Below are positions 1-64,000 of a DNA stretch of 64,000 nucleotides, in pieces. Below the pieces are notes generated by a model that saw only the letters and a list, made by a program, of their open reading frames with translations, was not told the DNA's origin and searched no databases. How positions within the stretch are numbered: position 1 is the first letter of the stretch; each line of letters begins with the position of its first letter. Source of the stretch: Streptomyces sp. NBC_01707. GTDB lineage: Bacteria > Actinomycetota > Actinomycetes > Streptomycetales > Streptomycetaceae. The stretch covers positions 372,001 through 436,000 of the forward strand of contig NZ_CP109190.1 in assembly GCF_041438805.1 (NCBI RefSeq). The letters run 5' to 3'. Both the position numbers and the translations under genes were made by a program.

Positions 1-42
1 GCCCTGACCCCATCTCCACGCGCTAAGAAACCTTAGGTATGC

Positions 43-82
43 GGTGAGGGTCCGACCGGCGTAGCCCGGTCGGACCCTCACC
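43..82. terminator. Strong hairpin, probable terminator of the 117-2439 gene block
   Basis: Positions 43-59 and 66-82 form a perfect 17-bp GC-rich stem closing a 6-nt loop. It lies just downstream of the minus-strand gene ending at 117. There is no long T-run, as is common for Streptomyces terminators. It would also stop transcription arriving from the left. Confidence 0.8.
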
Positions 83-116
83 ACCGCTTTTATGGCGGCT
101 CGCGCCTGCCCGTCGG

Positions 117-425
117 TCAGGCTGCTGCAGGGGCGCCGAGCATCGCGGAAGCCTGTTGGAACGGGTTGGGAACGCGGATGGTAGCGGCCTGGGGAAGGCC
201 GCGGCAGGTGAAGCCGAGCTGGGTCATGGCCCGCAGGACTTCACCGGCGCTGAAATCGCGGCGGTCCTGGCGTGTGACGACCTGGCCGACCTGTTTGACC
301 GGGTAGGTGCGTCGGCCGATGATCACGGACTCGCCGAAGACCTGCTCGGGCTTGATGCCCTTCATCGATTCCAGGACGCCGCTCTTGGTGAGGTCGAACG
401 GGAAGCGGGCGATGACACAGCGCAT
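117..425 (-). CDS. SCO5918-family conserved small protein
   Basis: A 102-residue protein with the conserved core VIARFPFDLTKSGVLESMKG and GESVIIGRRTYPVKQVG. It matches my memory of the SCO5918-type family found in Streptomyces beside the cold-shock DEAD-box helicase; its biochemical role is unknown to me. There is no signal peptide or membrane segment, and the C-terminus is Ala/Pro-rich. It is last in a same-strand block with the CBS protein (56 bp upstream) and the helicase, so it is probably co-expressed with them. The hairpin at 43-82 lies just downstream. Confidence 0.75.
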   Translation of the reverse strand: MRCVIARFPFDLTKSGVLESMKGIKPEQVFGESVIIGRRTYPVKQVGQVVTRQDRRDFSAGEVLRAMTQLGFTCRGLPQAATIRVPNPFQQASAMLGAPAAA

Positions 426-480
426 GATGCCTCACAAGGAGAAAGAACGAAGGGGGATGGTTCTGCCGCGGTGAGGCGGT

Positions 481-885
481 TCAGCCGGCAAGGGCGAGGA
501 TGCCCAGGACGCTGCCTTGTTCGTCGGCCGCAGGCTGGGCATCGACCTGGTGGTAGCGCATCGCGTGCTCGGCTTCGGTCATGGTGGTCACGGGAAAGGT
601 GAACGGCCCGCGGCTGCCGAGGATGTCGCGCAGCTGGACCCGGTCCGTGTACGCGGAGCTGTCACTGACGGCGGCGAGCTGGGCCTGGGTGACCAGCCCG
701 GTGCACAGGCCGTCGTTGTCGCAGACGAGGAGGTGCACGGTGCGGGCGCTTGCCATGACGGCCAGGGCGACCTCGACGGTCATGTCGTCACAGACCTGCG
801 GTCCGCCTGTGTCCATGGCGTCGGCCGCCGTCCTGTGCACGGGGGTGGCGTTCGCCGGGCGGGGCTGCATCTGAACGAGCGTCAA
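481..885 (-). CDS. CBS-domain protein in the helicase block
   Basis: A 134-residue soluble protein made essentially of two CBS-like repeats: one around residues 20-75 (AADAMDTGGPQVCDDMTVEVA, HLLVCDNDGLCTGLVTQ) and a second around 85-130 that is less conserved. CBS pairs usually bind adenosyl ligands and sense energy state. No catalytic domain is attached, so it may act in trans on a partner. It lies 51 bp downstream of the DEAD-box helicase and 55 bp upstream of the SCO5918-type gene, consistent with one transcript. The specific ligand cannot be told from sequence. Confidence 0.75.
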   Translation of the reverse strand: MTLVQMQPRPANATPVHRTAADAMDTGGPQVCDDMTVEVALAVMASARTVHLLVCDNDGLCTGLVTQAQLAAVSDSSAYTDRVQLRDILGSRGPFTFPVTTMTEAEHAMRYHQVDAQPAADEQGSVLGILALAG

Positions 886-936
886 AACGTGCCTCCTGCA
901 GAGATGAGATGGGTCAGCTTCCGGATCACGTAGGTT

Positions 937-2439
937 CTAGGCCGCCGCGTCGAAGGAGGACTGATGCGCGGTCACGCGACGGGCGGCCGAAGCGGGGCTG
1001 CGTCGGCCGCGTGAGGACGCGCTGCGCTTACGGCGCTCGGCGACCGGTGCGGTGATTGTCACGGGGATGCCGGAGGGGGTCTGGGCGCCGGTGATCCGGC
1101 TGAGTGCCTCCTCGCCGGAGCGGACCTGGGTGGTCTGAGGGACGATGCCGGCGGCGGTCATGAGGCGGGTCATGTCGCGGCGCTGGTTGGGGGTGACCAG
1201 GGTGACGACGCTGCCGGACTCCCCTGCCCGCGCGGTACGGCCGCCACGGTGGAGGTAGTCCTTGTGGTCGGTCGGCGGATCGACGTTGACAACGAGGTCG
1301 AGGTTGTCGACGTGGATGCCGCGCGCCGCGACGTTCGTGGCCACGAGGACGGTGACATGCCCGGTCTTGAACTGGGTCAGGGTCCGGGTGCGCTGCGACT
1401 GCGCCTTCCCGCCGTGCAGGGCGGCGGCCCGTACCCCGCTGGCCAGCAGGTGATCGGTGAGCTTGTCCACAGCCCGCTTGGTGTCCAAGAACATGATCAC
1501 CCGGCCTTCGCGTGCGGCGATCTCCGTGGTCGTGCGGTGCTTGTCGGTGCCGTGGACGTGCAGCACGTGGTGCTCCATCGTGGTGACCGCGCCTGCGGAC
1601 GGGTCGACGGAGTGGACGACCGGGTCGGTGAGGTAGCGACGGACCAGACGGTCGACGTTGCGGTCGAGGGTGGCGGAGAACAGCATCCGCTGGCCCTCGG
1701 GGCGGACCTGGTCCAGGAGAGCGGTGACCTGGGGCATGAAGCCCATGTCGGCCATCTGGTCCGCCTCGTCCAGGACAGTGATCGCGACCTGGTTCAGCCG
1801 GCAGTCACCGCGGTCGATGAGGTCCTTGAGGCGGCCCGGCGTCGCGACGACGACATCGGCACCGCCCCGCAGCATATTGGCCTGCCTGCCGATCGGCATC
1901 CCGCCGACGACCGTGGCCAGGCGTAGCTTCACCGAGCGGGCGTAGGGGGTGAGCGCGTCGGTCACCTGTTGCGCCAGCTCACGCGTCGGCACGAGGATCA
2001 GGGCCAGCGGCTGGCGGGGCTCGGCGCGCTGTGCGGCGGTGCGGGCCAGCAGGGCCAGGCCGAAGGCGAGGGTCTTGCCGGAGCCGGTGCGCCCGCGGCC
2101 GAGGACGTCGCGGCCCGCGAGGGTGTTGGGCAGGGTCGCGCCCTGGATCGGGAACGGGACGCTCACGCCTTGCGCGGTCAGCGCGGCAAGCAGCTGCTTG
2201 GGCAGGTCGAGGTCGGCGAACGCCTCGACGGCGGGCAGTGCGGGAGTGATCGTCTTCGGCAGGGCGAACTCTCCCTGGAGCGCTGCGGGCCGTCGGCTGT
2301 GGCCGCCCGAGCGGCTCGGCCCCCCAGAACGGCTCGGGGCGGACGAGCCGAAGCGGCGGCCGCGGCCCAAGCCGGCACCGGAGCCGCCGGTACGGCTGCG
2401 GGTGCGGGAGGAGCGGTCGTTCGTGCGTGTGGGGTTCAT
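937..2439 (-). CDS. DEAD-box ATP-dependent RNA helicase (RhlE/CsdA-like)
   Basis: A 500-residue helicase that unwinds structured RNA using ATP. The N-terminal 55 residues are Ser/Arg/Gly-rich and probably bind RNA. Core motifs follow in order: Q motif near 95-100 (PFPIQ), Walker A GRTGSGKT at 116-123, PTRELAQQ at 151-158, DEAD at 224-227, SAT at 255-257, and the helicase C-terminal HRGGRTARAG near 395. The C-terminal tail is basic. The start is ATG at 2439 with GGAAGG just upstream, and a perfect 8-bp inverted repeat lies immediately 5' of the ribosome site. The neighbouring CspA gene, read on the same strand, suggests a cold-shock or RNA-remodelling regulon. Confidence 0.95.
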   Translation of the reverse strand: MNPTRTNDRSSRTRSRTGGSGAGLGRGRRFGSSAPSRSGGPSRSGGHSRRPAALQGEFALPKTITPALPAVEAFADLDLPKQLLAALTAQGVSVPFPIQGATLPNTLAGRDVLGRGRTGSGKTLAFGLALLARTAAQRAEPRQPLALILVPTRELAQQVTDALTPYARSVKLRLATVVGGMPIGRQANMLRGGADVVVATPGRLKDLIDRGDCRLNQVAITVLDEADQMADMGFMPQVTALLDQVRPEGQRMLFSATLDRNVDRLVRRYLTDPVVHSVDPSAGAVTTMEHHVLHVHGTDKHRTTTEIAAREGRVIMFLDTKRAVDKLTDHLLASGVRAAALHGGKAQSQRTRTLTQFKTGHVTVLVATNVAARGIHVDNLDLVVNVDPPTDHKDYLHRGGRTARAGESGSVVTLVTPNQRRDMTRLMTAAGIVPQTTQVRSGEEALSRITGAQTPSGIPVTITAPVAERRKRSASSRGRRSPASAARRVTAHQSSFDAAA

Positions 2440-2451
2440 TCAGAACCTTCC

Positions 2452-2470
2452 TTGATACGGCACGTATCAA
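2452..2470. promoter_or_regulatory. Inverted repeat at the 5' edge of the helicase leader
   Basis: TTGATACG at 2452-2459 and CGTATCAA at 2463-2470 form a perfect 8-bp dyad separated by GCA, about 13 bp upstream of the helicase start and touching its ribosome site. It could be an operator or, in RNA, a small hairpin hiding the ribosome site. The AT-rich composition is unlike the surrounding DNA. Function is inferred. Confidence 0.5.
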
Positions 2471-2742
2471 GGAATTCCCGCAGCGGAAGAACAGCGCAGG
2501 GAATCACAAGAACGGGCCGAATGGAATGCGAAAAAGAATCTGGCCTGCAGTGAATCCGATGCGGGTGCAGGCAACGAAATAGGTGACGTCACGCGGACGT
2601 GAAGCAGCTTTGAAGAGGCCCGCATCCCTGGAGAAATGTCTGCGGGCGATGGTTGTCCCACAGGAAACCGCTGCGGGAAATACCCGTAGCTGGGCCCGCA
2701 CCCCGAGGGATACCGGCCCCAGCTAAGAAATACGCGTCAGCG

Positions 2743-2946
2743 TCAGGCAGGAACGACGTTCTCTGCCGTCGGGCCCTTTTGGCTCGGCACGATGTCGAAG
2801 GTGACCTTCTGGCCTTCGAGCAGTTCACGGAAGCCCTGGGCGGCAATGTTCGAGAAGTGGGCGAACACGTCAGCGCCGCCACCGTCCTGCTCGATGAAGC
2901 CGAAACCCTTGGCTGCGTTGAACCACTTCACGGTGCCAGACGCCAT
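2743..2946 (-). CDS. CspA-family cold-shock protein 1
   Basis: A 67-residue single cold-shock domain: [15 protein letters not shown] (RNP-1 core KGFGFI), then DVFAHFS (RNP-2) and the typical end [10 protein letters not shown]. Proteins of this family bind single-stranded RNA or DNA and melt secondary structure. It lies 303 bp upstream of the DEAD-box helicase on the same strand, a pairing that makes functional sense. An imperfect hairpin (AGCTGGG at 2688-2694 with CCCAGCT at 2718-2724) lies just after the stop and may attenuate read-through into the helicase. Confidence 0.95.
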
Positions 2947-3352
2947 GTCATATCTCCCTTGGGGCAGTACGCCGGGACCCGCAATACACGGATACCGGGT
3001 CGCCGCGATGATGCCCCGCCCGGAAAATGACCGGAAATATAAAAACGCTTCCCACGGCTGAAAATACCGGCGAAGGCGCTTGAAGTTTTGGGAACCAAGA
3101 CTGCAACTAGACCGACAGTAGCATACGGTAGCGGCCTGTGTACGTTAAATAATTCCGCTCTGTTCGTTGCGGTAAAAACACTCCCCGCATGGCGTGTTAA
3201 ACCCTCACCTGGCGGCCATAGATATTGATCCACCCGTAGCGCAGCATTTCAGGAAGAGCTGTCGCTGTTCACGGCTCGGAGGGCACAACTACTCCGGTGG
3301 CACCGTCACCACGCCCGACGTCGACCATCGGTCCGTAGCCGGTCTCGACACA
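2947..3352. promoter_or_regulatory. Long gene-free leader upstream of cold-shock gene 1
   Basis: About 400 bp without a supportable gene. It is more AT-rich than the rest of the window, especially 3020-3240, which includes a gttaaataattcc stretch. Cold-shock genes often have long, structured 5' leaders that act as thermosensors, so this is a candidate leader. I cannot place the promoter or prove the transcript length. Confidence 0.35.
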
Positions 3353-3385
3353 GATCAGGGCCGCGCAGCTTGCGCGGCCCTGATC
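3353..3385. terminator. Terminator after cold-shock gene 2
   Basis: GATCAGGGCCGCGC at 3353-3366 and its exact complement at 3372-3385 form a 14-bp stem with a 5-nt loop. It lies downstream of the minus-strand cold-shock gene ending at 3502 and would separate it from cold-shock gene 1. Confidence 0.75.
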
Positions 3386-3501
3386 ACGTGCGCCCAGATC
3401 CCGACCACCGCCGCCTGAAGGCCGGCGCCCGCGGAGGGTGAACCAGTCGGACAGCAGGCCTGCCCGGGGGTAGCCATACGCTCCGAGCGCGGGCGGGAAG
3501 G

Positions 3502-3705
3502 TCAGGCGGGGTTGATGTTCTCGGCCTGGGGGCCCTTCTGGCCCTGGGTGACGTCGAACGTCACGGCCTGGCCTTCCTGGAGCTCACGGAAGCCCGAGGA
3601 GTTGATCGCGGAGTAATGAGCGAACACGTCCGGGCCGCCGCCGTCCTGGGCGATGAATCCGAACCCCTTCTCCGCGTTGAACCACTTCACAGTTCCGGTA
3701 GCCAT
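3502..3705 (-). CDS. CspA-family cold-shock protein 2
   Basis: A 67-residue cold-shock domain, with [15 protein letters not shown] and VFAHYSAI as the RNA-binding faces and [12 protein letters not shown] as the C-terminus. It is about 75% identical by eye to the protein at 2743-2946, so the two are paralogues about 0.75 kb apart on the same strand. I chose ATG at 3705 because the domain begins at once with MATGTVKW; reading further upstream gives no family sequence. It has its own terminator at 3353-3385. Confidence 0.95.
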
Positions 3706-3952
3706 GTCTTGCCTTCCAGTCGATGAACGCCCCCCACAACGTGCGGACGGCAGAGGTGATCGCCCTGGTTCCTGCGGCACAGCACAGCAGAACGCCCACG
3801 CCGAAGACGTGGGCGAAGGGGAACTTCCGAACCATGACAGCTGACGCAGACGCTACACGCCCACACACCCTGTCACCAGAGGGAAATGACCACGCGTCAC
3901 ACCCGGCTGGGGCGTGCCCAGGGGCCCGCCGGTACCCGGCGGGCACACTCCC

Positions 3953-4213
3953 TCAGGCCGCGGGCGGACCGGACGCTTCTGCGGCACGGCGGTGTTCGGC
4001 GTTGATGCGCTGGGCTTCTTCGAGCTGGTCTTCGAGGATGACGATCCGGCACGCGGCCTCGATGGGAGTGCCCTGGTCGACGAGCTCCCGGGCGCGGGCG
4101 GCGATGCGCAGTTGGTAACGGGAGTAGCGGCGGTGTCCGCCCTCGGAGCGCAGCGGGGTGATCAGGCGGGCTTCGCCGATGGCGCGGAGGAAGCCCTGGG
4201 TGGTGCCGAGCAC
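3953..4213 (-). CDS. MerR-like DNA-binding protein, N-terminus probably eroded
   Basis: An 86-residue protein with the MerR-type winged-helix core (LGTTQGFLRAIGEARLITP then SEGGHRRYSRYQL) followed by a helical segment ILEDQLEEAQRINAEHRR. The only plausible start is GTG at 4213, inside the first helix of the DNA-binding domain; a stop codon in frame lies about 15 codons upstream. Relatives usually have several more residues before this helix, so the 5' end may have been replaced by rearrangement. It lies about 250 bp upstream of cold-shock gene 2 on the same strand. Whether it still folds is uncertain. Confidence 0.7.
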   Translation of the reverse strand: MLGTTQGFLRAIGEARLITPLRSEGGHRRYSRYQLRIAARARELVDQGTPIEAACRIVILEDQLEEAQRINAEHRRAAEASGPPAA

Positions 4214-4632
4214 CTCGGCGGTAAGTGCAGTGCGCAGTACCCAGCAGTGAAGTCAGTGAGCAGCACCTCGGTGAAGGCGTCGGCTGCGGACGCGCGCACC
4301 GGGACGGAACCCCACCACCGCACCGTCCTGCGCACTGCAACTGCGTGTACTGCTGCCCGCCAGTTCGTCCCTGCCGGGCCCTGTTGATCTCGGCTACGAG
4401 AGAAGCCATGACCACGCCACCACCCAATGTCTACTCCAGCCAACATAGATTTTTGAGTGTTCGACAGTGAGGTAATCGCCCTCGAACGGAGCAGGGCAGG
4501 GTCAACGGACCCCGGGCCGGGCGCTGGTGCCGCGTAGACGGACCGGGCATTGACGATCAGGGAACCACGACCTGATGAACACGATGAGCGTCCACGCCGC
4601 AGCCGACCGTTCCCGCGTGCGCCGACGCCGAC
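4214..4632. other. Gene-free stretch
   Basis: No reading frame here on either strand has both Streptomyces codon bias and a recognisable family. An AT-rich patch at 4430-4470 could hold a promoter. The sequence just upstream of the MerR-like start does not look like the family's usual N-terminus. Confidence 0.4.
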
Positions 4633-4770
4633 GCGTCCCTTCTCCTGCTGCGACAGGTGCGCGAGCAGCTCGCCGGACGGGAGACCGGCCTGATCGAATC
4701 CGCACGCCACCAAGGCGCCAGCGGGGCCGACCTCGCCCGTCATCGCGGAGCTCCCTTCGAGTGGAGGCAG
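4633..4770 (+). pseudogene. Remnant of a small helix-turn-helix-like regulator
   Basis: Plus-strand translation from about 4633 gives DADASLLLLRQVREQLAGRE and then TGLIESARHQGASGADLAR. This resembles the N-terminal part of short Streptomyces HTH proteins in which a helical REQL segment precedes ARxxGASWxxLA. The expected continuation (ALGV-type helix, then RRYLR) is missing and the frame degenerates after 4770. A possible start at 4575 (MNTMSVHAA) is in another frame, so both ends look broken. The family assignment is tentative. Confidence 0.35.
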
Positions 4771-4905
4771 AGCCTGCCATCCCGATCAACGGGCCACCAC
4801 AGGCCGTCGCACCCCTCGGCCCCGGGACTCGAAGCAGACCTCCTTCCCACCTCAGGACTGCGGTGCACCGGACGGGTCTCTATTCATTCCGGGAGCGCGT
4901 CATGA

Positions 4906-5352
4906 TCATCGCCACCGACGATGTCTTGCGAAGGCCGACAAGGCCGTCGACCGCGTTAGGAGTACCTCTGAGACCAGGCACCGGCCGCCAACGGCTGCGG
5001 CTTGGAGGCGCCCACAAACGTCATGCGAACCAGCCGTCGGGCCACGTCCGATAGCACGGCGGGCTCGGCAGACAGATGCTGGCGCTGTGCCACGAAGTTC
5101 CCCGGGTCTCCTGTTCAAGCCGCTGCCGCGAGGGGCTCGGGCCGTGCACTCTCCGGTCAGCCAACAGATGCCGAGCAGGTCCATGTACTCCTCCACCGGC
5201 TGGGCAGATACGACTCCGGGGCACGTTGGGTACAGCCCGAGGGCGTCGATCCGGTACCGGTCAAGCGTGTCGATCAGCAGGTAGCCCACCAGCTGCCAAT
5301 GGCACGCTTCACGCCCTTCAGCATCAACGCACTTTTGAGCTCGGCGCAGCAC
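4906..5352 (-). CDS. Unrecognised small protein or gene remnant
   Basis: A minus-strand frame of 148 codons. Residues about 20-70 (WQLVGYLLIDTLDRYRIDAL, then LYPTCPGVVSAQPVEEYMDL) have strong G/C third-position bias and look genuinely coding. The second half is Arg/Ala-rich and looks like unselected sequence. I recognise no family. It ends just upstream of nothing informative and sits 19 bp from the start-distal end of the phosphatase gene at 5371. It may be a fragment of a larger gene. Confidence 0.3.
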   Translation of the reverse strand: MLRRAQKCVDAEGREACHWQLVGYLLIDTLDRYRIDALGLYPTCPGVVSAQPVEEYMDLLGICWLTGECTARAPRGSGLNRRPGELRGTAPASVCRARRAIGRGPTAGSHDVCGRLQAAAVGGRCLVSEVLLTRSTALSAFARHRRWR

Positions 5353-5370
5353 ACCGAGCGCAGTGATTGG

Positions 5371-7761
5371 TTACGCACTTTCCATCTGACGGACCGGTCC
5401 GGTGATCGGCAGCTCGGCCCATACGATTTTTCCCCGTTCCTGGTACCGCGTTCCCCACCGTTCGGCGAGCTGAGCGACGAGCAGCAGTCCGCGGCCGCCC
5501 TCGTCGGTGGTGCGGGCGTGCCGCAGGAAGGGGGCGGCGCTGTTGGAGTCAGACACTTCGCACGTGAGGGCCCGGTCGCGGATGAGGCGGAGCCGGATGG
5601 GGGGTGCGGCGTAGCGGATGGCGTTGGTGACGAGTTCGCTGACGATCAGTTCTGTGGCGAACACTTCTTCCTCTGCCAGTCCCCAGGTAGCCAGTTGACG
5701 GGTGGCCAGTGTGCGAGCGGTGGCGACGGCGGCGGGGTCGGGCGGCAGGTCCCAGAGGAGGACACTGCCCGGATCCAGGGGACGGGTGCGAGCCACGAGG
5801 ACGGCCGCGTCTTCTTGGGGGTCCGAGGGCACCAGCGCTTCGGTGAGGGTGAGGCTGAGGTTCTGCAGGGATCCGGTCGGTGAGGCCACGAGGCGCTCGA
5901 GTTCGGCCGCCCCAGTCTGAGCTGGGAACTTCTGAAGAAGTCCGCGGGTGTGGAGCACGATCAGGGTGTCTTCGGGCAGGTCCAACACAACCTTCTCGAA
6001 CGGTGGGCCCGGGTGGCCAAGGGGTTCGCCTGCGGGAGGGGGCGGGGCTGTGACGGTTCCGTCGGGGTGGGCGAGGACCGGTGCGGGGTGGCCTGCCGAG
6101 GCCATGCTGCCGTGGCCGGTCACGGGGTCGTAGACCAGGTAGAGGCAGGACGCGCCGATGGGGGTGCCGGCGCTGGTTTCGCCGCTTTCCCTGCCCAAGG
6201 CACGCACCAGGTCGTCGAGGCGGGCGAGGAGTTCGTCCGGGGCCAGGTCGAGGTTGGCCAAAGTATGCACTGCGGCACGCAGCCGCCCCATGGTGGCGGC
6301 CGTGCGCACACCGCGGCCGGGAGTGCTGCCGGTCACGAGTGCCACGCGGGCTCCGGGAAGGGGAATGACGTCGGTCCAGTCGCCGCCGGCTCCGGAATAG
6401 ACCATGTGGTGGGCCCAGTCCACGGCGCGGGGGGCGGCGAACCGCTGGGGCAGCATGCCCTGCTGCAGAGCCAGTACGGTGTTACGCTCGCGAATGTAAC
6501 GGCGGCCGTTGTCCAAGGCGACCGCTGCCCGGCCGACCAGGTCCACTGCGAGCTCGAGATCATCGTCCTCGAACGGGCCCCTCGCCGAACCCCACCGGTA
6601 GAAACAGACCAGTCCCAGCGCGCAACCGCGGACGACAAGAGGTACCAGCATCAGCGAGTGGACGCGGTCCTCCAGCATCTTGCGCCCCCGCGCCGGATCA
6701 CCAGCTACCCACGGACTGTCCTCGGTGAGGGTACGCACCAGCCGCGGCACGTGGTCAACCAGCACCTGGCAGGCGGGCGTATCTCCCGGATAGCTGCTGA
6801 TCTCCCCGGGAGCGTAGGCTCCGGGCGGGGCGTCGGTACGGCGGGAGCAGGAAGCGGCCCGCCGCAGGACGGCGGTTCCTTTGATGGGACCGGGGGGAAT
6901 CTCCTCCCCACCGAGTACGGGTTCCAGGACGTCCACGGAGACGCTGTCCGTCAGCGTGGGCACCACTACTTCTGCCAGTTCCTGGGCTGTGCGCAGCAGA
7001 TCCAAGGTGGTGCCGATCCGCGCGCCGGCCTCGGCCATCAGCGCAAGACGTCGCTCGGCCCTGTGGCGTTCGGTGATATCGACCACGAGATCGGCGACCC
7101 CGAGGATCCGGCCGTCTTGGGCCTGAAGGCGGAACGCCGACGTCGAATAGACATGCTCCCGCCCCGGATCGCCGGGCGGCCGTCCGCGCTTTTCGAACTC
7201 GATCGCGGGCTCCCCGGTCCTGAGGACCTCGCCCAGCACCCGCTCCACCATCTCGCCGCTGAACTCGGGCCACGCCTGGGTGGGCCGCAGCCCCAGGACC
7301 TCCCCTATCCGGGTGCCATGCATTCCCTCCGCCGCGGCGTTAATGCGCATCAGTCGCAGCTGAGGGTCCAAGAGGATCAAGCCAATGGGAGATCGGGTGA
7401 ACAGAGCCTCCACGAGAGCCTGTTCGATGTCCGAAGGCGGAATGGGCCCGGCTGGCGACAGCTCCACGGCCAGGCTGGGGCCCGTGCCTTCGACCAGCAA
7501 CCGGCAGCGCACGATATGGCCGTCGCGGTGCCGGAACATAATCTCGCCATACCCGGAATCGACACCACTCCGCGTCGCGAGCAGATCGGCTACCGGTCGA
7601 CCAAGGACGTCACGAGCCGGGTACCCCAAAAGACGCTCCGCGACCGGGCCCCATTCGGACACGGTGCCATCCGCGCCGACCGCAAGCCATGCCACACCAT
7701 CCGAGGCCGGTTCCACGACTGCGCCGCCGGACTTCCGCCACGCCGAAGTACCCATGACCAT
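5371..7761 (-). CDS. PAS-PAS-GAF-SpoIIE phosphatase with C-terminal HATPase
   Basis: A 796-residue sensor phosphatase. By inspection it has PAS 1 (about 20-105, WLAVGADGTVSEWG), PAS 2 (about 112-230, PIGLILLDPQLRLMRIN ... VVDITERHRAERRL), GAF (about 245-425), a PP2C/SpoIIE domain (about 445-650, GGDWTDVIPLP) and an RsbW-like ATPase fold (about 660-790, ATELIVSELVTNAIRYA, then DEGGRGLLLVAQLAERWG). The family dephosphorylates anti-sigma antagonists, and the kinase-like tail can phosphorylate them, so one protein may hold both activities in a sigma-factor partner switch. The usual Asp-rich metal motif after GGDW is weak (VALVTGSTPGRG), so phosphatase activity is uncertain. It appears monocistronic. 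Confidence 0.9.
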   Translation of the reverse strand: MVMGTSAWRKSGGAVVEPASDGVAWLAVGADGTVSEWGPVAERLLGYPARDVLGRPVADLLATRSGVDSGYGEIMFRHRDGHIVRCRLLVEGTGPSLAVELSPAGPIPPSDIEQALVEALFTRSPIGLILLDPQLRLMRINAAAEGMHGTRIGEVLGLRPTQAWPEFSGEMVERVLGEVLRTGEPAIEFEKRGRPPGDPGREHVYSTSAFRLQAQDGRILGVADLVVDITERHRAERRLALMAEAGARIGTTLDLLRTAQELAEVVVPTLTDSVSVDVLEPVLGGEEIPPGPIKGTAVLRRAASCSRRTDAPPGAYAPGEISSYPGDTPACQVLVDHVPRLVRTLTEDSPWVAGDPARGRKMLEDRVHSLMLVPLVVRGCALGLVCFYRWGSARGPFEDDDLELAVDLVGRAAVALDNGRRYIRERNTVLALQQGMLPQRFAAPRAVDWAHHMVYSGAGGDWTDVIPLPGARVALVTGSTPGRGVRTAATMGRLRAAVHTLANLDLAPDELLARLDDLVRALGRESGETSAGTPIGASCLYLVYDPVTGHGSMASAGHPAPVLAHPDGTVTAPPPPAGEPLGHPGPPFEKVVLDLPEDTLIVLHTRGLLQKFPAQTGAAELERLVASPTGSLQNLSLTLTEALVPSDPQEDAAVLVARTRPLDPGSVLLWDLPPDPAAVATARTLATRQLATWGLAEEEVFATELIVSELVTNAIRYAAPPIRLRLIRDRALTCEVSDSNSAAPFLRHARTTDEGGRGLLLVAQLAERWGTRYQERGKIVWAELPITGPVRQMESA

Positions 7762-7800
7762 CCGCTCCTGTTGCAGCTCCTTCAGTCTTCCACCTCATCA

Positions 7801-7842
7801 CTCACACCGCTCCACGGGCGGGTGTCCGTGGAGCGGTGTGAG
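7801..7842. repeat. Perfect 16-bp inverted repeat upstream of the phosphatase gene
   Basis: CTCACACCGCTCCACG at 7801-7816 pairs exactly with 7827-7842 across a 10-nt spacer. It lies 40 bp upstream of the minus-strand phosphatase start. It could terminate a transcript arriving from the right or act as an operator. It borders a rearranged region. Confidence 0.65.
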
Positions 7843-7979
7843 TGGTATTGCAGGGCTTCGGCAAGCAGGTGGCCGTGGTGGAAGCGGCCGCCGTGGACTG
7901 GGATGGTGGTGCGGTGCCTTCCGCGCAAGCGTCCTGGAGCCGCCGTCGTTGCTTGCGCAGCTCCTGCTTCTTCTGCGAC

Positions 7980-8070
7980 GCCTCCAACGTTCTGTTCGTC
8001 GGACCGCCGGGGGTCAGCAAAACCATGCTGTCCGTCGCGCTCGGCAGGACCGCCGTCGACGCCGGACCGC
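7980..8070 (+). pseudogene. istB (IS21 helper ATPase) fragment
   Basis: The translation ASNVLFVGPPGVSKTMLSVA followed by LGRTAVDAG matches the Walker A region of IstB, the ATP-binding helper of IS21-family elements, where GPPGVGKTHLA is usual. Here SK replaces GK. Only about 30 residues remain, and the sequence then runs directly into a DUF488 fragment. No IS21 ends were recognised. Confidence 0.65.
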
Positions 8071-8072
8071 GC

Positions 8073-8389
8073 CCAAGGACGGCAAACGGGTCCTCGTCGA
8101 CCGGGTCTGGCCGCGCGGCATGCGCAAGGAAGACGCGCACCTGGACCAGTGGCTGGGTGCCGTCGCCCCGTCGACCGAACTGCGCAAGTGGTACAGCCGT
8201 GACCCCAGCCGCTTCACCGAGTTCCGTCGCCGCTACCTGTGAGAACTACGCGACGCCGGACACCGCGAGGCGGCCGAACAGCTACGTGACCTCGCAGCGC
8301 ACGACAAGCTCATGCTGTTGACCGCCACCAAGGACGTCGACCACAGCCAGGCCGCTGTCCTGGCCGAGTGGCCGACCAAGAAGCGGTGA
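8073..8389 (+). pseudogene. DUF488-family gene with an in-frame stop and lost 5' end
   Basis: The translation DGKRVLVDRVWPRGMRKEDA, then LDQWLGAVAPSTELRKWYSR and FTEFRRRYL, is a typical DUF488 core. A TGA at 8240-8242 interrupts it, and the same frame continues with ELRDAGHREAAEQLRDLA, LMLLTATKDVDHSQAAVLAE and a natural end at 8387-8389. The first 15-20 residues of the family are replaced by istB sequence. It is therefore a pseudogene created by transposon-related truncation plus a nonsense change. Confidence 0.75.
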
Positions 8390-8904
8390 CGAACACGAGT
8401 GTCCACAGGGACGGCGAGCTGCGGAATTGATCGTCGACGGTGGCAGCGGCGCAGCGCACGTCCGTGCGACGCTGTACCGTCGGCGCGACCTCCACCGACT
8501 CACACCCGGGCCTCGTGGCGCTGGTACGTCGGCCGCCGGGACGAATCCCCCGTGTGACGCCATGCTGGCGGATCCTGCACCGCCCGTAGACGTGAGGAGG
8601 GTAATGATGCGAACGAACATGATCCGCAACGAGCGCAGCCGTGAACACGATGGCTCACTGCGGATCGCGTCCGCCTCTAGCCGGATACGGCAGCCTGGCG
8701 CACTGGCCCCATCCATCAGGTGTCACCACCGGCATCCGCTGAACTGCGGCTTCAGTCGGGCGAAGCACAGTGGATGTCACCGACACGGCGCGCGACCTGT
8801 CACCAGCGGCACGCGAAGCAGAGCCGATGTCACCGCCTCTGCGTCCCGCAGCCGGACGTTGGTTGGGCGGATCACAGGGGTGGACTGACCTGGCGCGGTG
8901 ACCG
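8390..8904. other. Stretch without a supportable gene
   Basis: About 500 bp. A GAGGAGGGTA ribosome-site-like string precedes ATG at 8604, but the frame that follows (MMRTNMIRNERSREHDGSLR ...) soon loses codon bias. The stretch next to 8904 is related to the DNA after the second reductase copy at 17653-17760, so the duplication reaches past the gene end. Confidence 0.4.
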
Positions 8905-9759
8905 TCACAGGGCTCCGGCGTCCCGGGCCGTCCAGACGCTCGGGTAGATCGGCCGGAAGCCGAGTTCCCGGCGGATCCGCTGGTTGGACGTGATCCCGAA
9001 CCACGGGTCGGGGTCCGTGAGCTCGTGGATCCCGGCGGGCACTTCGACGCCGTTGAGCTGGTACAGCTCGACCGTCGTGACGGGAGCGTCATCGGCGATG
9101 TTGTAGATCCGGCCGGCGATACCTGGCGCGTACAGCAGACGCATCAGGCCCTGGGCGACGTCAGCGTGGTGTGCCATCTGCAGGCGCTGGTGCGGCGCCC
9201 AGCGGGCGGCCCAATGCAAGGAGTTGGCTAGGTGCGGATCGCCCTCGCCGTAGACGAAGGGGAGCCGCCCGATGCGTACGTCCAGGCTCTTGAGCGCGAG
9301 CAGTTCGCGCTCGGCCTCGGCCTTGGACTCGGGGTAGGCGCCCCACATCGCGCCGCCAGGCCGACTCTCGTCCTCCTCGGTCAGCGGGCGGCCCCGTCCG
9401 ACGCCGTACACATTGTTCGTGCTGACCTGCACGAACCGCTCCACGCCGGAGACCTGCGCGGCGCGGCCCAGGGCCACCGCGGCGTCCCGGTTGACGGCCC
9501 ACGCCTCCTCATCCGGCACTCCGCGGAAGGCTGCGGCGACGTTCACGACGGCGTCCACACCGGCGAGCGCCTTGCCGAGTGCCTCCTCGTCGCGCATATC
9601 TCCCACGGCGACCTGGGCGCCCAGCTCCGCGAAGCGCTCGCCACGGGCCGCGTCCCGCAGCAGGACTCGCACCTGCTCGCCCGGCTGTCGCTGGACCAGC
9701 AGCCTCGGCACGAAGCGCCGTCCAACCTGTCCCGTCGTACCGGTCACCAAGATCAGCAT
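8905..9759 (-). CDS. NAD-dependent epimerase/dehydratase-like reductase
   Basis: A 284-residue extended short-chain dehydrogenase. The Rossmann motif is at the N-terminus (LVTGTTGQVGRRF), the family VNVAAAF segment lies in the middle, and the catalytic region reads VSTNNVYGVG ... YPESKAEAE, which supplies Tyr and Lys of YxxxK. The start ATG at 9759 places the Rossmann motif at once, with AAGGAGCACATC upstream. The substrate is unknown. It is divergent from an XRE regulator 137 bp away, which probably controls it. A 3' copy lies inverted at 17239-17652. Confidence 0.9.
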   Translation of the reverse strand: MLILVTGTTGQVGRRFVPRLLVQRQPGEQVRVLLRDAARGERFAELGAQVAVGDMRDEEALGKALAGVDAVVNVAAAFRGVPDEEAWAVNRDAAVALGRAAQVSGVERFVQVSTNNVYGVGRGRPLTEEDESRPGGAMWGAYPESKAEAERELLALKSLDVRIGRLPFVYGEGDPHLANSLHWAARWAPHQRLQMAHHADVAQGLMRLLYAPGIAGRIYNIADDAPVTTVELYQLNGVEVPAGIHELTDPDPWFGITSNQRIRRELGFRPIYPSVWTARDAGAL

Positions 9760-9896
9760 GATGTGCTCCTTAACGCACTGTGTCGCCTGTCGTTGATGAC
9801 CAGCCTCGGCGTATGCGGGGACGACCGGGAGAGACCTCTTCATCATGGGATCGGGAGTCCCTGGATAAGCCGGCCCGCATCCCGCACCCTGGCGAG

Positions 9897-10745
9897 GTGA
9901 ACCGAGCCGAACTCGCCGACTTCCTGCGCCGCGCTCGTGCCCGCCTGGACCCCTCCGACGTGGGTCTGACGGCCGGCGCCCGCCGCCGTACGCCGGGGCT
10001 GCGCCGCGAGGAGGTGGCCCAGCTGGCCGGCATGTCCGTGGACTACTACACGCGGCTGGAACAGTCCCGGGGCCCGCGTCCGTCCCGCCAGATGCTCACC
10101 GCGCTGGCCCGGGCCCTGCGCCTGACGGAGGACGAACGCGACCACCTTTTCCACCTCACCGGTGAAGAGCCGCCGCGCCGGGAGGCAACTAGCACCTACG
10201 TGCGCCCGGGTCTGCTCCTGGTACTGGACCGGCTGTACGACACCCCGGCGATGGTGGTGACCGACTGCGGCGAGGTCCTGGCCCAGAACGCGCTGTCGCG
10301 GGCGCTGAGCGGAGACGCTCTCGCCCGCCCGCCCCGAGAACGCAACATGATCCGCCGCTTCTTCCTGGACCCGGCGGCCCAGGAGCTGTTCCCGCCCGAG
10401 GACCGCCCGGAGCGCGCCCGTGAGCAGGTCGCCGGCCTGCGAGCGGTGGCCTCGGCGCGCCCCACGGACCCCGAACCGACCTCCCTCGTCGCCGAACTAT
10501 GCGCCGCAAGCAAGGAGTTCGCCTACCTCTGGGACGAACACGAGGTCGCCGTACGCCGCGCCGCCACGAAACGCTTCCGGCACCCTGCGATCGGCATCCT
10601 CGAACTCCACTGCGAGATCCTCGTCAACGCCGACCACAACCAGCAGCTCGTTATCCACACGGCCCGCCCGGGCACAGAGTCGTACGAGCGCTTGCAGCTG
10701 CTGCGGGTGGTGGGCTTGCAGGACCTGACGCCGACGAGCCTCTGA
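9897..10745 (+). CDS. XRE-family regulator with MmyB-like C-terminal domain
   Basis: An N-terminal helix-turn-helix of the type RTPGLRREEVAQLAGMSVDY followed by YTRLEQSRGPRPS, then a ligand-binding-type domain (MVVTDCGEVLAQN, ELCAASKEFAYLWDEHEV, HPAIGILELHCEIL). This is the usual layout of Streptomyces MmyB-like repressors that lie next to a short-chain or NAD-dependent oxidoreductase. GTG at 9897 gives the family's usual MNRAELADFLRRAR start; an upstream ATG at 9813 would add 28 unusual residues. The protein is 282 residues from that GTG. The intergenic region to 9759 likely holds its operator. Confidence 0.9.
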   Translation: MNRAELADFLRRARARLDPSDVGLTAGARRRTPGLRREEVAQLAGMSVDYYTRLEQSRGPRPSRQMLTALARALRLTEDERDHLFHLTGEEPPRREATSTYVRPGLLLVLDRLYDTPAMVVTDCGEVLAQNALSRALSGDALARPPRERNMIRRFFLDPAAQELFPPEDRPERAREQVAGLRAVASARPTDPEPTSLVAELCAASKEFAYLWDEHEVAVRRAATKRFRHPAIGILELHCEILVNADHNQQLVIHTARPGTESYERLQLLRVVGLQDLTPTSL

Positions 10746-11117
10746 CCGCGTGCGCGCCTTCCGAGTTCGCTCCAGGCCCGCCGCACGTCGCCCCCGATCC
10801 CGAACTCCGCGCCATGTGGGGCCGACGGCGGCACAACGTCTCCCACCGGCACAGGAAGGCAGACGACCACCCCTACTACCGCGTACCCAAGCCCCTGCCC
10901 GACGGCCACGCCGGGCATCTGTGTCCTGTCGCACTGAGCATGTCTGCGGATCTTGGGTTGAGCTGCTGGATTGCCAGGTGTTGTGAGAACGCTCTGCTCG
11001 CGGTTCTCAGTGCAACTGGCTTCTGCGGAATCGCGGGTGGCCTGCGAATCGGTTGTGAGGGACTGCCCAGGGGGAGGAAGGCGGAGCCGTCCCGAGGCCG
11101 ACGTAGGCTCACGGGTT
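10746..11117. other. Stretch without a supportable gene
   Basis: About 370 bp. Frames on both strands are open but Arg/Pro-rich, as expected for shadows in GC-rich DNA. No family was recognised. Confidence 0.4.
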
Positions 11118-11627
11118 GTGAATCAACTGGGTGAGGTTCGAAAGACGCGCTATCTGGTCCTTCACGACTATGGGATGGGGGGCCTGTGGTGGTGGGTGTG
11201 GGCTGAGTCCGCGGAGGAGATCGTGCGTGTCTGCGCCGAGGTCGAGGTAGTCACCGACCCGGATGCCATCGAACGCGCGCAGGCTTGGACGTTGGAGGAG
11301 GTCCACCTCGACGCACCGGATCCGAACCCGCTGTCCAGTTTCCGCACCCAGCGGGATGCCCAGCGCGGCCAGCCTGGTTTCGGCATCTTGGCAGGACAGG
11401 ACCGTGTGTACTTGCGCTGGCAGGAAGGCGGCGACGAAGAGATCTTCCTGATGGAACTCGGTCCGGACGGACGGCGGTTGCGGCAAGTTGAAATCGACTC
11501 GGACGGCGGTGCCGTCAAGACGAGCGTGGCCTGTGACCTGTATGACCCGCAGTATGCGTCCCTGAAGATCAGCTGTGACAACTTCGAGGAAGCATGGCAC
11601 CGGGCTCGCCATGAGTCCCAGGGTTGA
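11118..11627 (+). CDS. Conserved-looking protein of unknown function
   Basis: A 169-residue soluble acidic protein beginning VNQLGEVRKTRYLVLHDYGM, with aromatic-rich GGLWWWVWAESAEEIV near the N-terminus and an acidic middle (LRWQEGGDEEIFLMELGPDG). The start GTG at 11118 is the first before clear codon bias. There is no signal peptide or membrane segment. It resembles small Streptomyces proteins often found near polymorphic-toxin immunity genes, but I cannot name the family. Confidence 0.65.
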   Translation: MNQLGEVRKTRYLVLHDYGMGGLWWWVWAESAEEIVRVCAEVEVVTDPDAIERAQAWTLEEVHLDAPDPNPLSSFRTQRDAQRGQPGFGILAGQDRVYLRWQEGGDEEIFLMELGPDGRRLRQVEIDSDGGAVKTSVACDLYDPQYASLKISCDNFEEAWHRARHESQG

Positions 11628-11639
11628 TCAGTCGGGTGC

Positions 11640-11923
11640 CTGGGCTCGAAGCTGACAGCGAGCGACCGTGTCCCGTACGCACCGTCCTCGCTGTGATGGA
11701 GGCTGTACCCGCCCCACGCGTTGTACGCCTGCCAGGTCGATGCTGCGTGCATCAGCACTGTCCTGCCCTCGCCGGATGCCGAACGGACGATCAACGGCAC
11801 ATAGCGCTGGTGGCCGTTGTCCGCTTCCAATCGGAGCAGGTACGCACCCTCCGGCAGTCTTTCCACCCGAAGCAGTTGCGCGGCCCGGATCTCGTCAGCA
11901 CTATTGACCGTCCAGTCGTACAA
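11640..11923 (-). pseudogene. N,N-dimethylformamidase beta-subunit-like fragment
   Basis: Minus-strand translation gives LPEGAYLLRLEADNGHQRYV, then SASGEGRTVLMHAASTWQAY and NAWGGYSLHHSEDGAYGTRS. This is characteristic of the C-terminal region of N,N-dimethylformamidase beta-subunit-like secreted proteins in Streptomyces (TWQAYNxWGGYSLY). About 90 residues survive. Both the signal/N-terminal portion and the rest of the domain are missing, so it is a relic. Confidence 0.65.
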
Positions 11924-12164
11924 CCGGCCGAACCGCAGGGATCCGCCGAGCGGGGTGAAGAGTACTCGCCCCGACCGTCAACCCAGAGGGCATGGCGGGC
12001 AATCAGGCTCGCATGGCCGCAGCGACCTACGTGCAGTAGCCGCACCGCACCACCACGACGGATGCGACCCGGTCGAGCATGTCTCTTTTTGCTGTCGCTA
12101 TGCACGTGTCCCCCTAAAGCTTGTTCGGCTGAGGGGGACACGTGTCGTCTATCCGGGAATGGGA

Positions 12165-12716
12165 CTAGCCCACCTTCAATTCCATTCTGCAGTCAAGGGT
12201 CTGGGTGAACTCATGATCTCCTTGACGATACTGGAATCGGCAACGCTCGATATTCTTCCTGGGCGGTGACTCGATTCGAATCTTAGCTTGAAAGAATATG
12301 TCGCTTTCCTTCTTCGGTGGGACCTTGACCAGGGACTCTGCGTAGTTCTTGAGGCGGCTGAAATTTGGTGTGTCCGACTCGCCGCCCAAGACTAGTAGAG
12401 GTAGCCCCTCAGTGTCGTTGAGGTCGTAGGCCGCGTAGCTGATTATCCTGAGGCCTTTGGGCGGGTCAACGACACTCGCTCCCGTGATCTCGATGCTCTG
12501 GTCGCTTACGTTGTGGGGCACGGGAAGCGCGAAATACCACGTTTGACCCACCTGTGCGTGCGTGTTGCCGACTGTCCCACTCGACTGTGTTCCTTCTGCA
12601 TCCAGTGCGTGGCCATCAGACCGGGACACAGAGCAGCCGACGAGGAGAGCGCACGCCAGCACTGTTGCCAGCCTAGTAGGAGTAGAAAACGCCCGGCTTC
12701 CCCGAAGGACCGTCAT
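12165..12716 (-). CDS. Secreted lipoprotein of unknown function
   Basis: A 183-residue protein with a lipoprotein signal: basic start (MTVLRGSRAFSTPTRL), hydrophobic core and lipobox LVGC (Cys near residue 28). The mature part is hydrophilic, with TWYFALPVPHNVSDQSIEIT and paired cysteines near the end (ERCRFQY, LDCRMEL). ATG at 12716 has GGGGGAAG just upstream. The first 44 nt overlap the end of the large secreted-protein gene (stop at 12673), so the two were probably an operon. That partner is now split by insertion sequences, which may leave this gene poorly expressed. Confidence 0.75.
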   Translation of the reverse strand: MTVLRGSRAFSTPTRLATVLACALLVGCSVSRSDGHALDAEGTQSSGTVGNTHAQVGQTWYFALPVPHNVSDQSIEITGASVVDPPKGLRIISYAAYDLNDTEGLPLLVLGGESDTPNFSRLKNYAESLVKVPPKKESDIFFQAKIRIESPPRKNIERCRFQYRQGDHEFTQTLDCRMELKVG

Positions 12717-13471
12717 TCTTCCCCCAGATGTAGTGCTTGGAGTTCGTCCGGTCAAGTGCGGTGATGCGCTGCTTGTGGTCGCGGTCGTAGCCTGTCGACC
12801 CGCCCAGGGAGACTCCGAAAGCGCTGACGGCGCCGGACCACTTGACGCTGCGGTTCTTGCTCAGTTGGAAGTACGAGCCTCGCGCAACGTAGGCGCGATG
12901 ACTCTTAGGAGAGGACAGGTATGCAGCTCCGTCCTTGTTGCGGACGTCCTTGCCGTACTTCCCTGTGGCGCCGCCTGCAGGGATCGTATATTTTCCGGGC
13001 TTGATGACGTAGCGGGTGAACGTGTTACCGCCACCACATTTCCATGTCTCTTGGTACTTGTAGTACTTGATCGGCACCTTCCACTGCTTTGCGTAGTAAG
13101 GACCCTTGGCTGTGTAGCCTGTGGTGACGCTCATGGAGGATCCAAGGCTCGCGCTGCCGGAGATCGTCCAGTTGCTGCCGGTCTTTGCTGCGATATCTAC
13201 AGTCGAAGACAGCTTGCTGTCGTAGTCCACCGATGCCTTGGCGTCCCAGTAGGCGTGACCTTCGCCCACCGTGGTGTAGTAGATCTTCTTGTCGATGACC
13301 TTGGACTTTGTGCGGTCGCATCCTCCGTCCATCGGCCGCACGATCAGGCCCTTGGTGTCCTGCCCGTTGACTACGTAGGGGTTGTAGCCGGTCGGCAAGC
13401 CCCCTGTCGCGTTCTGCCACTTGGGAAGTGGACCGTCCTCAAGCGTATCGGTGGGGCTCGCTTCCTGCTTC
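12673..13471 (-). pseudogene. 3' part of the IS-split secreted-protein gene
   Basis: This frame runs from the insertion point (KQEASPTDTLEDGPLPKWQN) to a stop at 12673, about 265 residues. It is Tyr/Lys/Ser/Gly-rich (WDAKASVDYDSKLSSTVDIA, ISGSASLGSSMSVTTGYTAK, YYKYQETWKCGGG) and looks like a beta-rich secreted or surface domain. It has no start of its own at the junction. Joined to 17183-15736 after removal of both insertions, it completes one 748-codon reading frame. I recognise no family. Confidence 0.85.
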
Positions 13472-13475
13472 TTAG

Positions 13476-14867
13476 TACTCCAGTCAGAATTCGTGTCCTG
13501 AGCTGCTGGTTGTCGTTGTTCGGGTATGGACGTGTTACCTGAAGTCGATTGCTGGAAGGCCGAGTTGGAGTCGGTCTTCGCTCGGGTGGCGGGCCGGTTC
13601 GGGCGGGCGGATCTGCGGTGGCGGATGCGTGACTATGTGCGGGGATTGCTGGCGCCGGTCGGGCGGAAGAATGGCTGGCAGCTGGCCGAATGGGCCGGCC
13701 ACCGTGATCCGGCGGGCCTGCAGCACCTGCTGAACGGTGCCCGCTGGGACGCCGATGCCGTCCGCGACGACGTGCGGGACTACGTCGCCGATCAGCTCGG
13801 TCCGGGCGGGGTACTGATCATCGATGACACCGGGTTCGTCAAGAAGGGCACTACCTCGGCCGGGGTGAGCCGGCAGTACACCGGCACCTCGGGGAAGATC
13901 GACAACTGCCAGATCGGCGTGTTCGCCGCCTATGCCACCAGCTCGGGCCGGGCCCTGGTGGACCGGGAGCTCAACCTGCCGAAAGTCTGGACCTCCGACC
14001 GTGAGCGGTGCCAGGCAGCGAAAATCCCTGATGAACGCGGCTTTGCCACCAAAGGGGAGCTGGCCCGGGAGATCGTGCGCCGCTGCCTGGCCGCGGGCCT
14101 CCCGGCCGCCTGGGTGACCGCGGACGAGGCCTATGGGCAGGACTGGAACTTCCGCCGCCTGCTCGAGCAGCTCGGCCTCGGCTACGTGGTTGCGGTGCCC
14201 AAGTCCCAGCAGATCAAGTCCCTGGCGGGGATCTGGCGCATCGACCAGCTCATCGACGAAGCCCCCGCCGATGCCTGGCAGCGGCTGTCCTGCGGCGACG
14301 GGGCGAAGGGCCCACGCGTCTATGACTGGGCAGCGGCGAAACTGCCCGCCAACATCATTTTCGACCCGGATCCGCCGAGTCATCATCGCTGGGTGCTGGC
14401 CCGCCGCAGTCTGTCCGACCCCACCGAGATCGCCTACTACCTCGCCCACGCACCCGTCGGCATCGAGATCGACGAACTCGCCCGCATCGCCGGCAGCCGG
14501 TGGGCGGTCGAGGAATGCTTCCAGGCCGCGAAGAACGAGTGCGGCCTGGACGAGTACGAGGTCCGCCGCTATCCGGGCTGGTACCGGCACATCACCCTGG
14601 CCATGCTCGCCCATGCCTTCCTCACCTCCCTGGCCGCCCAAGCCGCCCACCGGGAAACCGCAGAAACGAACCGACCAGCATCGTCCCCCTCACCGTGGCA
14701 GAAATCCGACGGCTCCTGGACACTCTCCTGCCCCACCCCAGACCCGAACTCAACCAGCGTCAGCAAGCCCTGAGATGGTCCCACTGGCGCAGACACCACC
14801 AAGCCATCGCCCAACGATGCCACTACCGGAAAAGAGCCAGCTCAGGACACCAAATCTGACTGGAGTA
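13476..14867 (+). mobile_element. IS701-family insertion sequence, 1392 bp, TTAG target duplication
   Basis: The ends are inverted repeats: the left begins TACTCCAGTCAGA and the right ends TCTGACTGGAGTA, with similarity continuing inward through GTGTCCTGAGCTG. The target duplication is TTAG (13472-13475 left; right copy at 14868-14870 plus 15736-15739, itself split by the next element). This fits the YTAR targets known for IS701-family elements. It interrupts the large secreted-protein gene. Confidence 0.9.
13526..14773 (+). pseudogene. IS701-family transposase, C-terminus frameshifted
   Basis: A DDE transposase of the IS4/IS701 type. Candidate catalytic residues lie in LIIDDTGFVKKGTTS, WVTADEAYGQDWNF and GSRWAVEECFQAAKNECGLD. 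The frame ends at 14773 with an unrelated tail. The expected tail (EPTSIVPLTVAEIRRLLDTL, then LNQRQQALRWSHWRRHHQ) is encoded in the next frame to about 14859. A single indel near 14670 therefore changes the last 50-60 residues. The catalytic core is intact, so residual activity cannot be excluded. Confidence 0.85.
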
Positions 14868-14870
14868 TTA

Positions 14871-15735
14871 GACGGTGTCCTATGTGGGCTTCGCTCGTTG
14901 TGCTGGTCATGGGGCGGGGTACGTGGAGTTGGATTGTTCCGGACGGGCTGTGGGAGATCGCCAGGCCGTTGATCCCGGAGGACCGGGTGCGACCGCAGGG
15001 CGGCGGCACCCAGAACACGCCTGATGAGACGCTGTTCGCGGCGATCATCTACGTGCTGGTGAGCGGATGTTCCTGGCGGGCTCTGCCGCCGTGCTTCGGG
15101 ATATCGAAGTCGACGGCCCACCGCAGGTTCATGATCTGGTCGCGGGCCGGGGTGTGGGGCCGGCTGCACGAGGCGGTCCTGCACCAGCTCGACGACGCCG
15201 GTCTGATCGACGTCTCCCGCGTCGTCCTCGACTCCGCCCACGTGCGCGCAAAAAAAGGGGCGAACTTACAGGTCCGAGCCCCGTGGACCGAGGCAAGCCG
15301 GGTTCCAAGATGCACATCCTGTCGGACGCGAACGGACTGCCCCTGGTCGTCGGCCTCTCCGCCGCCAACACCCACGACAGCGAAGGGCTGAAGCCCATGG
15401 TGGCCGGTCACCAAACGAGACACGACCCCCACCGAGGCAGGTACTTCAAGCCCCAACGCCTGCACGCCGACAAGGCCTACGACATCCCCCACCTGCGAGA
15501 ATGGTTACGCGGCAAACGCATCGGCGTGCGCATCGCCCGCAAAGGCACCGAGTCCAGCGAACGATTAGGACGCCGACGATGGGTGATCGAGCGGACCATG
15601 TCCTGGCTGACCGGCTACCACAGACTCAACCACCGCTACGAACGCTATCCCCGCAACTACCTGGGCTTTCTCGGCCTCGCTGCCGCCCTCTGCTGCTACA
15701 AACGCTTCCTCAAACTCACCACATAGGACACCGTC
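14871..15735 (+). mobile_element. IS5-family insertion sequence, 865 bp, TTA target duplication
   Basis: Perfect 16-bp terminal inverted repeats (GACGGTGTCCTATGTG and its complement) bound the element, and TTA is repeated at 14868-14870 and 15736-15738. The target is the TTAG duplication left by the IS701-family element, so this insertion came second. It encodes a two-frame transposase. Confidence 0.93.
14882..15726 (+). CDS. IS5-family transposase in two overlapping frames (-1 frameshift)
   Basis: The first frame starts near 14882-14909 and encodes the N-terminal DNA-binding domain and first catalytic Asp (VPDGLWEIARPLIPEDRVRP ... VVLDSAHVRAKKG). The second frame carries the rest (GPSPVDRGKPGSKMHILSDA, LHADKAYDIPHLREWL, RRRWVIERTMSWLTGYHRLN), ending at 15726. 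A run of seven A at 15250-15256 is read A-AAA-AAA in the first frame. It is a good -1 slippery site just where the frames overlap, as known for many IS5-group elements. The fusion is probably about 280 residues and active. Confidence 0.85.
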
Positions 15736-17183
15736 TTAGCCCAACTCTGGGAAAAGGCCGCAGTTAGCTTGGAGTCCGTCGCTGGGTTTTGCGCCTCGCT
15801 CAAGCTTGATACTTCGTTGCTGTCCGTGGACGTGGACAGCGGCAGCAGTTGCGCAGGCTCGGCGTTCTCGTCGTCAGCAACTGCCAGACTCCGCGCCGAG
15901 GCGGCGGCGGTGGCCGGCGCCGCCGCGAGGTGGGTAATTCCCCCCATGGGGACACCAGTCGACGTCTTGCCCGTGGCGGTCGCCATCGCGTTGACGATTC
16001 CGCCGTTTTCAGCCGCGGCTTGCCGCACGTCGGTGGGCAGCGTACTGGGCAGGGTAAGTGACCAAGTGCCGTCGGCAGCGGTGACGGTAGACCCCAGCGA
16101 CGGGAGGTCCACCTCGGTACCATCCTCGGGGACGGCATCTATAGCTTCGACCCTGACGGTCAGCCCGGCGGCCGGCGCGCCGCTTCCGAGGGTGAATTTG
16201 CCCTTGAGTACTTCGGGAGCACCAGGGGCGGGGGGCTCGCCGGGTTCCTCGGCCACAGCGGCGGGGGCGTCAGGGTCATCCGCTGCGGCACCCATTGTGG
16301 GCTTTGCTTCGCCTGCGTCTGCAAGGCATGTAGCTGTATCCGCGAGGAAATAGCCGAAAAGCCCCACGCCGTATTCGCTGTTGGTGACAGCTAGTTTCGA
16401 CGCTCCCGCGTACGCCTGCACGGTGCCGTCACTCGTGGCAGTCCGTACAGTTCCCGGGCCGACTCCCCACCCCTGTCTCTGCTCGGAATCGGTGGTACCA
16501 ACGACAGTGCCCTGAGACGGGAATCTGGGGTAGGTGCTGGGAGTGTACGTCCAAGCGCGGATCACGCCGTCGGTGAGGGTGTACGCGGTTGATCCGACTG
16601 CCCACACGTCATCTGCCTCGGTGAAGGCGACCACTGCCGGATTGTTGTAGGCATGGACAGTGGGATCTAGGGTAACTTCACCGTCCCCAGTGAGCGGCGA
16701 GCTCTGATGCCAGATTTCCAACTTGCCGCCGCCGTGAATGGAGAAGATCAGATCCCCATTCGACCAAAGCCGATTTCGGCGAGCCGTCCAGTTGGATGTG
16801 TAAGTCTTTACGGGAGCCAGCAAGGCGCCCCCACTGGCACTGCGGTCCTTGTAGGACTTGAGTATTCCGTCCGACGTGACCTCGTAGATCACGCCGTGTC
16901 CGCCGGAGAGGTAGACGCTGTCACTGTTCAGCGTCGCTGATACCCCCGTATCGAACAATGCTGAATCGGTGGCGTCCGACGGGTTCCAGTCAAGATACTT
17001 TTGCACCTTGTTTCCATCGGGGTCTATGAGGTATGTCGCCACCTCTGTATGGCACGCTTCGGCAGCGGAAGCGCTGGCTCCGCCCGTGAACTCCGGAACT
17101 GCAATGGATCCCACAGTCAAGGCGGCTACGAACGCTCCGATCATAATCAGCCTGGACCGTCTTCGAGGATTGCTAGATGACAC
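15736..17183 (-). pseudogene. 5' part of the IS-split secreted-protein gene
   Basis: GTG at 17183 follows a strong GGGGG ribosome site. The protein begins with a basic n-region and hydrophobic segment (RSRLIMIGAFVAALTVGSIA) and a signal-peptidase-like ASASAAEA site. Residues about 40-290 have WSNGDLIFSIHGGGKLEIWH-type stretches suggesting a beta-propeller or lectin-like fold. Next comes a Pro/Ala/Asp linker and a carboxypeptidase-regulatory-like segment (TVRVEAIDAVPEDGTEVDLP, VTAADGTWSLTLPSTLP). The frame ends at ...SQSWAK at the insertion. It continues in frame in 13471-12673. Function is unknown; a surface or secreted binding protein is likely. Confidence 0.85.
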
Positions 17184-17238
17184 CTTGGTTCCCCCTGTCG
17201 CTGGAGGCCGTGGTCTAGTTCGGCCTTCCGTGAAGAAG

Positions 17239-17652
17239 ATGGCAGAGCGCGAACTGCTCGGGCTCAAGAGCCTGGACGTACGCATCGGGCGGCTCCCCTT
17301 CGTCTACGGCGAGGGCGATCCGCACCTCGCCAACTCCTTGCATTGGGCCGCCCGTTGGGCGCCGCACCAGCTCCTGCAGATGGCCCACCATACGGACGTC
17401 GCCCAGGGCCTGATGCGTCTGCTGTACGCGCCAGGTATCGCCAGCCGGATCTACAACATCGCCGATGACGCTCCCGTCACGACGGTCGAGCTGTACCAGC
17501 TCAACGGCGTCGAAGTGCCCGCCGGGATCCACGAGCTCACGGACCCCGACCCGTGGTTCGGGATCACGTCCAACCGGCGGATCCGCCGGGAACTCGGCTT
17601 CCGGCCGATCTACCCGAGCGTCTGGACGGCCCGGGACGCCGGAGCCCTGTGA
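17239..17652 (+). pseudogene. Truncated second copy of the 8905-9759 reductase
   Basis: It encodes AERELLGLKSLDVRIGRLPF through the identical C-terminus VWTARDAGAL and differs from the reductase at 8905-9759 at only a few residues (G for A, L for R, T for A, S for G, R for Q). The N-terminal half with the Rossmann motif is absent; upstream DNA belongs to the secreted-protein gene region. Similarity extends about 100 bp past the stop. It cannot bind cofactor and is a relic. The copy is inverted relative to the first. Confidence 0.9.
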
Positions 17653-18442
17653 CGGTCACCGCGCCAGGTCAGCCCTGGTGATCCGCCCAGCCGGCATCCG
17701 TCCGCGGGGGGTAGGGGTGATGACATCGCCTCTGCTTCACGTGCTGCTGGTGGCAGGTGGCCTTCCAGCCGAGTTGCCGGGCCGTTTTGCGCATCGCGGC
17801 CCGGATCAGCTCCACCCCGCCCAGTCCGACGGCTTCCTCATCGTCCAGGCTGGCAGTTCCTTGTCCAGCCACTCCTCGACGGTCCTTCGCCAAGGATCCG
17901 AGGGATCACTGTCGGCGACGTCGGCCCAGGCGTCCTCCGCCATGCCGGGGTCGATGAACAGGCTGTCGAGGTAGGCGTGTCGGCACTCCGCAGAACAGGC
18001 GCCTTCACTGCCTGTGGGGCACGTCACCGTCGAGGCCGGGCTACGAACGCGAAGGCCCCTGGCCGACCACGCCGGGCCAGCGCGCACTTGGAGCACCAGC
18101 AGCCACACCGGTCTGTTGACCACTCCTTTGGGCTCGGCTTCGCACGCGAGGTGCCACTCAAGTTTCACCGTGCCTGTAGACGTTCCGGGCCAGCCGCGAC
18201 CTTGCGGGGCTGCCTGAATGACGGCTCCACGACGTCAGTATCCACGCACCTCCTCTGGAAGCGGTTCGGGTACCTGCTGCTTCGCACCTGTGCAACTGCG
18301 CTTACTGGCCCCGGAGATCCCCTTGTGGTTCATCTGCGGGGCGACAAAGGTGCAGTCCGAGCCGCGGGCGCGATGGTGCGCCGATTATCTGATGTCCCAC
18401 TACCGGACCCGGGCTGTACCGGGCCGTCGGAGGCACTTGTAC
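17653..18442. other. Rearranged stretch, mostly without genes
   Basis: Apart from the SMI1-like fragment inside it, no intact gene is visible. At 17669-17835 on the minus strand a short coding-like piece (VELIRAAMRKTARQLGWKA) may be part of another small gene. 18000-18440 shows nothing I can name. Confidence 0.4.
17835..17975 (-). pseudogene. SMI1/KNR4-like C-terminal fragment
   Basis: The translation YLDSLFIDPGMAEDAWADVA, then DSDPSDPWRRTVEEWLDKEL, nearly matches the C-terminus of the SMI1-like gene at 26519 (YLDSLVVDRDVAEDTWADVV, DPWRRTVEEW ... LDKELPGW). Only the last 45 or so residues remain. It shows that this family had at least two members here. Confidence 0.7.
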
Positions 18443-18984
18443 ATGTCATCACACATACGGCGTCGGCCTGCTCGCAGACCCGGACGCGCCGGTCTGTCGG
18501 CGCTGCTTGCTGTCACAGCGGCCCTGAGCGTCACCGGCCTGACCTCTCCCGCGCAGGCGACCGGGGCGGCCGCACCGAGCGGGGACACCGTGCCGGGTAC
18601 GGAGACACCCGCCGCGGCCGCTTACGGTGCCGCCCATGCCCCCGGTGCCCATGTGGCTTATGAGGGACACGGCGGCCCTCAGAGTGCGCCGCTCACGGTG
18701 ACGCTGATCACGGGTGACAAGGTGACGGTGACTCAGGGCAATGGTCGTAGCCCTCTGGTGGACGTGGAGCGCGCACCGGGAGCCAAGGGGTCGGTTCGCG
18801 TCGCCACCGAGGGCGGTGACACCTTTGTGTACCCCGATGAGGCCATGCCCTACATCGCCTCCGGCCGACTCGACAAGCAACTCTTCAACGTCACACAGTT
18901 GGTGGCCCAGGACTACGACGACGCCCACACAGGCGCGCTCCCTCTGATCATCACCCGGTCCGATGGTGTGTCCGCCTCGGCAGG
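18443..18984 (+). pseudogene. S8 (subtilisin-like) peptidase N-terminus cut by an IS5-family element
   Basis: ATG at 18443 has GGAGG 9 bp upstream. The product starts with a long signal peptide (RAGLSALLAVTAALSVTGLT, ending near PAQA) followed by the typical propeptide of large Streptomyces S8 peptidases: PLTVTLITGDKVTVTQGNG, FVYPDEAMPYIASGRLDKQL, FNVTQLVAQDYDDAHTGALP. The catalytic domain never begins: the insertion sequence starts near 18985 and no continuation was found on its far side. It is a non-functional remnant. Confidence 0.8.
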
Positions 18985-19810
18985 ATCTGTTGGGTGTCTG
19001 CTGATCTTGTGCCTGATGACCTGTGGGAACGTATAGCCCCGCTGCTGCCACCTCGTCCGCCGCGGCGGCATCGGCATCCCGGGCGGTTGCCGGTGGATGA
19101 CCGTGCTGCTCTGCGAGGCATTGTTTACGTGCTGTGCAAGAGCGTGAGCTGGCGGGACGTCCCCGCGGAGCGGGTCGGCTGCAGCGGGGTGACGGCCTGG
19201 CGGCGTCTGCGGGACTGGACCGAGGCCGGAGTGTGGCCCCGCCTGCACGAGGTACTTCTGGCCGAACTACGCAAAGAAGGCCTGCTGGAGATGGACGACG
19301 CCGCGATCGACGGCTCACATGTCCGGGCGCTCAAAGGGGGGCTCACACCGGACCTTCGCCGGTCGACCGGGCACGGCCAGGCAGCAAGCATCACCTGATC
19401 GTCGACCGGCACGGAACCCCCTTGGCCGTCTCGCTGACCAGCGGAAACCGTCACGACGTCACTCAGCTCGTGCCGCTGCTGGACGCGATACCCCGCATCC
19501 GTGGCCTGCGCGGCCGGCCACGGCACCGGCCCCGGCGGCTGTTCGCCGACCGCGGCTACGACTTCGACAAGTACCGGCGCCTCATCCGGGCTCGCGGGAT
19601 CGCACCCAAGATCGCCCGCCGCGGCACTCCGCACGGCTCCGGCCTGGGCAAGACCCGATGGGTCGTCGAGCGCACCTTCGCCTGGCTCCACCAGTTCAAG
19701 CGACTGCGCATCCGCTACGAGATACGCGCCGACCTCCACCTCGGACTGCTCCAACTCGCCTGTAGCATCATCTGTTTGAGACGACTCCGAACCTCATTCT
19801 GAAACAATCA
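18985..19810 (+). mobile_element. IS5-family insertion sequence (second, different from 14871)
   Basis: This is a two-frame IS5-type transposase unit inserted after the S8 propeptide. The left boundary is near 18985 (GGATCTGTTGGGTGTCTGCT). The right end lies somewhere after the transposase stop at 19802. I could not find a clean matching right inverted repeat or target duplication, so the right boundary is approximate, and a deletion may have removed it together with the rest of the peptidase gene. Confidence 0.7.
18994..19802 (+). CDS. IS5-family transposase, two frames with probable -1 shift
   Basis: Frame one: LVPDDLWERIAPLLPPRPPR through MDDAAIDGSHVRALKGG, including the first catalytic Asp. 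Frame two: GPSPVDRARPGSKHHLIVDR, RRLFADRGYDFDKYRRLIRA and KTRWVVERTFAWLHQFKRLR, ending at 19802. The overlap contains AAAGGGGGG at 19333-19341, where a -1 slip would join the frames. All three expected catalytic regions are present, so the transposase may work even though the element's right end is unclear. Confidence 0.8.
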
Positions 19811-19833
19811 GTAAGTCGGGCGACCCGGAGCCC

Positions 19834-19947
19834 ATGATCAACACGGCATCAGGGATCCTCAACCTGGTCGGCGGGCCTCTTCGCGAGGGCTACCGCAGAA
19901 CCTGGCGCGGTGTCATCGAATCGGTGGCTACTGCCTCCCGGCGCTGA
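19834..19947 (+). CDS. Possible small gene or gene end
   Basis: Thirty-seven codons (MINTASGILNLVGGPLREGY, then RRTWRGVIESVATASRR) with good codon bias; the frame is also open upstream to the end of the insertion sequence. It may be the C-terminal end of a truncated gene rather than a complete one. No family was recognised. Confidence 0.25.
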   Translation: MINTASGILNLVGGPLREGYRRTWRGVIESVATASRR

Positions 19948-20123
19948 CGTGCTGAGGCCGGTGACAGCGTCGGTGACGATCGAGTGTGGTCGCCGGGGAC
20001 GCAGTGCTTCCCGGCAACCCGGGAAGAGCCAGTCGGCCGGCATCCTGCTAACGCCCCGTCGGCTCCCGCCTTCCCTTTTCTGCGCTGCCCCCGCACACAG
20101 CGTCGTCACTTCTGGGTTCTGGC

Positions 20124-20699
20124 CTAATCGAGTTTTCCCTGGCGGATGGTCTGCACGGCGAGCACTGGGTTCATGGGTTCGATGAGATGTTCAACGGCGA
20201 CAGCCACAAGGTGGGCTGGGGCATCGGCCTGCAGCAACGCACTCACGTACTCGAGGGCCTGCGATGGAGACAGCGTCGGCAGTCTCTGGCGCAGGATGCG
20301 TACCGCTGGCATGCGGCCACGCACGGCGGCAGCTTCGCGTATCTCTTCGTGTAGATCGTCCACAGAGGTGCGAATGGTCAGCCCACGGATACGAACGCGG
20401 TAGTCAGCCTCCCAGGCTCCCTCTATCTCGGAGACGGCTCCAATTTGGTGCAGCCCGCCGTCGATGCGGTCGACCAGGTAGGGGCCGTGGCCGACCAACA
20501 TGGCCGCGGGGTTCCGGGTGCGCGCGTATTCCTCGGACTGCCAGTAGACCTTCCAGACCAGCTCGTGTTTCTCTACATGCAGCACTGTTGTGCGCACCGG
20601 CTCAACGCCCAGAGCCGCCCACTTCTGGTTCTCGCGGTCCAGCTCTTCCTCGACGATACGAACCGCGGTCTCTCGCTCGATCACGCGTGCAGCATCCAC
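20124..20699 (-). CDS. YrhB/Imm35-type immunity-like protein
   Basis: It begins with ARVIERETAVRIVEEELDRE and continues with ELVWKVYWQSEEYARTRNPA, MLVGHGPYLVDRIDGGLHQI and a TDYRVRIRG-like strand. This is the arrangement of YrhB/Imm35 domains, which protect against polymorphic toxins in known cases. A second helical domain follows (LSPSQALEYVSALLQADAPA). GTG at 20699 gives 191 residues; the frame stays open to 20867, but that extension is not family-like. No cognate toxin is visible nearby, so it may be an orphan. Confidence 0.7.
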   Translation of the reverse strand: MDAARVIERETAVRIVEEELDRENQKWAALGVEPVRTTVLHVEKHELVWKVYWQSEEYARTRNPAAMLVGHGPYLVDRIDGGLHQIGAVSEIEGAWEADYRVRIRGLTIRTSVDDLHEEIREAAAVRGRMPAVRILRQRLPTLSPSQALEYVSALLQADAPAHLVAVAVEHLIEPMNPVLAVQTIRQGKLD

Positions 20700-20905
20700 T
20701 ATGGATCCAGGTCTGACCAGCAGGTTTCCGGGCCCACAGTCACAACTCCTTTCGTTGCAGCGACGGCTAACTGTCCCGTAACTGCTGGTCACGAGCTGCC
20801 CAGGCTGCGGAAACTGCGTAGCTACTGCGTTCGCGGCGCCGGTATCGTCCCGCTCTCGACCCGCCATACCAGCGGCCTACGTTCCGAGAGCGATGCAGAT
20901 GACAG

Positions 20906-20998
20906 ACGATCCTCGAGCTCTGGGTTCCGGCCGAGGAACTGGACGACTTCAACGCCCACATCGTCGGCGATATCCAGTTGGTCCACGAGTTCCGCTGA
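20906..20998 (+). pseudogene. C-terminal gene fragment of unknown family
   Basis: The 30-codon end TILELWVPAEELDDFNAHIV plus GDIQLVHEFR reads like the C-terminus of proteins seen in Streptomyces toxin/immunity neighbourhoods (ELWVPAEELEEFN-type). A TGA a few codons upstream closes the frame. It is a relic. Confidence 0.4.
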
Positions 20999-21091
20999 GG
21001 CGGGAGGGATGCTGGGGCGGCACGCCGGGCCGATGCGATGATCCCGGTCTTGCCCGATAGCCCACAACCGTGATCGCTCGGATAAGTCCTA

Positions 21092-21221
21092 GTGTCCTGC
21101 GCCAGTAATTCGTCGGTAGATCCGTCCAGCCCCCTGGTGGCCAGGGGGCTGTATGCCGACCGCGCGTGTTGGCCCTTCGAGCCCCAGCCGGGACTACCTA
21201 GGAACTTCCGGCGCGGGACAC
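21092..21221. mobile_element. MITE copy 1, 130 bp, TA-flanked, IS630-type ends
   Basis: The element starts GTGTCCTGCGCCAGTA and ends CGGCGCGGGACAC, flanked by TA at 21090-21091 and 21222-21223. It has no coding capacity. The interior has a 10-bp stem (CAGCCCCCTGGTGGCCAGGG). The left end is the same as that of the IS630-family element at 37894. The 130-bp length matches copy 2 exactly. Confidence 0.88.
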
Positions 21222-21571
21222 TAGCGTCCGTCGGCGCGCTTCCGGGTGGCGATCACGGTGGCGGCCGCGCCCGCCGTTCCGTACAGCGTGTACAGCAGGC
21301 CCTGGCCCAGGAGGTCGCCGCGCTTCACCTCCTGGGCGTACTTGAGCTGGTCGAACGTGGCTGTGCCGGTCGAATCGCCGCCGCGGACGCTGTAGTCGAG
21401 CGCGCAGGTATGGCCCTGCCGCATGGGGCCGGGGTGGTCCTCGCCGTCCTCGCCCAGCTGGAGCCCCGGGCAGTCCGGGACGCCGTGGGCCGCCCCAGCC
21501 CTCAGCAGGGTGATCACCCCCCATGCCAGCGGGACCAGGAAAAATGCGATGAACACTCCGCGCAACCTCAT
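21221..21571 (-). CDS. Small membrane protein whose stop lies at the MITE junction
   Basis: A 116-residue protein with an N-terminal membrane segment (RGVFIAFFLVPLAWGVITLL), an extracellular-like loop with two Cys (DCPGLQLGEDGED, GHTCALDYSV) and a second hydrophobic segment near the C-terminus (GLLYTLYGTAGAAATVIAT). It ends KRADGR with TAG at 21223-21221, made from the TA target plus the first MITE base. It is bracketed by the two MITEs, so the native C-terminus may have been longer. Function unknown. Confidence 0.65.
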   Translation of the reverse strand: MRLRGVFIAFFLVPLAWGVITLLRAGAAHGVPDCPGLQLGEDGEDHPGPMRQGHTCALDYSVRGGDSTGTATFDQLKYAQEVKRGDLLGQGLLYTLYGTAGAAATVIATRKRADGR

Positions 21572-21583
21572 TGCGGCACCCTA

Positions 21584-21713
21584 GTGTCCTGCGCCAGTAA
21601 TTCGTCGGTAGATCCGTCCAGCCCCCTGGCGGCCAGGGGGCTGGACGCCGACCGCGCATGTTGGCCCTTCGAGCCACAGCCGGAACTACCTAGGAACTTC
21701 CGGCGCGGGACAC
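21584..21713. mobile_element. MITE copy 2, 130 bp, TA-flanked, IS630-type ends
   Basis: It has the same length, ends and orientation as copy 1 and differs at about 8 positions, with TA at 21582-21583 and 21714-21715. It lies 12 bp upstream of the membrane-protein start, so it now supplies that gene's upstream region. On its other side it abuts an istA remnant. Confidence 0.88.
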
Positions 21714-21716
21714 TAG

Positions 21717-21898
21717 GTGCTGCGTTTGGCGCCACAGTGTCCGAGGCCACCGTCGTCCCGCCGACGCAACCGCCTGGCCATAAGGCGGAAGTCGACTTCG
21801 GTGATGTGACCGTGAGCCTGGCCGGTGAACTGGTGACCTGCTATCTCTTCTCCTTCCAGTTGACGGAGCTGCCGGGCGGAAATGCGGTCGCTGCGTGA
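21717..21898 (+). pseudogene. istA (IS21-family transposase) remnant
   Basis: The translation FGATVSEATVVPPTQPPGHK followed by AEVDFGDVTVSLAGELVTCY matches IstA around its first catalytic Asp (HPPGxEAEVDFGE). About 55 residues remain, ending at a stop after a shifted tail. The MITE at 21584-21713 adjoins its 5' side. Confidence 0.7.
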
Positions 21899-21932
21899 CC
21901 CGGACGCCGTCGATGAGTAGTCGAGCTCGTGA

Positions 21933-22955
21933 TCAGGTCGGCTCGGCTGCCGAGCTCGCGGATCCGGGCCCGGCGTCGGCGAGCAGGTCGCCGAGCTCGG
22001 TGCGTTGGTAGACCACACGGCGGCCGACTCGGGTGCCCACCAACAGATCCGCCTCCCGCAGCACGGCCAGGTGACCGCCGACCGTGCCGAGGGACTGGCC
22101 CAGCAGCGCGGCCAGTTCGCTGGTCGTGGCGGGGCGTGCCAGCTCGCGCAGAATCGCCGCGCGTCCCGCCCCGATCAGGCGCGCCACAGCGCGTTCCGAC
22201 CGGGCCGGGTCGAGGCGCTCGCCCTCGCACTGTCCACCGGCGCCGCGTGCCGGATAGACCAGGGCATAGGGGCGGCCCGGCGCCTCGCACAGCCAGACCC
22301 CGCGGGGCCCGCTGACCGGGACGAAGAGCATGCCGTCCGGTCCGACCACTCGGTCAGGACCGGGTCGGTCGTTGAAACGGATCGCATCCGCGCCCACCCA
22401 GGCGCTGCGCCGGCTCATCTGGTGCAGCGCTCGCGGCCAGCCGTGGGCGGCGAGCAGTCCGGCGCGGTAGGTGACATCGCGCTCCAGCAGCGCCCTGCGG
22501 CCGGCCCAGTCCGCGGCCACGTGCTCCTGCCAGACCTCGCGAAAGAGCTCCGCGGTGCGCGCCCCGTGGGCATGGCCGGTGAGCCAGTCGAGGTCGTGGG
22601 CCTCCCAGCTCTGCGCCACCGATTGCACAAGGCTGCTGCGCACAGCCGTATCCGGGACCCGGGCCACCTCGACGAGCTCGGACTCCAGGGTGGTGCCCAT
22701 CCCGCCCGACGGGGGGAGGACGAGGTGGTCCGGCAGGTACTTGGTCGAGCCACACAGCATCACCAGCCCACGGGTGAACGGGTCCGCGTCCAATCGGGCG
22801 CGGAACGCGGCGTGGTGACGTGCGTGCCACGCGGCAAGCCAGAAGTCGGTGCAGGGACGACTGAGCACGATCATCGCGCTCAGCGTCTCCGCGAACGGCG
22901 AGAGCGCGAAGCGTGACCGGGAGAGCCCGAGCGGATCCACACGCAACAGCACCAT
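21933..22955 (-). CDS. DUF5937-type protein with C-terminal ArsR winged helix
   Basis: A 340-residue regulator. The long N-terminal region (LDADPFTRGLVMLCGSTKYL, PDHLVLPPSGGMGTTLESEL, then LERDVTYRAGLLAAHGWPRA) matches the DUF5937 type, and the C-terminus carries a winged helix: LARPATTSELAALLGQSLGT, VGGHLAVLREADLLVGTRVG. Such proteins lie next to MFS exporters and probably repress them. Here the MFS gene is divergent, 119 bp away, in agreement. The ligand is unknown. Confidence 0.82.
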   Translation of the reverse strand: MVLLRVDPLGLSRSRFALSPFAETLSAMIVLSRPCTDFWLAAWHARHHAAFRARLDADPFTRGLVMLCGSTKYLPDHLVLPPSGGMGTTLESELVEVARVPDTAVRSSLVQSVAQSWEAHDLDWLTGHAHGARTAELFREVWQEHVAADWAGRRALLERDVTYRAGLLAAHGWPRALHQMSRRSAWVGADAIRFNDRPGPDRVVGPDGMLFVPVSGPRGVWLCEAPGRPYALVYPARGAGGQCEGERLDPARSERAVARLIGAGRAAILRELARPATTSELAALLGQSLGTVGGHLAVLREADLLVGTRVGRRVVYQRTELGDLLADAGPGSASSAAEPT

Positions 22956-23074
22956 GCAGGATCGTCCCCCTCAGTCGTCTCGCGCCGGACCCTCGTGCCC
23001 CCCGTGCCGGGGCGACCTTTCGCCTCCCGCCGAAACGATAGTGCTCAGCCACGTCGATCACCCAGACTCGCGCG

Positions 23075-24310
23075 GTGCTTCCGCTACTCCTCCACCAATC
23101 AGACTTCCGCTGGTTCTTCGTCGGGCGGCTCGTCTCGCTGCTCGGCAGCTCGATGGCACCCGTCGCTCTGGCCTTCGCCGTGCTCAACGCGTCTGGCCGC
23201 GCCGGGGACCTCGGCATCGTGCTGGCCGCGCACATGGTCCCGCTGCTCGGGTTCCTCCTCGTCGGCGGCGCCACCGCCGACCGGGTCTCCCGGCGGACCG
23301 TGCTGATCGCCGCCAATCTCGGTTCCGGCCTCACGCAGGCAATGGTCGCGGCGCTGTTCTTGTCCGGCCACTACTCGCTGCTCGCGGTCAGCGTGCTCGC
23401 ATTCCTCAACGGGCTCCTCGCCGCGTTCACCACGCCGGCGTTGCGCGGCCTGGTGCCGGAGCTGGTCGAAAGGAACGACCTGCAGCGGGCGAACGCGCTG
23501 CTGGCCACGATGGCCAACGGCACCAAGGTGTTCGGGCCGAGCATCTGCGGCGTGCTGGTCGGGGCGGCCGGCAGCGGACCGGCCATCGCCTGCGACGCGC
23601 TGAGCTACCTGCTCGCAGCCGCCTGCCTGGCACGTCTGCCCGCAACCGTCGGCGCGACCGCCACCGCGGGCGCCGGCCGGCACCAGCTCTTCCGGGACCT
23701 GCGGGTGGGCTGGGCCGTGTTCCGAGGAACCGCGTGGGTCTGGCCGGTGACGCTTGCATTCTGTGTGGTCAACCTGGTGCAGACCGGCACCTGGCAGATC
23801 CTCGGCCCGCAGCTCACCGAGCAGCTCAGCGGGGAGGCCATGTGGGGTTTCGTGCTCAGCGCCCGGGGCGTCGGCATGCTGCTGATGAGCACGTTGATGT
23901 ACCGGCTGACGGTCCGGTACCTGGCCCGATTCGGCCAGCTCGTCAGCGTGCTCGGCGCGCTGCCGCTGCTCGCGCTCGGCATGCGGCTGGGGGCACCGCT
24001 GCTGGTCGTTGCGGCCTTCACGGCGGGACTCGGCAGCGCGGCGGCGGCGACCGCCTGGGATACCTCGCTGCAGGAGCACATCCCCGACGGGGTCCTGTCC
24101 CGCGTCGCTGCCTACGACGACCTGCTCTCCTACATCGCCATCCCGATCGGCCAGCTGTTGATCGGACCGCTCGCGCAGCGCTTCGGCGGCTTCCACGTCG
24201 CCACCGCTGCGGCGCTGTGCTACGCGGGGGTTGTGCTGCTACCGCTCGTCTCCCCGGACCTGCGTCGGCTTCCGCATACGTCCGACTGCCGCTCGCCATC
24301 GGCGGCATAG
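23075..24310 (+). CDS. MFS drug-efflux-like transporter (DHA3 type)
   Basis: A 411-residue protein with about 12 membrane segments. It starts LLHQSDFRWFFVGRLVSLLG and has the loop-2/3 motif GGATADRVSRRTVLIAAN, the usual MFS GxxxDRxGRR variant; the second half includes WGFVLSARGVGMLLMSTLMY. MFS proteins of this type export drugs or siderophores. GTG at 23075 is the first start in frame. It is divergent from the DUF5937/ArsR gene, its likely regulator. Confidence 0.9.
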   Translation: MLPLLLHQSDFRWFFVGRLVSLLGSSMAPVALAFAVLNASGRAGDLGIVLAAHMVPLLGFLLVGGATADRVSRRTVLIAANLGSGLTQAMVAALFLSGHYSLLAVSVLAFLNGLLAAFTTPALRGLVPELVERNDLQRANALLATMANGTKVFGPSICGVLVGAAGSGPAIACDALSYLLAAACLARLPATVGATATAGAGRHQLFRDLRVGWAVFRGTAWVWPVTLAFCVVNLVQTGTWQILGPQLTEQLSGEAMWGFVLSARGVGMLLMSTLMYRLTVRYLARFGQLVSVLGALPLLALGMRLGAPLLVVAAFTAGLGSAAAATAWDTSLQEHIPDGVLSRVAAYDDLLSYIAIPIGQLLIGPLAQRFGGFHVATAAALCYAGVVLLPLVSPDLRRLPHTSDCRSPSAA

Positions 24311-24854
24311 GCGCAGACGACCCAAGACCCAGGAATTCCGGTGGCACCTCCACGCAGCACGCCCCATTCAAGTCGCAATCGACCTAGCTAGTGGCAGGGC
24401 TGTTTCGTTCTTCCCCCCGGTGCAGTCGCTCGGCAGAGGCGGACAAGAAAGCCGCCTCGCCGACGGGGGCGGCGAGGCTGCAGCCAGTTTGGCAGGACCA
24501 GGCCACCGTTGCGCCCGATTCGCCGCGCAGAGCCGAGGGGCGGCGAAGCGCGCCAGTCGGCGGCCGGACCTCGCCAGGGACACGCCAGGCAGCGCGGCTG
24601 GCGGAGGCAGTGGCCGGCCAACACCACGCCGGGGTCAGGGCTCGAGGGAGCGGACCGAGCAGCGAGGAGGGGACGGCAGCGCGAGCAGGCCGCGCTGGGC
24701 CGTCAGACAATAAAGCATCTTCCTCCGACTAACGTGGAGAAAGACACTCATGCAGTTAAGCCGTCAAGCCGTGAGGTGTTGAGCCGCTCTTTCGGATCTT
24801 GCCGATGGCCCGGCCCTGGGCCCGTCGGCTGAGGATGCCCGCCGGGCGGGTGGA
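24311..24854. other. Gene-free stretch with a hairpin
   Basis: No coding frame is supportable. A 9-bp hairpin stem (24454-24462 with 24470-24478) lies about 145 bp past the MFS stop and may end its transcript. The rest is low-complexity GC-rich sequence, open on both strands. Confidence 0.4.
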
Positions 24855-25349
24855 TCACCAGAGGCCGAAGAATCGTGTCCACCAGGTGGGCCGTGCGGCG
24901 AAGTGCTCCAGCGCGCTGAGGCCCTCGTAGTCGCTCTCCAGCAGTTCTTCGGGGACGCTCACGTAGCCCAGGTCGGCCAGCGCCCGCTCCACGGTGGCGA
25001 GGTCCCCGAGGTCCAGTGCCCCCTCCTCATGGGCCTCGTCCGTGCCGAGGAAGGCCCCCGGATTGTCAGCGCAGACCTCGGCGAGGGAGCCGAACTTGCT
25101 CACGCAGACCACGATCCGCGTCCCGCAGACCGTCGCGTCCCCGGGCACGCGGACGCGCCCGTACTCGCTGGAGTCCTGGGTGTCCCGCTCAGACTCGCAC
25201 AGGACCCCGAAGTCCGCTTCGAGCCGGCGCACCAGCCCGCCCAACTTGAGGCTGGTCGCCGCGCGGTCGTAGTGCAGAGGCCGTTCCAGCCGTTCGGGGT
25301 CATCGAGTTCGCGCAGGAGCGCCAGCACTTCCATATCGCTCATCGCCAT
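24855..25349 (-). CDS. Protein of unknown function
   Basis: A 164-residue acidic soluble protein (MAMSDMEVLALLRELDDPER, DRAATSLKLGGLVRRLEADF, VCVSKFGSLAEVCADNPGAF, ending ARPTWWTRFFGLW). Codon bias is strong throughout. ATG at 25349 has AGGA 7 bp upstream. The compact alpha/beta pattern suggests an immunity-type protein like its neighbours (Imm35 and SMI1), but I cannot assign a family. Confidence 0.65.
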   Translation of the reverse strand: MAMSDMEVLALLRELDDPERLERPLHYDRAATSLKLGGLVRRLEADFGVLCESERDTQDSSEYGRVRVPGDATVCGTRIVVCVSKFGSLAEVCADNPGAFLGTDEAHEEGALDLGDLATVERALADLGYVSVPEELLESDYEGLSALEHFAARPTWWTRFFGLW

Positions 25350-25474
25350 CCGCACATCCTGCCGCCCGGCGGGCTGGAGCGGAGAGACAGGGCCGTCCTA
25401 GTCACGCCGTAGCTGTCGCTGCTGCCTGGGACTCTGAGGGGAAGGCAATTGCTTCATCGAATGGGACGCGTGCC

Positions 25475-26443
25475 AGGAGTCACTACGGGACTGTCCTGGT
25501 CGGCGTCGAGAGTCGGCGTCCAGTGGACCTGCTGCCCGACCGGGAGGCGTCCAGCCTGGCCGCACGGCTCGCGAAACGGCCCGGAGTGGAGGTTGTATGC
25601 CGCGATCGTGCGCCGTTCTTCGCCGAAGGTGCCACGGCCGGGGCACCACAGGCGGTGCGGGTAGCGGACAGATGGCATCTTTGGCACAACCTGACCAAGG
25701 CTGCAGAGCGGTGCGTCGCAAACCACCGCGGATGTCTGCAGGTCCTGGCGCCACATCCAGCCCAGCCCGCCCCCGAGCCGGAGAAGTTCGAAGACCCGTC
25801 AGGCTCGCCCTGGCCGAGGGGACACCGCTTCGCTGACCACACCCGTGTCACGCACGCCACCGTCCACGAATTACTGGCCGCCGGGCTCAGCCGAAGGGCG
25901 ATTGGCCGCCAACTCCGAATGACCTCCCGCACCGTCAAGCTCTTCGCCGACGCAGCCACCCCGGAGGACCTGTTCCACAGGCAGTGGCAAGGCCCACCAT
26001 CCAAACTCGACGCCTTCAAGCCCTACCTGGACGACCGTTGGAACCACGGCTGCACGAACGCCTGGACGGTGTGGGAGGAGATTGTTCCGCTTGGCTATCA
26101 GGGCAGCTACCAGCGGGTTCGCGCCCATTTCCGGGAGAAGCGGCTCTCGCCGGGCCCCGTCGCAGCTCGGCCACCGTCACCCCGGCTCGTCGCTGGATGG
26201 ATCCTCCGTCGGCCGGAGACCCTCACCGAGACGGAGCACCTTCGGCTCAAGGCCGTTCTGGTCCATTGCCCTGAACTTGACGCCCTCACAGGCCACGTCC
26301 GCTCCTTCGGTCAGATGCTCACCGAGCGCCAGGGCGAACGCCTGCCGCAGTGGCTCGAAGCCGTCCGACGAGACGACCTCCCGGCCTTCACACCTCGCCG
26401 CATGTCCGCGTACTCGTCGGAGTGCTCAAGCAGGTACGGATGA
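25475..26443 (+). pseudogene. ISL3-family transposase, truncated at both ends
   Basis: The frame reads HYGTVLVGVESRRPVDLLPD, REASSLAARLAKRPGVEVVC, VADRWHLWHNLTKAAERCVA and LDALTGHVRSFGQMLTERQG, all typical of ISL3 transposases. The N-terminal zinc-finger half is missing, and after 26390 the frame breaks (RRMSAYSSECSSRYG) before the final catalytic Glu region. No terminal repeats were recognised. It is dead. Confidence 0.85.
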
Positions 26444-26518
26444 ACGTGCTCAGTTCGACGTTCAGTAGCGCGGGAGCTTGGAGGATTTCGGGATCCCACG
26501 GAGTGGGACAATCTTGCC

Positions 26519-27157
26519 GTGTCTGAGGAGCTGTCGCGCTGGTATCGAGGCCGCCTGGTCGTGGGGCCGTTCAGGCCGTTCGAGGTCGGTGAAGTCGAAG
26601 GTCTCGAACGGGAGATCGGGCTGCCACTGCCGCCTTCCTATCGCTCGTTCCTGGAGGCGGCGGGCGGCGAGAGCCTCACGTACTCGGTCCGATTGCCAGC
26701 TTGCGACCCGGAGCCGCTCCAGAGTTTCGACGACCTCTATCAGCTCGGCCGTGACGACGATGGCGAATACGGCTGGGGCACCCTGCTGGGCGAGTACCGC
26801 CGCAGCCGTGAGGGGTGGCTCGCCCATGAGGTCTCACTGGCGGGCCTTCTCCCGATCGCCCGCAACGGCGGGAGCGACACCCTGTTCCTGGACCTGAACC
26901 CGGCCACTCATGGCCAGCTCCATGCCTTCGTGCATGGCATCCCTCACCCGGGATACCTGTCGAAGGGGGTCTTCACCAAAGTCGCTCACGACTTCGACGC
27001 CTACCTCGACAGCCTCGTCGTCGATCGGGACGTCGCGGAAGACACCTGGGCCGATGTCGTCGACAGTGATTCCACCGACCCTTGGCGGCGGACCGTCGAG
27101 GAATGGGTCACGTCCGGTGGCGTGGTGTATCGACGGCCACTCGGTGATCCTTTGTGA
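26519..27157 (+). pseudogene. SMI1/KNR4-family gene interrupted near its 3' end by an IS256-family element
   Basis: GTG at 26519 begins VSEELSRWYRGRLVVGPF and FEVGEVEGLEREIGLPLPPS, YRSFLEAAGGESLTYSVRLP. This is an SMI1/KNR4 (SUKH) fold, whose bacterial members are often immunity proteins for contact toxins. The original frame runs to codon 196 (DPWRRTVEEW at 27106). Insertion-sequence bases then add VTSGGVVYRRPLGDPL in place of LDKELPGWRAEPWAAA, which is still readable at 28548-28598. Only the last 16 residues are replaced, so the protein could retain function. Confidence 0.85.
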
Positions 27158-28537
27158 AAGCTAGGCGGTAAGGGCTGCTGGGTCGGTTGTCTCGGCGGTG
27201 TTTCCTTCGATCAGGTGAAGGCGGCAGCGGCCGAGGATTTCGGGTCCCATGTAGCGGCGTTGTTCGGCCCATTCGTCGCTCTGCTCGGCCAGGACGGCGC
27301 CGATCAGGCGGATGATGGCGCCTCGGTCGGGGAAGATGCCGACGACGTCGGTCCGGCGCCTGATCTCCTTGTTCAAGCGTTCCTGGGGGTTGTTGGACCA
27401 GATCTGTTTCCACACGTCGCGGGGGAAAGCGGCGAAGGCCAGGAGGTCTTCGCGGGCGGTTTCGAGATGCTCGGCGGCCTTGGGGTACTTCTCGTCCAGG
27501 CCGGCGATGGCGGCGGCCATCTGTTTGCGGACGGCGGCTGCGTCGGGCTGTTCGAAGACGGTCCGCAGCAGGGTCGCCACCCATGGTTGAGCGGATTTGG
27601 GGACCTGCGAGAGCAGGTTGCGGGCGTAGTGAGTGCGGCAGCGCTGCCAGGCGGCGCCGGGCAGGGCGGCTCCGATCGCGCCCACCAGGCCGACATGGGC
27701 GTCGGAGACGACCAGCTCCGCGCCGGTCAGGCCGCGGGTGGTCAGGGAGCGCAGGAACGCCAGCCAGCCGGCGCCGTCCTCGCTGGAGGCGACGTCGATG
27801 CCGAGGACCTCGCGTTTGCCCTCGTTGTTGACGCCGACGGCGACCAGGCAGTGGACGTTGACGACGCGGCCTCCTTCGCGGACTTTTTGGGTCAGGGCGT
27901 CGACCCATACGAAGGTGTAGGGGCCGGCGTCCAGTGTCCGGTTGCGGAACTCGGCGACCCGGGCGTCGAGGACCTTGGCCATCTCGCTGACCTGGGACTT
28001 GGACAGTTGGGTGACGCCGAGGGTGGCGGCGAGTTTCTCGACTCGGCGGGTGCTGACGCCGAGCAGGTAGCAGGTGGCGACCACGGAGATCAGGGCTTGT
28101 TCGGAGCGGCGGCGGCGCTCGAGCAGCCAGTCGGGGAAGTAGGAACCGGAGCGGATCTTGGGGATGGCCAGGTCGATGCTGCCGGCCCGGGTGTCCCACT
28201 GGCGGTGCCGGTAACCGTTGCGGGAGTTCACCCGTTCCTCACTCGGCATGCCGTAGGACGCGCCGCAAGCGGCGTCGACGTCGGCGGACATCATGGCGTC
28301 GGCGAAGGTCTTCACCATCTGCCGCAGCAGATCGGGACTCGCCGAGGCGAGGTTCTCCTCCAACAGGGCGGCAAACGGCACACTGTCCGGTGCGGTCATC
28401 GTGCTGTTCTCCTTCAAGAGCTTGGTCGTTCTCGAAGGATCAGCCGGTGGCCGTCTTACGTTCAGGCTTCTCACCCAACTACGGGATCAAACCCCCGATT
28501 TAGGTGGAAACCCGTACACCACTTCCCTGGACGCAAC
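27107..28537 (-). mobile_element. IS256-family insertion sequence, about 1.43 kb, 9-10 bp target duplication
   Basis: The ends are imperfect inverted repeats sharing CGTCC and GTGGTGTA: the left reads GTCACGTCCGGTGGCGTGGT, the right complement GTTGCGTCCAGGGAAGTGGT. CGAGGAATGG occurs on both sides (27097-27106 and 28538-28547), fitting the 8-9 bp duplications of this family. It encodes one transposase on the minus strand. Confidence 0.9.
27161..28399 (-). CDS. IS256-family transposase
   Basis: A 412-residue Mutator-type DDE transposase. Markers are GASYGMPSEERVNSRNGYRH, IPKIRSGSYFPDWLLERRRR, first Asp in YTFVWVDALTQKVREGG, second in VVSDAHVGLVGAIGAALPG, and the Glu region NNPQERLNKEIRRRTDVVGI. 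ATG at 28399 has GAAGGAG 9 bp upstream and begins MTAPDSVPFAALLEENL. It looks complete and potentially active. Confidence 0.93.
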   Translation of the reverse strand: MTAPDSVPFAALLEENLASASPDLLRQMVKTFADAMMSADVDAACGASYGMPSEERVNSRNGYRHRQWDTRAGSIDLAIPKIRSGSYFPDWLLERRRRSEQALISVVATCYLLGVSTRRVEKLAATLGVTQLSKSQVSEMAKVLDARVAEFRNRTLDAGPYTFVWVDALTQKVREGGRVVNVHCLVAVGVNNEGKREVLGIDVASSEDGAGWLAFLRSLTTRGLTGAELVVSDAHVGLVGAIGAALPGAAWQRCRTHYARNLLSQVPKSAQPWVATLLRTVFEQPDAAAVRKQMAAAIAGLDEKYPKAAEHLETAREDLLAFAAFPRDVWKQIWSNNPQERLNKEIRRRTDVVGIFPDRGAIIRLIGAVLAEQSDEWAEQRRYMGPEILGRCRLHLIEGNTAETTDPAALTA

Positions 28538-28547
28538 CGAGGAATGG

Positions 28548-28598
28548 CTGGACAAGGAACTGCCGGGCTGGCGTGCTGAGCCGTGGGCAGCGGCTTGA
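28548..28598 (+). pseudogene. Severed 3' end of the SMI1/KNR4-like gene
   Basis: It encodes LDKELPGWRAEPWAAA and a stop. Joined to codon 196 of the gene at 26519 it restores an in-frame 212-residue protein; the related fragment at 17835-17975 shows the same EEWLDKELP continuation, which confirms the join. Confidence 0.85.
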
Positions 28599-28915
28599 GC
28601 GCCCGGGCTGGGCGATTGATCAAGCGACGATGGTGTCGCGTTCGATGGCGGCGAGCCGAATCTTCAACTGGTAGCTCGGCCCGTTGATCGAGATCAGCCG
28701 AGCCGGGCGCCGCTACACCATCTCCCAACACCACAGGCGCGGCTCCGAAGCCCGGGCCGACCTGCCCGCACCGGTCTCCTACATGATGCGCACGCTAGGC
28801 ATCGAGGACTCCCTTGAGTTCGACGCGAGCCGCTTAGCCGGCCCGGAACGGCAGCCGGGTCCCCCGAACGGGCAACCGTGCGGGGAACGGCGCGCCGCGG
28901 GCGGGCCCGGCGGCG
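28599..28915. other. Gene-free stretch
   Basis: About 315 bp with no supportable gene. The minus strand shows a short coding-like piece near 28620-28700 (INGPSYQLKIRLAAIERDT) that may be a fragment of a mobile-element protein. It was not pursued to a firm call. Confidence 0.35.
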
Positions 28916-29150
28916 TCAGTCGGACTCGATCCACGGCTCGAGGCGCTTGGCCGCGGCCGACAGCTCCGGAAGCCAGGACTCTGCCGTCTCCACCGAGAAG
29001 CGGGGCTCAGGCCCCGACACGGCCAGCGCCGCATTAATTTCCCCCGCGGCGCTCACGGAACCCGCATACCGGTCAGGCCCAGCGACTCGACGTCATAGGC
29101 CGAATAGCCGTGTTCGGCGGCGAACCGCATGCGCCGCAGCTGATCGGTCC
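28916..29150 (-). pseudogene. Possible IclR-type regulator C-terminal relic with frameshift
   Basis: One frame gives QLRRMRFAAEHGYSAYDVES, LGLTGMRVP and a stop; the next frame resumes with SAAGEINAALAVSGPEPRFS and VETAESWLPELSAAAKRLEP, ending at 28916. The ALAVSGPEPRFS segment followed by a terminal helix resembles the end of the IclR effector domain. Codon bias is good in both pieces, implying one indel near 29060. The N-terminal DNA-binding domain is absent. Confidence 0.45.
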
Positions 29151-29327
29151 GGGCCCGGCCGGACAGTGGCTTCGTTCACTTTCAGCGGCTCTGGCGCAAC
29201 TTCTGTGATGCTGTCACGTTCAGTGACGGAAGGCGTTCTCCAGTCGTGCACGCCACCAACTCGCGAGCTATAGCCTCCGCCTGTGACCAACAGCCCCAGG
29301 GGGACCAAGAATCCCAAGCCCGACGAG

Positions 29328-29531
29328 CTACTGGTCAGTCGCTGCCCTGAAGGCGTGATCGGCGGCAGTCGCTCTGACGGCCGGGTCGGGATCGAGGAGG
29401 CGCGCCAGCGCCGCCAGCAAGGCTTCGCCAGTCCCGGACGCGGTGGCGATCGACGCCCAGTCCGTGCCGTCCAACAGGGCTTGGTACGCAGACCCGTAGG
29501 GGCGGCGGCGATCCGGGGTGAGCGGTGGCAC
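29328..29531 (-). pseudogene. N-terminal fragment resembling HEAT-repeat proteins
   Basis: The translation ALLDGTDWASIATASGTGEA, then LLAALARLLDPDPAVRATAA, resembles the first helices of Streptomyces HEAT/PBS-lyase-repeat proteins. It stops after 67 codons. Its 5' end overlaps the inverted repeat at 29495. It is likely a remnant. Confidence 0.4.
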
Positions 29532-29580
29532 CCCCTCGAAGGGGGTGCCGGAGCCAGGCCGGATCGCCGCCGCCCCTACG
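29495..29580. repeat. Long nested inverted repeat, 22-bp perfect arms
   Basis: Arms 29495-29516 and 29559-29580 are exact complements. Inside is a second stem (GGCACCCCC at 29527-29535 with GGGGGTGCC at 29541-29549, TCGAA loop). The string GGGGTGAGCGGTGGCA occurs at 29515-29530 and again at 29603-29618. It lies after the minus-strand gene ending at 29595 and may terminate it; its size suggests a small mobile or duplicated element. Confidence 0.7.
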
Positions 29581-29594
29581 GGCGGGTGCTGGCG

Positions 29595-29867
29595 TCAGCT
29601 ACGGGGTGAGCGGTGGCACTCCTGGTGGGCGGGGCGCCAGACGCGGGTCCACTGGCCGGGGTGCCAGCGGTGGTGCCGGTCCCGGAACGCCGGGTGCCAC
29701 TGCCGTGCCCAGTGGCCCGCCACCTTCACGCAGTGGTGCGACGCCGTCGGCCGCCGGTGGTCGTGCGGAGCAGCCGACGCGGTGCCGACCGTGCCGACGA
29801 CCGCACCCGCTGTCAGGGCCACCGTCGCCGCCCCCAGGGCCGCGGCCCTCTTCAACCCGTTGATCAT
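29595..29867 (-). CDS. Small secreted His/Trp/Arg-rich protein
   Basis: Ninety residues: a clear Sec signal (LKRAAALGAATVALTAGAVV, cleavage near TASAAPHD) and a short mature chain rich in His, Trp and Arg (HRRPTASHHCVKVAGHWARQ, WHPGQWTRVWRPAHQE). ATG at 29867 has GGAAAGG 8 bp upstream. The His-rich mature part may bind metal or the cell wall; this is inference. No family was recognised. Confidence 0.7.
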   Translation of the reverse strand: MINGLKRAAALGAATVALTAGAVVGTVGTASAAPHDHRRPTASHHCVKVAGHWARQWHPAFRDRHHRWHPGQWTRVWRPAHQECHRSPRS

Positions 29868-30362
29868 GTTCAGACCTTTCCGTACGAACCGGGGCTGACG
29901 TCCCGGCACTGCCCGGATCGTTCGGCCGGGCACGGACTGATCCTCACCTTCCGACACCGCCAAATCGCCGCAGAACACTTCATCTCAGGAAACACAGATC
30001 AATTTCTCATTCAGCTCAAATAGTCATATATGCGCGTCGATGGTGTAGTGCCTCACCTCAGGCAGGTGGACGTCGTTTCCGCCTTGGACAGGATCGGCTG
30101 TTCCTGGGAGCCTTATCCGCCGCTGACCTTCGGTGACCAGTGCTCGCTCGTGGCGACCCCTACGGGGGGTGTCGGTAAGAACCGTGTCACCTGCCGCCAA
30201 CGGCGGCGGTACTCAGTGAGGTGCGGTCGCTGGAGTAGCCGTACCCGCCGCTATGATCCGCGTCGTACCGAATGTCAGGTAGCAACTCTCCGCTTTCGTC
30301 CCCCACAGAAACCGGCCGAGCAGCGCCTGCCGCAGTCTTCTCGCTGAACGTGAAAGGCAGAC
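29868..30362. other. Intergenic region between divergent secreted-protein genes
   Basis: About 500 bp with no supportable gene. It carries promoters for the genes at 29867 (minus) and 30363 (plus), an AT-rich patch at 29970-30030, and repeat copy A. Confidence 0.45.
30155..30215 (+). repeat. Interspersed hairpin repeat, copy A
   Basis: The core GGTAAGAACCGTGTCACCTG plus CCGCCAACGGCGG matches copies B, C and D. The hairpin CCGCC-AA-CGGCGG sits at its right end. It lies in a non-coding region. Confidence 0.75.
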
Positions 30363-30955
30363 ATGGCCCGCCGGTTCCTTCCTGTCATAGCCGCCTGCGC
30401 GGCCGCACTCCTCGGCGCTGGCTGTAGCAGCCACGCCCGCAGCCGGCTGCAGCAGCCCCCACGGTCACGGTCACTCAGACCGTCACACCCACGCCCATGC
30501 CGACACCGACATCCACGCCTGCAGCCAGCCACGCTTCGGCCATCCCCACACCGACCGCCTCCTCGGCACCCGCGCCAGCCCCACCCCGCGCCCCGCTGGG
30601 ATCGGTCACTCTGACCGAATGGCACGACGGCGACGCGACGAACAAGTGCGTGAACGTCATGACCGTCTACGAGAACCGCTCTGACACCGCGGTCATCTCC
30701 ATCACCCAGAAGTTCCAGACCTCGTACACGCCCAAGCACGCCGACGGCGAGTACCCCGACGATGTGGACGGCCCGGTCAAGACGCTCACGCAGGACGCGG
30801 GCATCGCCCCATACGGGACCCGAACCCTGTACAGGCAGGTGTGCGCGCCGGACCTGGCCTCCAAGCAGAACCCAGTTCCGGCCGACGGCACCGACTCGTT
30901 CATGTCCGAGATCGGCGCTCAGCCTCGCGCCATCTCCTGGGACTGGGCGCAGTGA
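30363..30955 (+). pseudogene. Secreted lipoprotein gene with a frameshift after the lipobox
   Basis: ATG at 30363 (AAGG upstream) starts MARRFLPVIAACAAALLGAG with Cys as the lipobox (LGAGC). After about codon 25 the frame becomes Arg/Pro nonsense. The next frame, open from 30430, gives PAAAAPTVTVTQTVTPTPMP and an unmistakable mature domain (VTLTEWHDGDATNKCVNVMT, ISITQKFQTSYTPKHADGEY) ending at 30955. One indel at about 30427-30450 separates export signal from mature domain. An internal start would give a cytoplasmic form only. Confidence 0.8.
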
Positions 30956-30961
30956 AGACCC

Positions 30962-31012
30962 CGGTTTGCGGCTGGTGACGGAGGTCTTACCGCTACCCCT
31001 ACGGGGACGAAC
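30962..31012 (-). repeat. Interspersed hairpin repeat, copy D
   Basis: The complement reads GGGGTAGCGGTAAGACCTCC then GTCACCAGCCGCAAACC, aligned with copies A-C. It lies just after the frameshifted lipoprotein gene. The right end is slightly diverged. Confidence 0.7.
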
Positions 31013-31085
31013 TTCACCTTCGAGATCCCCGAGGGTGAGGAACCCGTGTTGAACGTTATGGGCGTGCCTGGCGACGGACACGACT

Positions 31086-31131
31086 CGGCCTTGGGGCACT
31101 TCGGAACCGGTTCCGAAGTGCCCCAAGGCCG
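31086..31131. terminator. Perfect 46-bp palindrome between convergent genes
   Basis: 31086-31131 is fully self-complementary with no loop (centre GGAACCGGTTCC). It lies between genes reading toward each other (30363 plus, 31308 minus), the position for a bidirectional terminator. Such a long perfect palindrome is unusual. Half of it is echoed at 31869-31886. Confidence 0.75.
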
Positions 31132-31146
31132 TACTCCCGCTTCAAA

Positions 31147-31192
31147 GCGCGTGCGCCCGCCCCCCCCACGATATGGGGGCGGGCGCACGCGC
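31147..31192. terminator. Second strong hairpin between convergent genes
   Basis: 31147-31164 pairs perfectly with 31175-31192, an 18-bp very GC-rich stem with a 10-nt loop. It is suited to ending the minus-strand gene at 31308. Two strong hairpins therefore stand back to back within 110 bp. Confidence 0.78.
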
Positions 31193-31307
31193 GTTCTTCA
31201 CTCTGGCACGGCCCGGGGATCCTCGGGCCGGATCATGGGCCAGCCCAGAGGAGAGATCAGCCCCCTGCCGGCGGACCCGTGCGCGGCGCGCAGGCCTGCC
31301 GCGGCCG

Positions 31308-31736
31308 TCAGTGGTCGTTGACGAAGCTGACGGCGTACGAGCCGTTACCGCCCTCGCCCTCGTAGTTGAGGCCGATACGCATTCCCTCGTCCGGGTTGTA
31401 CTTGATGCCGTCACTGGCCCGGCGGGTGGCGCAACTGCCCTTACCGCCGCTGGCCGTGACCTTGTAGCCCGAGCGGTTTTGGGTGAGGTCGTCGACGGTC
31501 ACCCAGGCCGAGTGGCCGTTCGTGGACGTGTCGCACACCGAGATGATGTCCCCGTGTTCCTCCACGTAGACCCTGACACCCCTGCCGGAGTACGTGTGGT
31601 CCCAGCCGCTGCTGGGCGCTTCGACGGCGCCGGCGGACGGCGCGGTGACCGTGGTCAGCCCGGTCAGGGCGGCGGCGGTGCGGCGGCCGAGACGGGCGCG
31701 CTTGGCGACGGTGGAGAGTGTGGTGAAGTGAGACAT
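31308..31736 (-). CDS. Small secreted protein of unknown function
   Basis: A 142-residue protein with an Ala/Thr-rich export signal (RRTAAALTGLTTVTAPSAGA). The mature beta-rich part has two Cys (VEEHGDIISVCDTSTNGHSA, GSCATRRASDGIKYN) and ends GGNGSYAVSFVNDH. ATG at 31736 gives MSHFTTLSTVAKRARLGRRT; GAAGG lies upstream. A single disulphide is likely after export. No family was recognised. Confidence 0.72.
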   Translation of the reverse strand: MSHFTTLSTVAKRARLGRRTAAALTGLTTVTAPSAGAVEAPSSGWDHTYSGRGVRVYVEEHGDIISVCDTSTNGHSAWVTVDDLTQNRSGYKVTASGGKGSCATRRASDGIKYNPDEGMRIGLNYEGEGGNGSYAVSFVNDH

Positions 31737-32122
31737 GAGCCTTCTCTGATCGGTGGCGTGATGAAGTGATCACTCTATGAGCTGAGCGACGTCGATGTTG
31801 CACGAAGGAAGCTGGCTCTGCCTCAGCAGGCCCCGGCCCGCGAGACGGCGCGGGCCGGGGTCAGGTCCCCGAAGTGCCCCAAGACCGACCCTTGCCTTTC
31901 TGAGCAACCGGCACAGGCAACACCGGTGCTCCACCTGCGAATCCAAGGCGCCTCGTGCGGTAGCTCTCTCGACACATAAGCGGAACCATCGCTACCGCCA
32001 CCCACGGTTCCATTGTTCCCCGAGGCCGCGACTGCAACGTGAAGCGCCGTCAAAGCTCGGGTTCTGGCTCAATTTTTGTGGAGCGGGCAACGTTGAGTGA
32101 TGGCTGGGCCTGACCCGGCCGG
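31737..32122. other. Intergenic stretch with a hairpin
   Basis: No supportable gene. CCCCGGCCCGCG at 31831-31842 pairs with 31849-31860 (12-bp stem). Just after it, 31869-31886 repeats one half of the 31086-31131 palindrome. Confidence 0.45.
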
Positions 32123-32428
32123 TCAGTCTTCATTGCGAAGCCCCATACGCCGTCTGAGGCGGCTTCGAAGTGCCCGGTCCATGACGATGATCATGGAGTA
32201 GATGCTCCCCATCACCGGGCCGAAAATCAGCGCGACTAGCGCCGAGCCCGAGCCGGGTCCTTCGGTCCACAACAGTCCGACGAGGCTGATGGGAACAGCT
32301 ACGTAGACGCCGAATCGAATGGGATGACTTGCGGCCCACTTCTGGAGACGGGTCCGAGGCAGACCGGCCCCCACTACCCGCTCAACCGCCAGGTACTTTT
32401 CCCACAACGACTGCCGCACGGTTCCCAT
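32123..32428 (-). CDS. Small membrane protein of unknown function
   Basis: A 101-residue protein starting MGTVRQSLWEKYLAVERVVG, with two hydrophobic segments (IRFGVYVAVPISLVGLLWTE and SALVALIFGPVMGSIYSMII) and a basic C-terminus (RSRLRRRMGLRNED). ATG at 32428 places the basic N-terminus inside the cell. No family was recognised. It lies about 270 bp past the MFS gene, same strand. Confidence 0.6.
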   Translation of the reverse strand: MGTVRQSLWEKYLAVERVVGAGLPRTRLQKWAASHPIRFGVYVAVPISLVGLLWTEGPGSGSALVALIFGPVMGSIYSMIIVMDRALRSRLRRRMGLRNED

Positions 32429-32632
32429 CCGGCACAGGGTACGAGGGCGAACTCCCCGCACGTACATCAGGCTGCTCCTTGCCATCCAGGTCCAGCATCC
32501 GCTTCGAGAGACGACTTCGCGGCCGAACGTCACCGATCGCAGAAGTCGAGCCAGAGCCGGTTCTTATGGACAAAGCCACTCACCGCATGGCCGGTCCCGA
32601 CAGCAATCCTTCTCGGGGGCCGCCGGAGCTGA

Positions 32633-32683
32633 AGATGGGGTACTGGTCAGAACCGTGTCGCCAGCCGCAAACGGCAGTGCTCA
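32633..32683 (+). repeat. Interspersed hairpin repeat, copy B
   Basis: GATGGGGTACTGGTCAGAAC, then CGTGTCGCCAGCCGCAAACG and GCAGTGCTCAG. It contains the stem GCCG-CAAA-CGGC. It lies just downstream of the MFS gene ending at 32702. Confidence 0.78.
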
Positions 32684-32701
32684 GTCCTCTGACCTGGAGG
32701 G

Positions 32702-34051
32702 TCAGGGTAGTTCGGCCGTGCTCGGGAAAGACGACACGGTATGCGGCTGAGATGTTAGCGCCGGGGTCGGGGATGTGGGCCCGCTGCGGTGAATCCACAG
32801 GAGGGCTCCTGCCAGCAGCACTGCGCCGCCCAGCAGCCAGGGCAGCGGGCCTGGGGGAAGGGCCCCAATGATCAAGCCGGTGAGAGCTCCCATCAGTTGC
32901 TGGGCGAGAGACTGGACGGACAGCGCGGTGGCGCGACCCGAACTGGCGACGTGGCGGTGCAGGAGGTCGTTCTCGCTCGGTCCGGCTATGCCGAGCCCGA
33001 GGTAGACCAGGCCGTAGCCGATGGCCGCGAGGACTATGGAGCCCAATGCCGTGAAGGCTGCTGTGGCCCCGAGCAGAAGCAGGCCGCTCGCGCTGGTGCC
33101 GAGGCTCACCATGACTGCTCGCTCGCCACTGCCCGCAAGCCGGGCGGCCAGCGGTGCGAGGTGGCTACCGATCCCGGAGCAGACGAATCCAGCGCAGGCC
33201 AGTGCGGCGAAGAGCACCGCCCCCGACTCCGATGCGCCGGTGAGGGTCGCGGCACGGCCTGGCGTGAGCAGTTCGATCGCGGCCAGGGCGCTGCCGGCGG
33301 CCGCTGCGGTGAGGAGTACCCGGCGGACCAGCGCGTCGCGGCCCCCAAACCGCAGTCCGCCCATGACGGTGGCCGGGATTCCTCGGAGTACCTCGCGCAG
33401 GCTGGTCCTTGGCCGGGGCGGCTCGGGCAGAGCAGTCAAGACGTACAGGACGAAGGCGATCTCAACCGCCGCGCCCAGTAGCAGCGGGACGGAAAGGGGC
33501 AGCACCAGTTCGGAAGTTGCCTTGCTCATTCGGGCGCCGAGGTCGGGGCCGAGTCCGAGCAGCCAGGGAAGGGCACCGCCGAACAGGGTGCCCGTGGCGA
33601 GCGCGGCGGATGTCGCGGAGCCGCCGCGGGCCAGTCCGGTGCGCAGGTCTGCGTCGGGTCCGGAGTGCGCGTGGACGGTGTCGACATACCAGGCTTCGGC
33701 CGGTCCGCTGGACAGGGCACGGCCCGCGCCCATCAGGGCCATGCCGAGTCCGAGCAGCCAGGGAGCAGTGCCCAGGCCTTGGAGGGTTAAGGCGGCCAGG
33801 TTCAGAAGGCCGGCTGCAGCCAGCACAACACGGCGTCCCAAGACGTCTGACAGCCCTCCGGTGGGCAGTTCCAGCGCGGCAGCGGTGAGGGAGTGCGCGG
33901 CGAAGAAGCCCGCGATGGCCACCATGGCCATGCCGCGCTCGGTGAACAGCAGGATCAGCGGAGCGATAGTCAGCCCCAGCGGCAGCCAGAACAGAACGCA
34001 GACCGTGACGTAGCGGCGGCATGCGGTACGTATGTCCAGCGACCCGGTCAT
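32702..34051 (-). CDS. MFS transporter in an ArsR-MFS operon
   Basis: A 449-residue protein with about 12 membrane segments (RRYVTVCVLFWLPLGLTIAP, LIGALPPGPLPWLLGGAVLL). The loop motif LPTGGLSDVLGRRVVLAAAG is the MFS DxxGRR signature. Its ATG at 34051 overlaps the stop of the upstream ArsR-type gene (ATGA), so translation is coupled. Substrate unknown; export of a toxic compound sensed by the regulator is likely. Confidence 0.9.
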   Translation of the reverse strand: MTGSLDIRTACRRYVTVCVLFWLPLGLTIAPLILLFTERGMAMVAIAGFFAAHSLTAAALELPTGGLSDVLGRRVVLAAAGLLNLAALTLQGLGTAPWLLGLGMALMGAGRALSSGPAEAWYVDTVHAHSGPDADLRTGLARGGSATSAALATGTLFGGALPWLLGLGPDLGARMSKATSELVLPLSVPLLLGAAVEIAFVLYVLTALPEPPRPRTSLREVLRGIPATVMGGLRFGGRDALVRRVLLTAAAAGSALAAIELLTPGRAATLTGASESGAVLFAALACAGFVCSGIGSHLAPLAARLAGSGERAVMVSLGTSASGLLLLGATAAFTALGSIVLAAIGYGLVYLGLGIAGPSENDLLHRHVASSGRATALSVQSLAQQLMGALTGLIIGALPPGPLPWLLGGAVLLAGALLWIHRSGPTSPTPALTSQPHTVSSFPSTAELP

Positions 34052-34692
34052 GACGCGTCCTCGGCATCTGTCCCCGCCGGGGCAGAGGTGTCCGCCTCAG
34101 CGTTGGCGTCGCGCGGAGCCAGGGGCAGCCCGGCGGTGAGGAACATGACCTGCACTGCGCGCGGATCCCCCGCATCGCGGGTGGTCAGTTCCTCCAGCTT
34201 CCGGTCGAGCACCTCGCAGAGCTCGGTGAGCGACTCGGGGGTCAGGCGGGGCATCAGGTCGCCGATCCCGGACGGCTCCACCCACTCCTGGCCCAGCCGC
34301 CCGTCGGCGATGTCGGCCTCGTGCCGGGCAAGAGAAGCCTCCAGGTGCTCGATCTGAGCCCTGCGGGACAAGCTGACATGGGCTCGGCTGCCCGGCGTGG
34401 CTTGCATTGCCTTGTTGCTCCAGGAGGTCAGGGAATGCACCGCCTGCCAGCGGCGCTCCCGCCCGTCACGGTGCTCGGCCTCGGAGACGAACGCGTACTT
34501 CGCCAGCACCCGCAGGTGATAGCTGGTGGAAGCGGATGACTCCCCGGTCTTGACCCCGAGTTCACTTGCGGTGGCCGGGCCGTCCTGCCGCAGCATCCCG
34601 AGCAGCCGGATACGAAGCGGGTGCGTGAGTGCCTTCAGGGCTGCTGCGTCCTGTTCGGGATCGAGTACGCGTTTCTGCTCTTCGCTGACCAT
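34048..34692 (-). CDS. ArsR-type winged-helix regulator
   Basis: A 214-residue regulator. The HTH region is ALKALTHPLRIRLLGMLRQD, ATASELGVKTGESSASTSYH, LRVLAKYAFVSEAEHRDG, followed by a helical C-terminal domain (LSRRAQIEHLEASLARHEAD, LTELCEVLDRKLEELTTRD). ATG at 34692 with AGGAG upstream gives MVSEEQKRVLDPEQ. It is first in the operon with the MFS transporter, which it probably represses. No ArsR metal-binding CxC motif is visible, so the ligand is probably organic. Confidence 0.88.
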   Translation of the reverse strand: MVSEEQKRVLDPEQDAAALKALTHPLRIRLLGMLRQDGPATASELGVKTGESSASTSYHLRVLAKYAFVSEAEHRDGRERRWQAVHSLTSWSNKAMQATPGSRAHVSLSRRAQIEHLEASLARHEADIADGRLGQEWVEPSGIGDLMPRLTPESLTELCEVLDRKLEELTTRDAGDPRAVQVMFLTAGLPLAPRDANAEADTSAPAGTDAEDAS

Positions 34693-34802
34693 GACAGGAG
34701 GGTAGGGCGAACCAGGGAATTTCCAAAAGTATTTTTGCAGAACTTCTTTTGGCAAGTTGGCTGGTAGTCCGTGTCACCGACACCGCGCGGGCAACCGGAC
34801 TG

Positions 34803-34860
34803 GACAAGATCACCGCCGTTTACGGCTGGTGGCAGGGTTCTTACCGGCACCCCAAGATCC
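34803..34860 (-). repeat. Interspersed hairpin repeat, copy C
   Basis: The complement reads GGGGTGCCGGTAAGAACCCT, then GCCACCAGCCGTAAACGGCG GTG. It lies between the ArsR-MFS promoter and the convergent-side gene ending at 34869, again outside genes. Confidence 0.78.
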
Positions 34861-34868
34861 CCATGGGT

Positions 34869-35432
34869 TCAAGGAAGCCGAAGGTCCTTCAGCTTGAACT
34901 CACGGCTCCACCGGTCTGCTTCAGGCGGTGGACCCGCGGGTTCGGTTTGAACACGAGGATGCTGTGCAAGCCGAAGAGCTTCGGCCGTGACATCGGCGTC
35001 GATCTGGGCTGGTGTTCCGTCGCCGTCGTATTCGAGGAGGTCGTACTCGTCGTCCAGATTCGCGAGTCGCTCGGCCAGAGGCAGCTCGTGCCCGAAGCGC
35101 TGGTGGATCCGGAAGGCCAGCTCGCGTGGTGTCAGCTCGCCGGCCAGCATCCGGGTGGCAATTGCTCTGGCAGCGGCTTCCTGTCCGGCAACGCTGCCCG
35201 GTGGGTGGAAGGTGAGGCCCAGTTCGTCGAGTGCCGGTGGAAGGAGGTCGGGGACCTCGTAATCCGCCTCCGCGCGTGTGCACGCGGCCAGGGTCCGCAG
35301 GGCAGGACTGTCGAGGCCGGCAACGAGTGCAGCACAGGCAGCAGTGACGACGTCGGTTGCGCAGATCTCGCCCATGCTCGAGAGAACGGCGCGGTCTTGA
35401 AGCTCGCGGGCTGATGGTTCGGTCGACGGCAT
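34869..35432 (-). CDS. Protein of unknown function
   Basis: A 187-residue soluble helical protein (SARELQDRAVLSSMGEICAT, TDVVTAACAALVAGLDSPAL, MLAGELTPRELAFRIHQRFG, ANLDDEYDLLEYDGDGT). Codon bias is good throughout. ATG at 35432 is first in frame. I recognise no family; the LAGxDSPALRxLA pattern is seen in small Streptomyces proteins of unknown role. Confidence 0.7.
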   Translation of the reverse strand: MPSTEPSARELQDRAVLSSMGEICATDVVTAACAALVAGLDSPALRTLAACTRAEADYEVPDLLPPALDELGLTFHPPGSVAGQEAAARAIATRMLAGELTPRELAFRIHQRFGHELPLAERLANLDDEYDLLEYDGDGTPAQIDADVTAEALRLAQHPRVQTEPAGPPPEADRWSREFKLKDLRLP

Positions 35433-35761
35433 CTGCCCATGATCTCGTCAGTGGGTTGAGCAGGGCGAGTGGGTTTCACTGAGATGCCTGCTCGGCTTCG
35501 CGCAGGTCGCGTACGACCGCCAGCGCCAACCCGAGCCTCCTCACCTTCAGTCTGACCGCTGATCGGTCGGACGGAGTGAGAACGCTTCGAGAATTCCGAA
35601 GGTGGGTCACAAAGCTGCAGAACACCCGAGGGAGGAAGAACCCCCTGGCCACGGACACAGGGACTCTGCGGGGCTCAGGGGAACTCACGGGATGTCGCAC
35701 AGATGGGCAAACGCCCCACCGTAAGCGCGTAGACGTTGGGCGTCGGAAGAAACCCAGCGGC
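35433..35761. other. Stretch without a complete gene
   Basis: The minus strand at 35479-35585 encodes TPSDRSAVRLKVRRLGLALA and VVRDLREAEQASQ, which looks coding but has no start; it may be the end of a lost gene. Nothing else was seen. Confidence 0.4.
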
Positions 35762-36751
35762 TCATCCAGACGCGGCTGCGGCTCCGGCGATGCCGGGCCC
35801 GTAGCGGGCTCGGGCGCGGTCGAGGGCAGCTTCGAGGTCGCGGGCTTTGTCGTCTCGGGTGTCGAGGGTGAGCTGGTGGACGGCCTGCTCGGCCGGGATC
35901 AACCGTTCGGCGCGGAGCGAGATGGCGCGGACGCGGGCGCGTTGGAGGCCGAGGAGGGCCAGGAGTTCGCGCGCGGTGGCGCCGAGGTCGGGGGTGTGAG
36001 CCGTTGATTCGGTGAGAGTCCGGGTGCGGGTGGTGCTAGTCCGGTCGGCGTAGGGGACGGTCAAAGTGATCGCCTGGGCGACGCTCCGCTCGTCGCGGAG
36101 TCGGGCGCCGAGCTGCTCGATGAGACCGAGGACGGTGCGGTGGTGCTGGTCAGGGTCGAGCTCGTCGCGGTCGAACCGGCGAGAAGCACTGATCGTTTTC
36201 GGCGCGAGAGCAGGGACGACGGAACGGTCGTCCTGGCCGTGGGCTCGGTCGTGGGTCTGGCGGGCGGCGGTGCCGAGGATCCGCTGGAGGGTGGCAAGCG
36301 GTGTATCAGCGATGTCGCCGGCGGTGGTGATCCCGTACCGGGCCAAGGACCGTGCGCTGGCGGGGCCAACACCGGGAAGCGCTACGGCCGGCTGGGGACG
36401 GAGGAACGCGGCGATCTCGTACGGGCCGTGGCCGACGATCGTGGCGGCGCCGGGCGCGGTGACGGCTGCGGCCATCGCCGCGATCATCCGGTTCGGACCG
36501 GCGCCCGCTGAACTCTGGACGCCGTGGCAGGCGATCGCCCTGAGCCTGATGACACCGACCAGCCCGGCGGCATCCTGCGCCCAGTAGCGCAGAGCACCGG
36601 TGAGGTCGACGTCGGCGGACCAGTCGGCCGGGTGAGGTTCTACCCGCGGCGTGATGCCTTCAAGGACAGCCAGGAGCTACTCGTAAAGCTCGTCGGTCGG
36701 CTCGGCGGCATGGAAGTGGATCCGCATGATCGTGCGCTGGCGGGGAGTCAT
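35762..36751 (-). pseudogene. Y-family DNA polymerase-like mutasome protein with an early stop
   Basis: ATG at 36751 overlaps the stop of the dnaE2-type gene (ATGA). The frame reads MTPRQRTIMRIHFHAAEPTD ELYE, then TAG at 36677-36679, then continues intact: LLAVLEGITPRVEPHPADWS, VGVIRLRAIACHGVQSSAGA, VALPGVGPASARSLARYGIT (helix-hairpin-helix), to 35762. Length (about 330 codons) and context match the Y-family-like partner of DnaE2 in Actinobacteria. A restart after the stop could yield only an N-terminally shortened form. Confidence 0.83.
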
Positions 36752-37893
36752 CCGGCACTCCCGGGGCTGGTGTGGCCGAGTCGGGTGAGGTCGGCGGAAC
36801 GGGTGCCGGCGGGCTGGAGGTCTGCGTACGGGTGCAGCTTGGCGCCAGCGGTGCCGTTCGCAAGGGTCCGGGACGGGGCGGGTTGGGCGGGTGTGGGTGC
36901 GGGGGTGGTATGGCCGAGGAGGTCGAGGACACGCTGCGGACCGAAGTCCCGGCGTGCGGCAGCGAGCTCTTCGAGGTCCCAGACCATCTTTCCGACCACC
37001 GTCCTGCGCGGGCCCCGGGCCTCCACGGTTCCGCGGACGAGGAGGAGCCCGTTGTGGAAGATCGTGTGGGCGCAGTCGTCGTGGCTGTCCTCGAAGAACG
37101 CGATGTCCACCAGCCCGAAGCCGTCTTCGAGGGTGACGAAGATGACCCGCTTTCCGGACGGGATGGGTGGTGTCTGGGTGGAGGCCCGGACACCCGCCAC
37201 CAGGATTTGCTGTCCGGGATGCATCAACTTGAGGTGCTTGGCGTCGGTGGCGCCTATCTCCCGCAGCAGACGGTGATGGTGCTCCATGAGGTGCTGGGAC
37301 ACGTCGATCTTGAGCACGCCGAGTTCGGCGTCGAGAACTTCGCGGCTGGACATTTCCCGCAGCCCGGACGGCCCGGCCGTGACGAGGGTGTCGTCGAGCG
37401 GTAGCTGCCCAGTAGGGCGGGCGCGAGTGTGCCGGTGAAGCTCGGCCGCCTGCAGGAGAAGGTCGCGTCGGGTGAGCTCGTCCTTGAGCTGGTCGAGGGC
37501 GCCGATCTGGATGAGCCGCTCGGCGATCGGCAGGGCGGGCCGGGCCCGCTGCCAGAAATCCTGCAGGGAGTTGTAGGGCTGGCCGGTCGCGATCCGCTCG
37601 ACCTGCTCCTCCGATATGCCCTTCACCGAGGAGAGCGAAAGGCGAACGCCCCAGCCCGCATCGGTCTCCTCCACGGTGTACGCGGGCCGGGAGCGGTTGA
37701 TGTCGACGGGCAGCACGGGGACGTTATGGCGGCGGGCGTCGGCCACGATCACGCGCAGCGGCCACATGCCGGGGTCGTGCTCGAGCAGCCCCGCATACAG
37801 CGCGGCAGGGTGGTGCGCCTTGAGCCAGGCCGACTGCAGGGCCGGAACGGCGAACGCGACGGCGTGCGCGCGGCAGAACCCTTCTCCGAACTA
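36748..37893 (-). pseudogene. dnaE2: C-terminal third of a DnaE2-type error-prone polymerase
   Basis: The frame enters from the IS630 junction as FGEGFCRAHAVAFAVPALQS, then AWLKAHHPAALYAGLLEHDP, ISEEQVERIATGQPYNSLQD and the OB-fold end PGQQILVAGVRASTQTPPIP. This is the C-terminal region of the DnaE2/ImuC alpha subunit used in damage-induced mutagenesis. The PHP and catalytic palm domains (some 650-700 residues) are not on the other side of the element, so they were deleted or moved. The remaining piece cannot polymerise. Confidence 0.9.
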
Positions 37894-39047
37894 GTGTCCT
37901 GCGCCAGTAGTTGATCGTTAGTTGGTATGTGACTTCTACTGCTGGTGCGTCAGTTCCTCGTCGGGGCCCGAAGCTGGAACCGTTGCTGCTGTCCGTGGAG
38001 GAGCGCGCGGAGTTGGAGCGGTTGACGCGTCGGGCGACGTCGGCCCAAGCACTGGCCTTGCGGGCGCGGATTGTGCTGGCGTGTGCGGGACCGGAGGTGC
38101 CGCCGATTGTCGCGGTCGCCCGGGATCTGCGGGTGGCCGCGGACACGGTCCGCAAGTGGCAACGGCGGTTCCTCGCCGAGCGGCTGGAGGGGCTGGTGGA
38201 CGAGCCCCGGCCGGGCCGGCCGCCCACCATCAGCGTCGATCAGGTGGAAGCGGTGGTGGTCACCACGCTGGAACAGCTGCCGAAGAACGCCACCCACTGG
38301 TCGCGGACGTCGATGGCTGAGCACAGTGGTCTGTCGAAGTCGACGGTGGGCAGGATCTGGCGGCAGTTCCAGCTCAAGCCGCATCTGGCGGACACCTTCA
38401 AGCTGTCGACGGACCCGTTGTTCGTGGAGAAGGTCTACGACGTCGTGGGCCTGTACTTCAACCCGCCCGAGGGTGCGGTGGTGCTGTCGGTGGATGAGAA
38501 GTCGCAGATCCAGGCTCTGGACCGGTCTCAGCCGGTGCTGCCGATGATGCCGGGTATGCCTGAGCGGCGTACCCACGACTATGTGCGCAACGGCCTGACC
38601 ACACTGTTTGCCGCGTTCGATGTCGCCACGGGGGAAGTCATCACGGCCCTGCACCGCCGGCACCGGGCCGTGGAGTTCAAGAAGTTCCTGATCCGGATCG
38701 ACAAGGATGTGCCCGCTCACCTGCAGGTCCACCTGATCGTGGACAATTACGGCACCCACAAGACTCCCGCGATCAGAGCCTGGCTGGCCAAACACCCGCG
38801 GTTCGAGCTGCACTTCACCCCGACCGGCTCCTCGTGGATCAACCAGGTCGAGCGGTGGTTCGGCTACCTGGCCCACCAGATGATCCGTCGTGGCGCACAC
38901 AAGAACATCCAGGCCCTGGAAGCCGATATCCGAGCATGGGTCAAGGACTGGAACGAAGACCCCAAGCCGTTCATCTGGACCAAGACCGCCGAAGAGATCC
39001 TGGACTCCCTCGCCCGCTTCTGCCGACGGATCTCTGGCGCAGGACAC
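37894..39047 (+). mobile_element. IS630-family insertion sequence, 1154 bp, TA target
   Basis: The ends are perfect 14-bp inverted repeats GTGTCCTGCGCCAG, flanked by TA at 37892-37893 and 39048-39049 (target CTAG). The left end continues GTA like the MITEs at 21092 and 21584. It encodes one intact transposase and cuts dnaE2. Confidence 0.95.
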
Positions 39048-39050
39048 TAG
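37929..39050 (+). CDS. IS630-family transposase
   Basis: About 373 residues. The N-terminal HTH domains (LSVEERAELERLTRRATSAQ, LRVAADTVRKWQRRFLAERL) are followed by a DDE domain: VVLSVDEKSQIQALDRSQPV, LIVDNYGTHKTPAIRAWLAK, and the Glu in GSSWINQVERWFGYLAHQMI. GTG at 37929 is chosen; TTG at 37911 is possible. The TAG stop uses the flanking TA, so the natural insertion site completes the gene. It is probably active and could move the related MITEs. Confidence 0.93.
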   Translation: MTSTAGASVPRRGPKLEPLLLSVEERAELERLTRRATSAQALALRARIVLACAGPEVPPIVAVARDLRVAADTVRKWQRRFLAERLEGLVDEPRPGRPPTISVDQVEAVVVTTLEQLPKNATHWSRTSMAEHSGLSKSTVGRIWRQFQLKPHLADTFKLSTDPLFVEKVYDVVGLYFNPPEGAVVLSVDEKSQIQALDRSQPVLPMMPGMPERRTHDYVRNGLTTLFAAFDVATGEVITALHRRHRAVEFKKFLIRIDKDVPAHLQVHLIVDNYGTHKTPAIRAWLAKHPRFELHFTPTGSSWINQVERWFGYLAHQMIRRGAHKNIQALEADIRAWVKDWNEDPKPFIWTKTAEEILDSLARFCRRISGAGH

Positions 39051-39060
39051 CGGCACGCAT

Positions 39061-39804
39061 TTAGGTGTTGCCGAGAGTGACCGACGCGAGGCCGAACGGC
39101 AGTTCGCTCACGGCCGCTGCCACCGCATCTTCTGGTGTGCTGAACTGCGCCCCGTCGTTGCCCATCATGCTCTTGGAGACTGTGTAGTGGTCGATGCTGC
39201 GGGCAGACAACATCGGTCCCACGACAGTCAGGTCCGGGCGGGTGGTGGTGGAGAAGCGCAAGGCCCAATGGCTGGTGAAGGGATAGAGCCGACGCAGCGT
39301 CGGCTCGGCGTGGGCCGCTTCGATCAAGGCTTGATAGGCGGGTCCCCACGGGTAGTCCAGCTCGCTTGCCTCAGTCCGCAGGTGTTGCCATTCGCTTGCC
39401 GTCAGGCGAGCTGGGTCGAGGTTGGGCACTTCGAAGCGGCCGCTGAGGTGCACAAACGGAGCGACTTGTTGCAGGGCGTCGAGCGGTTCCCCGTTGTGCC
39501 ATGCCAGGGCGGCCGCGGCGACCACCTTTAATTGCTCCGCCCGGCCGCCGACGAGCTCCAAGCCCTGGAACGAGTCGGTCCCTCGGATCGACCACCTCCG
39601 CTCATGCACCCAGGCACTGATCAACAGCGGGTTGCGATGCGGCAGGGGGCAATCGACCGAGACGCGCGTCAGCGGCTCGGACTCCGAGCTCCGCATCGAG
39701 GCGGTTGCCAGACAGCCTTCTGACACGGCGTGCAGCGCCGCGCGGAGGCTGGCATGAGACGCAACGTCGGGATACAGGTCTGCGGGATCGGGAGGTATAG
39801 GCAC
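39061..39804 (-). CDS. DUF6193-family protein
   Basis: A 247-residue protein. The family-like C-terminal region is DYPWGPAYQALIEAAHAEPT, LRRLYPFTSHWALRFSTTTR, DLTVVGPMLSARSIDHYTV and ELPFGLASVTLGNT. DUF6193 proteins are annotated near natural-product genes, but their role is not established. GTG at 39804 gives MPIPPDPADLYPDVASHASL. It ends just beside the IS630 element, so the neighbouring dnaE2 deletion reached almost to its stop. Confidence 0.75.
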   Translation of the reverse strand: MPIPPDPADLYPDVASHASLRAALHAVSEGCLATASMRSSESEPLTRVSVDCPLPHRNPLLISAWVHERRWSIRGTDSFQGLELVGGRAEQLKVVAAAALAWHNGEPLDALQQVAPFVHLSGRFEVPNLDPARLTASEWQHLRTEASELDYPWGPAYQALIEAAHAEPTLRRLYPFTSHWALRFSTTTRPDLTVVGPMLSARSIDHYTVSKSMMGNDGAQFSTPEDAVAAAVSELPFGLASVTLGNT

Positions 39805-40052
39805 GACGCTCGATTGTGCCTGACACGTCGCGCGGGCGCACGGGCCTGCTCCCTCCCAGGGGTCTTGCCGCGACCTTCCCGCGGTCAGCCGCCGTGCGGT
39901 GCCCATGGCGGAACTCGTGGGTCAGAACCGGGACTCATGCCTCCAGGTCGATGGCGTCGAGACGAGTTTCCTCGGAGGTGCGCGAAGTCGGCTGCGCTCC
40001 CGGTACGCATTCCCCAGCACGTTCTTGGAAGAGCGAGGGAACACCAAGGAAG

Positions 40053-40370
40053 AAGGGCGATCTTCGGCGCACTCGTGGTGCTGACCCTGGCGGCCTGCGC
40101 GGTGCTGGCCGGGGCGACGTCGCTCCTGGCGGTCGGCGAGTGGATCGCCGATGCTCCGCCCCACGTGCTGGCCCATGTCGGCGCGCGGCTCGACCCGCTG
40201 CCCCCCAAGCGGTCCCTGCCCGCGGAAACGACGGTTCGCGACTGCTGGGCCGGATCGACGACGACGCACTGGACCTTGCCGTCGGCCTCTGGCTTGCCGA
40301 CCCCTGCAACCCTGTCGAAGGTCGGCCGCGCGGCCTGGCCGTCGACGGGAACTGCCATGTAAAGGCCGCT
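40053..40370 (+). pseudogene. ISAs1-family transposase N-terminal fragment
   Basis: The translation RRAIFGALVVLTLAACAVLA, GATSLLAVGEWIADAPPHVL, then after a shift near 40240 RLLGRIDDDALDLAVGLWLA, is the N-terminal domain of ISAs1-family transposases. The frame is broken by a small deletion and the catalytic domain is absent. It abuts the stop of the gene at 40370. Confidence 0.75.
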
Positions 40371-41221
40371 CAGGCGGAAGCGCGCAGCGCAGCCAGGAAG
40401 CCGGAGCGGTCGAGAAGGCCGGCGTCGGTGACGGCACGGCCGAAAGTGTCGGCAAGTTCGGCCAGACGCTCACAACCCTCTTCGCCCAGGACGCCGTAGG
40501 CGGGCAGGGCCAGGGCATCGGTGCGGTCCTCGATGTGCTGACGCAGGGCACTGCCTTCGATGCTGAGGACATCCCCGTCGAGGAGACCACGCTCGTGTAG
40601 GTGTTCCCTGGTGGCGGCCCACTGCTCCTCCGGCCAGGCGCGGCTGAGCTTGAGCGCGGCGGCGGGAACCAGGCCGCTGGCACCGTGCAGCACCAGGGCC
40701 TCCAGGGGCCCGACACCCTCAGTGAGCAGCGCGGCTATATGGCCGTCGCCACGGAACTCCCGCAACAGCGTCTGGGCGTGCCACAACTGCAGGATCGGCT
40801 CGTCCGGCCAGGGCAGGGCGGCATGAGCGGCGAACAGCGGGCGCCCCTGCGGGTGTTCGCACGCCGCCTCGGCTGCCCGCCGCGCAAGGCCGATGATCTC
40901 GTCCAGTCCCGGAAGCTCATGGATCTTGGCCCGGCGCAAGGCCTCGCCCGCGCCGGCGAGCCGGGCGGCCAACATCTGCTCGGGGGTGGCCGCGTCCCAG
41001 GCGGCCGGTAGCGCCCCCCGTACAACATCCGGGCAGAAGTTGTAGAAGGTCGCGATGACCAGCTCCGCCGAGGCGCGGCCGAGAGCCGCACCACGGGAGG
41101 CGAAATATCCTGCCCTGCCCTGGAGTCCCAGCTCGCTGTACCGGTTCCTGGCCTCGGGAACGAAGTAGACCATGCCGTGGAGAGGCTCAAGTCGCCGCCA
41201 CGCGAATCGTGCTGCCTTCAT
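40370..41221 (-). CDS. SCO6745-family protein
   Basis: A 283-residue protein beginning with the family pattern RRLEPLHGMVYFVPEARNRY and continuing YFASRGAALGRASAELVIAT FYNF, LPWPDEPILQLWHAQTLLRE, and a winged-helix-like C-terminal part (GLLDGDVLSIEGSALRQHIE DRTD). The family (SalK-like, SCO6745) is common in Streptomyces and sometimes linked to antibiotic clusters; its reaction is unknown. ATG at 41221 gives MKAARFAWRRLEP. Confidence 0.82.
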   Translation of the reverse strand: MKAARFAWRRLEPLHGMVYFVPEARNRYSELGLQGRAGYFASRGAALGRASAELVIATFYNFCPDVVRGALPAAWDAATPEQMLAARLAGAGEALRRAKIHELPGLDEIIGLARRAAEAACEHPQGRPLFAAHAALPWPDEPILQLWHAQTLLREFRGDGHIAALLTEGVGPLEALVLHGASGLVPAAALKLSRAWPEEQWAATREHLHERGLLDGDVLSIEGSALRQHIEDRTDALALPAYGVLGEEGCERLAELADTFGRAVTDAGLLDRSGFLAALRASA

Positions 41222-41477
41222 GTGCCAGTCCTTCCACGGATACTAGAGACATGGGCGGGACACCCGAGGTACCAACCGGTCGGTATGGCGCAACATAGGT
41301 CTCCGGCTGACCGGTGTCAACGGATACGACAGCGAAAGCGCGCGCACCCCAGTAGTCTGTTCGCGATTCGCGGACAACCCGGGCGGACCGGAGCAGGTCG
41401 GACGTAACAGCGCGCACGGTCAGCCTTTGGCTGGTCTAGGCAGAGAAGAGACACCGCACGGAGCTGAGTGCCAGCTC

Positions 41478-42002
41478 TCAATCTTCATGCGCCACACCGA
41501 GATCGTGACGCATAGCGGTTCTCATAGTGCGGAGCATGTCCCAGACCTCGTACTGGGCCTGAGCCGCGGTCTCCGTCGTTTCGCCCGGTCCGGGGGCACC
41601 GCGTTCGAGGCGCTTGACCTGGCCGTAGACCTTGTTCAGGGCTTGGTTGACGGCACTCGCTCGCACAAGTACTTCTCCGGGGGCAACCATCTGTGCTTCG
41701 GAGTATCGATCACGATGCGCGTTCTTTGCTTCATCGAGCGCGACGCTGTCGGCGTCCTCCGCGCCACGCTCCCTCATGACGTGCAGATGGCGGTTGAGTG
41801 CAGTATTGAACTGCCGGGCATCTCGGTTGAGTTCCGCATAGCAGGTACGTCGCAGTGAACGGCTCTCGCGGACCTCTTCATGCTCACGAACGAGCTCTAT
41901 CTCCCGGAGCTTCGCTCGTTCGGAGCCGCGCTGGGTAAGCAGCGATCCTCCCAGAGTTCCTGCGACGCCTGCCACCGCGATGATCACTGAGCTGAGATCC
42001 AC
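41478..42002 (-). CDS. Membrane-anchored coiled-coil protein of unknown function
   Basis: A 174-residue protein with an N-terminal hydrophobic anchor (DLSSVIIAVAGVAGTLGGSL) followed by long charged helices (ERAKLREIELVREHEEVRES, NRDARQFNTALNRHLHVMRE, VNQALNKVYGQVKRLERG). GTG at 42002 gives MDLSSVIIAVAG. This layout, one anchor plus cytoplasmic coiled coil, is common in Streptomyces but its role is unknown. Confidence 0.68.
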   Translation of the reverse strand: MDLSSVIIAVAGVAGTLGGSLLTQRGSERAKLREIELVREHEEVRESRSLRRTCYAELNRDARQFNTALNRHLHVMRERGAEDADSVALDEAKNAHRDRYSEAQMVAPGEVLVRASAVNQALNKVYGQVKRLERGAPGPGETTETAAQAQYEVWDMLRTMRTAMRHDLGVAHED

Positions 42003-42837
42003 CGACGCACTCCGTGAACTTCTTCGGCCTCGCGCCCGCTGCACAGGGCCCAGGCCGCCAAGTCTGCCGCTCTGCCTCACCGAGGAGGACCCCGAGTGCG
42101 AGGGCGCCACCTGTCTGTACGCCCAAGCGTTGGAGGAGGCAAGCGTGCCACGTGACCGAGGACTTCCGGTACTGCGGGAGAAGGATCTGGTGCGCGCCGG
42201 GGTGGACGTCGGGCCGCTTCGGCAGCTGGGGCGGGCCGAGTGCATCGGCCAGAGCGTCGCCGTGCCCGCAGGAGCTCCGCAGGAGTGTTGCCCGGGACTT
42301 GCGCCAGTTGTTGCGGGTCGGCCGTGCTGAGTACAGCTCCAGATCAATCCCCATGCTTCATGATGCGCACGCTATGCCGCTGCACAGCAACAACTGATCA
42401 TCGGCGGGCCCTGGCCCGTGCTCGACATCCGCTTTAGGAGGTCGATCCACCCGCTGTCTGTCGGGCTCCGCCGGCGCGTACTCGGGCCGTTCGCGACGGC
42501 TGAACGCCGCGGCTGCCCATAGTCTTTGATGTCAACGCGGCGTTCGTCGGCACATGCCCGCGCCGCGCTGCCTCGCCGATGGCGACCTGGATCGTCCGGT
42601 GAACGTGATGGGGGTGCCGGCCGCGCTGCCGGAGGCCTGCAGGGCCAGGCCGGGAGTTCCTGTCCGTTGCGGTGACTGCCATCTGGCGTTCATGCCCGTC
42701 CCGCCGCGCCGGTCGTCTGTTCTTCCTAGCGTCCGTGAGTGTGCGCACCACTGGCCTGCCGCAGTCCGCTGTCAGGTTCGAACCGCTGCTGTCCGGTTGG
42801 TGTTCGACTGCACCCGAAGACGCGAAAGGCCCTCGGA
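42003..42837. other. Long stretch without a supportable gene
   Basis: Both strands show only Arg/Pro-rich or Cys-rich open frames lacking family features. 42700-42837 carries the upstream region of the phosphatase gene at 42838. The rest may be decayed sequence. Confidence 0.45.
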
Positions 42838-44454
42838 ATGTCCGAAGAATCCAAGCAAACTCGAATCTCTCGTCGCAACGCGATCGGCCTGTTCGGCGCG
42901 ACAGTGTCCGGCGCCGCCGCCGGGCCACTGGTCCTCGGCGCCGGAACCGCCGAGGCGGTTCCGGCGAAGTCGGAGGTCACCGGTCTCACCACCGGCTCGG
43001 CCACCACCCCCGTCCAGGGCCTGCACCTGACCTTCGGCGCCGACCCACGCAGCCAGATGGTCGTCTCGTGGGTCACCGACGCGGCCGTCAAGAACCCGCG
43101 GGTCGTCTACGGCACGCTGAGTGGCGGCTTCGGCTCCACAGCGCACGCGACGACGAAGACCTACGTGGACGGCGCCTCCGGGCGGGCCGTCTGGGTCCAT
43201 CACGCGCTGATCAGCAAGCTCAAGGCCGACACCGACTACCTGTACGCTGCCCAGCACGACGGCGCCACCCCCGACGCCGGCACCTTCCACACGGCGCCGT
43301 CCGGCAGAGCTCCGTTCACCTTCACCAGCTTCGGCGACCAGGGCGCGCCCAGTGTGACGTGGAAGACCGGAGCGAACCCGGCCGACGCCTCGGGCCGGGA
43401 CTTCGAGCCCAACGCCACGCCCGCCGCTGCCGACATCGTCACCGGCGTCGAGAAGGTCGGCCCGCTGTTCCACCTCCTCAACGGTGACCTCTGCTACGCC
43501 AACACCGGGCCCGACCGCATTCGCGTCTGGCACGACTTCCTCACCAACAACAGCCGCTCGGCGCGATTCCGTCCGTGGATGCCGTGCGCGGGCAACCATG
43601 AGATCGAGCTGGGCAACGGCAAGCTCGGTCTCGACGCGTACCAGACCTACTTCGAGCTGCCCTCGACCGAGACGCAGCCCGAGCTCGACAACCTCTGGTA
43701 CTCCTTCACGGTCGGCTCGGTGAAGGTGATCTCCCTGCAGAACGACGACATCGCCCTGCAGGAGGGCGGCGACATCTACATCAAGGGCTACTCCGGCGGC
43801 CGGCAGCTCGCCTGGCTGGAGAAGGAGCTCAAGTCGGCACGGGCTTCGAAGGACATCGACTGGATCGTCGTCTGTATGCACCAGGTGATGATCAGCTCGG
43901 CGACCGCCGCGAACGGCCCTGATGTCGCGCTGCGCGCGGCGTACGGCCCGCTGTTCGACAAGTACGGCGTCGACCTGGTCGTCTGTGGCCACGAGCACGA
44001 CTACGAGCGCTCGTTGGCGGTGCGTGGCGTCGTCCCCGGCAGCGTCACCCTCACACCCAACCCGAGTCAGACCGCACTCGATGTGATCGAGAGCGCGCAC
44101 GGCACGACGCACATGGTCCTCGGCGGGGGCGGCGTGTCCGGCATCACCAACAACAGCTTCACCACCGACGACGCCGACGGTCACGGGCATCACTCGGCAT
44201 ACGTCCAGATGGAGCACGTCGGCAAGTACAACTCGGTCAAGGAGAAGGAGACGGCGGTCTGGATCGGCGTCCGTGACGCGGAGCATCCGTACGGCTTCGC
44301 CGAGTTCGCCGTCGACCCGGGGCGTCACCCCGGTGACATGACCCGCATCCACGTCACCTACTACAACATCATCACGCCCACAGGTGAGCTGTCGGTCTTC
44401 GAGAAGTTCACGCTCCAACGCCGTCGTAGTGACGGCGGCAACGGCCACCACTGA
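42838..44454 (+). CDS. Tat-exported purple-acid-phosphatase-like metallophosphoesterase
   Basis: A 538-residue enzyme. A twin-arginine signal opens it (QTRISRRNAIGLFGATVSGA), then a fibronectin-like N-terminal domain (GLHLTFGADPRSQMVVSWVT), then the metallophosphoesterase domain: FTSFGDQGAPSV, LNGDLCYANTG, CAGNHEIELG, VVCMHQVMIS and VVCGHEHDYERSL supply the metal ligands. It hydrolyses phosphate esters outside the cell. ATG at 42838 starts just before the Tat motif. A terminator at 44482-44520 follows. Such genes are often under phosphate control; no clear PHO box was confirmed. Confidence 0.93.
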   Translation: MSEESKQTRISRRNAIGLFGATVSGAAAGPLVLGAGTAEAVPAKSEVTGLTTGSATTPVQGLHLTFGADPRSQMVVSWVTDAAVKNPRVVYGTLSGGFGSTAHATTKTYVDGASGRAVWVHHALISKLKADTDYLYAAQHDGATPDAGTFHTAPSGRAPFTFTSFGDQGAPSVTWKTGANPADASGRDFEPNATPAAADIVTGVEKVGPLFHLLNGDLCYANTGPDRIRVWHDFLTNNSRSARFRPWMPCAGNHEIELGNGKLGLDAYQTYFELPSTETQPELDNLWYSFTVGSVKVISLQNDDIALQEGGDIYIKGYSGGRQLAWLEKELKSARASKDIDWIVVCMHQVMISSATAANGPDVALRAAYGPLFDKYGVDLVVCGHEHDYERSLAVRGVVPGSVTLTPNPSQTALDVIESAHGTTHMVLGGGGVSGITNNSFTTDDADGHGHHSAYVQMEHVGKYNSVKEKETAVWIGVRDAEHPYGFAEFAVDPGRHPGDMTRIHVTYYNIITPTGELSVFEKFTLQRRRSDGGNGHH

Positions 44455-44481
44455 CCCACCGCGACCAGCAGCAGTAGTCGT

Positions 44482-44520
44482 CAACGCCTGGGCCGGGACG
44501 TCGTCCCGACCCAGGCGTTG
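44482..44520. terminator. Terminator of the phosphoesterase gene
   Basis: CAACGCCTGGG at 44482-44492 pairs with 44510-44520, with an inner CGGGACG/CGTCCCG stem. It starts 28 bp after the stop codon at 44454. Confidence 0.85.
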
Positions 44521-44784
44521 CCGGCCAGGAGGTTAGCGCGGTTCGGGTTCACGGCCGCGCCGGGCAGCACGGACGACGGACGCATCCGGCGCATCACCCA
44601 GCACCTTCCCGCCACCTACGCGGCCAGCCTCTTCGAAGCAGAGGCTGCCGGTGCCCCGGAGCAGCAGCTCCAGGCCGTCCTCGCCGAAGGACTCCAGCAG
44701 GAGTACTTCAAGGACCGCGGCCGCCGTGCCGACGGGCTTCTGGTCGAATTCACCGACATCGACTACGTAGAACTCAGCCTCTGA
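44518..44784 (+). CDS. Coding-like small protein, possibly truncated at its start
   Basis: Up to 88 codons with strong Streptomyces bias: RFGFTAAPGSTDDGRIRRIT, LPATYAASLFEAEAAGAPEQ, RADGLLVEFTDIDYVELSL. The only start is TTG at 44518, overlapping the terminator of the upstream gene, which is unlikely. It may be the 3' part of a gene whose start was lost. No family was recognised. Confidence 0.45.
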   Translation: MPARRLARFGFTAAPGSTDDGRIRRITQHLPATYAASLFEAEAAGAPEQQLQAVLAEGLQQEYFKDRGRRADGLLVEFTDIDYVELSL

Positions 44785-44800
44785 AGCGGCACGCACGCGT

Positions 44801-46057
44801 TCAGAGTTGAACGACGACGAGGGCGATGTCGTCGTCCGGGCCGTCCTTGTGGCGTGGGATGTCGGTGAGGAGGGCGTCGGCCAGGGGTTCGGGGCCGAGA
44901 TGGCCGTGGCGGGTGAGGTTCTGGATGAGGCGGGCCAGTCCGGTGTCGATGTCCTGGTCGCGGCGTTCGATGAGTCCGTCGGTGTAGAGAACGAGGGTGG
45001 AGCCGGGCCGGTAGGACAGTGTGCTCTGGGTCCTGGCCACTTCCGGCTCCAATGCTCCCAAGGGTGGATCGGCTGCCTGGTCAAGGACTTGGACGGCCTG
45101 CATGTCGGCGTCGAGCAGGAGGGGTGGAGGGTGGCCGGCGCGGCTGTAGGTGATGGTGTGGGTGGTTTCGTCGATGACGGTCTGGACGGCGGTGGTCGCC
45201 AAGGCGCCTTCGATGGTGACGGCGTAGTGGGCGAGTGCTTTCAGGGCGCGGGCGGGCTGGCCTGTGGCGTGCATGGCGGTGCTCAGCGCGCTGCGGAGCT
45301 GGCCCATGATGCCGGCGGCGGTCAGGCCGTGGCCGACTACGTCCCCGACGGCGACCGCGAGCCAGCCGGGGCCGAGCTCGAGGAAGTCGTACCAGTCCCC
45401 GCAGACGTGCAGCGCGCTGGTGGCGGGCCGGTAGCGCACCGCAACATTGGTGCGTTCGCGTGCGGTGTCGGGCAGCATGGCCCGCTGCAAACTCACCGCG
45501 ATCTCGCTCTCCTGCTCATGAGCGCGCCGCAGGTTTTCGTTGCGTTTTTGAAGTTCCCGGGACCAGGCCAGCAGCGCGGCGGTCGTGGCCTCTTCACCGC
45601 TCAGCGTCTCGCCGTTGTGCAGAGCAACACGGGCACGGACCTGCGCGGTGACATCCTTCACCTGCGAAATGATCAGAAGGACCTCCCCGTCTGGGCCCAG
45701 AACCGGCGCGGTGAAGGAGCTCCAATAACGCTCCTCGGAACGCCCTGGCCGGCGGCCGGGCACCGGAAGGTCGTACCGGTACAGCTCCATGGTGTCCGGC
45801 TCCCGTGTCGCGAGCACTCGTTCCACGGACGCGCGTAGCCGGTCGCCCGGAACCATAGGGTCCTGCACAGGCACGTCGAACACCGAAGAGCCCACCAGAT
45901 CCTCGCGAACGTGGCCGCACGAATCCAGGAAAGCCTGGTTGGCGTCCACCACGAGCAGATCCGGCGTCAGGAGCAGCGCTGGGCCCGCGAACGCGCGGAA
46001 GACCGCCGCATAGTCCACAGCGAACGACGGACCCTCATCACTGCCGGAAGCGCACAT
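44801..46057 (-). CDS. PAS-SpoIIE serine phosphatase
   Basis: A 418-residue protein: PAS domain (AFAGPALLLTPDLLVVDANQ to VLLIISQVKDVTAQVRARVA), a coiled linker (ELQKRNENLRRAHEQESEIA) and a PP2C/SpoIIE domain with the metal motifs CGDWYDFLEL, VAVGDVVGHGLTAAGIMG and DGPDDDIALVVV. It probably dephosphorylates an anti-sigma-factor antagonist in response to a PAS signal. ATG at 46057 gives MCASGSDEGPSFAVDYA. It has no HATPase tail, unlike the enzyme at 5371. Confidence 0.92.
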   Translation of the reverse strand: MCASGSDEGPSFAVDYAAVFRAFAGPALLLTPDLLVVDANQAFLDSCGHVREDLVGSSVFDVPVQDPMVPGDRLRASVERVLATREPDTMELYRYDLPVPGRRPGRSEERYWSSFTAPVLGPDGEVLLIISQVKDVTAQVRARVALHNGETLSGEEATTAALLAWSRELQKRNENLRRAHEQESEIAVSLQRAMLPDTARERTNVAVRYRPATSALHVCGDWYDFLELGPGWLAVAVGDVVGHGLTAAGIMGQLRSALSTAMHATGQPARALKALAHYAVTIEGALATTAVQTVIDETTHTITYSRAGHPPPLLLDADMQAVQVLDQAADPPLGALEPEVARTQSTLSYRPGSTLVLYTDGLIERRDQDIDTGLARLIQNLTRHGHLGPEPLADALLTDIPRHKDGPDDDIALVVVQL

Positions 46058-46437
46058 TCTCCGACGTCTACCCCAGCCAGACCTCTTTCGGCCGGCCGAC
46101 ACTCCCCACGTCGCAGCAACGGTGGCATCGGCTGGTTCAACCGGGCCCGGATCGACGCCGACGATGCCCGCCTTGCGGTACAACCCAGCCCGGACGGGGC
46201 GTAGGTCGCCGTGTACCTTGAGGCGGTGTCCGAACGAGAGGTCTCCGGGCGGATCGCCCAGGATCACGCCGAGCAGGTCGGCACGTCCTTCCGTGAAGCG
46301 GCGCTGTCCGGCTGCACCCGGACAGATATTCGCAGGGAACTTCGATTCCCTTACCCCTTTCCGTACGAAGCCCGCTATGTGGCCTGCCTCGCGCGCGATG
46401 ATGTAGGACACTCGGAGTACCGACCTGGAGGACGAGT
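46058..46437. other. Intergenic stretch
   Basis: No supportable gene; it holds divergent promoters for 46057 (minus) and 46438 (plus). The stretch at 46340-46390 is relatively AT-rich. Confidence 0.4.
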
Positions 46438-46716
46438 GTGAGCGCCCAGCCCGAGAGCCCGCGGGACCGCCGGGTCCCTGCCATTCCGCACACCATCAAC
46501 GCCATTGCTGACGCCCTTGGCGGCGCCGACAGTGCGCGCTTCAAGACCGAGGTTCTCGCGGCGGAAGAGTCGGCCGTGCCTGGGGTGATGCGCCGCTGGT
46601 GGAAAGCAGCCATGATCGCCCGCGTTCCCGAGGCTGCCCGTAGCCGTGCGAACGTGGAGAGTGGACGTGCCCTGCTGTCGGTGGACGAGCTCATCGCCCG
46701 CATCGACGTCGCATGA
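46438..46716 (+). CDS. Antitoxin-like small protein (first gene of a coupled pair)
   Basis: A 92-residue protein: a disordered start (SAQPESPRDRRVP), then helices (PHTINAIADALGGADSARFK, TEVLAAEESAVPGVMRRWWK, RANVESGRALLSVDELIARI). GTG at 46438 has GGAGG 6 bp upstream. The gene overlaps the next by 4 nt (ATGA). The small size, end helix LLSVDELIARI and strict coupling fit a type II antitoxin with a RelE-like partner, but I do not recognise a named family. Confidence 0.65.
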   Translation: MSAQPESPRDRRVPAIPHTINAIADALGGADSARFKTEVLAAEESAVPGVMRRWWKAAMIARVPEAARSRANVESGRALLSVDELIARIDVA

Positions 46717-46985
46717 GCTGGAGCGTCTGGACCGAAGAGATTCCCGCACAGACTGTCCTGGACATGCCTGCGGATCTGCGGAGGAGGACCGCGAACTTCT
46801 TGAGGGCACTGGCGATCGAAGTCGCAGGTGCGCTCGATCTCGGGCGGCGTCCCCCGGGTGATCCGATGGACGACATCGCAGTCCGGTACTCCTTGGAAGT
46901 GCCCGGCGAGCCGGTCATCATCGAGTACATGATCATGAGGGACGCGAAGGAAATCCGGGTGCCTGTCCTGGTCTGGTTCCACTGA
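46713..46985 (+). CDS. RelE/toxin-like small protein (second gene of a coupled pair)
   Basis: A 90-residue protein starting MSWSVWTEEIPAQTVLDMPA and continuing DLRRRTANFLRALAIEVAGA, VRYSLEVPGEPVIIEYMIMR, VRVPVLVWFH. The pattern strand - two helices - three strands with a terminal aromatic strand resembles the RelE/ParE fold. Translation is coupled to the upstream gene. Activity is inferred from architecture only. Confidence 0.65.
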   Translation: MSWSVWTEEIPAQTVLDMPADLRRRTANFLRALAIEVAGALDLGRRPPGDPMDDIAVRYSLEVPGEPVIIEYMIMRDAKEIRVPVLVWFH

Positions 46986-47277
46986 CCGCCCACCGGCCCG
47001 TCGCGCACGCCTCGCACGCGAGCCGGAACTGGCGTCCGGGTACGTCGACTAGAAGGGCTGCGAGGCCTGCCCCACCGGGCATCTGTGTACTCGCTCCGCC
47101 GCCTGACGAATTGAGGGGCCCCTGACTTGAGTGCAGGCTGACCGCCTGGGGGCCCCGCCAACAACCTTGGTCTGGCGCCAGGTATGGCTACGTGTCGGTG
47201 GTGGTCTCGTCCCCCGGGCGGTTGGCTTCTTCGCGCAGCGCTCGGTGAACGCAGGGCCGGTCTATCCGGTTCACGAA

Positions 47278-47442
47278 CTAATGTCCAGGCCGGCGAAGCT
47301 TCTCCGCGGCCTGCAGCAGGCGGGCGGGCAGCGTAAAAGCCGGCAGATCTGGGCGAGGTGCCGGGCGGCTGGTGTCGCGAACCAGCGGGTGCAGCCGCCC
47401 GATCGGCAGCGCGTCCAGCCCGGCCGCGGAGTGCCAAGTCAA
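47278..47442 (-). CDS. Short ORF coupled to the TetR gene
   Basis: Fifty-four codons ([53 protein letters not shown]) with strong G/C third-position bias. The TTG at 47442 overlaps the TetR stop (TTGA) and has GGAGGAAG upstream inside the TetR gene. It could be a real small protein or the shifted C-terminus of an ancestral longer gene. No family known. Confidence 0.4.
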
Positions 47443-48050
47443 CTCGACACTTCCTCCCGCCGCCGGTCATCACCGGCTGTGGCGGGGATGGCGTTGTCGA
47501 TGAGGACGGCGGCGATGGCGGCGGCGGTGGGGAAGGCGTCGGCGTTGAGGACCCGGGTGCGGGCTGCGGCGCCGTCGATGAGCAGCGCGAGCTGCTCGCC
47601 GAGCTGTTCAGGGTCGGCGGCACCGGCTTCGCGCGCGGTGTCGGCAAGCCGCGCGGCGACGGCCTTCTTGTAGTCACGCGCGTACTGGGACGCGGGGTGC
47701 TGGGGGTCGTGGAGTTCGACAGCGGCACCGATGTAGGGGCACAGGGGGGTGGTGGGGGGGATGTCGAAGGCGGCGAGGAGCCGTTCGCGGGGCGTGAGGT
47801 CGGTGCGGTCGAACACGCCGGACAGAACGGAGGGGTCGAACCGGCGCAGGTACTCGGCGACGAGTTCGTCCTTGCCGGTGAAGTGCTGGTAGGCCGTGCG
47901 CTTGGACACCTGAGCCGCTGCGCAGAGCTGGTCCATGCCGGTGCGGTTGATGCCCTGCTCGCGGAACAGTTGCTGGGATGCGCTGAGGATGCGCTCGCGG
48001 GCTCCCCGGCCGCGGCGGCGGCCCGTGGGGCCCTTCTCCAACTCCGTCAT
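47439..48050 (-). CDS. TetR-family regulator
   Basis: A 203-residue repressor. [44 protein letters not shown]; then a helical ligand-binding domain ([40 protein letters not shown]). ATG at 48050. It is divergent from the SDR gene at 48195, the usual arrangement for self- and neighbour repression; GGTGTACATA repeats in between are candidate operator half-sites. Confidence 0.93.
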
Positions 48051-48081
48051 GAGCCCATCGTACCGCAGCCGGGTAACGGCC

Positions 48082-48150
48082 GGTGTACATAGTTTGCGTC
48101 CCGGCCGCCCGCCCCGTACGGTACGTACACAGAGCGGTGTACATAACACC
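48082..48150. promoter_or_regulatory. Candidate TetR operator region
   Basis: GGTGTACATA occurs at 48082-48091 and again at 48136-48145, where it is part of the near-dyad GGTGTACATAACACC. Between them lies GTACGGTACGTAC. The region is between divergent tetR and SDR genes and is AT-richer than its surroundings. Confidence 0.6.
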
Positions 48151-48194
48151 GTCGTCCCAGGTGCACACGGCACCACCGACCCAAGGGAACGACT

Positions 48195-48929
48195 ATGGGA
48201 AAGCTCGACGGCAAGGTCGCGGTCATCACCGGCGGCACCACCGGCATGGCACTGGCAGGCGCGAAGCTGTTCGTCGACGAGGGAGCGCACGTCTTCATCA
48301 CCGGCCGCCGCCAGGACGCCCTGGACGAGGCCGTGAAGCAGATCGGCCGCAACGTCACCGGCGTCCAGGGCGACGCCGCCGACCTGGACGACCTGGACCG
48401 CCTGTACGACACCGTCAAGCGTGAGAAGGGCAGCATCGACGTGCTGTGGGCCAGCGCAGGCGGGGGCGAGGCCGCCCCGCTCGGCGAGATCACCGAGGCC
48501 CAGTTCGACACCTGGTTCGGGCTCAACGCCCGCGGCACCCTGTTCACCGTCCAGAAGGCCCTTCCGCTCTTCAACGACGGCGGCTCCATCCTCATGACCG
48601 GCTCCAACGCCTCCCTCGGCGCCTTCCCCGGCTGGAGCGTCTACGCCGGCAGCAAGGCCGTCCAGCAGGCCTGGGCCCGCATCTGGCTCAACGAGCTCAA
48701 GGACCGCCGCATCCGCGTCAACGTCCTGACCCCCGGCCAGGTCGCCACCGCCAAGCAGGAAGAACTCTTCGACGAGGCCACCAAGCGCCAGTTCGAGTCC
48801 CTCATCCCCCGCGGCCAGATGGGCCGCCCCGACGAGATCGCCACCGCCGCCCTCTTCCTCGCCTCCGACGACTCCAGCTACGTCAACGGCACGGAACTCG
48901 TCGCCGACGGCGGCACCACCGCCATCTGA
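48195..48929 (+). CDS. SDR-family oxidoreductase
   Basis: A 244-residue classical short-chain dehydrogenase/reductase. The cofactor motif is [19 protein letters not shown] (TGxxxGxA variant), then NAG-equivalent WASAGGG, catalytic Ser in MTGSNAS, and Tyr/Lys in YAGSKAVQQ; the C-terminus [20 protein letters not shown] is standard. TGRR after strand 2 suggests NADP preference. It is regulated with the divergent TetR gene and followed 33 bp later by an F420-reductase-like gene, so the two probably act in one redox conversion. Confidence 0.95.
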
Positions 48930-48962
48930 ACCGAACAACACACAACCAGGGCAGGACATCTC

Positions 48963-49586
48963 ATGAGCAACATCAGCATCATCGGCACCGGAAACATGGC
49001 CCGCACCATCGGCGCGCGGGCAATAGCGGGCGGCAACACCGTCGAGGTCATGGGCCGCGATCAGTCCAAGGCCGCTGACCTGGCCAAGGCACTCGGCGAC
49101 GGCACCACGACGGGAGAATGGGGCACCGCCCCGGCCGGGGACATCGTCATCGTGGCCCTGTTGCACAACGGTGTCGTGCCGGCCGTCGCCCAGTACGGAG
49201 ACGCTCTCGCGGGCAAGGTCATCGTCGACATCAGCAACCCCTTCAATTCCACGTTCGACGGGCTGGCCCACCGCGAGGAGACCTCGATCGCGCAGGAAGT
49301 CGCCAAGGCGGCCCCGGCCAGCGCCAGCGTGGTGAAGGCGTTCAACACCATCTTCCGCCATGTCCTGGAGAAGGGCCGGCCCGACGTCTTCATCGCTGGC
49401 GATAATGCGCAGGCCAAGGCAAGTGTGGAGGCGTTCATCGAGACCCTCGGGCTGCGCCCGCTGGACGTCGGCGGCCTGAGAATGGCGCACTGGCTGGAAG
49501 GAGCAGGCGTGGTCACCGTGGGCCTCGCCAACCATGGGGTGGGGAACCTGGACTTCGCCCTCAGCATCACCGAACTCGCCGTCTGA
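48963..49586 (+). CDS. NADPH-dependent F420-reductase-like protein
   Basis: A 207-residue Rossmann protein ([69 protein letters not shown], then [20 protein letters not shown]). This is the layout of the Fno-like NADP:F420 oxidoreductase superfamily, although many members have other substrates. AGGGCAGGACATCTC precedes ATG at 48963. It forms an operon with the SDR gene. Confidence 0.9.
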
Positions 49587-49699
49587 GCAAACGGTTGACG
49601 GATTACCGAAAGGAGAGCGCCCGCCGCGGAAGTGGCCGCCGCCGCATCGCGGCGACGGGCAGTAAGCGGCACCCAGACCATCCGAGGTAGGCCCACCTC

Positions 49700-50075
49700 C
49701 TGATGATGTCGAGCCTGCTGTCCATATCGAGGTGAAACTCCCGTACGGGTTGGCGTGGGACCAGAACAGCGGGGACAGCCCGCGCCGGTCTGTGGCGGTG
49801 AGCTTCCCGGCCCACTGCGGGTCGCGGAGGACCGCCTGGAGAAGCTGAGTGCTGATCAGGAGCAGGCTGGATTGCAGGAGATGGAGTGCGAGCATGGAGA
49901 CCTCGGCGTGCTCGCGGTCGGCGCCGGCGAGGACGCTCTCGCGGCCGTAGAAGATCTTGTCGTTGGTGGAGTTCCAGCTCTCGACGACCTGTAGTCCGCC
50001 GTTGATCTGGCGCCGGAGATGCTCATCAGGGAGATAGTCGCAGGCGAAGATCGGTCGTGACCGCCGCCCGAGTTC
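49700..50075 (-). pseudogene. Tn3-family transposase C-terminal remnant
   Basis: The translation [80 protein letters not shown], then a frameshift near 49735 and [10 protein letters not shown], is the end of a Tn3-type TnpA. Everything upstream of 50075 is missing. No 38-bp terminal repeat was recognised. Confidence 0.8.
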
Positions 50076-50475
50076 TCGGCTTCAGGGGTTTGAGGCCGCG
50101 ACCGGGGCGTGTACCGGTGGTTCTGGATAGCGGTGAGGCCTCTCCGCAGCATCGGCGGGGCCTCATCTGGTCATGCGGTCAGATCCGCACCGACTCCGTC
50201 CGCCGGGTTCGAGGCTGCCGGGGGTGTCGGTCAGAGGTCGGTCGACGGCAGGCTTGCTGGGCCACGCATCATTTCGGTTCTCGCCCTGCTCGGCAAAGCC
50301 GTGCTCGGCCGTCGGCTCCTCCTGCGGCACGAGCTGGTCCGCCCTCCGACGACCATCGCAATGATCAACGCCGACGCCTCCTCCGCATGGCACTGACCGG
50401 TCGCCGCGGCGATCCGGGAAGCACCTGGCATCGGATGGCAGCCACTCGCTCCCGTTCCCCATCCGCTCCCACTAG
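50076..50475. other. Stretch without a supportable gene
   Basis: About 400 bp beyond the Tn3 remnant. No coding frame has family features on either strand. Confidence 0.4.
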
Positions 50476-51329
50476 GTGTCCGCGACCATGACAGCAGTTC
50501 CCGCACCACCCCGCCGACCAGAACTCCCCGACCGGACCGGCACCAGGCCCACACCGGCGCTGATTGCAGGACACAGCGCCCTGGAGTGCCTCCTGACGTT
50601 CGTGCTGCTCTTCGGTGTGACCACGATCGTTCGCTGGGTCGCAGGGCCCTCACCCATTTCCGACGCGGTCCCGCAGATCCGCCTGCAATTGCTGATCATC
50701 GGCGGCTGCGTGGGGCTGCTCCTGGTCGGGCTGATCCTCAGTCGACCGGGGAGGACGTCAGGAGGGCACATCAACCCCGCGAGCTCCCTCGCCATGTAGC
50801 GCTTCGGGGTCTTCCCCGGCGTGTCGGTCCTCCCCTACATCGTGGCGCAGCTCATCGGCTCCGTGCTCGGAGTCCTCGCAGCCCGCGCCGTACGGGGCGT
50901 CGCAGTCGAGAACCCGCCGGTGGCCAACGCCACGCTGCACTCCGGCCTCGGCTGGTCGGCCGGTGAGCTGTTCGCGGCCGAGACCGCCACCATGGGCCTC
51001 ATCGTCTACGCCATCGGGTTCTTCCTGCAGACCCCCAAACTGGCGCCCCTGGTCCCCTGGCTCGCCGGACTCCTGATCGCAGCGGTGATCGCACTGCTAG
51101 GCACCGCCACGGGAGGCTCGGTCAACCCGGCACGCCAGTTCGGTCGACGATGGTCTCTGGGCAACTCCGCCTCCTGTGGGTCTACCTGCTCGCCACCACG
51201 GTGGGGGCTGCGCTCACGGCCGCCCTCCTGGGCCGGGTGTGCAGGCACCGCACCGTGCTCACCCATCGGCTGTGCGGCACCCACGCCGACGGCACCCCCC
51301 TGCGACGGTCTGTCAAACGAACGGTGTAA
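50476..51329 (+). pseudogene. Aquaporin/MIP-family channel with a stop and a frameshift
   Basis: The frame encodes a MIP protein: LECLLTFVLLFGVTTIVRWV, LLIIGGCVGLLLVGLILSRP, first NPA box GGHINPASSLAM, then TAG (50797-50799) where relatives have Trp, then RFGVFPGVSVLPYIVAQLIG, ELFAAETATMGLIVYAIGFF and second box GGSVNPARQFG. After this box a frameshift near 51140 turns VSGQLRLLWVYLLATTVGAA and the tail into another frame, ending at 51327-51329. Two independent lesions make it a pseudogene. Confidence 0.85.
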
Positions 51330-51438
51330 CCAAAGTGCCGCATTCTGGACCCAGACATCACGCTCACTGCTCTCGGAGTGGCGACATGCATGGGGCGCGG
51401 TGTACAGACTCTTCCGCACACCGGAACCGGAGAAGCTC

Positions 51439-51855
51439 ATGGAACTCGTTCGCGACGCGATGACCACGCGATGCGTCACAGTGCCTCCGTACACGTCCCT
51501 TACCGCCGTCGCCGCCTGCATGCGAGATGACAACGTCGGGTGCGTCATGGTCACCCATGACGGTGCCCTCCAAGGCATCATCACCGACCGTGACATCACC
51601 GTCCGGATCACCGCCGAGGGGCTGATCGCCGGCACCACCACAGCGCAGCAGGCGGCATCCAAGAGTTTGGTCACCGTGGTTCCGGGCGCCACTCTCTGCG
51701 ACGCGGCGGCACTGATGTGCATGCACAACTTTCACCGGCTGCCCGTCGTGGAACAGGGGCAGCTCGTCGGTCTGCTCTCCCTGGGAGACATCTGCGAAAC
51801 ACCCCACGCCCAGGAGATCCTGGTAGCCCTCAGCCAAGCCGAGGCCAACCACTGA
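51439..51855 (+). CDS. Two-CBS-domain protein
   Basis: A 138-residue protein made of a CBS pair: VRDAMTTRCVTVPPYTSLTA, NVGCVMVTHDGALQGIITDR DITVR and SKSLVTVVPGATLCDAAALM, HRLPVVEQGQLVGLLSLGDI. It resembles hypoxia/stress CBS proteins of Actinobacteria that bind AMP/ATP-type ligands. ATG at 51439 has GGAGAAG upstream. It is intact although its surroundings are decayed. Confidence 0.9.
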   Translation: MELVRDAMTTRCVTVPPYTSLTAVAACMRDDNVGCVMVTHDGALQGIITDRDITVRITAEGLIAGTTTAQQAASKSLVTVVPGATLCDAAALMCMHNFHRLPVVEQGQLVGLLSLGDICETPHAQEILVALSQAEANH

Positions 51856-52016
51856 GTGGACTCGTGCCTTTGGCCGGCCTTCTCCGGGATGGCGGTCCCC
51901 GCGTCGTTGCGGGTGGCACGGAACTCCCGGGTGTTGCACCCCCTTGCAGCCTTGCCGTCGACCGTTGTGACGTGTGTGTCAGCGATTGAAATCCGCCATC
52001 TGTGGGAGAAGTTTTG

Positions 52017-52142
52017 CATCTTTACCCAAAGCCACTCGTCCGCGACCGACGCCGGGAGAGTGTCGCGAGCCGGATCCGGTCGGCCGGCTCGTAGCGGCCT
52101 CGGGCGATCTGACGCCGCAGCATCGCGTTCTCGTGCCGTAGT
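52017..52142 (-). pseudogene. Integrase-type transposase fragment
   Basis: The translation RHENAMLRRQIARGRYEPAD, then RIRLATLSRRR, matches the N-terminal linker of Streptomyces integrase-core transposases (HENAVLRRQ...RYEPADRLWLAALSR). About 40 residues remain. Confidence 0.6.
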
Positions 52143-52159
52143 GCCAACCGTCAGCGGCG

Positions 52160-52492
52160 CGCCGAAGAAACGACTGGCCGCAGTTGTGTCCCGGCGGCTC
52201 TACACCAGGACATCCAGCACGCTGCCGTCCCGGTCGACAGCCCGCCACAGGTACTCCCGCTCACCATTGATCCTGATGAAGACCTCGTCCAGATGCAACT
52301 TGTCGTCGGGCTGGGACCGCCGACGGCACAGTCCGTTGGCGTACTGCTGACCGAACTTCAGGCACCGGCGGCGGACCGTCTCGTAGGAAACGAACACGCC
52401 GCGCTCCAGCTCCTCGGCCTCACGGAAACTGAGCGGGGACCGGAAGTACAGCCACACGCAGTGCGAGATCACCTCGAACCCGATACCGGTGC
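52160..52492 (-). pseudogene. IS6-family transposase remnant
   Basis: The translation EVISHCVWLYFRSPLSFREA, ERGVFVSYETVRRRCLKFGQ, DDKLHLDEVFIRINGEREYL, WRAVDRDGSVLDVLV, then TAG in place of Gln and SRRDTTAASRFF. This is the N-terminal half of an IS6-type transposase, with a 2-residue deletion (EE-LERGV) and a stop codon. No ends were found. Confidence 0.8.
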
Positions 52493-52754
52493 CACTTGTG
52501 TGACGGCGACACGCCCTCCACGGACGACCCCCTCCCCCGCGATCAGCCCGACGACCCTCCCCCCTTTCAGCCAACGGGACAACGCCCATTCCCCTGTTCG
52601 GCTGTCGGACCGATTGGTGGGCTGCCAAGGCCGGCGCAGGCGATCCCTGGATGCCCCGCGGCCCTCTCGCGACAGCGTCCCGCCGCCGACCGCGTGCGGG
52701 GGCGCCGGCGTCACCGCACCGCGCCACCGGCCGGATGCGGCTGAGGTGACTGCC

Positions 52755-53321
52755 TCACCAGGTGTGAGCGACATCGACCACCAAGCGGTTGGAGAGCTGG
52801 GACACCCGGAACGGCAGCCGGGCCCGCACACCAAGGCCCACTTGCGTGACCCCTTCGAAGCTGGCCCCGAACTTCGCCTCCCGGAAGGTGCGGTAGCCGG
52901 TCAGGTCGACGCCCGGAAGCACTCGGCCGCCCCGGCCTGGGTAGGTCGCCATGTGCGTCTCCGGGTCGTAGGCGGGGGCGGACACCCTGATCTCGATGAT
53001 CGCCCCGCCGGAGATCGGAATGCGCATGCCGGAAGGGTCCTGATAGAAGGCGCCGACGTAGCGCACGGTGTACCCGATCGGCTCGATGCCCGCCGTGGGT
53101 ACGTCGAAGACCATGCGGTCGTAGCAGTCGTGCTCACCGGTCCTGATGTCGGTCAGCGAGCCGACGCTGGTGTCCGCCGCAGTTTTCGGAAGGCTGCCCC
53201 AGCCGGTCGGGCACGCGACAGCCGTCGTGGTCGCGCCCGCCGTCGCGGGCGCGGCCACTACCACGCCGACACCGGCCATCGTCAGGGCGGCCAGCATCGC
53301 CCCGTATCGTCTCGTGCGCAT
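52755..53321 (-). CDS. Secreted AMIN-like-domain protein
   Basis: A 188-residue exported protein. Signal: MRTRRYGAMLAALTMAGVGV with cleavage near PATAGA. The mature chain fits the AMIN-like fold seen in Streptomyces secreted proteins: ADTSVGSLTDIRTGEHDCYD, RMVFDVPTAGIEPIGYTVRY, IEIRVSAPAYDPETH, LTGYRTFREAKFGASFEGVT, ending RLVVDVAHTW. Such domains may bind peptidoglycan or polysaccharide. ATG at 53321 has AAGGGGG 5 bp upstream. Confidence 0.85.
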   Translation of the reverse strand: MRTRRYGAMLAALTMAGVGVVVAAPATAGATTTAVACPTGWGSLPKTAADTSVGSLTDIRTGEHDCYDRMVFDVPTAGIEPIGYTVRYVGAFYQDPSGMRIPISGGAIIEIRVSAPAYDPETHMATYPGRGGRVLPGVDLTGYRTFREAKFGASFEGVTQVGLGVRARLPFRVSQLSNRLVVDVAHTW

Positions 53322-53686
53322 CGTTCCCCCTTGTGTTTGCGGCTCTTGGTTTCCTGCCATGTACGACATGCCGGTCACGGGATTGGTTGTACGGGTCGCC
53401 CCGAAAGTGGTGATCCATCAGCTCACCAACCTCTCCGGCGGCGGACGGCCCCCAGCGGCCGGCTGCACCGAGAGAGTTGCTCAGCGAAAGTCGTCGGGAA
53501 CGACAGTCGGTCGTGCATGGCTGATGACCACGGCGGCCGCGACAGCGACCGGGGCGTCCTTCGAGTGCAGGGGGACGAAGGAGGGCGGATCGGCGGCCGG
53601 CCCCCGGTCACCGTCGTCAACGACAGACACGACCACCCCGAGTGGACGACAGCCGCCCTCGCCCACGACCTGCTTGAAGCCGTCGG
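53322..53686. other. Intergenic stretch
   Basis: About 365 bp between the AMIN-like gene and the response-regulator stop. A short plus-strand frame near 53519-53700 (VTVVNDRHDHPEWTTAALAH) has some bias but no family; I do not call it. Confidence 0.4.
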
Positions 53687-54331
53687 TCAGTCCCGCAGAA
53701 ACCGCAGCACCGCGAGCACCCGGCGGTTGAGGTCCTCCGAGGCCGGCAGGCCCAACTTGCCGAAGAGGCTTGCCACATGTTTCTCGACCGTGCCCGGCGA
53801 AATGTGCAGCGCCTGGGCGATTGCCGTGTTGGAGCGGCCCTCGGCCATGAGTGAGAGGACGTCGCGTTCGCGGTCGGTGAGTGTCCTGAGGTCGGCGGCG
53901 CGCCGGCCCGCGCCGGCGAGCTGGGTGACCACCTCGGGGTCGAGCGCGGTGCCGCCGGTGGCGACCCGGTCCAGGGCGTCGGTGAACTCCGCGATGTTCG
54001 CCACCCGTTCCTTGAGCAGATAGCCGACGCCCGCGGAACCGGCGGCGAGCAGTTCTGTGGCGTACTTGGTCTCGACGTACTGGGAGAAGAGCAGCACACC
54101 GGTGCCGGGGTGCTCCCGGCGGATCCCGATGGCGGCGCGCAGTCCTTCGTCGGTGTGGGAAGGGGGCATCCGGATGTCGACGATCGTGACGTCCGGGCGG
54201 TGTTCGGCGACCGCCGATCGCAGCGTTTCCGCGTCCGGGACCGCGGCGCAGACCTCGTAACCGCGGTCGGTGAGCATTTGCACGAGCAGTTCCCGCAGGA
54301 TGGCGGCGTCTTCGGCGATCACTACCCGCAT
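53687..54331 (-). CDS. LuxR/NarL-type response regulator
   Basis: A 214-residue regulator: receiver domain (RVVIAEDAAILRELLVQML; phospho-acceptor Asp in VTIVDIRMPP; KE in YLLKERV) and a LuxR HTH (LTDRERDVLSLMAEGRSNTA, IAQALHISPGTVEKHVASLF). ATG at 54331. It lies 35 bp downstream of the histidine kinase and is the last gene of the ABC/two-component operon, which it probably controls. Confidence 0.95.
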   Translation of the reverse strand: MRVVIAEDAAILRELLVQMLTDRGYEVCAAVPDAETLRSAVAEHRPDVTIVDIRMPPSHTDEGLRAAIGIRREHPGTGVLLFSQYVETKYATELLAAGSAGVGYLLKERVANIAEFTDALDRVATGGTALDPEVVTQLAGAGRRAADLRTLTDRERDVLSLMAEGRSNTAIAQALHISPGTVEKHVASLFGKLGLPASEDLNRRVLAVLRFLRD

Positions 54332-54366
54332 GGCGGAAATGCTCTCACGAGGCCCTCCTGGCGGGC

Positions 54367-55731
54367 TCATGCGCGGGGCGGCAGCTCGACGGTGATCACC
54401 GTCGGCCCGCCCTCGGGGCTGTGGATGTCCAGGGTCCCGTCGACCGTACGGACCCGCTGCTGCAGCCCGGTCAGGCCGCTGCCCGCCCCCGCCCGCGCTC
54501 CGCCGCAGCCGTCGTCGGAGACCCGCAGCCCCAGCGTGCCGTCGTCCCGGCGCAGCACCGAGATCTCGGCCTGTCGAGCGCCGCTGTGCTTGATGAGGTT
54601 GGTGAGCAGTTCGGCGGCGCAGAAGTAGGCGATGGTCTCGATGGCGGGCGACGGTCGCTCGTCCACCTCGATGTGCAGCTGAACGGGCACGGTGCTGCGT
54701 GCGGTGAGGGTGGCCAGGGCGTCGGGCAGTCCGTCGTCCAGGACCGGCGGATGTATCCCGCGGGACAGGTCGCGCAGCTCGGTGAGGGCCTCGGTGGCGT
54801 TGGTGTGCGCGCTCTCCACCAGGCGTCGTACGGTCGCGATGTCGATCGGCTGCTTGTCGTCGCTCAGCTTGTTCTTGATCATGTCGAGGCTGAGGGCGAG
54901 AGCGACAAGGCGGACCTGGGGGCCGTCGTGCAGATCGCGCTCCACTCGGCGGAGCAGCGCCACCGAGTCGTCGACCGCGAGCGCCCGGGTCTCCTCCAGG
55001 TCGCGGACCCGCTCGCTCAGCGACACCGGTCCGAGCAGGGCACGGATCAGCCGCCGGTCGGCGCCGACCACCGCCCGGGCGAGCCAGGGAGCGGTCAGGA
55101 CCGTGGCCAAGCCGATGGCCGCGGCGAGGAGGGTGCCGGGAAAGGTGGTGACGGTGGGGGAGCCACCGAACGGCAGCGGGGTGAGCGCCACCATCCCACG
55201 CCCGCCGTCGGCCGGCGGAAAGGCGCCGAACAGAGCCCAGCGCAGGGGCGCGGTGAGATTGGCAAGGCCGGACGCCCACCAGAGCGCGGCGTACAGACAG
55301 ACCAGCGACACGGGCAGTTTCACCAGTGTGTAGCCCACATGCCGCCAGCCGGTCCGGTCCCGCAGCCGGGCATCGAGCCGCCCGACCAGGCCCAGACCCT
55401 CGGGAGACCGGAACGGGACCGGCCCGGGAAATCGCTCGCCGAGGAGCCGCCCCGCGAGTATCCGGTGCACCGAGCCGAGTCCACGGCCCAGACCCATCCC
55501 GGTCACCATGAGGAGCAGCCCGAGAACCGCACCCAGGAGCGAGACCAGGAACCCGGCACCCAGGGCGAGCAGCACGAGCAGGACCAGCGCACCCGCAATG
55601 CCGACGGGCGCGGTGAGCAGGCAGTACGCCGCCTCGGCCCAGGCCCGTCCGGTCAGCGGGTCGCGCAGCACCGTACGGACCAGGGCGCGCACCTCGACTC
55701 CCCGTCCCGGCGGGCGCGTCTGCTCAGGCAT
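54367..55731 (-). CDS. NarL-type sensor histidine kinase
   Basis: A 454-residue membrane kinase. It has four or five membrane segments (GIAGALVLLVLLALGAGFLV, LVKLPVSLVCLYAALWWASG, LLAAAIGLATVLTAPWLARA), a HisKA_3 dimerisation region with the phospho-His in RRVERDLHDGPQVRLVALAL, and an HATPase domain (AELLTNLIKHSGARQAEISV, GLRVSDDGCGGA). ATG at 55731 lies inside the end of the permease gene. No large extracellular sensor is present, so it may sense the membrane or the ABC transporter. Confidence 0.93.
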   Translation of the reverse strand: MPEQTRPPGRGVEVRALVRTVLRDPLTGRAWAEAAYCLLTAPVGIAGALVLLVLLALGAGFLVSLLGAVLGLLLMVTGMGLGRGLGSVHRILAGRLLGERFPGPVPFRSPEGLGLVGRLDARLRDRTGWRHVGYTLVKLPVSLVCLYAALWWASGLANLTAPLRWALFGAFPPADGGRGMVALTPLPFGGSPTVTTFPGTLLAAAIGLATVLTAPWLARAVVGADRRLIRALLGPVSLSERVRDLEETRALAVDDSVALLRRVERDLHDGPQVRLVALALSLDMIKNKLSDDKQPIDIATVRRLVESAHTNATEALTELRDLSRGIHPPVLDDGLPDALATLTARSTVPVQLHIEVDERPSPAIETIAYFCAAELLTNLIKHSGARQAEISVLRRDDGTLGLRVSDDGCGGARAGAGSGLTGLQQRVRTVDGTLDIHSPEGGPTVITVELPPRA

Positions 55732-56532
55732 CGCTGCGTACCAGAAGCCGGCTGCCCACGACGTATACGGCCGCGGTGTAGAGGCAGAGCAGAAAGAATC
55801 CGGGCCAGGGGGCAAGCAGCCCGTCCACCGGCTTGGCGACGGCAAGCGAGTTCGCGAGAATCATGTCGGGAAGAACTTCGCGACGGCCGTCCCGGTCACT
55901 CCCGCGAGGAGTGCGGGAAGTACGAAGGTCACACCGACCAGTGTGCCGATGGCGCTCGCGGTGTGCCGGGTGATGGCCCCGATCGCGATGCCCATGACCG
56001 CGATCATGCCGAGGTACGAGCCGGACATCAGCAGGGCTCGCAGCACTCCGGGATCCCCGAGCGAGGGGCTCGGCACCGAGCTTTCCAGCGTGGCGCACCC
56101 GGCGAAGAAGGTGACGAAGGTGACCAGCTCGCCGAGGACGAGCGCGAGGACTCCGACGACGGTGGCCTTGGCGGCGAGCATCGTCGGACGCCTGGGCACG
56201 GCCGCCAGGGTCGACCTGATCGAACCGGAGGAGTACTCGCCGGTGACGACGAGGACGCCGAGCACCCCGATCAGGAGCTGACCCAGGGCGATCCCGGCGA
56301 GCACATTGTTGGTCGGGTCGAAGGTGGCCAGCTTGTCGGCGGACGGGGCTTTGGTGTTGGCCATGGTGACCACGCCGATGCCGGTCATTCCGATGACCAC
56401 GGCTGCAAGCGTCCAGAAGGTCGAGCGCAGTGAGAGGAGCTTGATCCACTCCATTCGTGCGGCGTTGCCGAAGCCATAGCTCCCGGCGGGGATGCGCCGC
56501 TCACCGGTCCAGGTGGGGTTCGCGGTGCTCAC
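55724..56532 (-). pseudogene. ABC-2-type permease, frameshifted near its 3' end
   Basis: The first 223 codons encode an ABC-2 permease (MEWIKLLSLRSTFWTLAAVV, VLAGIALGQLLIGVLGVLVV, VTGEYSSGSIRSTLAAVPRR) and stop at 55861 after FFPT. The missing membrane helix and end (MILANSLAVAKPVDGLLAPW, FFLLCLYTAAVYVVGSRLLV) are in the next frame to 55724. The junction reads ACATGATT, where one missing base turns ACG-ATG into ACA-TGA, and ATG/TGA overlap could allow a restart that produces the end as a separate peptide. The first gene start overlaps the ATPase stop (ATGA). Confidence 0.88.
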
Positions 56533-57293
56533 CGCTGCCTCCTCTGCGCCGCCGAGGGCAGCTGCGATTCGACGCCACGGTAGGTGGCACTTTCACTGGT
56601 CAGCCGGAAGAACGCCTCTTCGAGACTGGAGCCGCCCGCGGTCAGTTCGGTCACCGAGGTGTCGGCGAGCAGTCGGCCCTGGCCGATGACCACCAAGTGG
56701 TCGGCGGTGAGCGCCATTTCGCTGATCAGATGGCTGGAGACGAGGACCGCTCGGCCCTCTGCGGCCAGGCCCTTCATCAGATTGCGGATCCAGCGCACGC
56801 CCTCGGGGTCGAGCCCGTTGACCGGCTCGTCGAAGAGCAGTACTCCGGGGTCGCCGAGCAGGGCGCCCGCGATGCCGAGGCGCTGGGACATGCCGAGCGA
56901 GAAGGTGCCGGCTCGCTTGCCCGCAACCTCGGACAGACCCACTGTGCCCAGGACTTCATCGACCCTGGAGCGCGGGATTCCGCCGCCGGCGGCGAGCGCG
57001 GAGAGATGGTGGTGGGCGTTGCGGCCCAGGTGCTGCGTGCGGGCCTCGAGCAGTGCGCCGACCCCGCGCAGCGGCCAGTGCAGTTCGTTGTAGGGACGAC
57101 CGTTGATCTTGGCCTGTCCGGCGTCGGGGGTATCGAGCCCCATGATCATGCGCATGGTGGTCGACTTGCCGGACCCGTTGGGGCCGAGAAAGCCGGTCAC
57201 GGCTCCCGGCCGGACGTCGAAGCTCAGACCGGTGACGGCGGGGACGGCGGCAGTCGATCCGTAGCGCTTGGTGAGACCCCTGGCCTCGATCAT
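56529..57293 (-). CDS. ABC transporter ATP-binding protein
   Basis: A 254-residue ATPase: Walker A GPNGSGKST, Q-loop region LLEARTQHLG, signature FSLGMSQRLGIA (variant of LSGGQ), Walker B VLLFDEPVNGLDPEG, and H-loop VSSHLISEM. It is first gene of the operon ATPase-permease-kinase-regulator. This pattern resembles Streptomyces antibiotic-resistance or lantibiotic-type exporters. ATG at 57293. Confidence 0.95.
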   Translation of the reverse strand: MIEARGLTKRYGSTAAVPAVTGLSFDVRPGAVTGFLGPNGSGKSTTMRMIMGLDTPDAGQAKINGRPYNELHWPLRGVGALLEARTQHLGRNAHHHLSALAAGGGIPRSRVDEVLGTVGLSEVAGKRAGTFSLGMSQRLGIAGALLGDPGVLLFDEPVNGLDPEGVRWIRNLMKGLAAEGRAVLVSSHLISEMALTADHLVVIGQGRLLADTSVTELTAGGSSLEEAFFRLTSESATYRGVESQLPSAAQRRQR

Positions 57294-57376
57294 CGCGACT
57301 TCCTGGTGCGTGCATTCATGGTCTTCACGCCAGGGGTGGGCATGGGGCGGTGGAACGCGGCTTTCCTCCGTCTTCC

Positions 57377-57394
57377 CTGGGGGATTTCCCCCAG
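57377..57394. terminator. Short hairpin after the 57420 gene
   Basis: CTGGGGG and CCCCCAG flank ATTT. It is 26 bp past the stop codon of the minus-strand gene at 57420, and it lies upstream of the ATPase operon. Confidence 0.6.
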
Positions 57395-57419
57395 TCGGCC
57401 CCGCCCGCAGGGACCGGCC

Positions 57420-57725
57420 TCAGGCGTCGGGCACGATCTGGTGCACCTGCCCCAGAAAGGCGAGTTGTCGGTCGTGGACCCGAATCTTGTCGAGCAGCGC
57501 CCCCGGGGTGGCCTGCCCGGCCCGAAACGGCAGGACGCGCCGCAGCCCCCGTATGACCGCCAAGTCGGCGGGAGAGAACAACACCCGGACCTTGACGCCC
57601 TGTCGGCCGGCCCAGGCGACGAGCGCACCGATCGAGCGGCCGGGATCGGGCAGCAGATCGCGGGCGGCGCGGATGACTTCCTCGGTGGCGAGGCTCGGGC
57701 GCCCGCCGACCCGGGGCGCCGTCAT
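57420..57725 (-). CDS. Small protein of unknown function
   Basis: A 101-residue protein (GGRPSLATEEVIRAARDLLP, GALVAWAGRQGVKVRVLFSP, LAVIRGLRRVLPFRAGQATP, KIRVHDRQLAFLGQVHQIVP). It is basic and helical, with no membrane segment. Codon bias is good. It is divergent from the ABC operon at 57863. A DNA-binding role is possible but not supported by a recognisable motif. Confidence 0.55.
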   Translation of the reverse strand: MTAPRVGGRPSLATEEVIRAARDLLPDPGRSIGALVAWAGRQGVKVRVLFSPADLAVIRGLRRVLPFRAGQATPGALLDKIRVHDRQLAFLGQVHQIVPDA

Positions 57726-57862
57726 ACCAGAGGAGGACGGGCTGGCACCGCCGTCAGACCCAAGAGGGCCCCGGGAACGGGCACCAGGACGGACGATCCG
57801 GAGGCCTGACGGACAGCAGGATGGTGAGGTCCCTCAGGATCAGCCACCAGGAGAGCCGTCAC

Positions 57863-58630
57863 GTGACCACCGCCATCACCCACCGTGCCACCGCAGTGGC
57901 CGCGCGCGCCATGGAGTTGTCCAAGGTCTATGGACACGGTGAGACCCAGGTGGTCGCGCTGGACCGGGTCACCGTGGACTTCCCGCAGGGCGAGTTCACC
58001 GCGATCATGGGCCCGTCGGGCTCCGGCAAGTCCACGCTGATGCACTGCGTGGCCGGTCTCGACAGCTTCAGCAGCGGCTCCGTGCGGATCGGGGAGACGG
58101 AGCTCGGTTCCCTCAAGGACAAGCAACTGACCCAGCTGCGCCGGGACAAGATCGGCTTCATCTTCCAGGCGTTCAACCTGCTGCCGACTCTGACGGGGCT
58201 GGAGAACATCACGCTGCCGATGGACATCGCCGGCCGTAAGCCCGACAAGCAGTGGGTGGAGCAGGTCATCGACATGGTTGGGCTCTCCGGGCGGCTCCAC
58301 CATCGTCCCGCCCAGCTCTCCGGCGGCCAGCAGCAGCGCGTCGCCGTCGCCCGCGCGCTCGCCTCCCAGCCCGAGATCATCTTCGGCGACGAGCCGACCG
58401 GAAACCTCGACTCCCGTTCCGGCGCCGAGGTGCTGGGCTTCCTGCGCAACTCCGTACAGGCGCTCGGCCAGACCGTCGTGATGGTGACGCACGACCCGGT
58501 GGCGGCCTCGTACGCGGACCGCGTGGTCTTCCTCGCGGACGGGCGGATCGTGGACGAGATGCTCGCCCCGACCGCGGACGGTGTGCTGGACCGTATGAAG
58601 GCGTTCGACGCCAAGGGCCGCACGAGCTGA
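57863..58630 (+). CDS. MacB-type ABC transporter ATP-binding protein
   Basis: A 255-residue ATPase: GPSGSGKSTLMHCVAGLD (Walker A), FQAFNLLPTLTGLENI (Q-loop), LSGGQQQRVAVARALA (signature), IIFGDEPTGNLDS (Walker B), VTHDPVAA (H-loop). GTG at 57863 has AGGAG upstream. The partner permease starts 92 bp later, so together they form a FtsX/MacB-type export or membrane-mechanical complex. Confidence 0.95.
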   Translation: MTTAITHRATAVAARAMELSKVYGHGETQVVALDRVTVDFPQGEFTAIMGPSGSGKSTLMHCVAGLDSFSSGSVRIGETELGSLKDKQLTQLRRDKIGFIFQAFNLLPTLTGLENITLPMDIAGRKPDKQWVEQVIDMVGLSGRLHHRPAQLSGGQQQRVAVARALASQPEIIFGDEPTGNLDSRSGAEVLGFLRNSVQALGQTVVMVTHDPVAASYADRVVFLADGRIVDEMLAPTADGVLDRMKAFDAKGRTS

Positions 58631-58722
58631 GCCCTCAGGCCCCCTCTCCGGGGCCCAGCCCCCGCTCCCGTCGCTTCGTCCGGTCCCGGTGGGTCCGGAC
58701 GCCCCACCACCTGGACGCCCAC

Positions 58723-61278
58723 ATGTTCCGTACCGCCGTGCGCACCGTGCTCGCGCACAAGGCCAGGCTGCTGATGACCGTGCTCGCCGTGATGCTCGGC
58801 GTGGCCTTCGTCTCCGGCACCCTGGTCTTCACCGACACCCTCGGCAACGCCTTCCGCAACCAGTCCGCCAAGAGCTACGACAACGTGGCGGTGGCCGTCA
58901 CCTCGTTCGGCGACCCGAACGACCCCGAGTCCGACCCCGGCATCTCCCAGAAGACCGTCGACAAGATCCGGGCACTGGACGGCGTGGCCGCCGCGTACGG
59001 CCGCGTCGAGGGCTTCGCCGGGGTCGCCGACCCCGACGGGAAGCTCATCGATGGCACGTTCGGCAGCCCCAAGGGCTCCAACTTCGCCCCCGGCAACGAC
59101 GGCAAGGACCCCGCCTACGCCTTCACCGACGGCTCGGGCCCGCTGAAGGCCGGTCAGATCGCGCTGGACGAGGGCACTGCCGCCAAGGGCCGCTACGAGG
59201 TCGGCGACCGTGTCCGGGTCGCGATCAACGGGCCGGTGAAGGTGTTCACCCTCAGCGGTGTCTTCACCACCGACGACGGCGAGGTGAAAGCCGGCGGCAG
59301 CCTCGTGCTCTTCGACACGGCCGTCGCCCAGAAGCAGTACCTCGAGGCGGGCTGGTACCAGGACGTCACCGTCACCGCCGACCCCGGCGCCGACGACGCG
59401 AAGCTCCTCGACGCGATCGAACCGCTGCTGCCGAAGTCCGCCGAGGCCAAGACCGGCCAGGCGACCGCCGAAGTGCAGGCGAAGGAGATCGAGTCGGGCC
59501 TGGGCGCCCTCAAGCAGGTGCTGCTGGGCTTCGCCGGCATCGCGCTCTTCGTCGGCGTCTTCCTGATCTCCAACACCTTCTCGATGCTGGTCGCCCAGCG
59601 CGCCAAGGAGCTCGCCCTGATGCGCGCCGTCGGCGCCTCGCGCAAGCAGATCACCCGCTCGGTGCTCATCGAGGCCGCGGTTGTCGGCGCGATCGCCTCG
59701 GCGATCGGCTTCGTCATCGGCGTCGGTCTGGCGCTCGGGCTGCGCTCGGGCATGGCCACGTTCGGCATGAACGTTCCGCCCGGACCGTTGGTCGTGACCG
59801 CCACCCCGGTGATCGCCGCACTCGCCGTCGGCGTGCTGATCACGATGCTCGCCGCCTGGCTGCCGGGCCGCAGAGCCGCGAAGATCCCGCCCGTGGCGGC
59901 GATGATCAGCGTCCACGCGGTCGCCACCACCAAGTCCCTGGTGGTACGCAACTCCATCGGCGCGTTCATCAGCACGCTCGGCGCCGCCGCCATCGTGTGG
60001 GGCGCCGGAATGGGCGGCGATGACGGCCGGATCCGTATCGCGGCAGGCGCGTTCTTCGCGCTGATCGGTATCATCATCCTGATCCCGCTGCTGTCGCGGC
60101 CCGTCATCGCGCTCATCCGCCCGCTGCTCACCGGCCCGTTCGGGGTCTCCGGCAAGCTGGCCGGGCGGAACGCGGTCCGCAACCCGCGCCGCACCGGCGC
60201 CACGGCATCCGCGCTCGCCATCGGTCTGACGCTCGTGACCGGTCTGTCGGTGCTCGGTGTCACGGTCGGCCAGGCCCTCGACAAGATGACCACGGACAAC
60301 ATCAAGGCCGACTACATGGTCGTGATGGCGAACGGCGGTGACCTCGACCAGTCCGCGCTGACCGCCCTGGAGAAGGCGGACGGCGTCTCCGCGGTCTCGC
60401 CGCAGCAGTCCGTGTACTTCGAACTCAGGAAGGACAGGAAGGGCGAGAGGGACGGCTTCGTGTCGGTGTCGGCGGTTACCCCTGGCGCCATCGAGAAGGT
60501 CCTGAACATCGACGTCGTGCAGGGCGGCCTCGGATCGCTCGCCGACGGACGGATCGCGGTCGCCGAGAAGACGGCCGAGAAGAGGGGCTGGAAGGTCGGC
60601 ACGGACATTCCCGTCACCTTCGGCGACAAGAAGCAGGGCACCCTGACGGTCGGCGCGGTCTACAAGGACAGCGAGTTCGTGTCCCCCGTCATCGTCAGCA
60701 CCGAGGTCGTCAACCCGCACGAGGCCAAGCCGTTCATCCCGCAGATCTTCGTGAAGATGGACGGCGGCCGGACCACGGCGAACGAGAAGGCCCTGATCAG
60801 CGCCCTCGGTGAGAACCCGGCCATCACGGTGATGGACCACCAGGACATCCGCGACCAGTTCGGCGGCATGATCAACCTGATACTGAACATCCTGTACGGC
60901 CTTCTCGCGATGGCCCTCCTCATCGCCGTCCTCGGCGTGGTCAACACCCTCGCGATGTCGGTCTTCGAGCGCCAGCAGGAGATCGGCATGCTCCGCGCGA
61001 TCGGTCTCGACCGACGCCGGGTGAAGCGGATGGTCCGGCTGGAGGCCGTGGTCATCTCCCTCTTCGGCGCACTGATCGGCATCGGCCTCGGCGTGTTCCT
61101 CGGCTGGGCGATCGGCGAGACCATCAGGGCGTCGATCCCCGGCTACGAGCTCGTCCTGCCCTGGGACCGGATCGGGATCTTCCTGGTGCTCGCGGGACTC
61201 GTCGGCGTGCTGGCCTCGCTGTGGCCGGCCCGCAGCGCCGCGAAGCTGAACATGCTGAACGCGATCAAGACCGAGTAG
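58723..61278 (+). CDS. FtsX/MacB-like ABC permease
   Basis: An 851-residue permease with the duplicated layout of this family. It has an N-terminal membrane helix (LLMTVLAVMLGVAFVSGTLV), a large extracellular domain (about 45-250), FtsX domain 1 (ALFVGVFLISNTFSMLVAQR, RAVGASRKQITRSVLIEAAV), a middle section with a second periplasmic-side domain (about 500-700), and FtsX domain 2 (YGLLAMALLIAVLGVVNTLA, LRAIGLDRRRVKRMVRLEAV), ending WPARSAAKLNMLNAIKTE. It probably exports or releases lipids, peptides or lipoproteins. ATG at 58723. Confidence 0.94.
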   Translation: MFRTAVRTVLAHKARLLMTVLAVMLGVAFVSGTLVFTDTLGNAFRNQSAKSYDNVAVAVTSFGDPNDPESDPGISQKTVDKIRALDGVAAAYGRVEGFAGVADPDGKLIDGTFGSPKGSNFAPGNDGKDPAYAFTDGSGPLKAGQIALDEGTAAKGRYEVGDRVRVAINGPVKVFTLSGVFTTDDGEVKAGGSLVLFDTAVAQKQYLEAGWYQDVTVTADPGADDAKLLDAIEPLLPKSAEAKTGQATAEVQAKEIESGLGALKQVLLGFAGIALFVGVFLISNTFSMLVAQRAKELALMRAVGASRKQITRSVLIEAAVVGAIASAIGFVIGVGLALGLRSGMATFGMNVPPGPLVVTATPVIAALAVGVLITMLAAWLPGRRAAKIPPVAAMISVHAVATTKSLVVRNSIGAFISTLGAAAIVWGAGMGGDDGRIRIAAGAFFALIGIIILIPLLSRPVIALIRPLLTGPFGVSGKLAGRNAVRNPRRTGATASALAIGLTLVTGLSVLGVTVGQALDKMTTDNIKADYMVVMANGGDLDQSALTALEKADGVSAVSPQQSVYFELRKDRKGERDGFVSVSAVTPGAIEKVLNIDVVQGGLGSLADGRIAVAEKTAEKRGWKVGTDIPVTFGDKKQGTLTVGAVYKDSEFVSPVIVSTEVVNPHEAKPFIPQIFVKMDGGRTTANEKALISALGENPAITVMDHQDIRDQFGGMINLILNILYGLLAMALLIAVLGVVNTLAMSVFERQQEIGMLRAIGLDRRRVKRMVRLEAVVISLFGALIGIGLGVFLGWAIGETIRASIPGYELVLPWDRIGIFLVLAGLVGVLASLWPARSAAKLNMLNAIKTE

Positions 61279-61297
61279 CGGCTGTCGTACGACGAGA

Positions 61298-61330
61298 GGG
61301 CCGGGCCTTCCCCTGAGGAGGGCCCGGCCC
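61298..61330. terminator. Terminator of the FtsX-type ABC operon
   Basis: GGGCCGGGCC at 61298-61307 pairs with GGCCCGGCCC at 61321-61330, 20 bp after the permease stop. Confidence 0.85.
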
Positions 61331-61401
61331 CCGGTTCATCGTCGACGAGCCTGGAAGCCGGTGCTGACCAGTGGCGATGGCTTTACGAGCCCCACCGGTG
61401 T

Positions 61402-62625
61402 CTATGCGGGCCACGAGCCGAACTCGGTAGTGAACGGACTCGGATGGTGGCCGTCCTCGTCGGCACCCTCCGTGGGCGGTGCGGCCCGGCGGCGCACCGC
61501 GACCATGGCGACGTCGTCCTGCACCTCCCCGCCCGCATGGACCGTCAGGTCGCTCATGAGGCGCTCGATCAGGTACTGCGGCTCGTCCTCGGCAAGGAGC
61601 GCGAAACGGTCCAGCGCCGGGTAGAAGACGCCCGCTGCGTCGCGGGTCTCAAGGAGGCCGTCGGTGTGCAGGAGCAGCGTGTCCTCCGGCTCGAATCCGA
61701 ACGTGTTGACCTGATAGGCCGCTTGGTCACCGCCCAGGCCGAGCGGTGGTGCCGGCTGCGGCACTTCGAGGAGGTCCACGTCTGTGCCGTGAGAGCGCAT
61801 CAGGTCGGGGTGGCCGCAGCTGATCACGTGGACGACGTGCGAGTCGTCGGGTATCTCCAGGACGAGAGCGGTGATGAACCGCTCCGCGGCGTTGCTGTCC
61901 GTCTGTCCGGCCTGGTCGACACGGCGGCGCACGCCGGCGTCCAGGGCCAGGGCGACATGCTCCAGTCGCACGTCACGGTGCGCGGCTTCGCGGAACGCAC
62001 CGATGACGGCTGCGGCGTCGTCGACCGCCGCCAAGCCGTTGCCCCGCACGTCACCGATCAACATCCGGACCGTGCGGTCGACACGTTCGGCGGCGTACAC
62101 GTCTCCGCCGATGTGTGCGTGGGCGGCGGCCGAGCGATAGGCGGTGGCGATTTCCAGGCCTGCCACACGACAGGGCAAGGGGGGCAGCAGCGCCCTTTGC
62201 GCCGTCTCCGCAACGGAGCGCACCGCACGAAGCGTTCGATGGTCCACGTCCCGCATTCGCCGGAACACGAGGACCAGGACGCAGACGACCAACAGGCCCA
62301 GGACGTCGATCGGGAGGATCGGTGAGCTGGGCAGACCGTCGTCGACGTCGACCGCGACCACGCCGAGACAGGCCAGGGCTGTCATGCTGACGGTGGTACA
62401 CGTGTTGTCTGCCGCAGCGGTGAGAGCCGGCACCGCCACCAGCAGCACTACCAGGTGGACGTCCGCGGGGACGATCACACCCCCCAGGGTGACGCCGAGC
62501 AGGACGGCCGAGGCGACCACGACCGCGATGAGCGGTCGTAGCCGTACCGCCGAGAGGCTGAAGGCGAGTCCCGCGGATGTCGCGGCGCGGCCCGTGCTTG
62601 TCATCATGTGTGTCTGCGTCGTCAT
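61402..62625 (-). CDS. Membrane-bound SpoIIE-type phosphatase
   Basis: A 407-residue protein. The N-terminal third has several hydrophobic segments (LIAVVVASAVLLGVTLGGVI, VHLVVLLVAVPALTAAA, IDVLGLLVVCVLVLVFRR), then a PP2C/SpoIIE domain with GGDVYAAERVD, MLIGDVRGNGLAAVDDAA, LLHTDGLLETRD and EVQDDVAMVAV as metal and fold motifs. It probably sets the phosphorylation of a sigma-factor antagonist from the membrane. ATG at 62625 has GGAGG 6 bp upstream. Confidence 0.92.
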   Translation of the reverse strand: MTTQTHMMTSTGRAATSAGLAFSLSAVRLRPLIAVVVASAVLLGVTLGGVIVPADVHLVVLLVAVPALTAAADNTCTTVSMTALACLGVVAVDVDDGLPSSPILPIDVLGLLVVCVLVLVFRRMRDVDHRTLRAVRSVAETAQRALLPPLPCRVAGLEIATAYRSAAAHAHIGGDVYAAERVDRTVRMLIGDVRGNGLAAVDDAAAVIGAFREAAHRDVRLEHVALALDAGVRRRVDQAGQTDSNAAERFITALVLEIPDDSHVVHVISCGHPDLMRSHGTDVDLLEVPQPAPPLGLGGDQAAYQVNTFGFEPEDTLLLHTDGLLETRDAAGVFYPALDRFALLAEDEPQYLIERLMSDLTVHAGGEVQDDVAMVAVRRRAAPPTEGADEDGHHPSPFTTEFGSWPA

Positions 62626-62745
62626 GAGAACCTCCTGCTTGTCGCGATGTGTGCCTGCCTCACCGCGGCTGATCGCCACCGTGGGCTGGGCCGACCGACC
62701 GGACCAGCTGGAGGGGGCTGCGCCCGAGCCGCGGTCGTCGTCCCG

Positions 62746-64000
62746 TCATCTCAGATTGCTGTCATGGAGCTGCGCGAAGAGTTCGGTGCTCTGTGCGTAG
62801 TCGACCGGGACGTCGATGATCGTGATGCCGGGGTCGCAGAGTCTGCCCGGGTCGAGAGACCAGCGCAGTTCGGACTCGAAGGCATCCATGGTCTCGGTCC
62901 GGATTCCTCTGGCGCCGAACGCGCCGGCGTACAGGGCGATGTTGTAGTCGCCCGACCGGACACCGGACGCCCTGCCGAATTTGCGATGCTCCTGGAAGGC
63001 CACCATGTCGTAAGCGTTGTCCCGCATGATCACATGCGTGGCATGGAGGCCCAGACGGGTGGCGGTCTCTATTTCCGGTGCGCTGGACAGAAACCCCCCG
63101 TCCCCGGAGACCGACACCACCTGTGTCCCCGGCCGCAGCAGTGCGGCGGTCATCGCCCGTGGCAGGGCAACTCCCTGTGCCTGCATGCCGTTGGAGAGCA
63201 GGATGCGCCGCGGCTCGTGTCCGCGGAGGTGACGGGCCATGTAGATGTGCGAGCCCGTGTCGGACACCACGGTGGCGTCGTCCTCCACGTTCTCAGCGAT
63301 CTTGAGGATCACCGCGGCGGGATTGAGGCCGACAGCGGTGGCCGGGACCGCCCTTGCCTCCTCTTCGATACAGGCCAGGGCGGCGCGCTGTTCGGCCAGG
63401 GCAGCTCGGGTCCGGTTACTGATCGCCAGCCCGGACAGCTCCCCTGACAGCTCACCGACCGTCGCGGCCACATCGCCCCGCAGTTCCAGAGCGGGCTGGT
63501 AGTGGCTGCCGATCTCGGCGGGCAGTGCATCGATGTGGACGATCGCACGGGCCGGGTCGGTGTTCCACAGGCCCGGGTCGTACTCCACGGGGTCGTAGCC
63601 GACGGTGATCAGGACGTCGGCATGTGTCACCACGACGTCCCCGGGCTGGTTGCGGAAAAGGCCGATCCGACCGGCGTACTGCTCCTCCAGTGTGCGCGGG
63701 ACGATGCCCGCCGCCTGGGATGTCTCCACCACGGGCAGGCCTGTGACGCGGATCAGTTCGCGCACCGCGGCGCAGGCCTCGGGATCCGCACCACGCAGCC
63801 CGACCAGCAGGACGGGCTGCTGTGCGGCGCGGATGATCTGTGCGGCACGGTGGATGCATTCAGCGGGAGCGGGGCCGGGTGAAGGGTGCCTGTGCGGCTG
63901 GACGACGGTGGCGGCGGTGAGCGCGCCTGCGACGTCGTCAGGTATCACCACCGCGGCCGCACCGCGGGGTGGGGTGACCGCCGCACGCACGGCGCTGGCG
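62746..64000 (-). CDS. Thiamine-diphosphate enzyme, acetolactate-synthase-like, 5' end outside the window
   Basis: The C-terminal 418 residues of a large ThDP enzyme. The central domain (RAAQIIRAAQQPVLLVGLRG, VLITVGYDPVEYDPGLWNTD) and the pyrophosphate domain (VVSDTGSHIYMARHLRGHEP, QVVSVSGDGGFLSSAPEIET, MRDNAYDMVAFQEHRKFGRA) are visible. The GDGGF-(about 25)-NAYDMV layout is the ThDP/Mg motif. The combination resembles catabolic acetolactate synthase (AlsS type), which condenses two pyruvates. The N-terminal domain lies beyond 64000. Other ThDP enzymes (for example sulfoacetaldehyde or oxalyl types) are possible. Confidence 0.85.
   Translation of the reverse strand, partial: ASAVRAAVTPPRGAAAVVIPDDVAGALTAATVVQPHRHPSPGPAPAECIHRAAQIIRAAQQPVLLVGLRGADPEACAAVRELIRVTGLPVVETSQAAGIVPRTLEEQYAGRIGLFRNQPGDVVVTHADVLITVGYDPVEYDPGLWNTDPARAIVHIDALPAEIGSHYQPALELRGDVAATVGELSGELSGLAISNRTRAALAEQRAALACIEEEARAVPATAVGLNPAAVILKIAENVEDDATVVSDTGSHIYMARHLRGHEPRRILLSNGMQAQGVALPRAMTAALLRPGTQVVSVSGDGGFLSSAPEIETATRLGLHATHVIMRDNAYDMVAFQEHRKFGRASGVRSGDYNIALYAGAFGARGIRTETMDAFESELRWSLDPGRLCDPGITIIDVPVDYAQSTELFAQLHDSNLR

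What the first reader, a model, noticed from the sequence alone, without database searches (positions are those of the whole stretch)
12673..17183. Two nested insertions split one secreted-protein gene, and the ancestral frame can be rebuilt exactly
An IS701-family element (13476-14867) duplicated TTAG, and an IS5-family element (14871-15735) then inserted in that duplicated TTAG, duplicating TTA. Deleting both and one copy of each target joins SQSWAK to KQEASPTD in frame and yields one 748-codon gene ending at 12673. The order of events is therefore fixed by sequence. The reconstructed protein has a signal peptide, a propeller- or lectin-like region, a linker and a Tyr/Lys-rich beta domain that I do not recognise.
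Basis: partly seen in the sequence, partly recalled or inferred. Interest (0 to 1): 0.75.

Follow-up and report, generated by a model that had tools for sequence, protein, structure and literature searches.

The report
Two stacked jumping elements break gene
A Streptomyces gene for a secreted protein is split by two small mobile elements sitting tip to tip, and comparison with relatives suggests that the second element landed on the tip of the first, in the opposite order to the one first proposed.

Summary
The anatomy is right: an IS701-family element (13476-14867, flanked by TTAG) and an IS5-family element (14871-15735, flanked by TTA) split one open frame of 748 codons, and uninterrupted homologues span both halves. 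The claim that sequence fixes the order is wrong. The IS5 element begins with G and the gene has G after its target TTA, so both orders give the same letters. Relatives favour the reverse order. IS701 duplicates YTAR, and IS5 insertion into TTA makes a new YTAR (TTA|G) at its tip. In locus L174 both IS701 flanks read TTAG while the outer IS5 flank reads TTAA, which fits IS5 first; IS701-first would put IS5 into A-TTA-G, absent from 36 standalone IS5 copies. The host gene belongs to a family whose named members are all Streptomyces: tachylectin-like, transthyretin-like and uncharacterised C-terminal parts, followed by a lipoprotein gene that is intact here and occurs in more genomes than the big gene. 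A secreted-antagonist/immunity pair is my untested guess. No structure could be predicted.

The parts
15736..17183 (-). 5' part of the broken secreted-protein gene (GTG start at 17183; signal peptide by eye, tachylectin-like region, transthyretin-like region)
   Evidence: open frame; homologues; 14 of 53 homologues match PF14517
12673..13471 (-). 3' part of the same gene: uncharacterised Tyr/Lys-rich C-terminal domain, stop codon 12673-12675
13472..13475 (.). TTAG, left copy of the IS701 target duplication
13476..14867 (+). IS701-family element, tips TACTCCAGTCAGA / TCTGACTGGAGTA
   Evidence: transposase NF033540 E 1.5e-138
13526..14773 (+). IS701 transposase ORF (415 aa)
14868..14871 (.). TTAG, right copy of the IS701 duplication; 14868-14870 is also the left TTA of the IS5 duplication and 14871 is the first base of the IS5 element
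14871..15735 (+). IS5-family element, tips GACGGTGTCCTATG / CATAGGACACCGTC
   Evidence: NF033580
14882..15391 (+). IS5 transposase, first ORF (DUF4096); the frame changes near an A7G4 run
15067..15726 (+). IS5 transposase, second ORF (DDE_Tnp_1)
15736..15738 (.). TTA, outer copy of the IS5 duplication, followed by G (15739)
12168..12707 (-). intact downstream gene with a lipobox-like LVGC (by eye), overlapping the 3' end of the broken gene; start codon not fixed

Best explanation
A member of a Streptomyces secreted-protein family was broken, apparently recently, by two transposition events. Most likely an IS5-family element went first into CTTAG within the gene, duplicating TTA (inferred from comparison). 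Because this element starts with G, its insertion made a new four-base site TTA|G at its own tip. An IS701-family element, whose target is YTAR, then inserted into that site and duplicated TTAG, one base of which belongs to the IS5 tip (consistent here; best supported in relative L174). The downstream lipoprotein gene stayed intact. The host protein, when whole, is probably an exported surface-binding protein whose C-terminal domain works with, or is countered by, the lipoprotein (inferred).
For: Junctions and duplications. Recurrence: of 10 plasmid sites (15 records) with a complete IS701 copy at 83% identity or more, 8 have an IS5-family end 3 bases from the IS701 tip, 1 another IS701-type end, 1 neither. 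L174: IS701 flanks TTAG/TTAG, outer IS5 flank TTAA. L117: in a 110-bp IS5 end fragment the last base is T instead of C and the IS701 duplication is TTAA on both sides, so the changed tip base looks copied. Standalone IS5 copies with a clean duplication: 5' base C 28, T 6, G 2, A 0 of 36, whereas IS701-first needs A in every pair. Intact homologues and lipoprotein.
Against: At this locus itself the sequence fits both orders. Among 14 genome sites of close IS701 tips (at most 1 mismatch, G000 left out) only 2 abut an IS5-type tip (L172, L174), and in L172 the matching transposase lies about 780 bp from the tip. Of 53 IS5-group loci fetched through the IS5 searches and with both tips found, none abuts a TACTCCAGT tip. 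Under IS5-first, L110 would itself need IS5 in A-TTA-G, and L134 and L174 need T and G at the 5' side. In L114 the two IS701 flanks differ (CTCA/CTAC). In L111 and L116 the IS5-type duplications are imperfect. In L075 an IS5 copy sits in the CTAA beside another IS701-type end without straddling, which can be read as IS5 entering an IS701 duplication. Of the homologous gene loci fetched (L028-L038, L040-L046), none contains either element, so no intermediate at the window's own site was found.
Confidence: 0.8

Rival explanations
1. One reading: IS701 inserted first into TTAG, then IS5 inserted into the right TTAG copy.
For: Gives the same final letters here. IS5 elements of this group prefer TTA followed by G (28 of 36), so an IS701-made TTAG is a plausible target; the outer base is G in the window, L110, L111, L112, L116, L133 and L134. 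L075 can be read as such an event with another IS701 type.
Against: Would place IS5 in A-TTA-G in every pair; A is the 5' base in 0 of 36 standalone copies. Does not fit L174 (outer TTAA, both IS701 flanks TTAG) or L117 without extra mutations.
Confidence: 0.15
2. The pair moved into the gene together as one compound unit.
For: The same two elements lie tip to tip in the same order with the same 3-bp spacing in L110 and L111.
Against: Each element has its own duplication here, and neither element's tip is repeated at the far side of the pair. In L112, L114, L117 and L134 the IS5-type partner is on the other side, in L134 also inverted, and the flanks printed differ.
Confidence: 0.03
3. The tip-to-tip pattern needs no taste for IS tips: IS701 and IS5 elements share a scarce target, insertions into genes are purged, and IS-rich plasmids let stacks survive.
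For: YTAR is scarce (65, 25 and 72 sites in stretches of 64, 50 and 50 kb). The eight IS5-type partners examined hold only 0-2 YTAR inside, so the tip is often the main site they offer. Tip adjacency is common on plasmids but only 2 of 14 in genomes.
Against: 8 of 10 plasmid sites stays unlikely even if one in five YTAR sites were tip-made (tail 8e-5, a rough null of my own); with the same null 2 of 14 genome sites is unremarkable (0.80).
Confidence: 0.45
4. The secreted protein is an ordinary surface or matrix protein and the lipoprotein an assembly partner, not an antagonist/immunity pair.
For: No toxin, enzyme or defence family is matched by either half above cut-off; the C-terminal part is the constant part while the N-terminal part varies, unlike typical polymorphic toxins (recalled).
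Against: The lipoprotein is found in 21 of 295 genomes, the C-terminal domain in 9 of 295, 8 shared, and remnants of the big gene lie next to an open lipoprotein frame in G181, G019-C2 and G183-C210.
Confidence: 0.45

Closest known systems
IS701 family insertion sequences (PMC2266710, passages read)
   Same: about 1.4 kb, one DDE transposase ORF, ACT near the tip, 4-bp target duplication
   Different: The passages read mention no preference for ends of other elements; here the duplication often straddles an IS5-family tip
IS4321/IS5075, which target the terminal repeats of Tn21-family transposons (title seen in the reference list of PMC11187229)
   Same: A mobile element that lands at the ends of other mobile elements
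   Different: IS1111 family, guided by an RNA (PMC11187229 title and passages) to its own kind of target; here a DDE element with a 4-bp target that a neighbour's tip happens to complete
IS5 family (group with 3-bp TTA/TAA duplications)
   Same: Tips, size and transposase match
   Different: Transposase reading frame is split near an A/G run in this copy; several relatives of the same length are split there too, while L134 is a single frame
Pfam Tachylectin (PF14517) proteins
   Same: N-terminal part matches weakly (E 0.0052 for the window half, below cut-off; 14 of 53 homologues, best 5.5e-07)
   Different: Fused to a transthyretin-like region and a conserved C-terminal domain with no Pfam match above cut-off

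Membership tests
IS701 family | transposase of the family above curated cut-off | tested here: met
   NF033540 462 bits, cut-off 150
IS701 family | 4-bp target duplication | tested here: met
   TTAG on both sides; identical 4-base flanks at 9 of 10 sites read (L114 differs)
IS701 family | inverted terminal repeats with ACT near the tip | tested here: met
   TACTCCAGTCAGA at both ends; consensus in PMC2266710 passages
IS5 family | transposase of the family above curated cut-off | tested here: met
   second ORF NF033580 122 bits, cut-off 110; the first ORF alone, 92.6 bits, is below it
IS5 family | short target duplication and matched inverted repeats | tested here: met
   TTA/TTA, 15-bp ends matching without mismatch
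IS5 family | intact single transposase frame | tested here: inconclusive
   two overlapping frames; programmed frameshift not distinguishable from damage
Tachylectin (PF14517) | score above Pfam gathering cut-off | tested here: not met
   window half 17 bits, cut-off 29.8
Toxin-immunity pair | partner gene kept when the big gene is lost | tested here: inconclusive
   suggestive, but weak lipoprotein matches may belong to other systems
Toxin-immunity pair | C-terminal domain similar to a known toxin | tested here: not met
   (sequence profiles only; no structure)
Toxin-immunity pair | killing and protection | not testable with these tools
   needs bench work

The most novel reading that the evidence does not exclude
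This IS701 group is drawn to the tips of IS5-family elements of several subgroups. Each IS5 insertion into TTA/TAA makes a YTAR site across its own tip, the IS701 insertion copies that site again, and so Streptomyces plasmids and chromosome arms build self-extending stacks of elements; one such stack silenced a secreted-protein gene while its lipoprotein partner survived.
Probability: 0.35. Interest if true: 0.55.

Novelty: new variant of a known kind. Interest (0 to 1): 0.4.

Why it matters
It shows that nested insertions whose order looks fixed can be ambiguous when an element's tip base repeats the target base, and that copies elsewhere can help to settle it. If the tip preference is real, it gives a simple mechanism by which mobile elements accumulate in stacks instead of hitting genes. 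The host gene marks a family of unknown function, with named members only in Streptomyces, and a lipoprotein partner that can be tested.

Tried and rejected
An apparent intermediate (L085, IS5 alone, against L114, IS5 plus IS701, with similar right flanks) was rejected: BLAST found no collinear flank, and the L114 flank has an inverted partner 1158 bp away, so it looks like an end of a third type of element, not a shared locus. A loose inverted-repeat test for neighbouring elements (up to 3 mismatches) hit 96 of 487 control sites, so on its own it was not used for counts; for L116 and L133 I used it only with 0-1 mismatch together with the annotated IS5-family transposase. The base after the outer IS5 flank (G in most pairs) was considered as proof of order and dropped, because standalone copies also have G in 28 of 36. 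A compound transposon was considered and disfavoured.

The phage collection gave no match to the 3' half and the plasmid collection four records, all Streptomyces.

Rows left out of the 10-site count: partial matches, and full-length matches near 76% (H54-H56, two sites by my grouping). With the latter the tally would be 9 of 12 (L136 abuts an IS5-like two-ORF transposase at 35% protein identity, L137 none). Of H39-H42 two of four records were read (through H3 and H6), of H47-H49 two of three (through H10 and H49); I treated each group as one site. In the genome set only tips with at most 1 mismatch were counted; at several sites only one of the two tips was seen. The genome-contig scan (14 stretches) holds several of the same sites and was not counted separately.
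Full report
Observation. The window holds an IS701-family element at 13476-14867 between two copies of TTAG (13472-13475, 14868-14871) and an IS5-family element at 14871-15735 between two copies of TTA (14868-14870, 15736-15738). Transposase families were confirmed by profile. The bases 17183 to 15736 and 13471 to 12673 on the minus strand add to 2247, that is 748 codons and a stop. I counted coordinates and did not join letters.

Is it one gene? In 295 genomes of the genus searched, the 3' half matches in 9 and the 5' half in 11, the window's own genome included. Five other genomes have a single uninterrupted frame over both halves (G161, G019, G066, G279, G033; 748-852 codons stop to stop), and G188 has one over the 5' half and part of the 3' half. 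In G161, the closest (86% for the 3' half, 78% for the 5' half), the two matches are one codon apart. Protein searches found 43, 94 and 11 homologues, overlapping sets; many rows carry no name, and the organism names that are printed are all Streptomyces. Neither half has internal stops, and dN/dS of each half against G161 and a plasmid homologue (KN37) is 0.13-0.16, like the relatives against each other (0.14): the break is probably recent, though a pairwise test is not sensitive.

Is the order fixed? No. If IS701 came first, the gene had TTAG, was duplicated, and IS5 entered the right copy at TTA. If IS5 came first, the gene had TTA followed by G; IS5 duplicated TTA; the IS5 tip begins with G, so TTA|G reads TTAG; IS701 entered that and duplicated it. 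Both give TTAG-IS701-TTA-IS5-TTAG.

Evidence from other copies. A search of plasmids with the whole region returned records carrying both elements together elsewhere. With the IS701 element alone as query, so that IS5 did not bias the ranking, 15 of 48 records had a copy matched from base 1 to 1392 at 83% or more, which I group into 10 sites. At 8 sites an IS5-family end lies 3 bases from the IS701 tip (L110, L111, L112, L114, L116, L117, L133, L134), at one another IS701-type end (L115), at one neither (L135). The partners show three tip types (GACSGTGTCC; GAGCTCGTAAC in L116; GAGGATGTCTC in L133) and lie on either side of the IS701. In 392 genomes searched (the window's own included), 14 sites other than the window's have a tip with at most one mismatch; 2 of these 14 abut an IS5-type tip (L172, weakly, and L174), 1 an IS701-type tip (L175), 2 a GAGCTGTCCCG tip at GTAA (L183, L188), 9 nothing recognised. 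Looked at from the other side, of 53 IS5-group loci fetched through the IS5 searches and with both tips found, none abuts a TACTCCAGT tip. So the pairing is strong on plasmids and weak in the genome sample.

Target rules. The IS701 group mostly duplicates YTAR (CTAG, TTAG, CTAA, TTAA). Of 61 distinct IS5-group copies with both tips, 36 stand alone with a clean TTA/TAA duplication, 16 have unequal or other duplications, and 9 abut a tip ending in GGAGTA or GCAGTA. For the 36, turned to read TTA, the 5' neighbour is C 28, T 6, G 2, A 0 and the 3' neighbour G 28, A 5, T 2, C 1. Since the element starts with G and ends with C, an insertion into TTA or TAA makes a YTAR across one tip (TTA|G or C|TAA). 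YTAR occurs 65, 25 and 72 times in stretches of 64, 50 and 50 kb.

Which came first? IS701-first would put IS5 into A-TTA-G in every pair, because IS701 ends in A; that context is absent from the 36. IS5-first gives C-TTA-G in the window, the commonest context (21 of 36). In L174 both IS701 flanks are TTAG but the outer IS5 flank is TTAA: under IS5-first the G was copied from the IS5 tip; under IS701-first the outer flank should be TTAG. In L117 a 110-bp IS5 end fragment ends in T instead of C and IS701 has TTAA on both sides, as if the changed tip base was copied. Against this, L110 needs A-TTA-G under either order, L134 and L174 have T and G at the 5' side, L111 and L116 have imperfect IS5-type duplications, L114 has unequal IS701 flanks, and in L075 an IS5 copy lies in the CTAA beside another IS701-type end, which can be read as IS5 second. 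I put IS5-first in the window at about 0.8.

Does IS701 seek tips? Not shown. IS5-type partners have only 0-2 YTAR inside (8 examined), genes are poor places to survive, and plasmids are rich in elements, so shared scarce targets plus survival may suffice. With a rough null in which one in five YTAR sites is tip-made, 8 of 10 has a tail of 8e-5 and 2 of 14 one of 0.80; the null is my own guess.

The host gene. Homologues keep a transthyretin-like region and a C-terminal domain with invariant residues (for instance C512, E531, H533, D537, C606, H693, H707, W710 in P0002, among 95 aligned), while the N-terminal part varies: a tachylectin-like region in the long homologues, other repeats in P0101 and P0104, nearly nothing in P0097. 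Pfam finds Tachylectin in 14 of 53 scanned; the C-terminal domain matches no Pfam family above cut-off and no solved structure convincingly. Directly downstream, overlapping the 3' end, lies a lipoprotein-like gene; in the genus-mates' loci and in the KN37 plasmid it was found beside every C-domain match except that of G188. It occurs in 21 of 295 genomes against 9 of 295 for the C-terminal domain, 8 shared, both at E 0.001. In G181, G019-C2 and G183-C210 it is open beside remnants of the big gene, and in G231 beside a transthyretin-like piece with a stop. Weak lipoprotein matches (25-31%) may belong to other systems. This recalls immunity genes that outlive their toxin (general knowledge), but no toxin domain was recognised, so I offer it as a guess.

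Literature. Searches for IS701 with IS5, target, nesting and Streptomyces showed, in the parts listed (20 of 29, 20 of 35, 20 of 814, 12 of 1156, 1 of 1, 12 of 17 papers), no title or abstract opening about IS701 at IS5 tips; one search on the host gene (12 of 106 listed) showed nothing on it either. I read passages of PMC2266710 (4-bp duplication of IS701), PMC9208149 and PMC11187229, and no whole paper. The library lacks most subscription journals. IS231A targeting of Tn4430 ends is recalled; a search for it was not followed into a paper on that point.

Verdict. A real, probably recent double insertion, correctly drawn but with an order that the sequence does not fix and that relatives suggest is the reverse; it belongs to a recurrent, modestly novel stacking pattern in Streptomyces, in a host gene family of unknown function.

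Noticed in passing
window 8792-9316 and 17241-17761: A 525-bp inverted repeat, 93.5% identical (part of a gene that looks like a nucleotide-sugar epimerase, judged by eye), one copy of which begins 58 bp upstream of the broken gene; the region between could have been brought in or rearranged.
   Followed up: partly
L139, L142, L144: IS5-group copies abutted by another element with tip TACTGCAACGG at the same TTA spacing; in L144 the outer base is A.
   Followed up: no
L226 15440-16960: A second IS701-family element of another subgroup (tip TAGGGCTTGGTCAG) lies next to an IS5-family element with CTAG between, in the same plasmid as L110.
   Followed up: partly
L183 and L188: Two separate IS701 tips lie at GTAA next to a GAGCTGTCCCGTAAT end, not a YTAR; unexplained.
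   Followed up: no
L207, L208, L209: Homologues of the downstream lipoprotein follow what look (by eye) like FG-GAP repeat proteins, not the C-terminal-domain gene.
   Followed up: no
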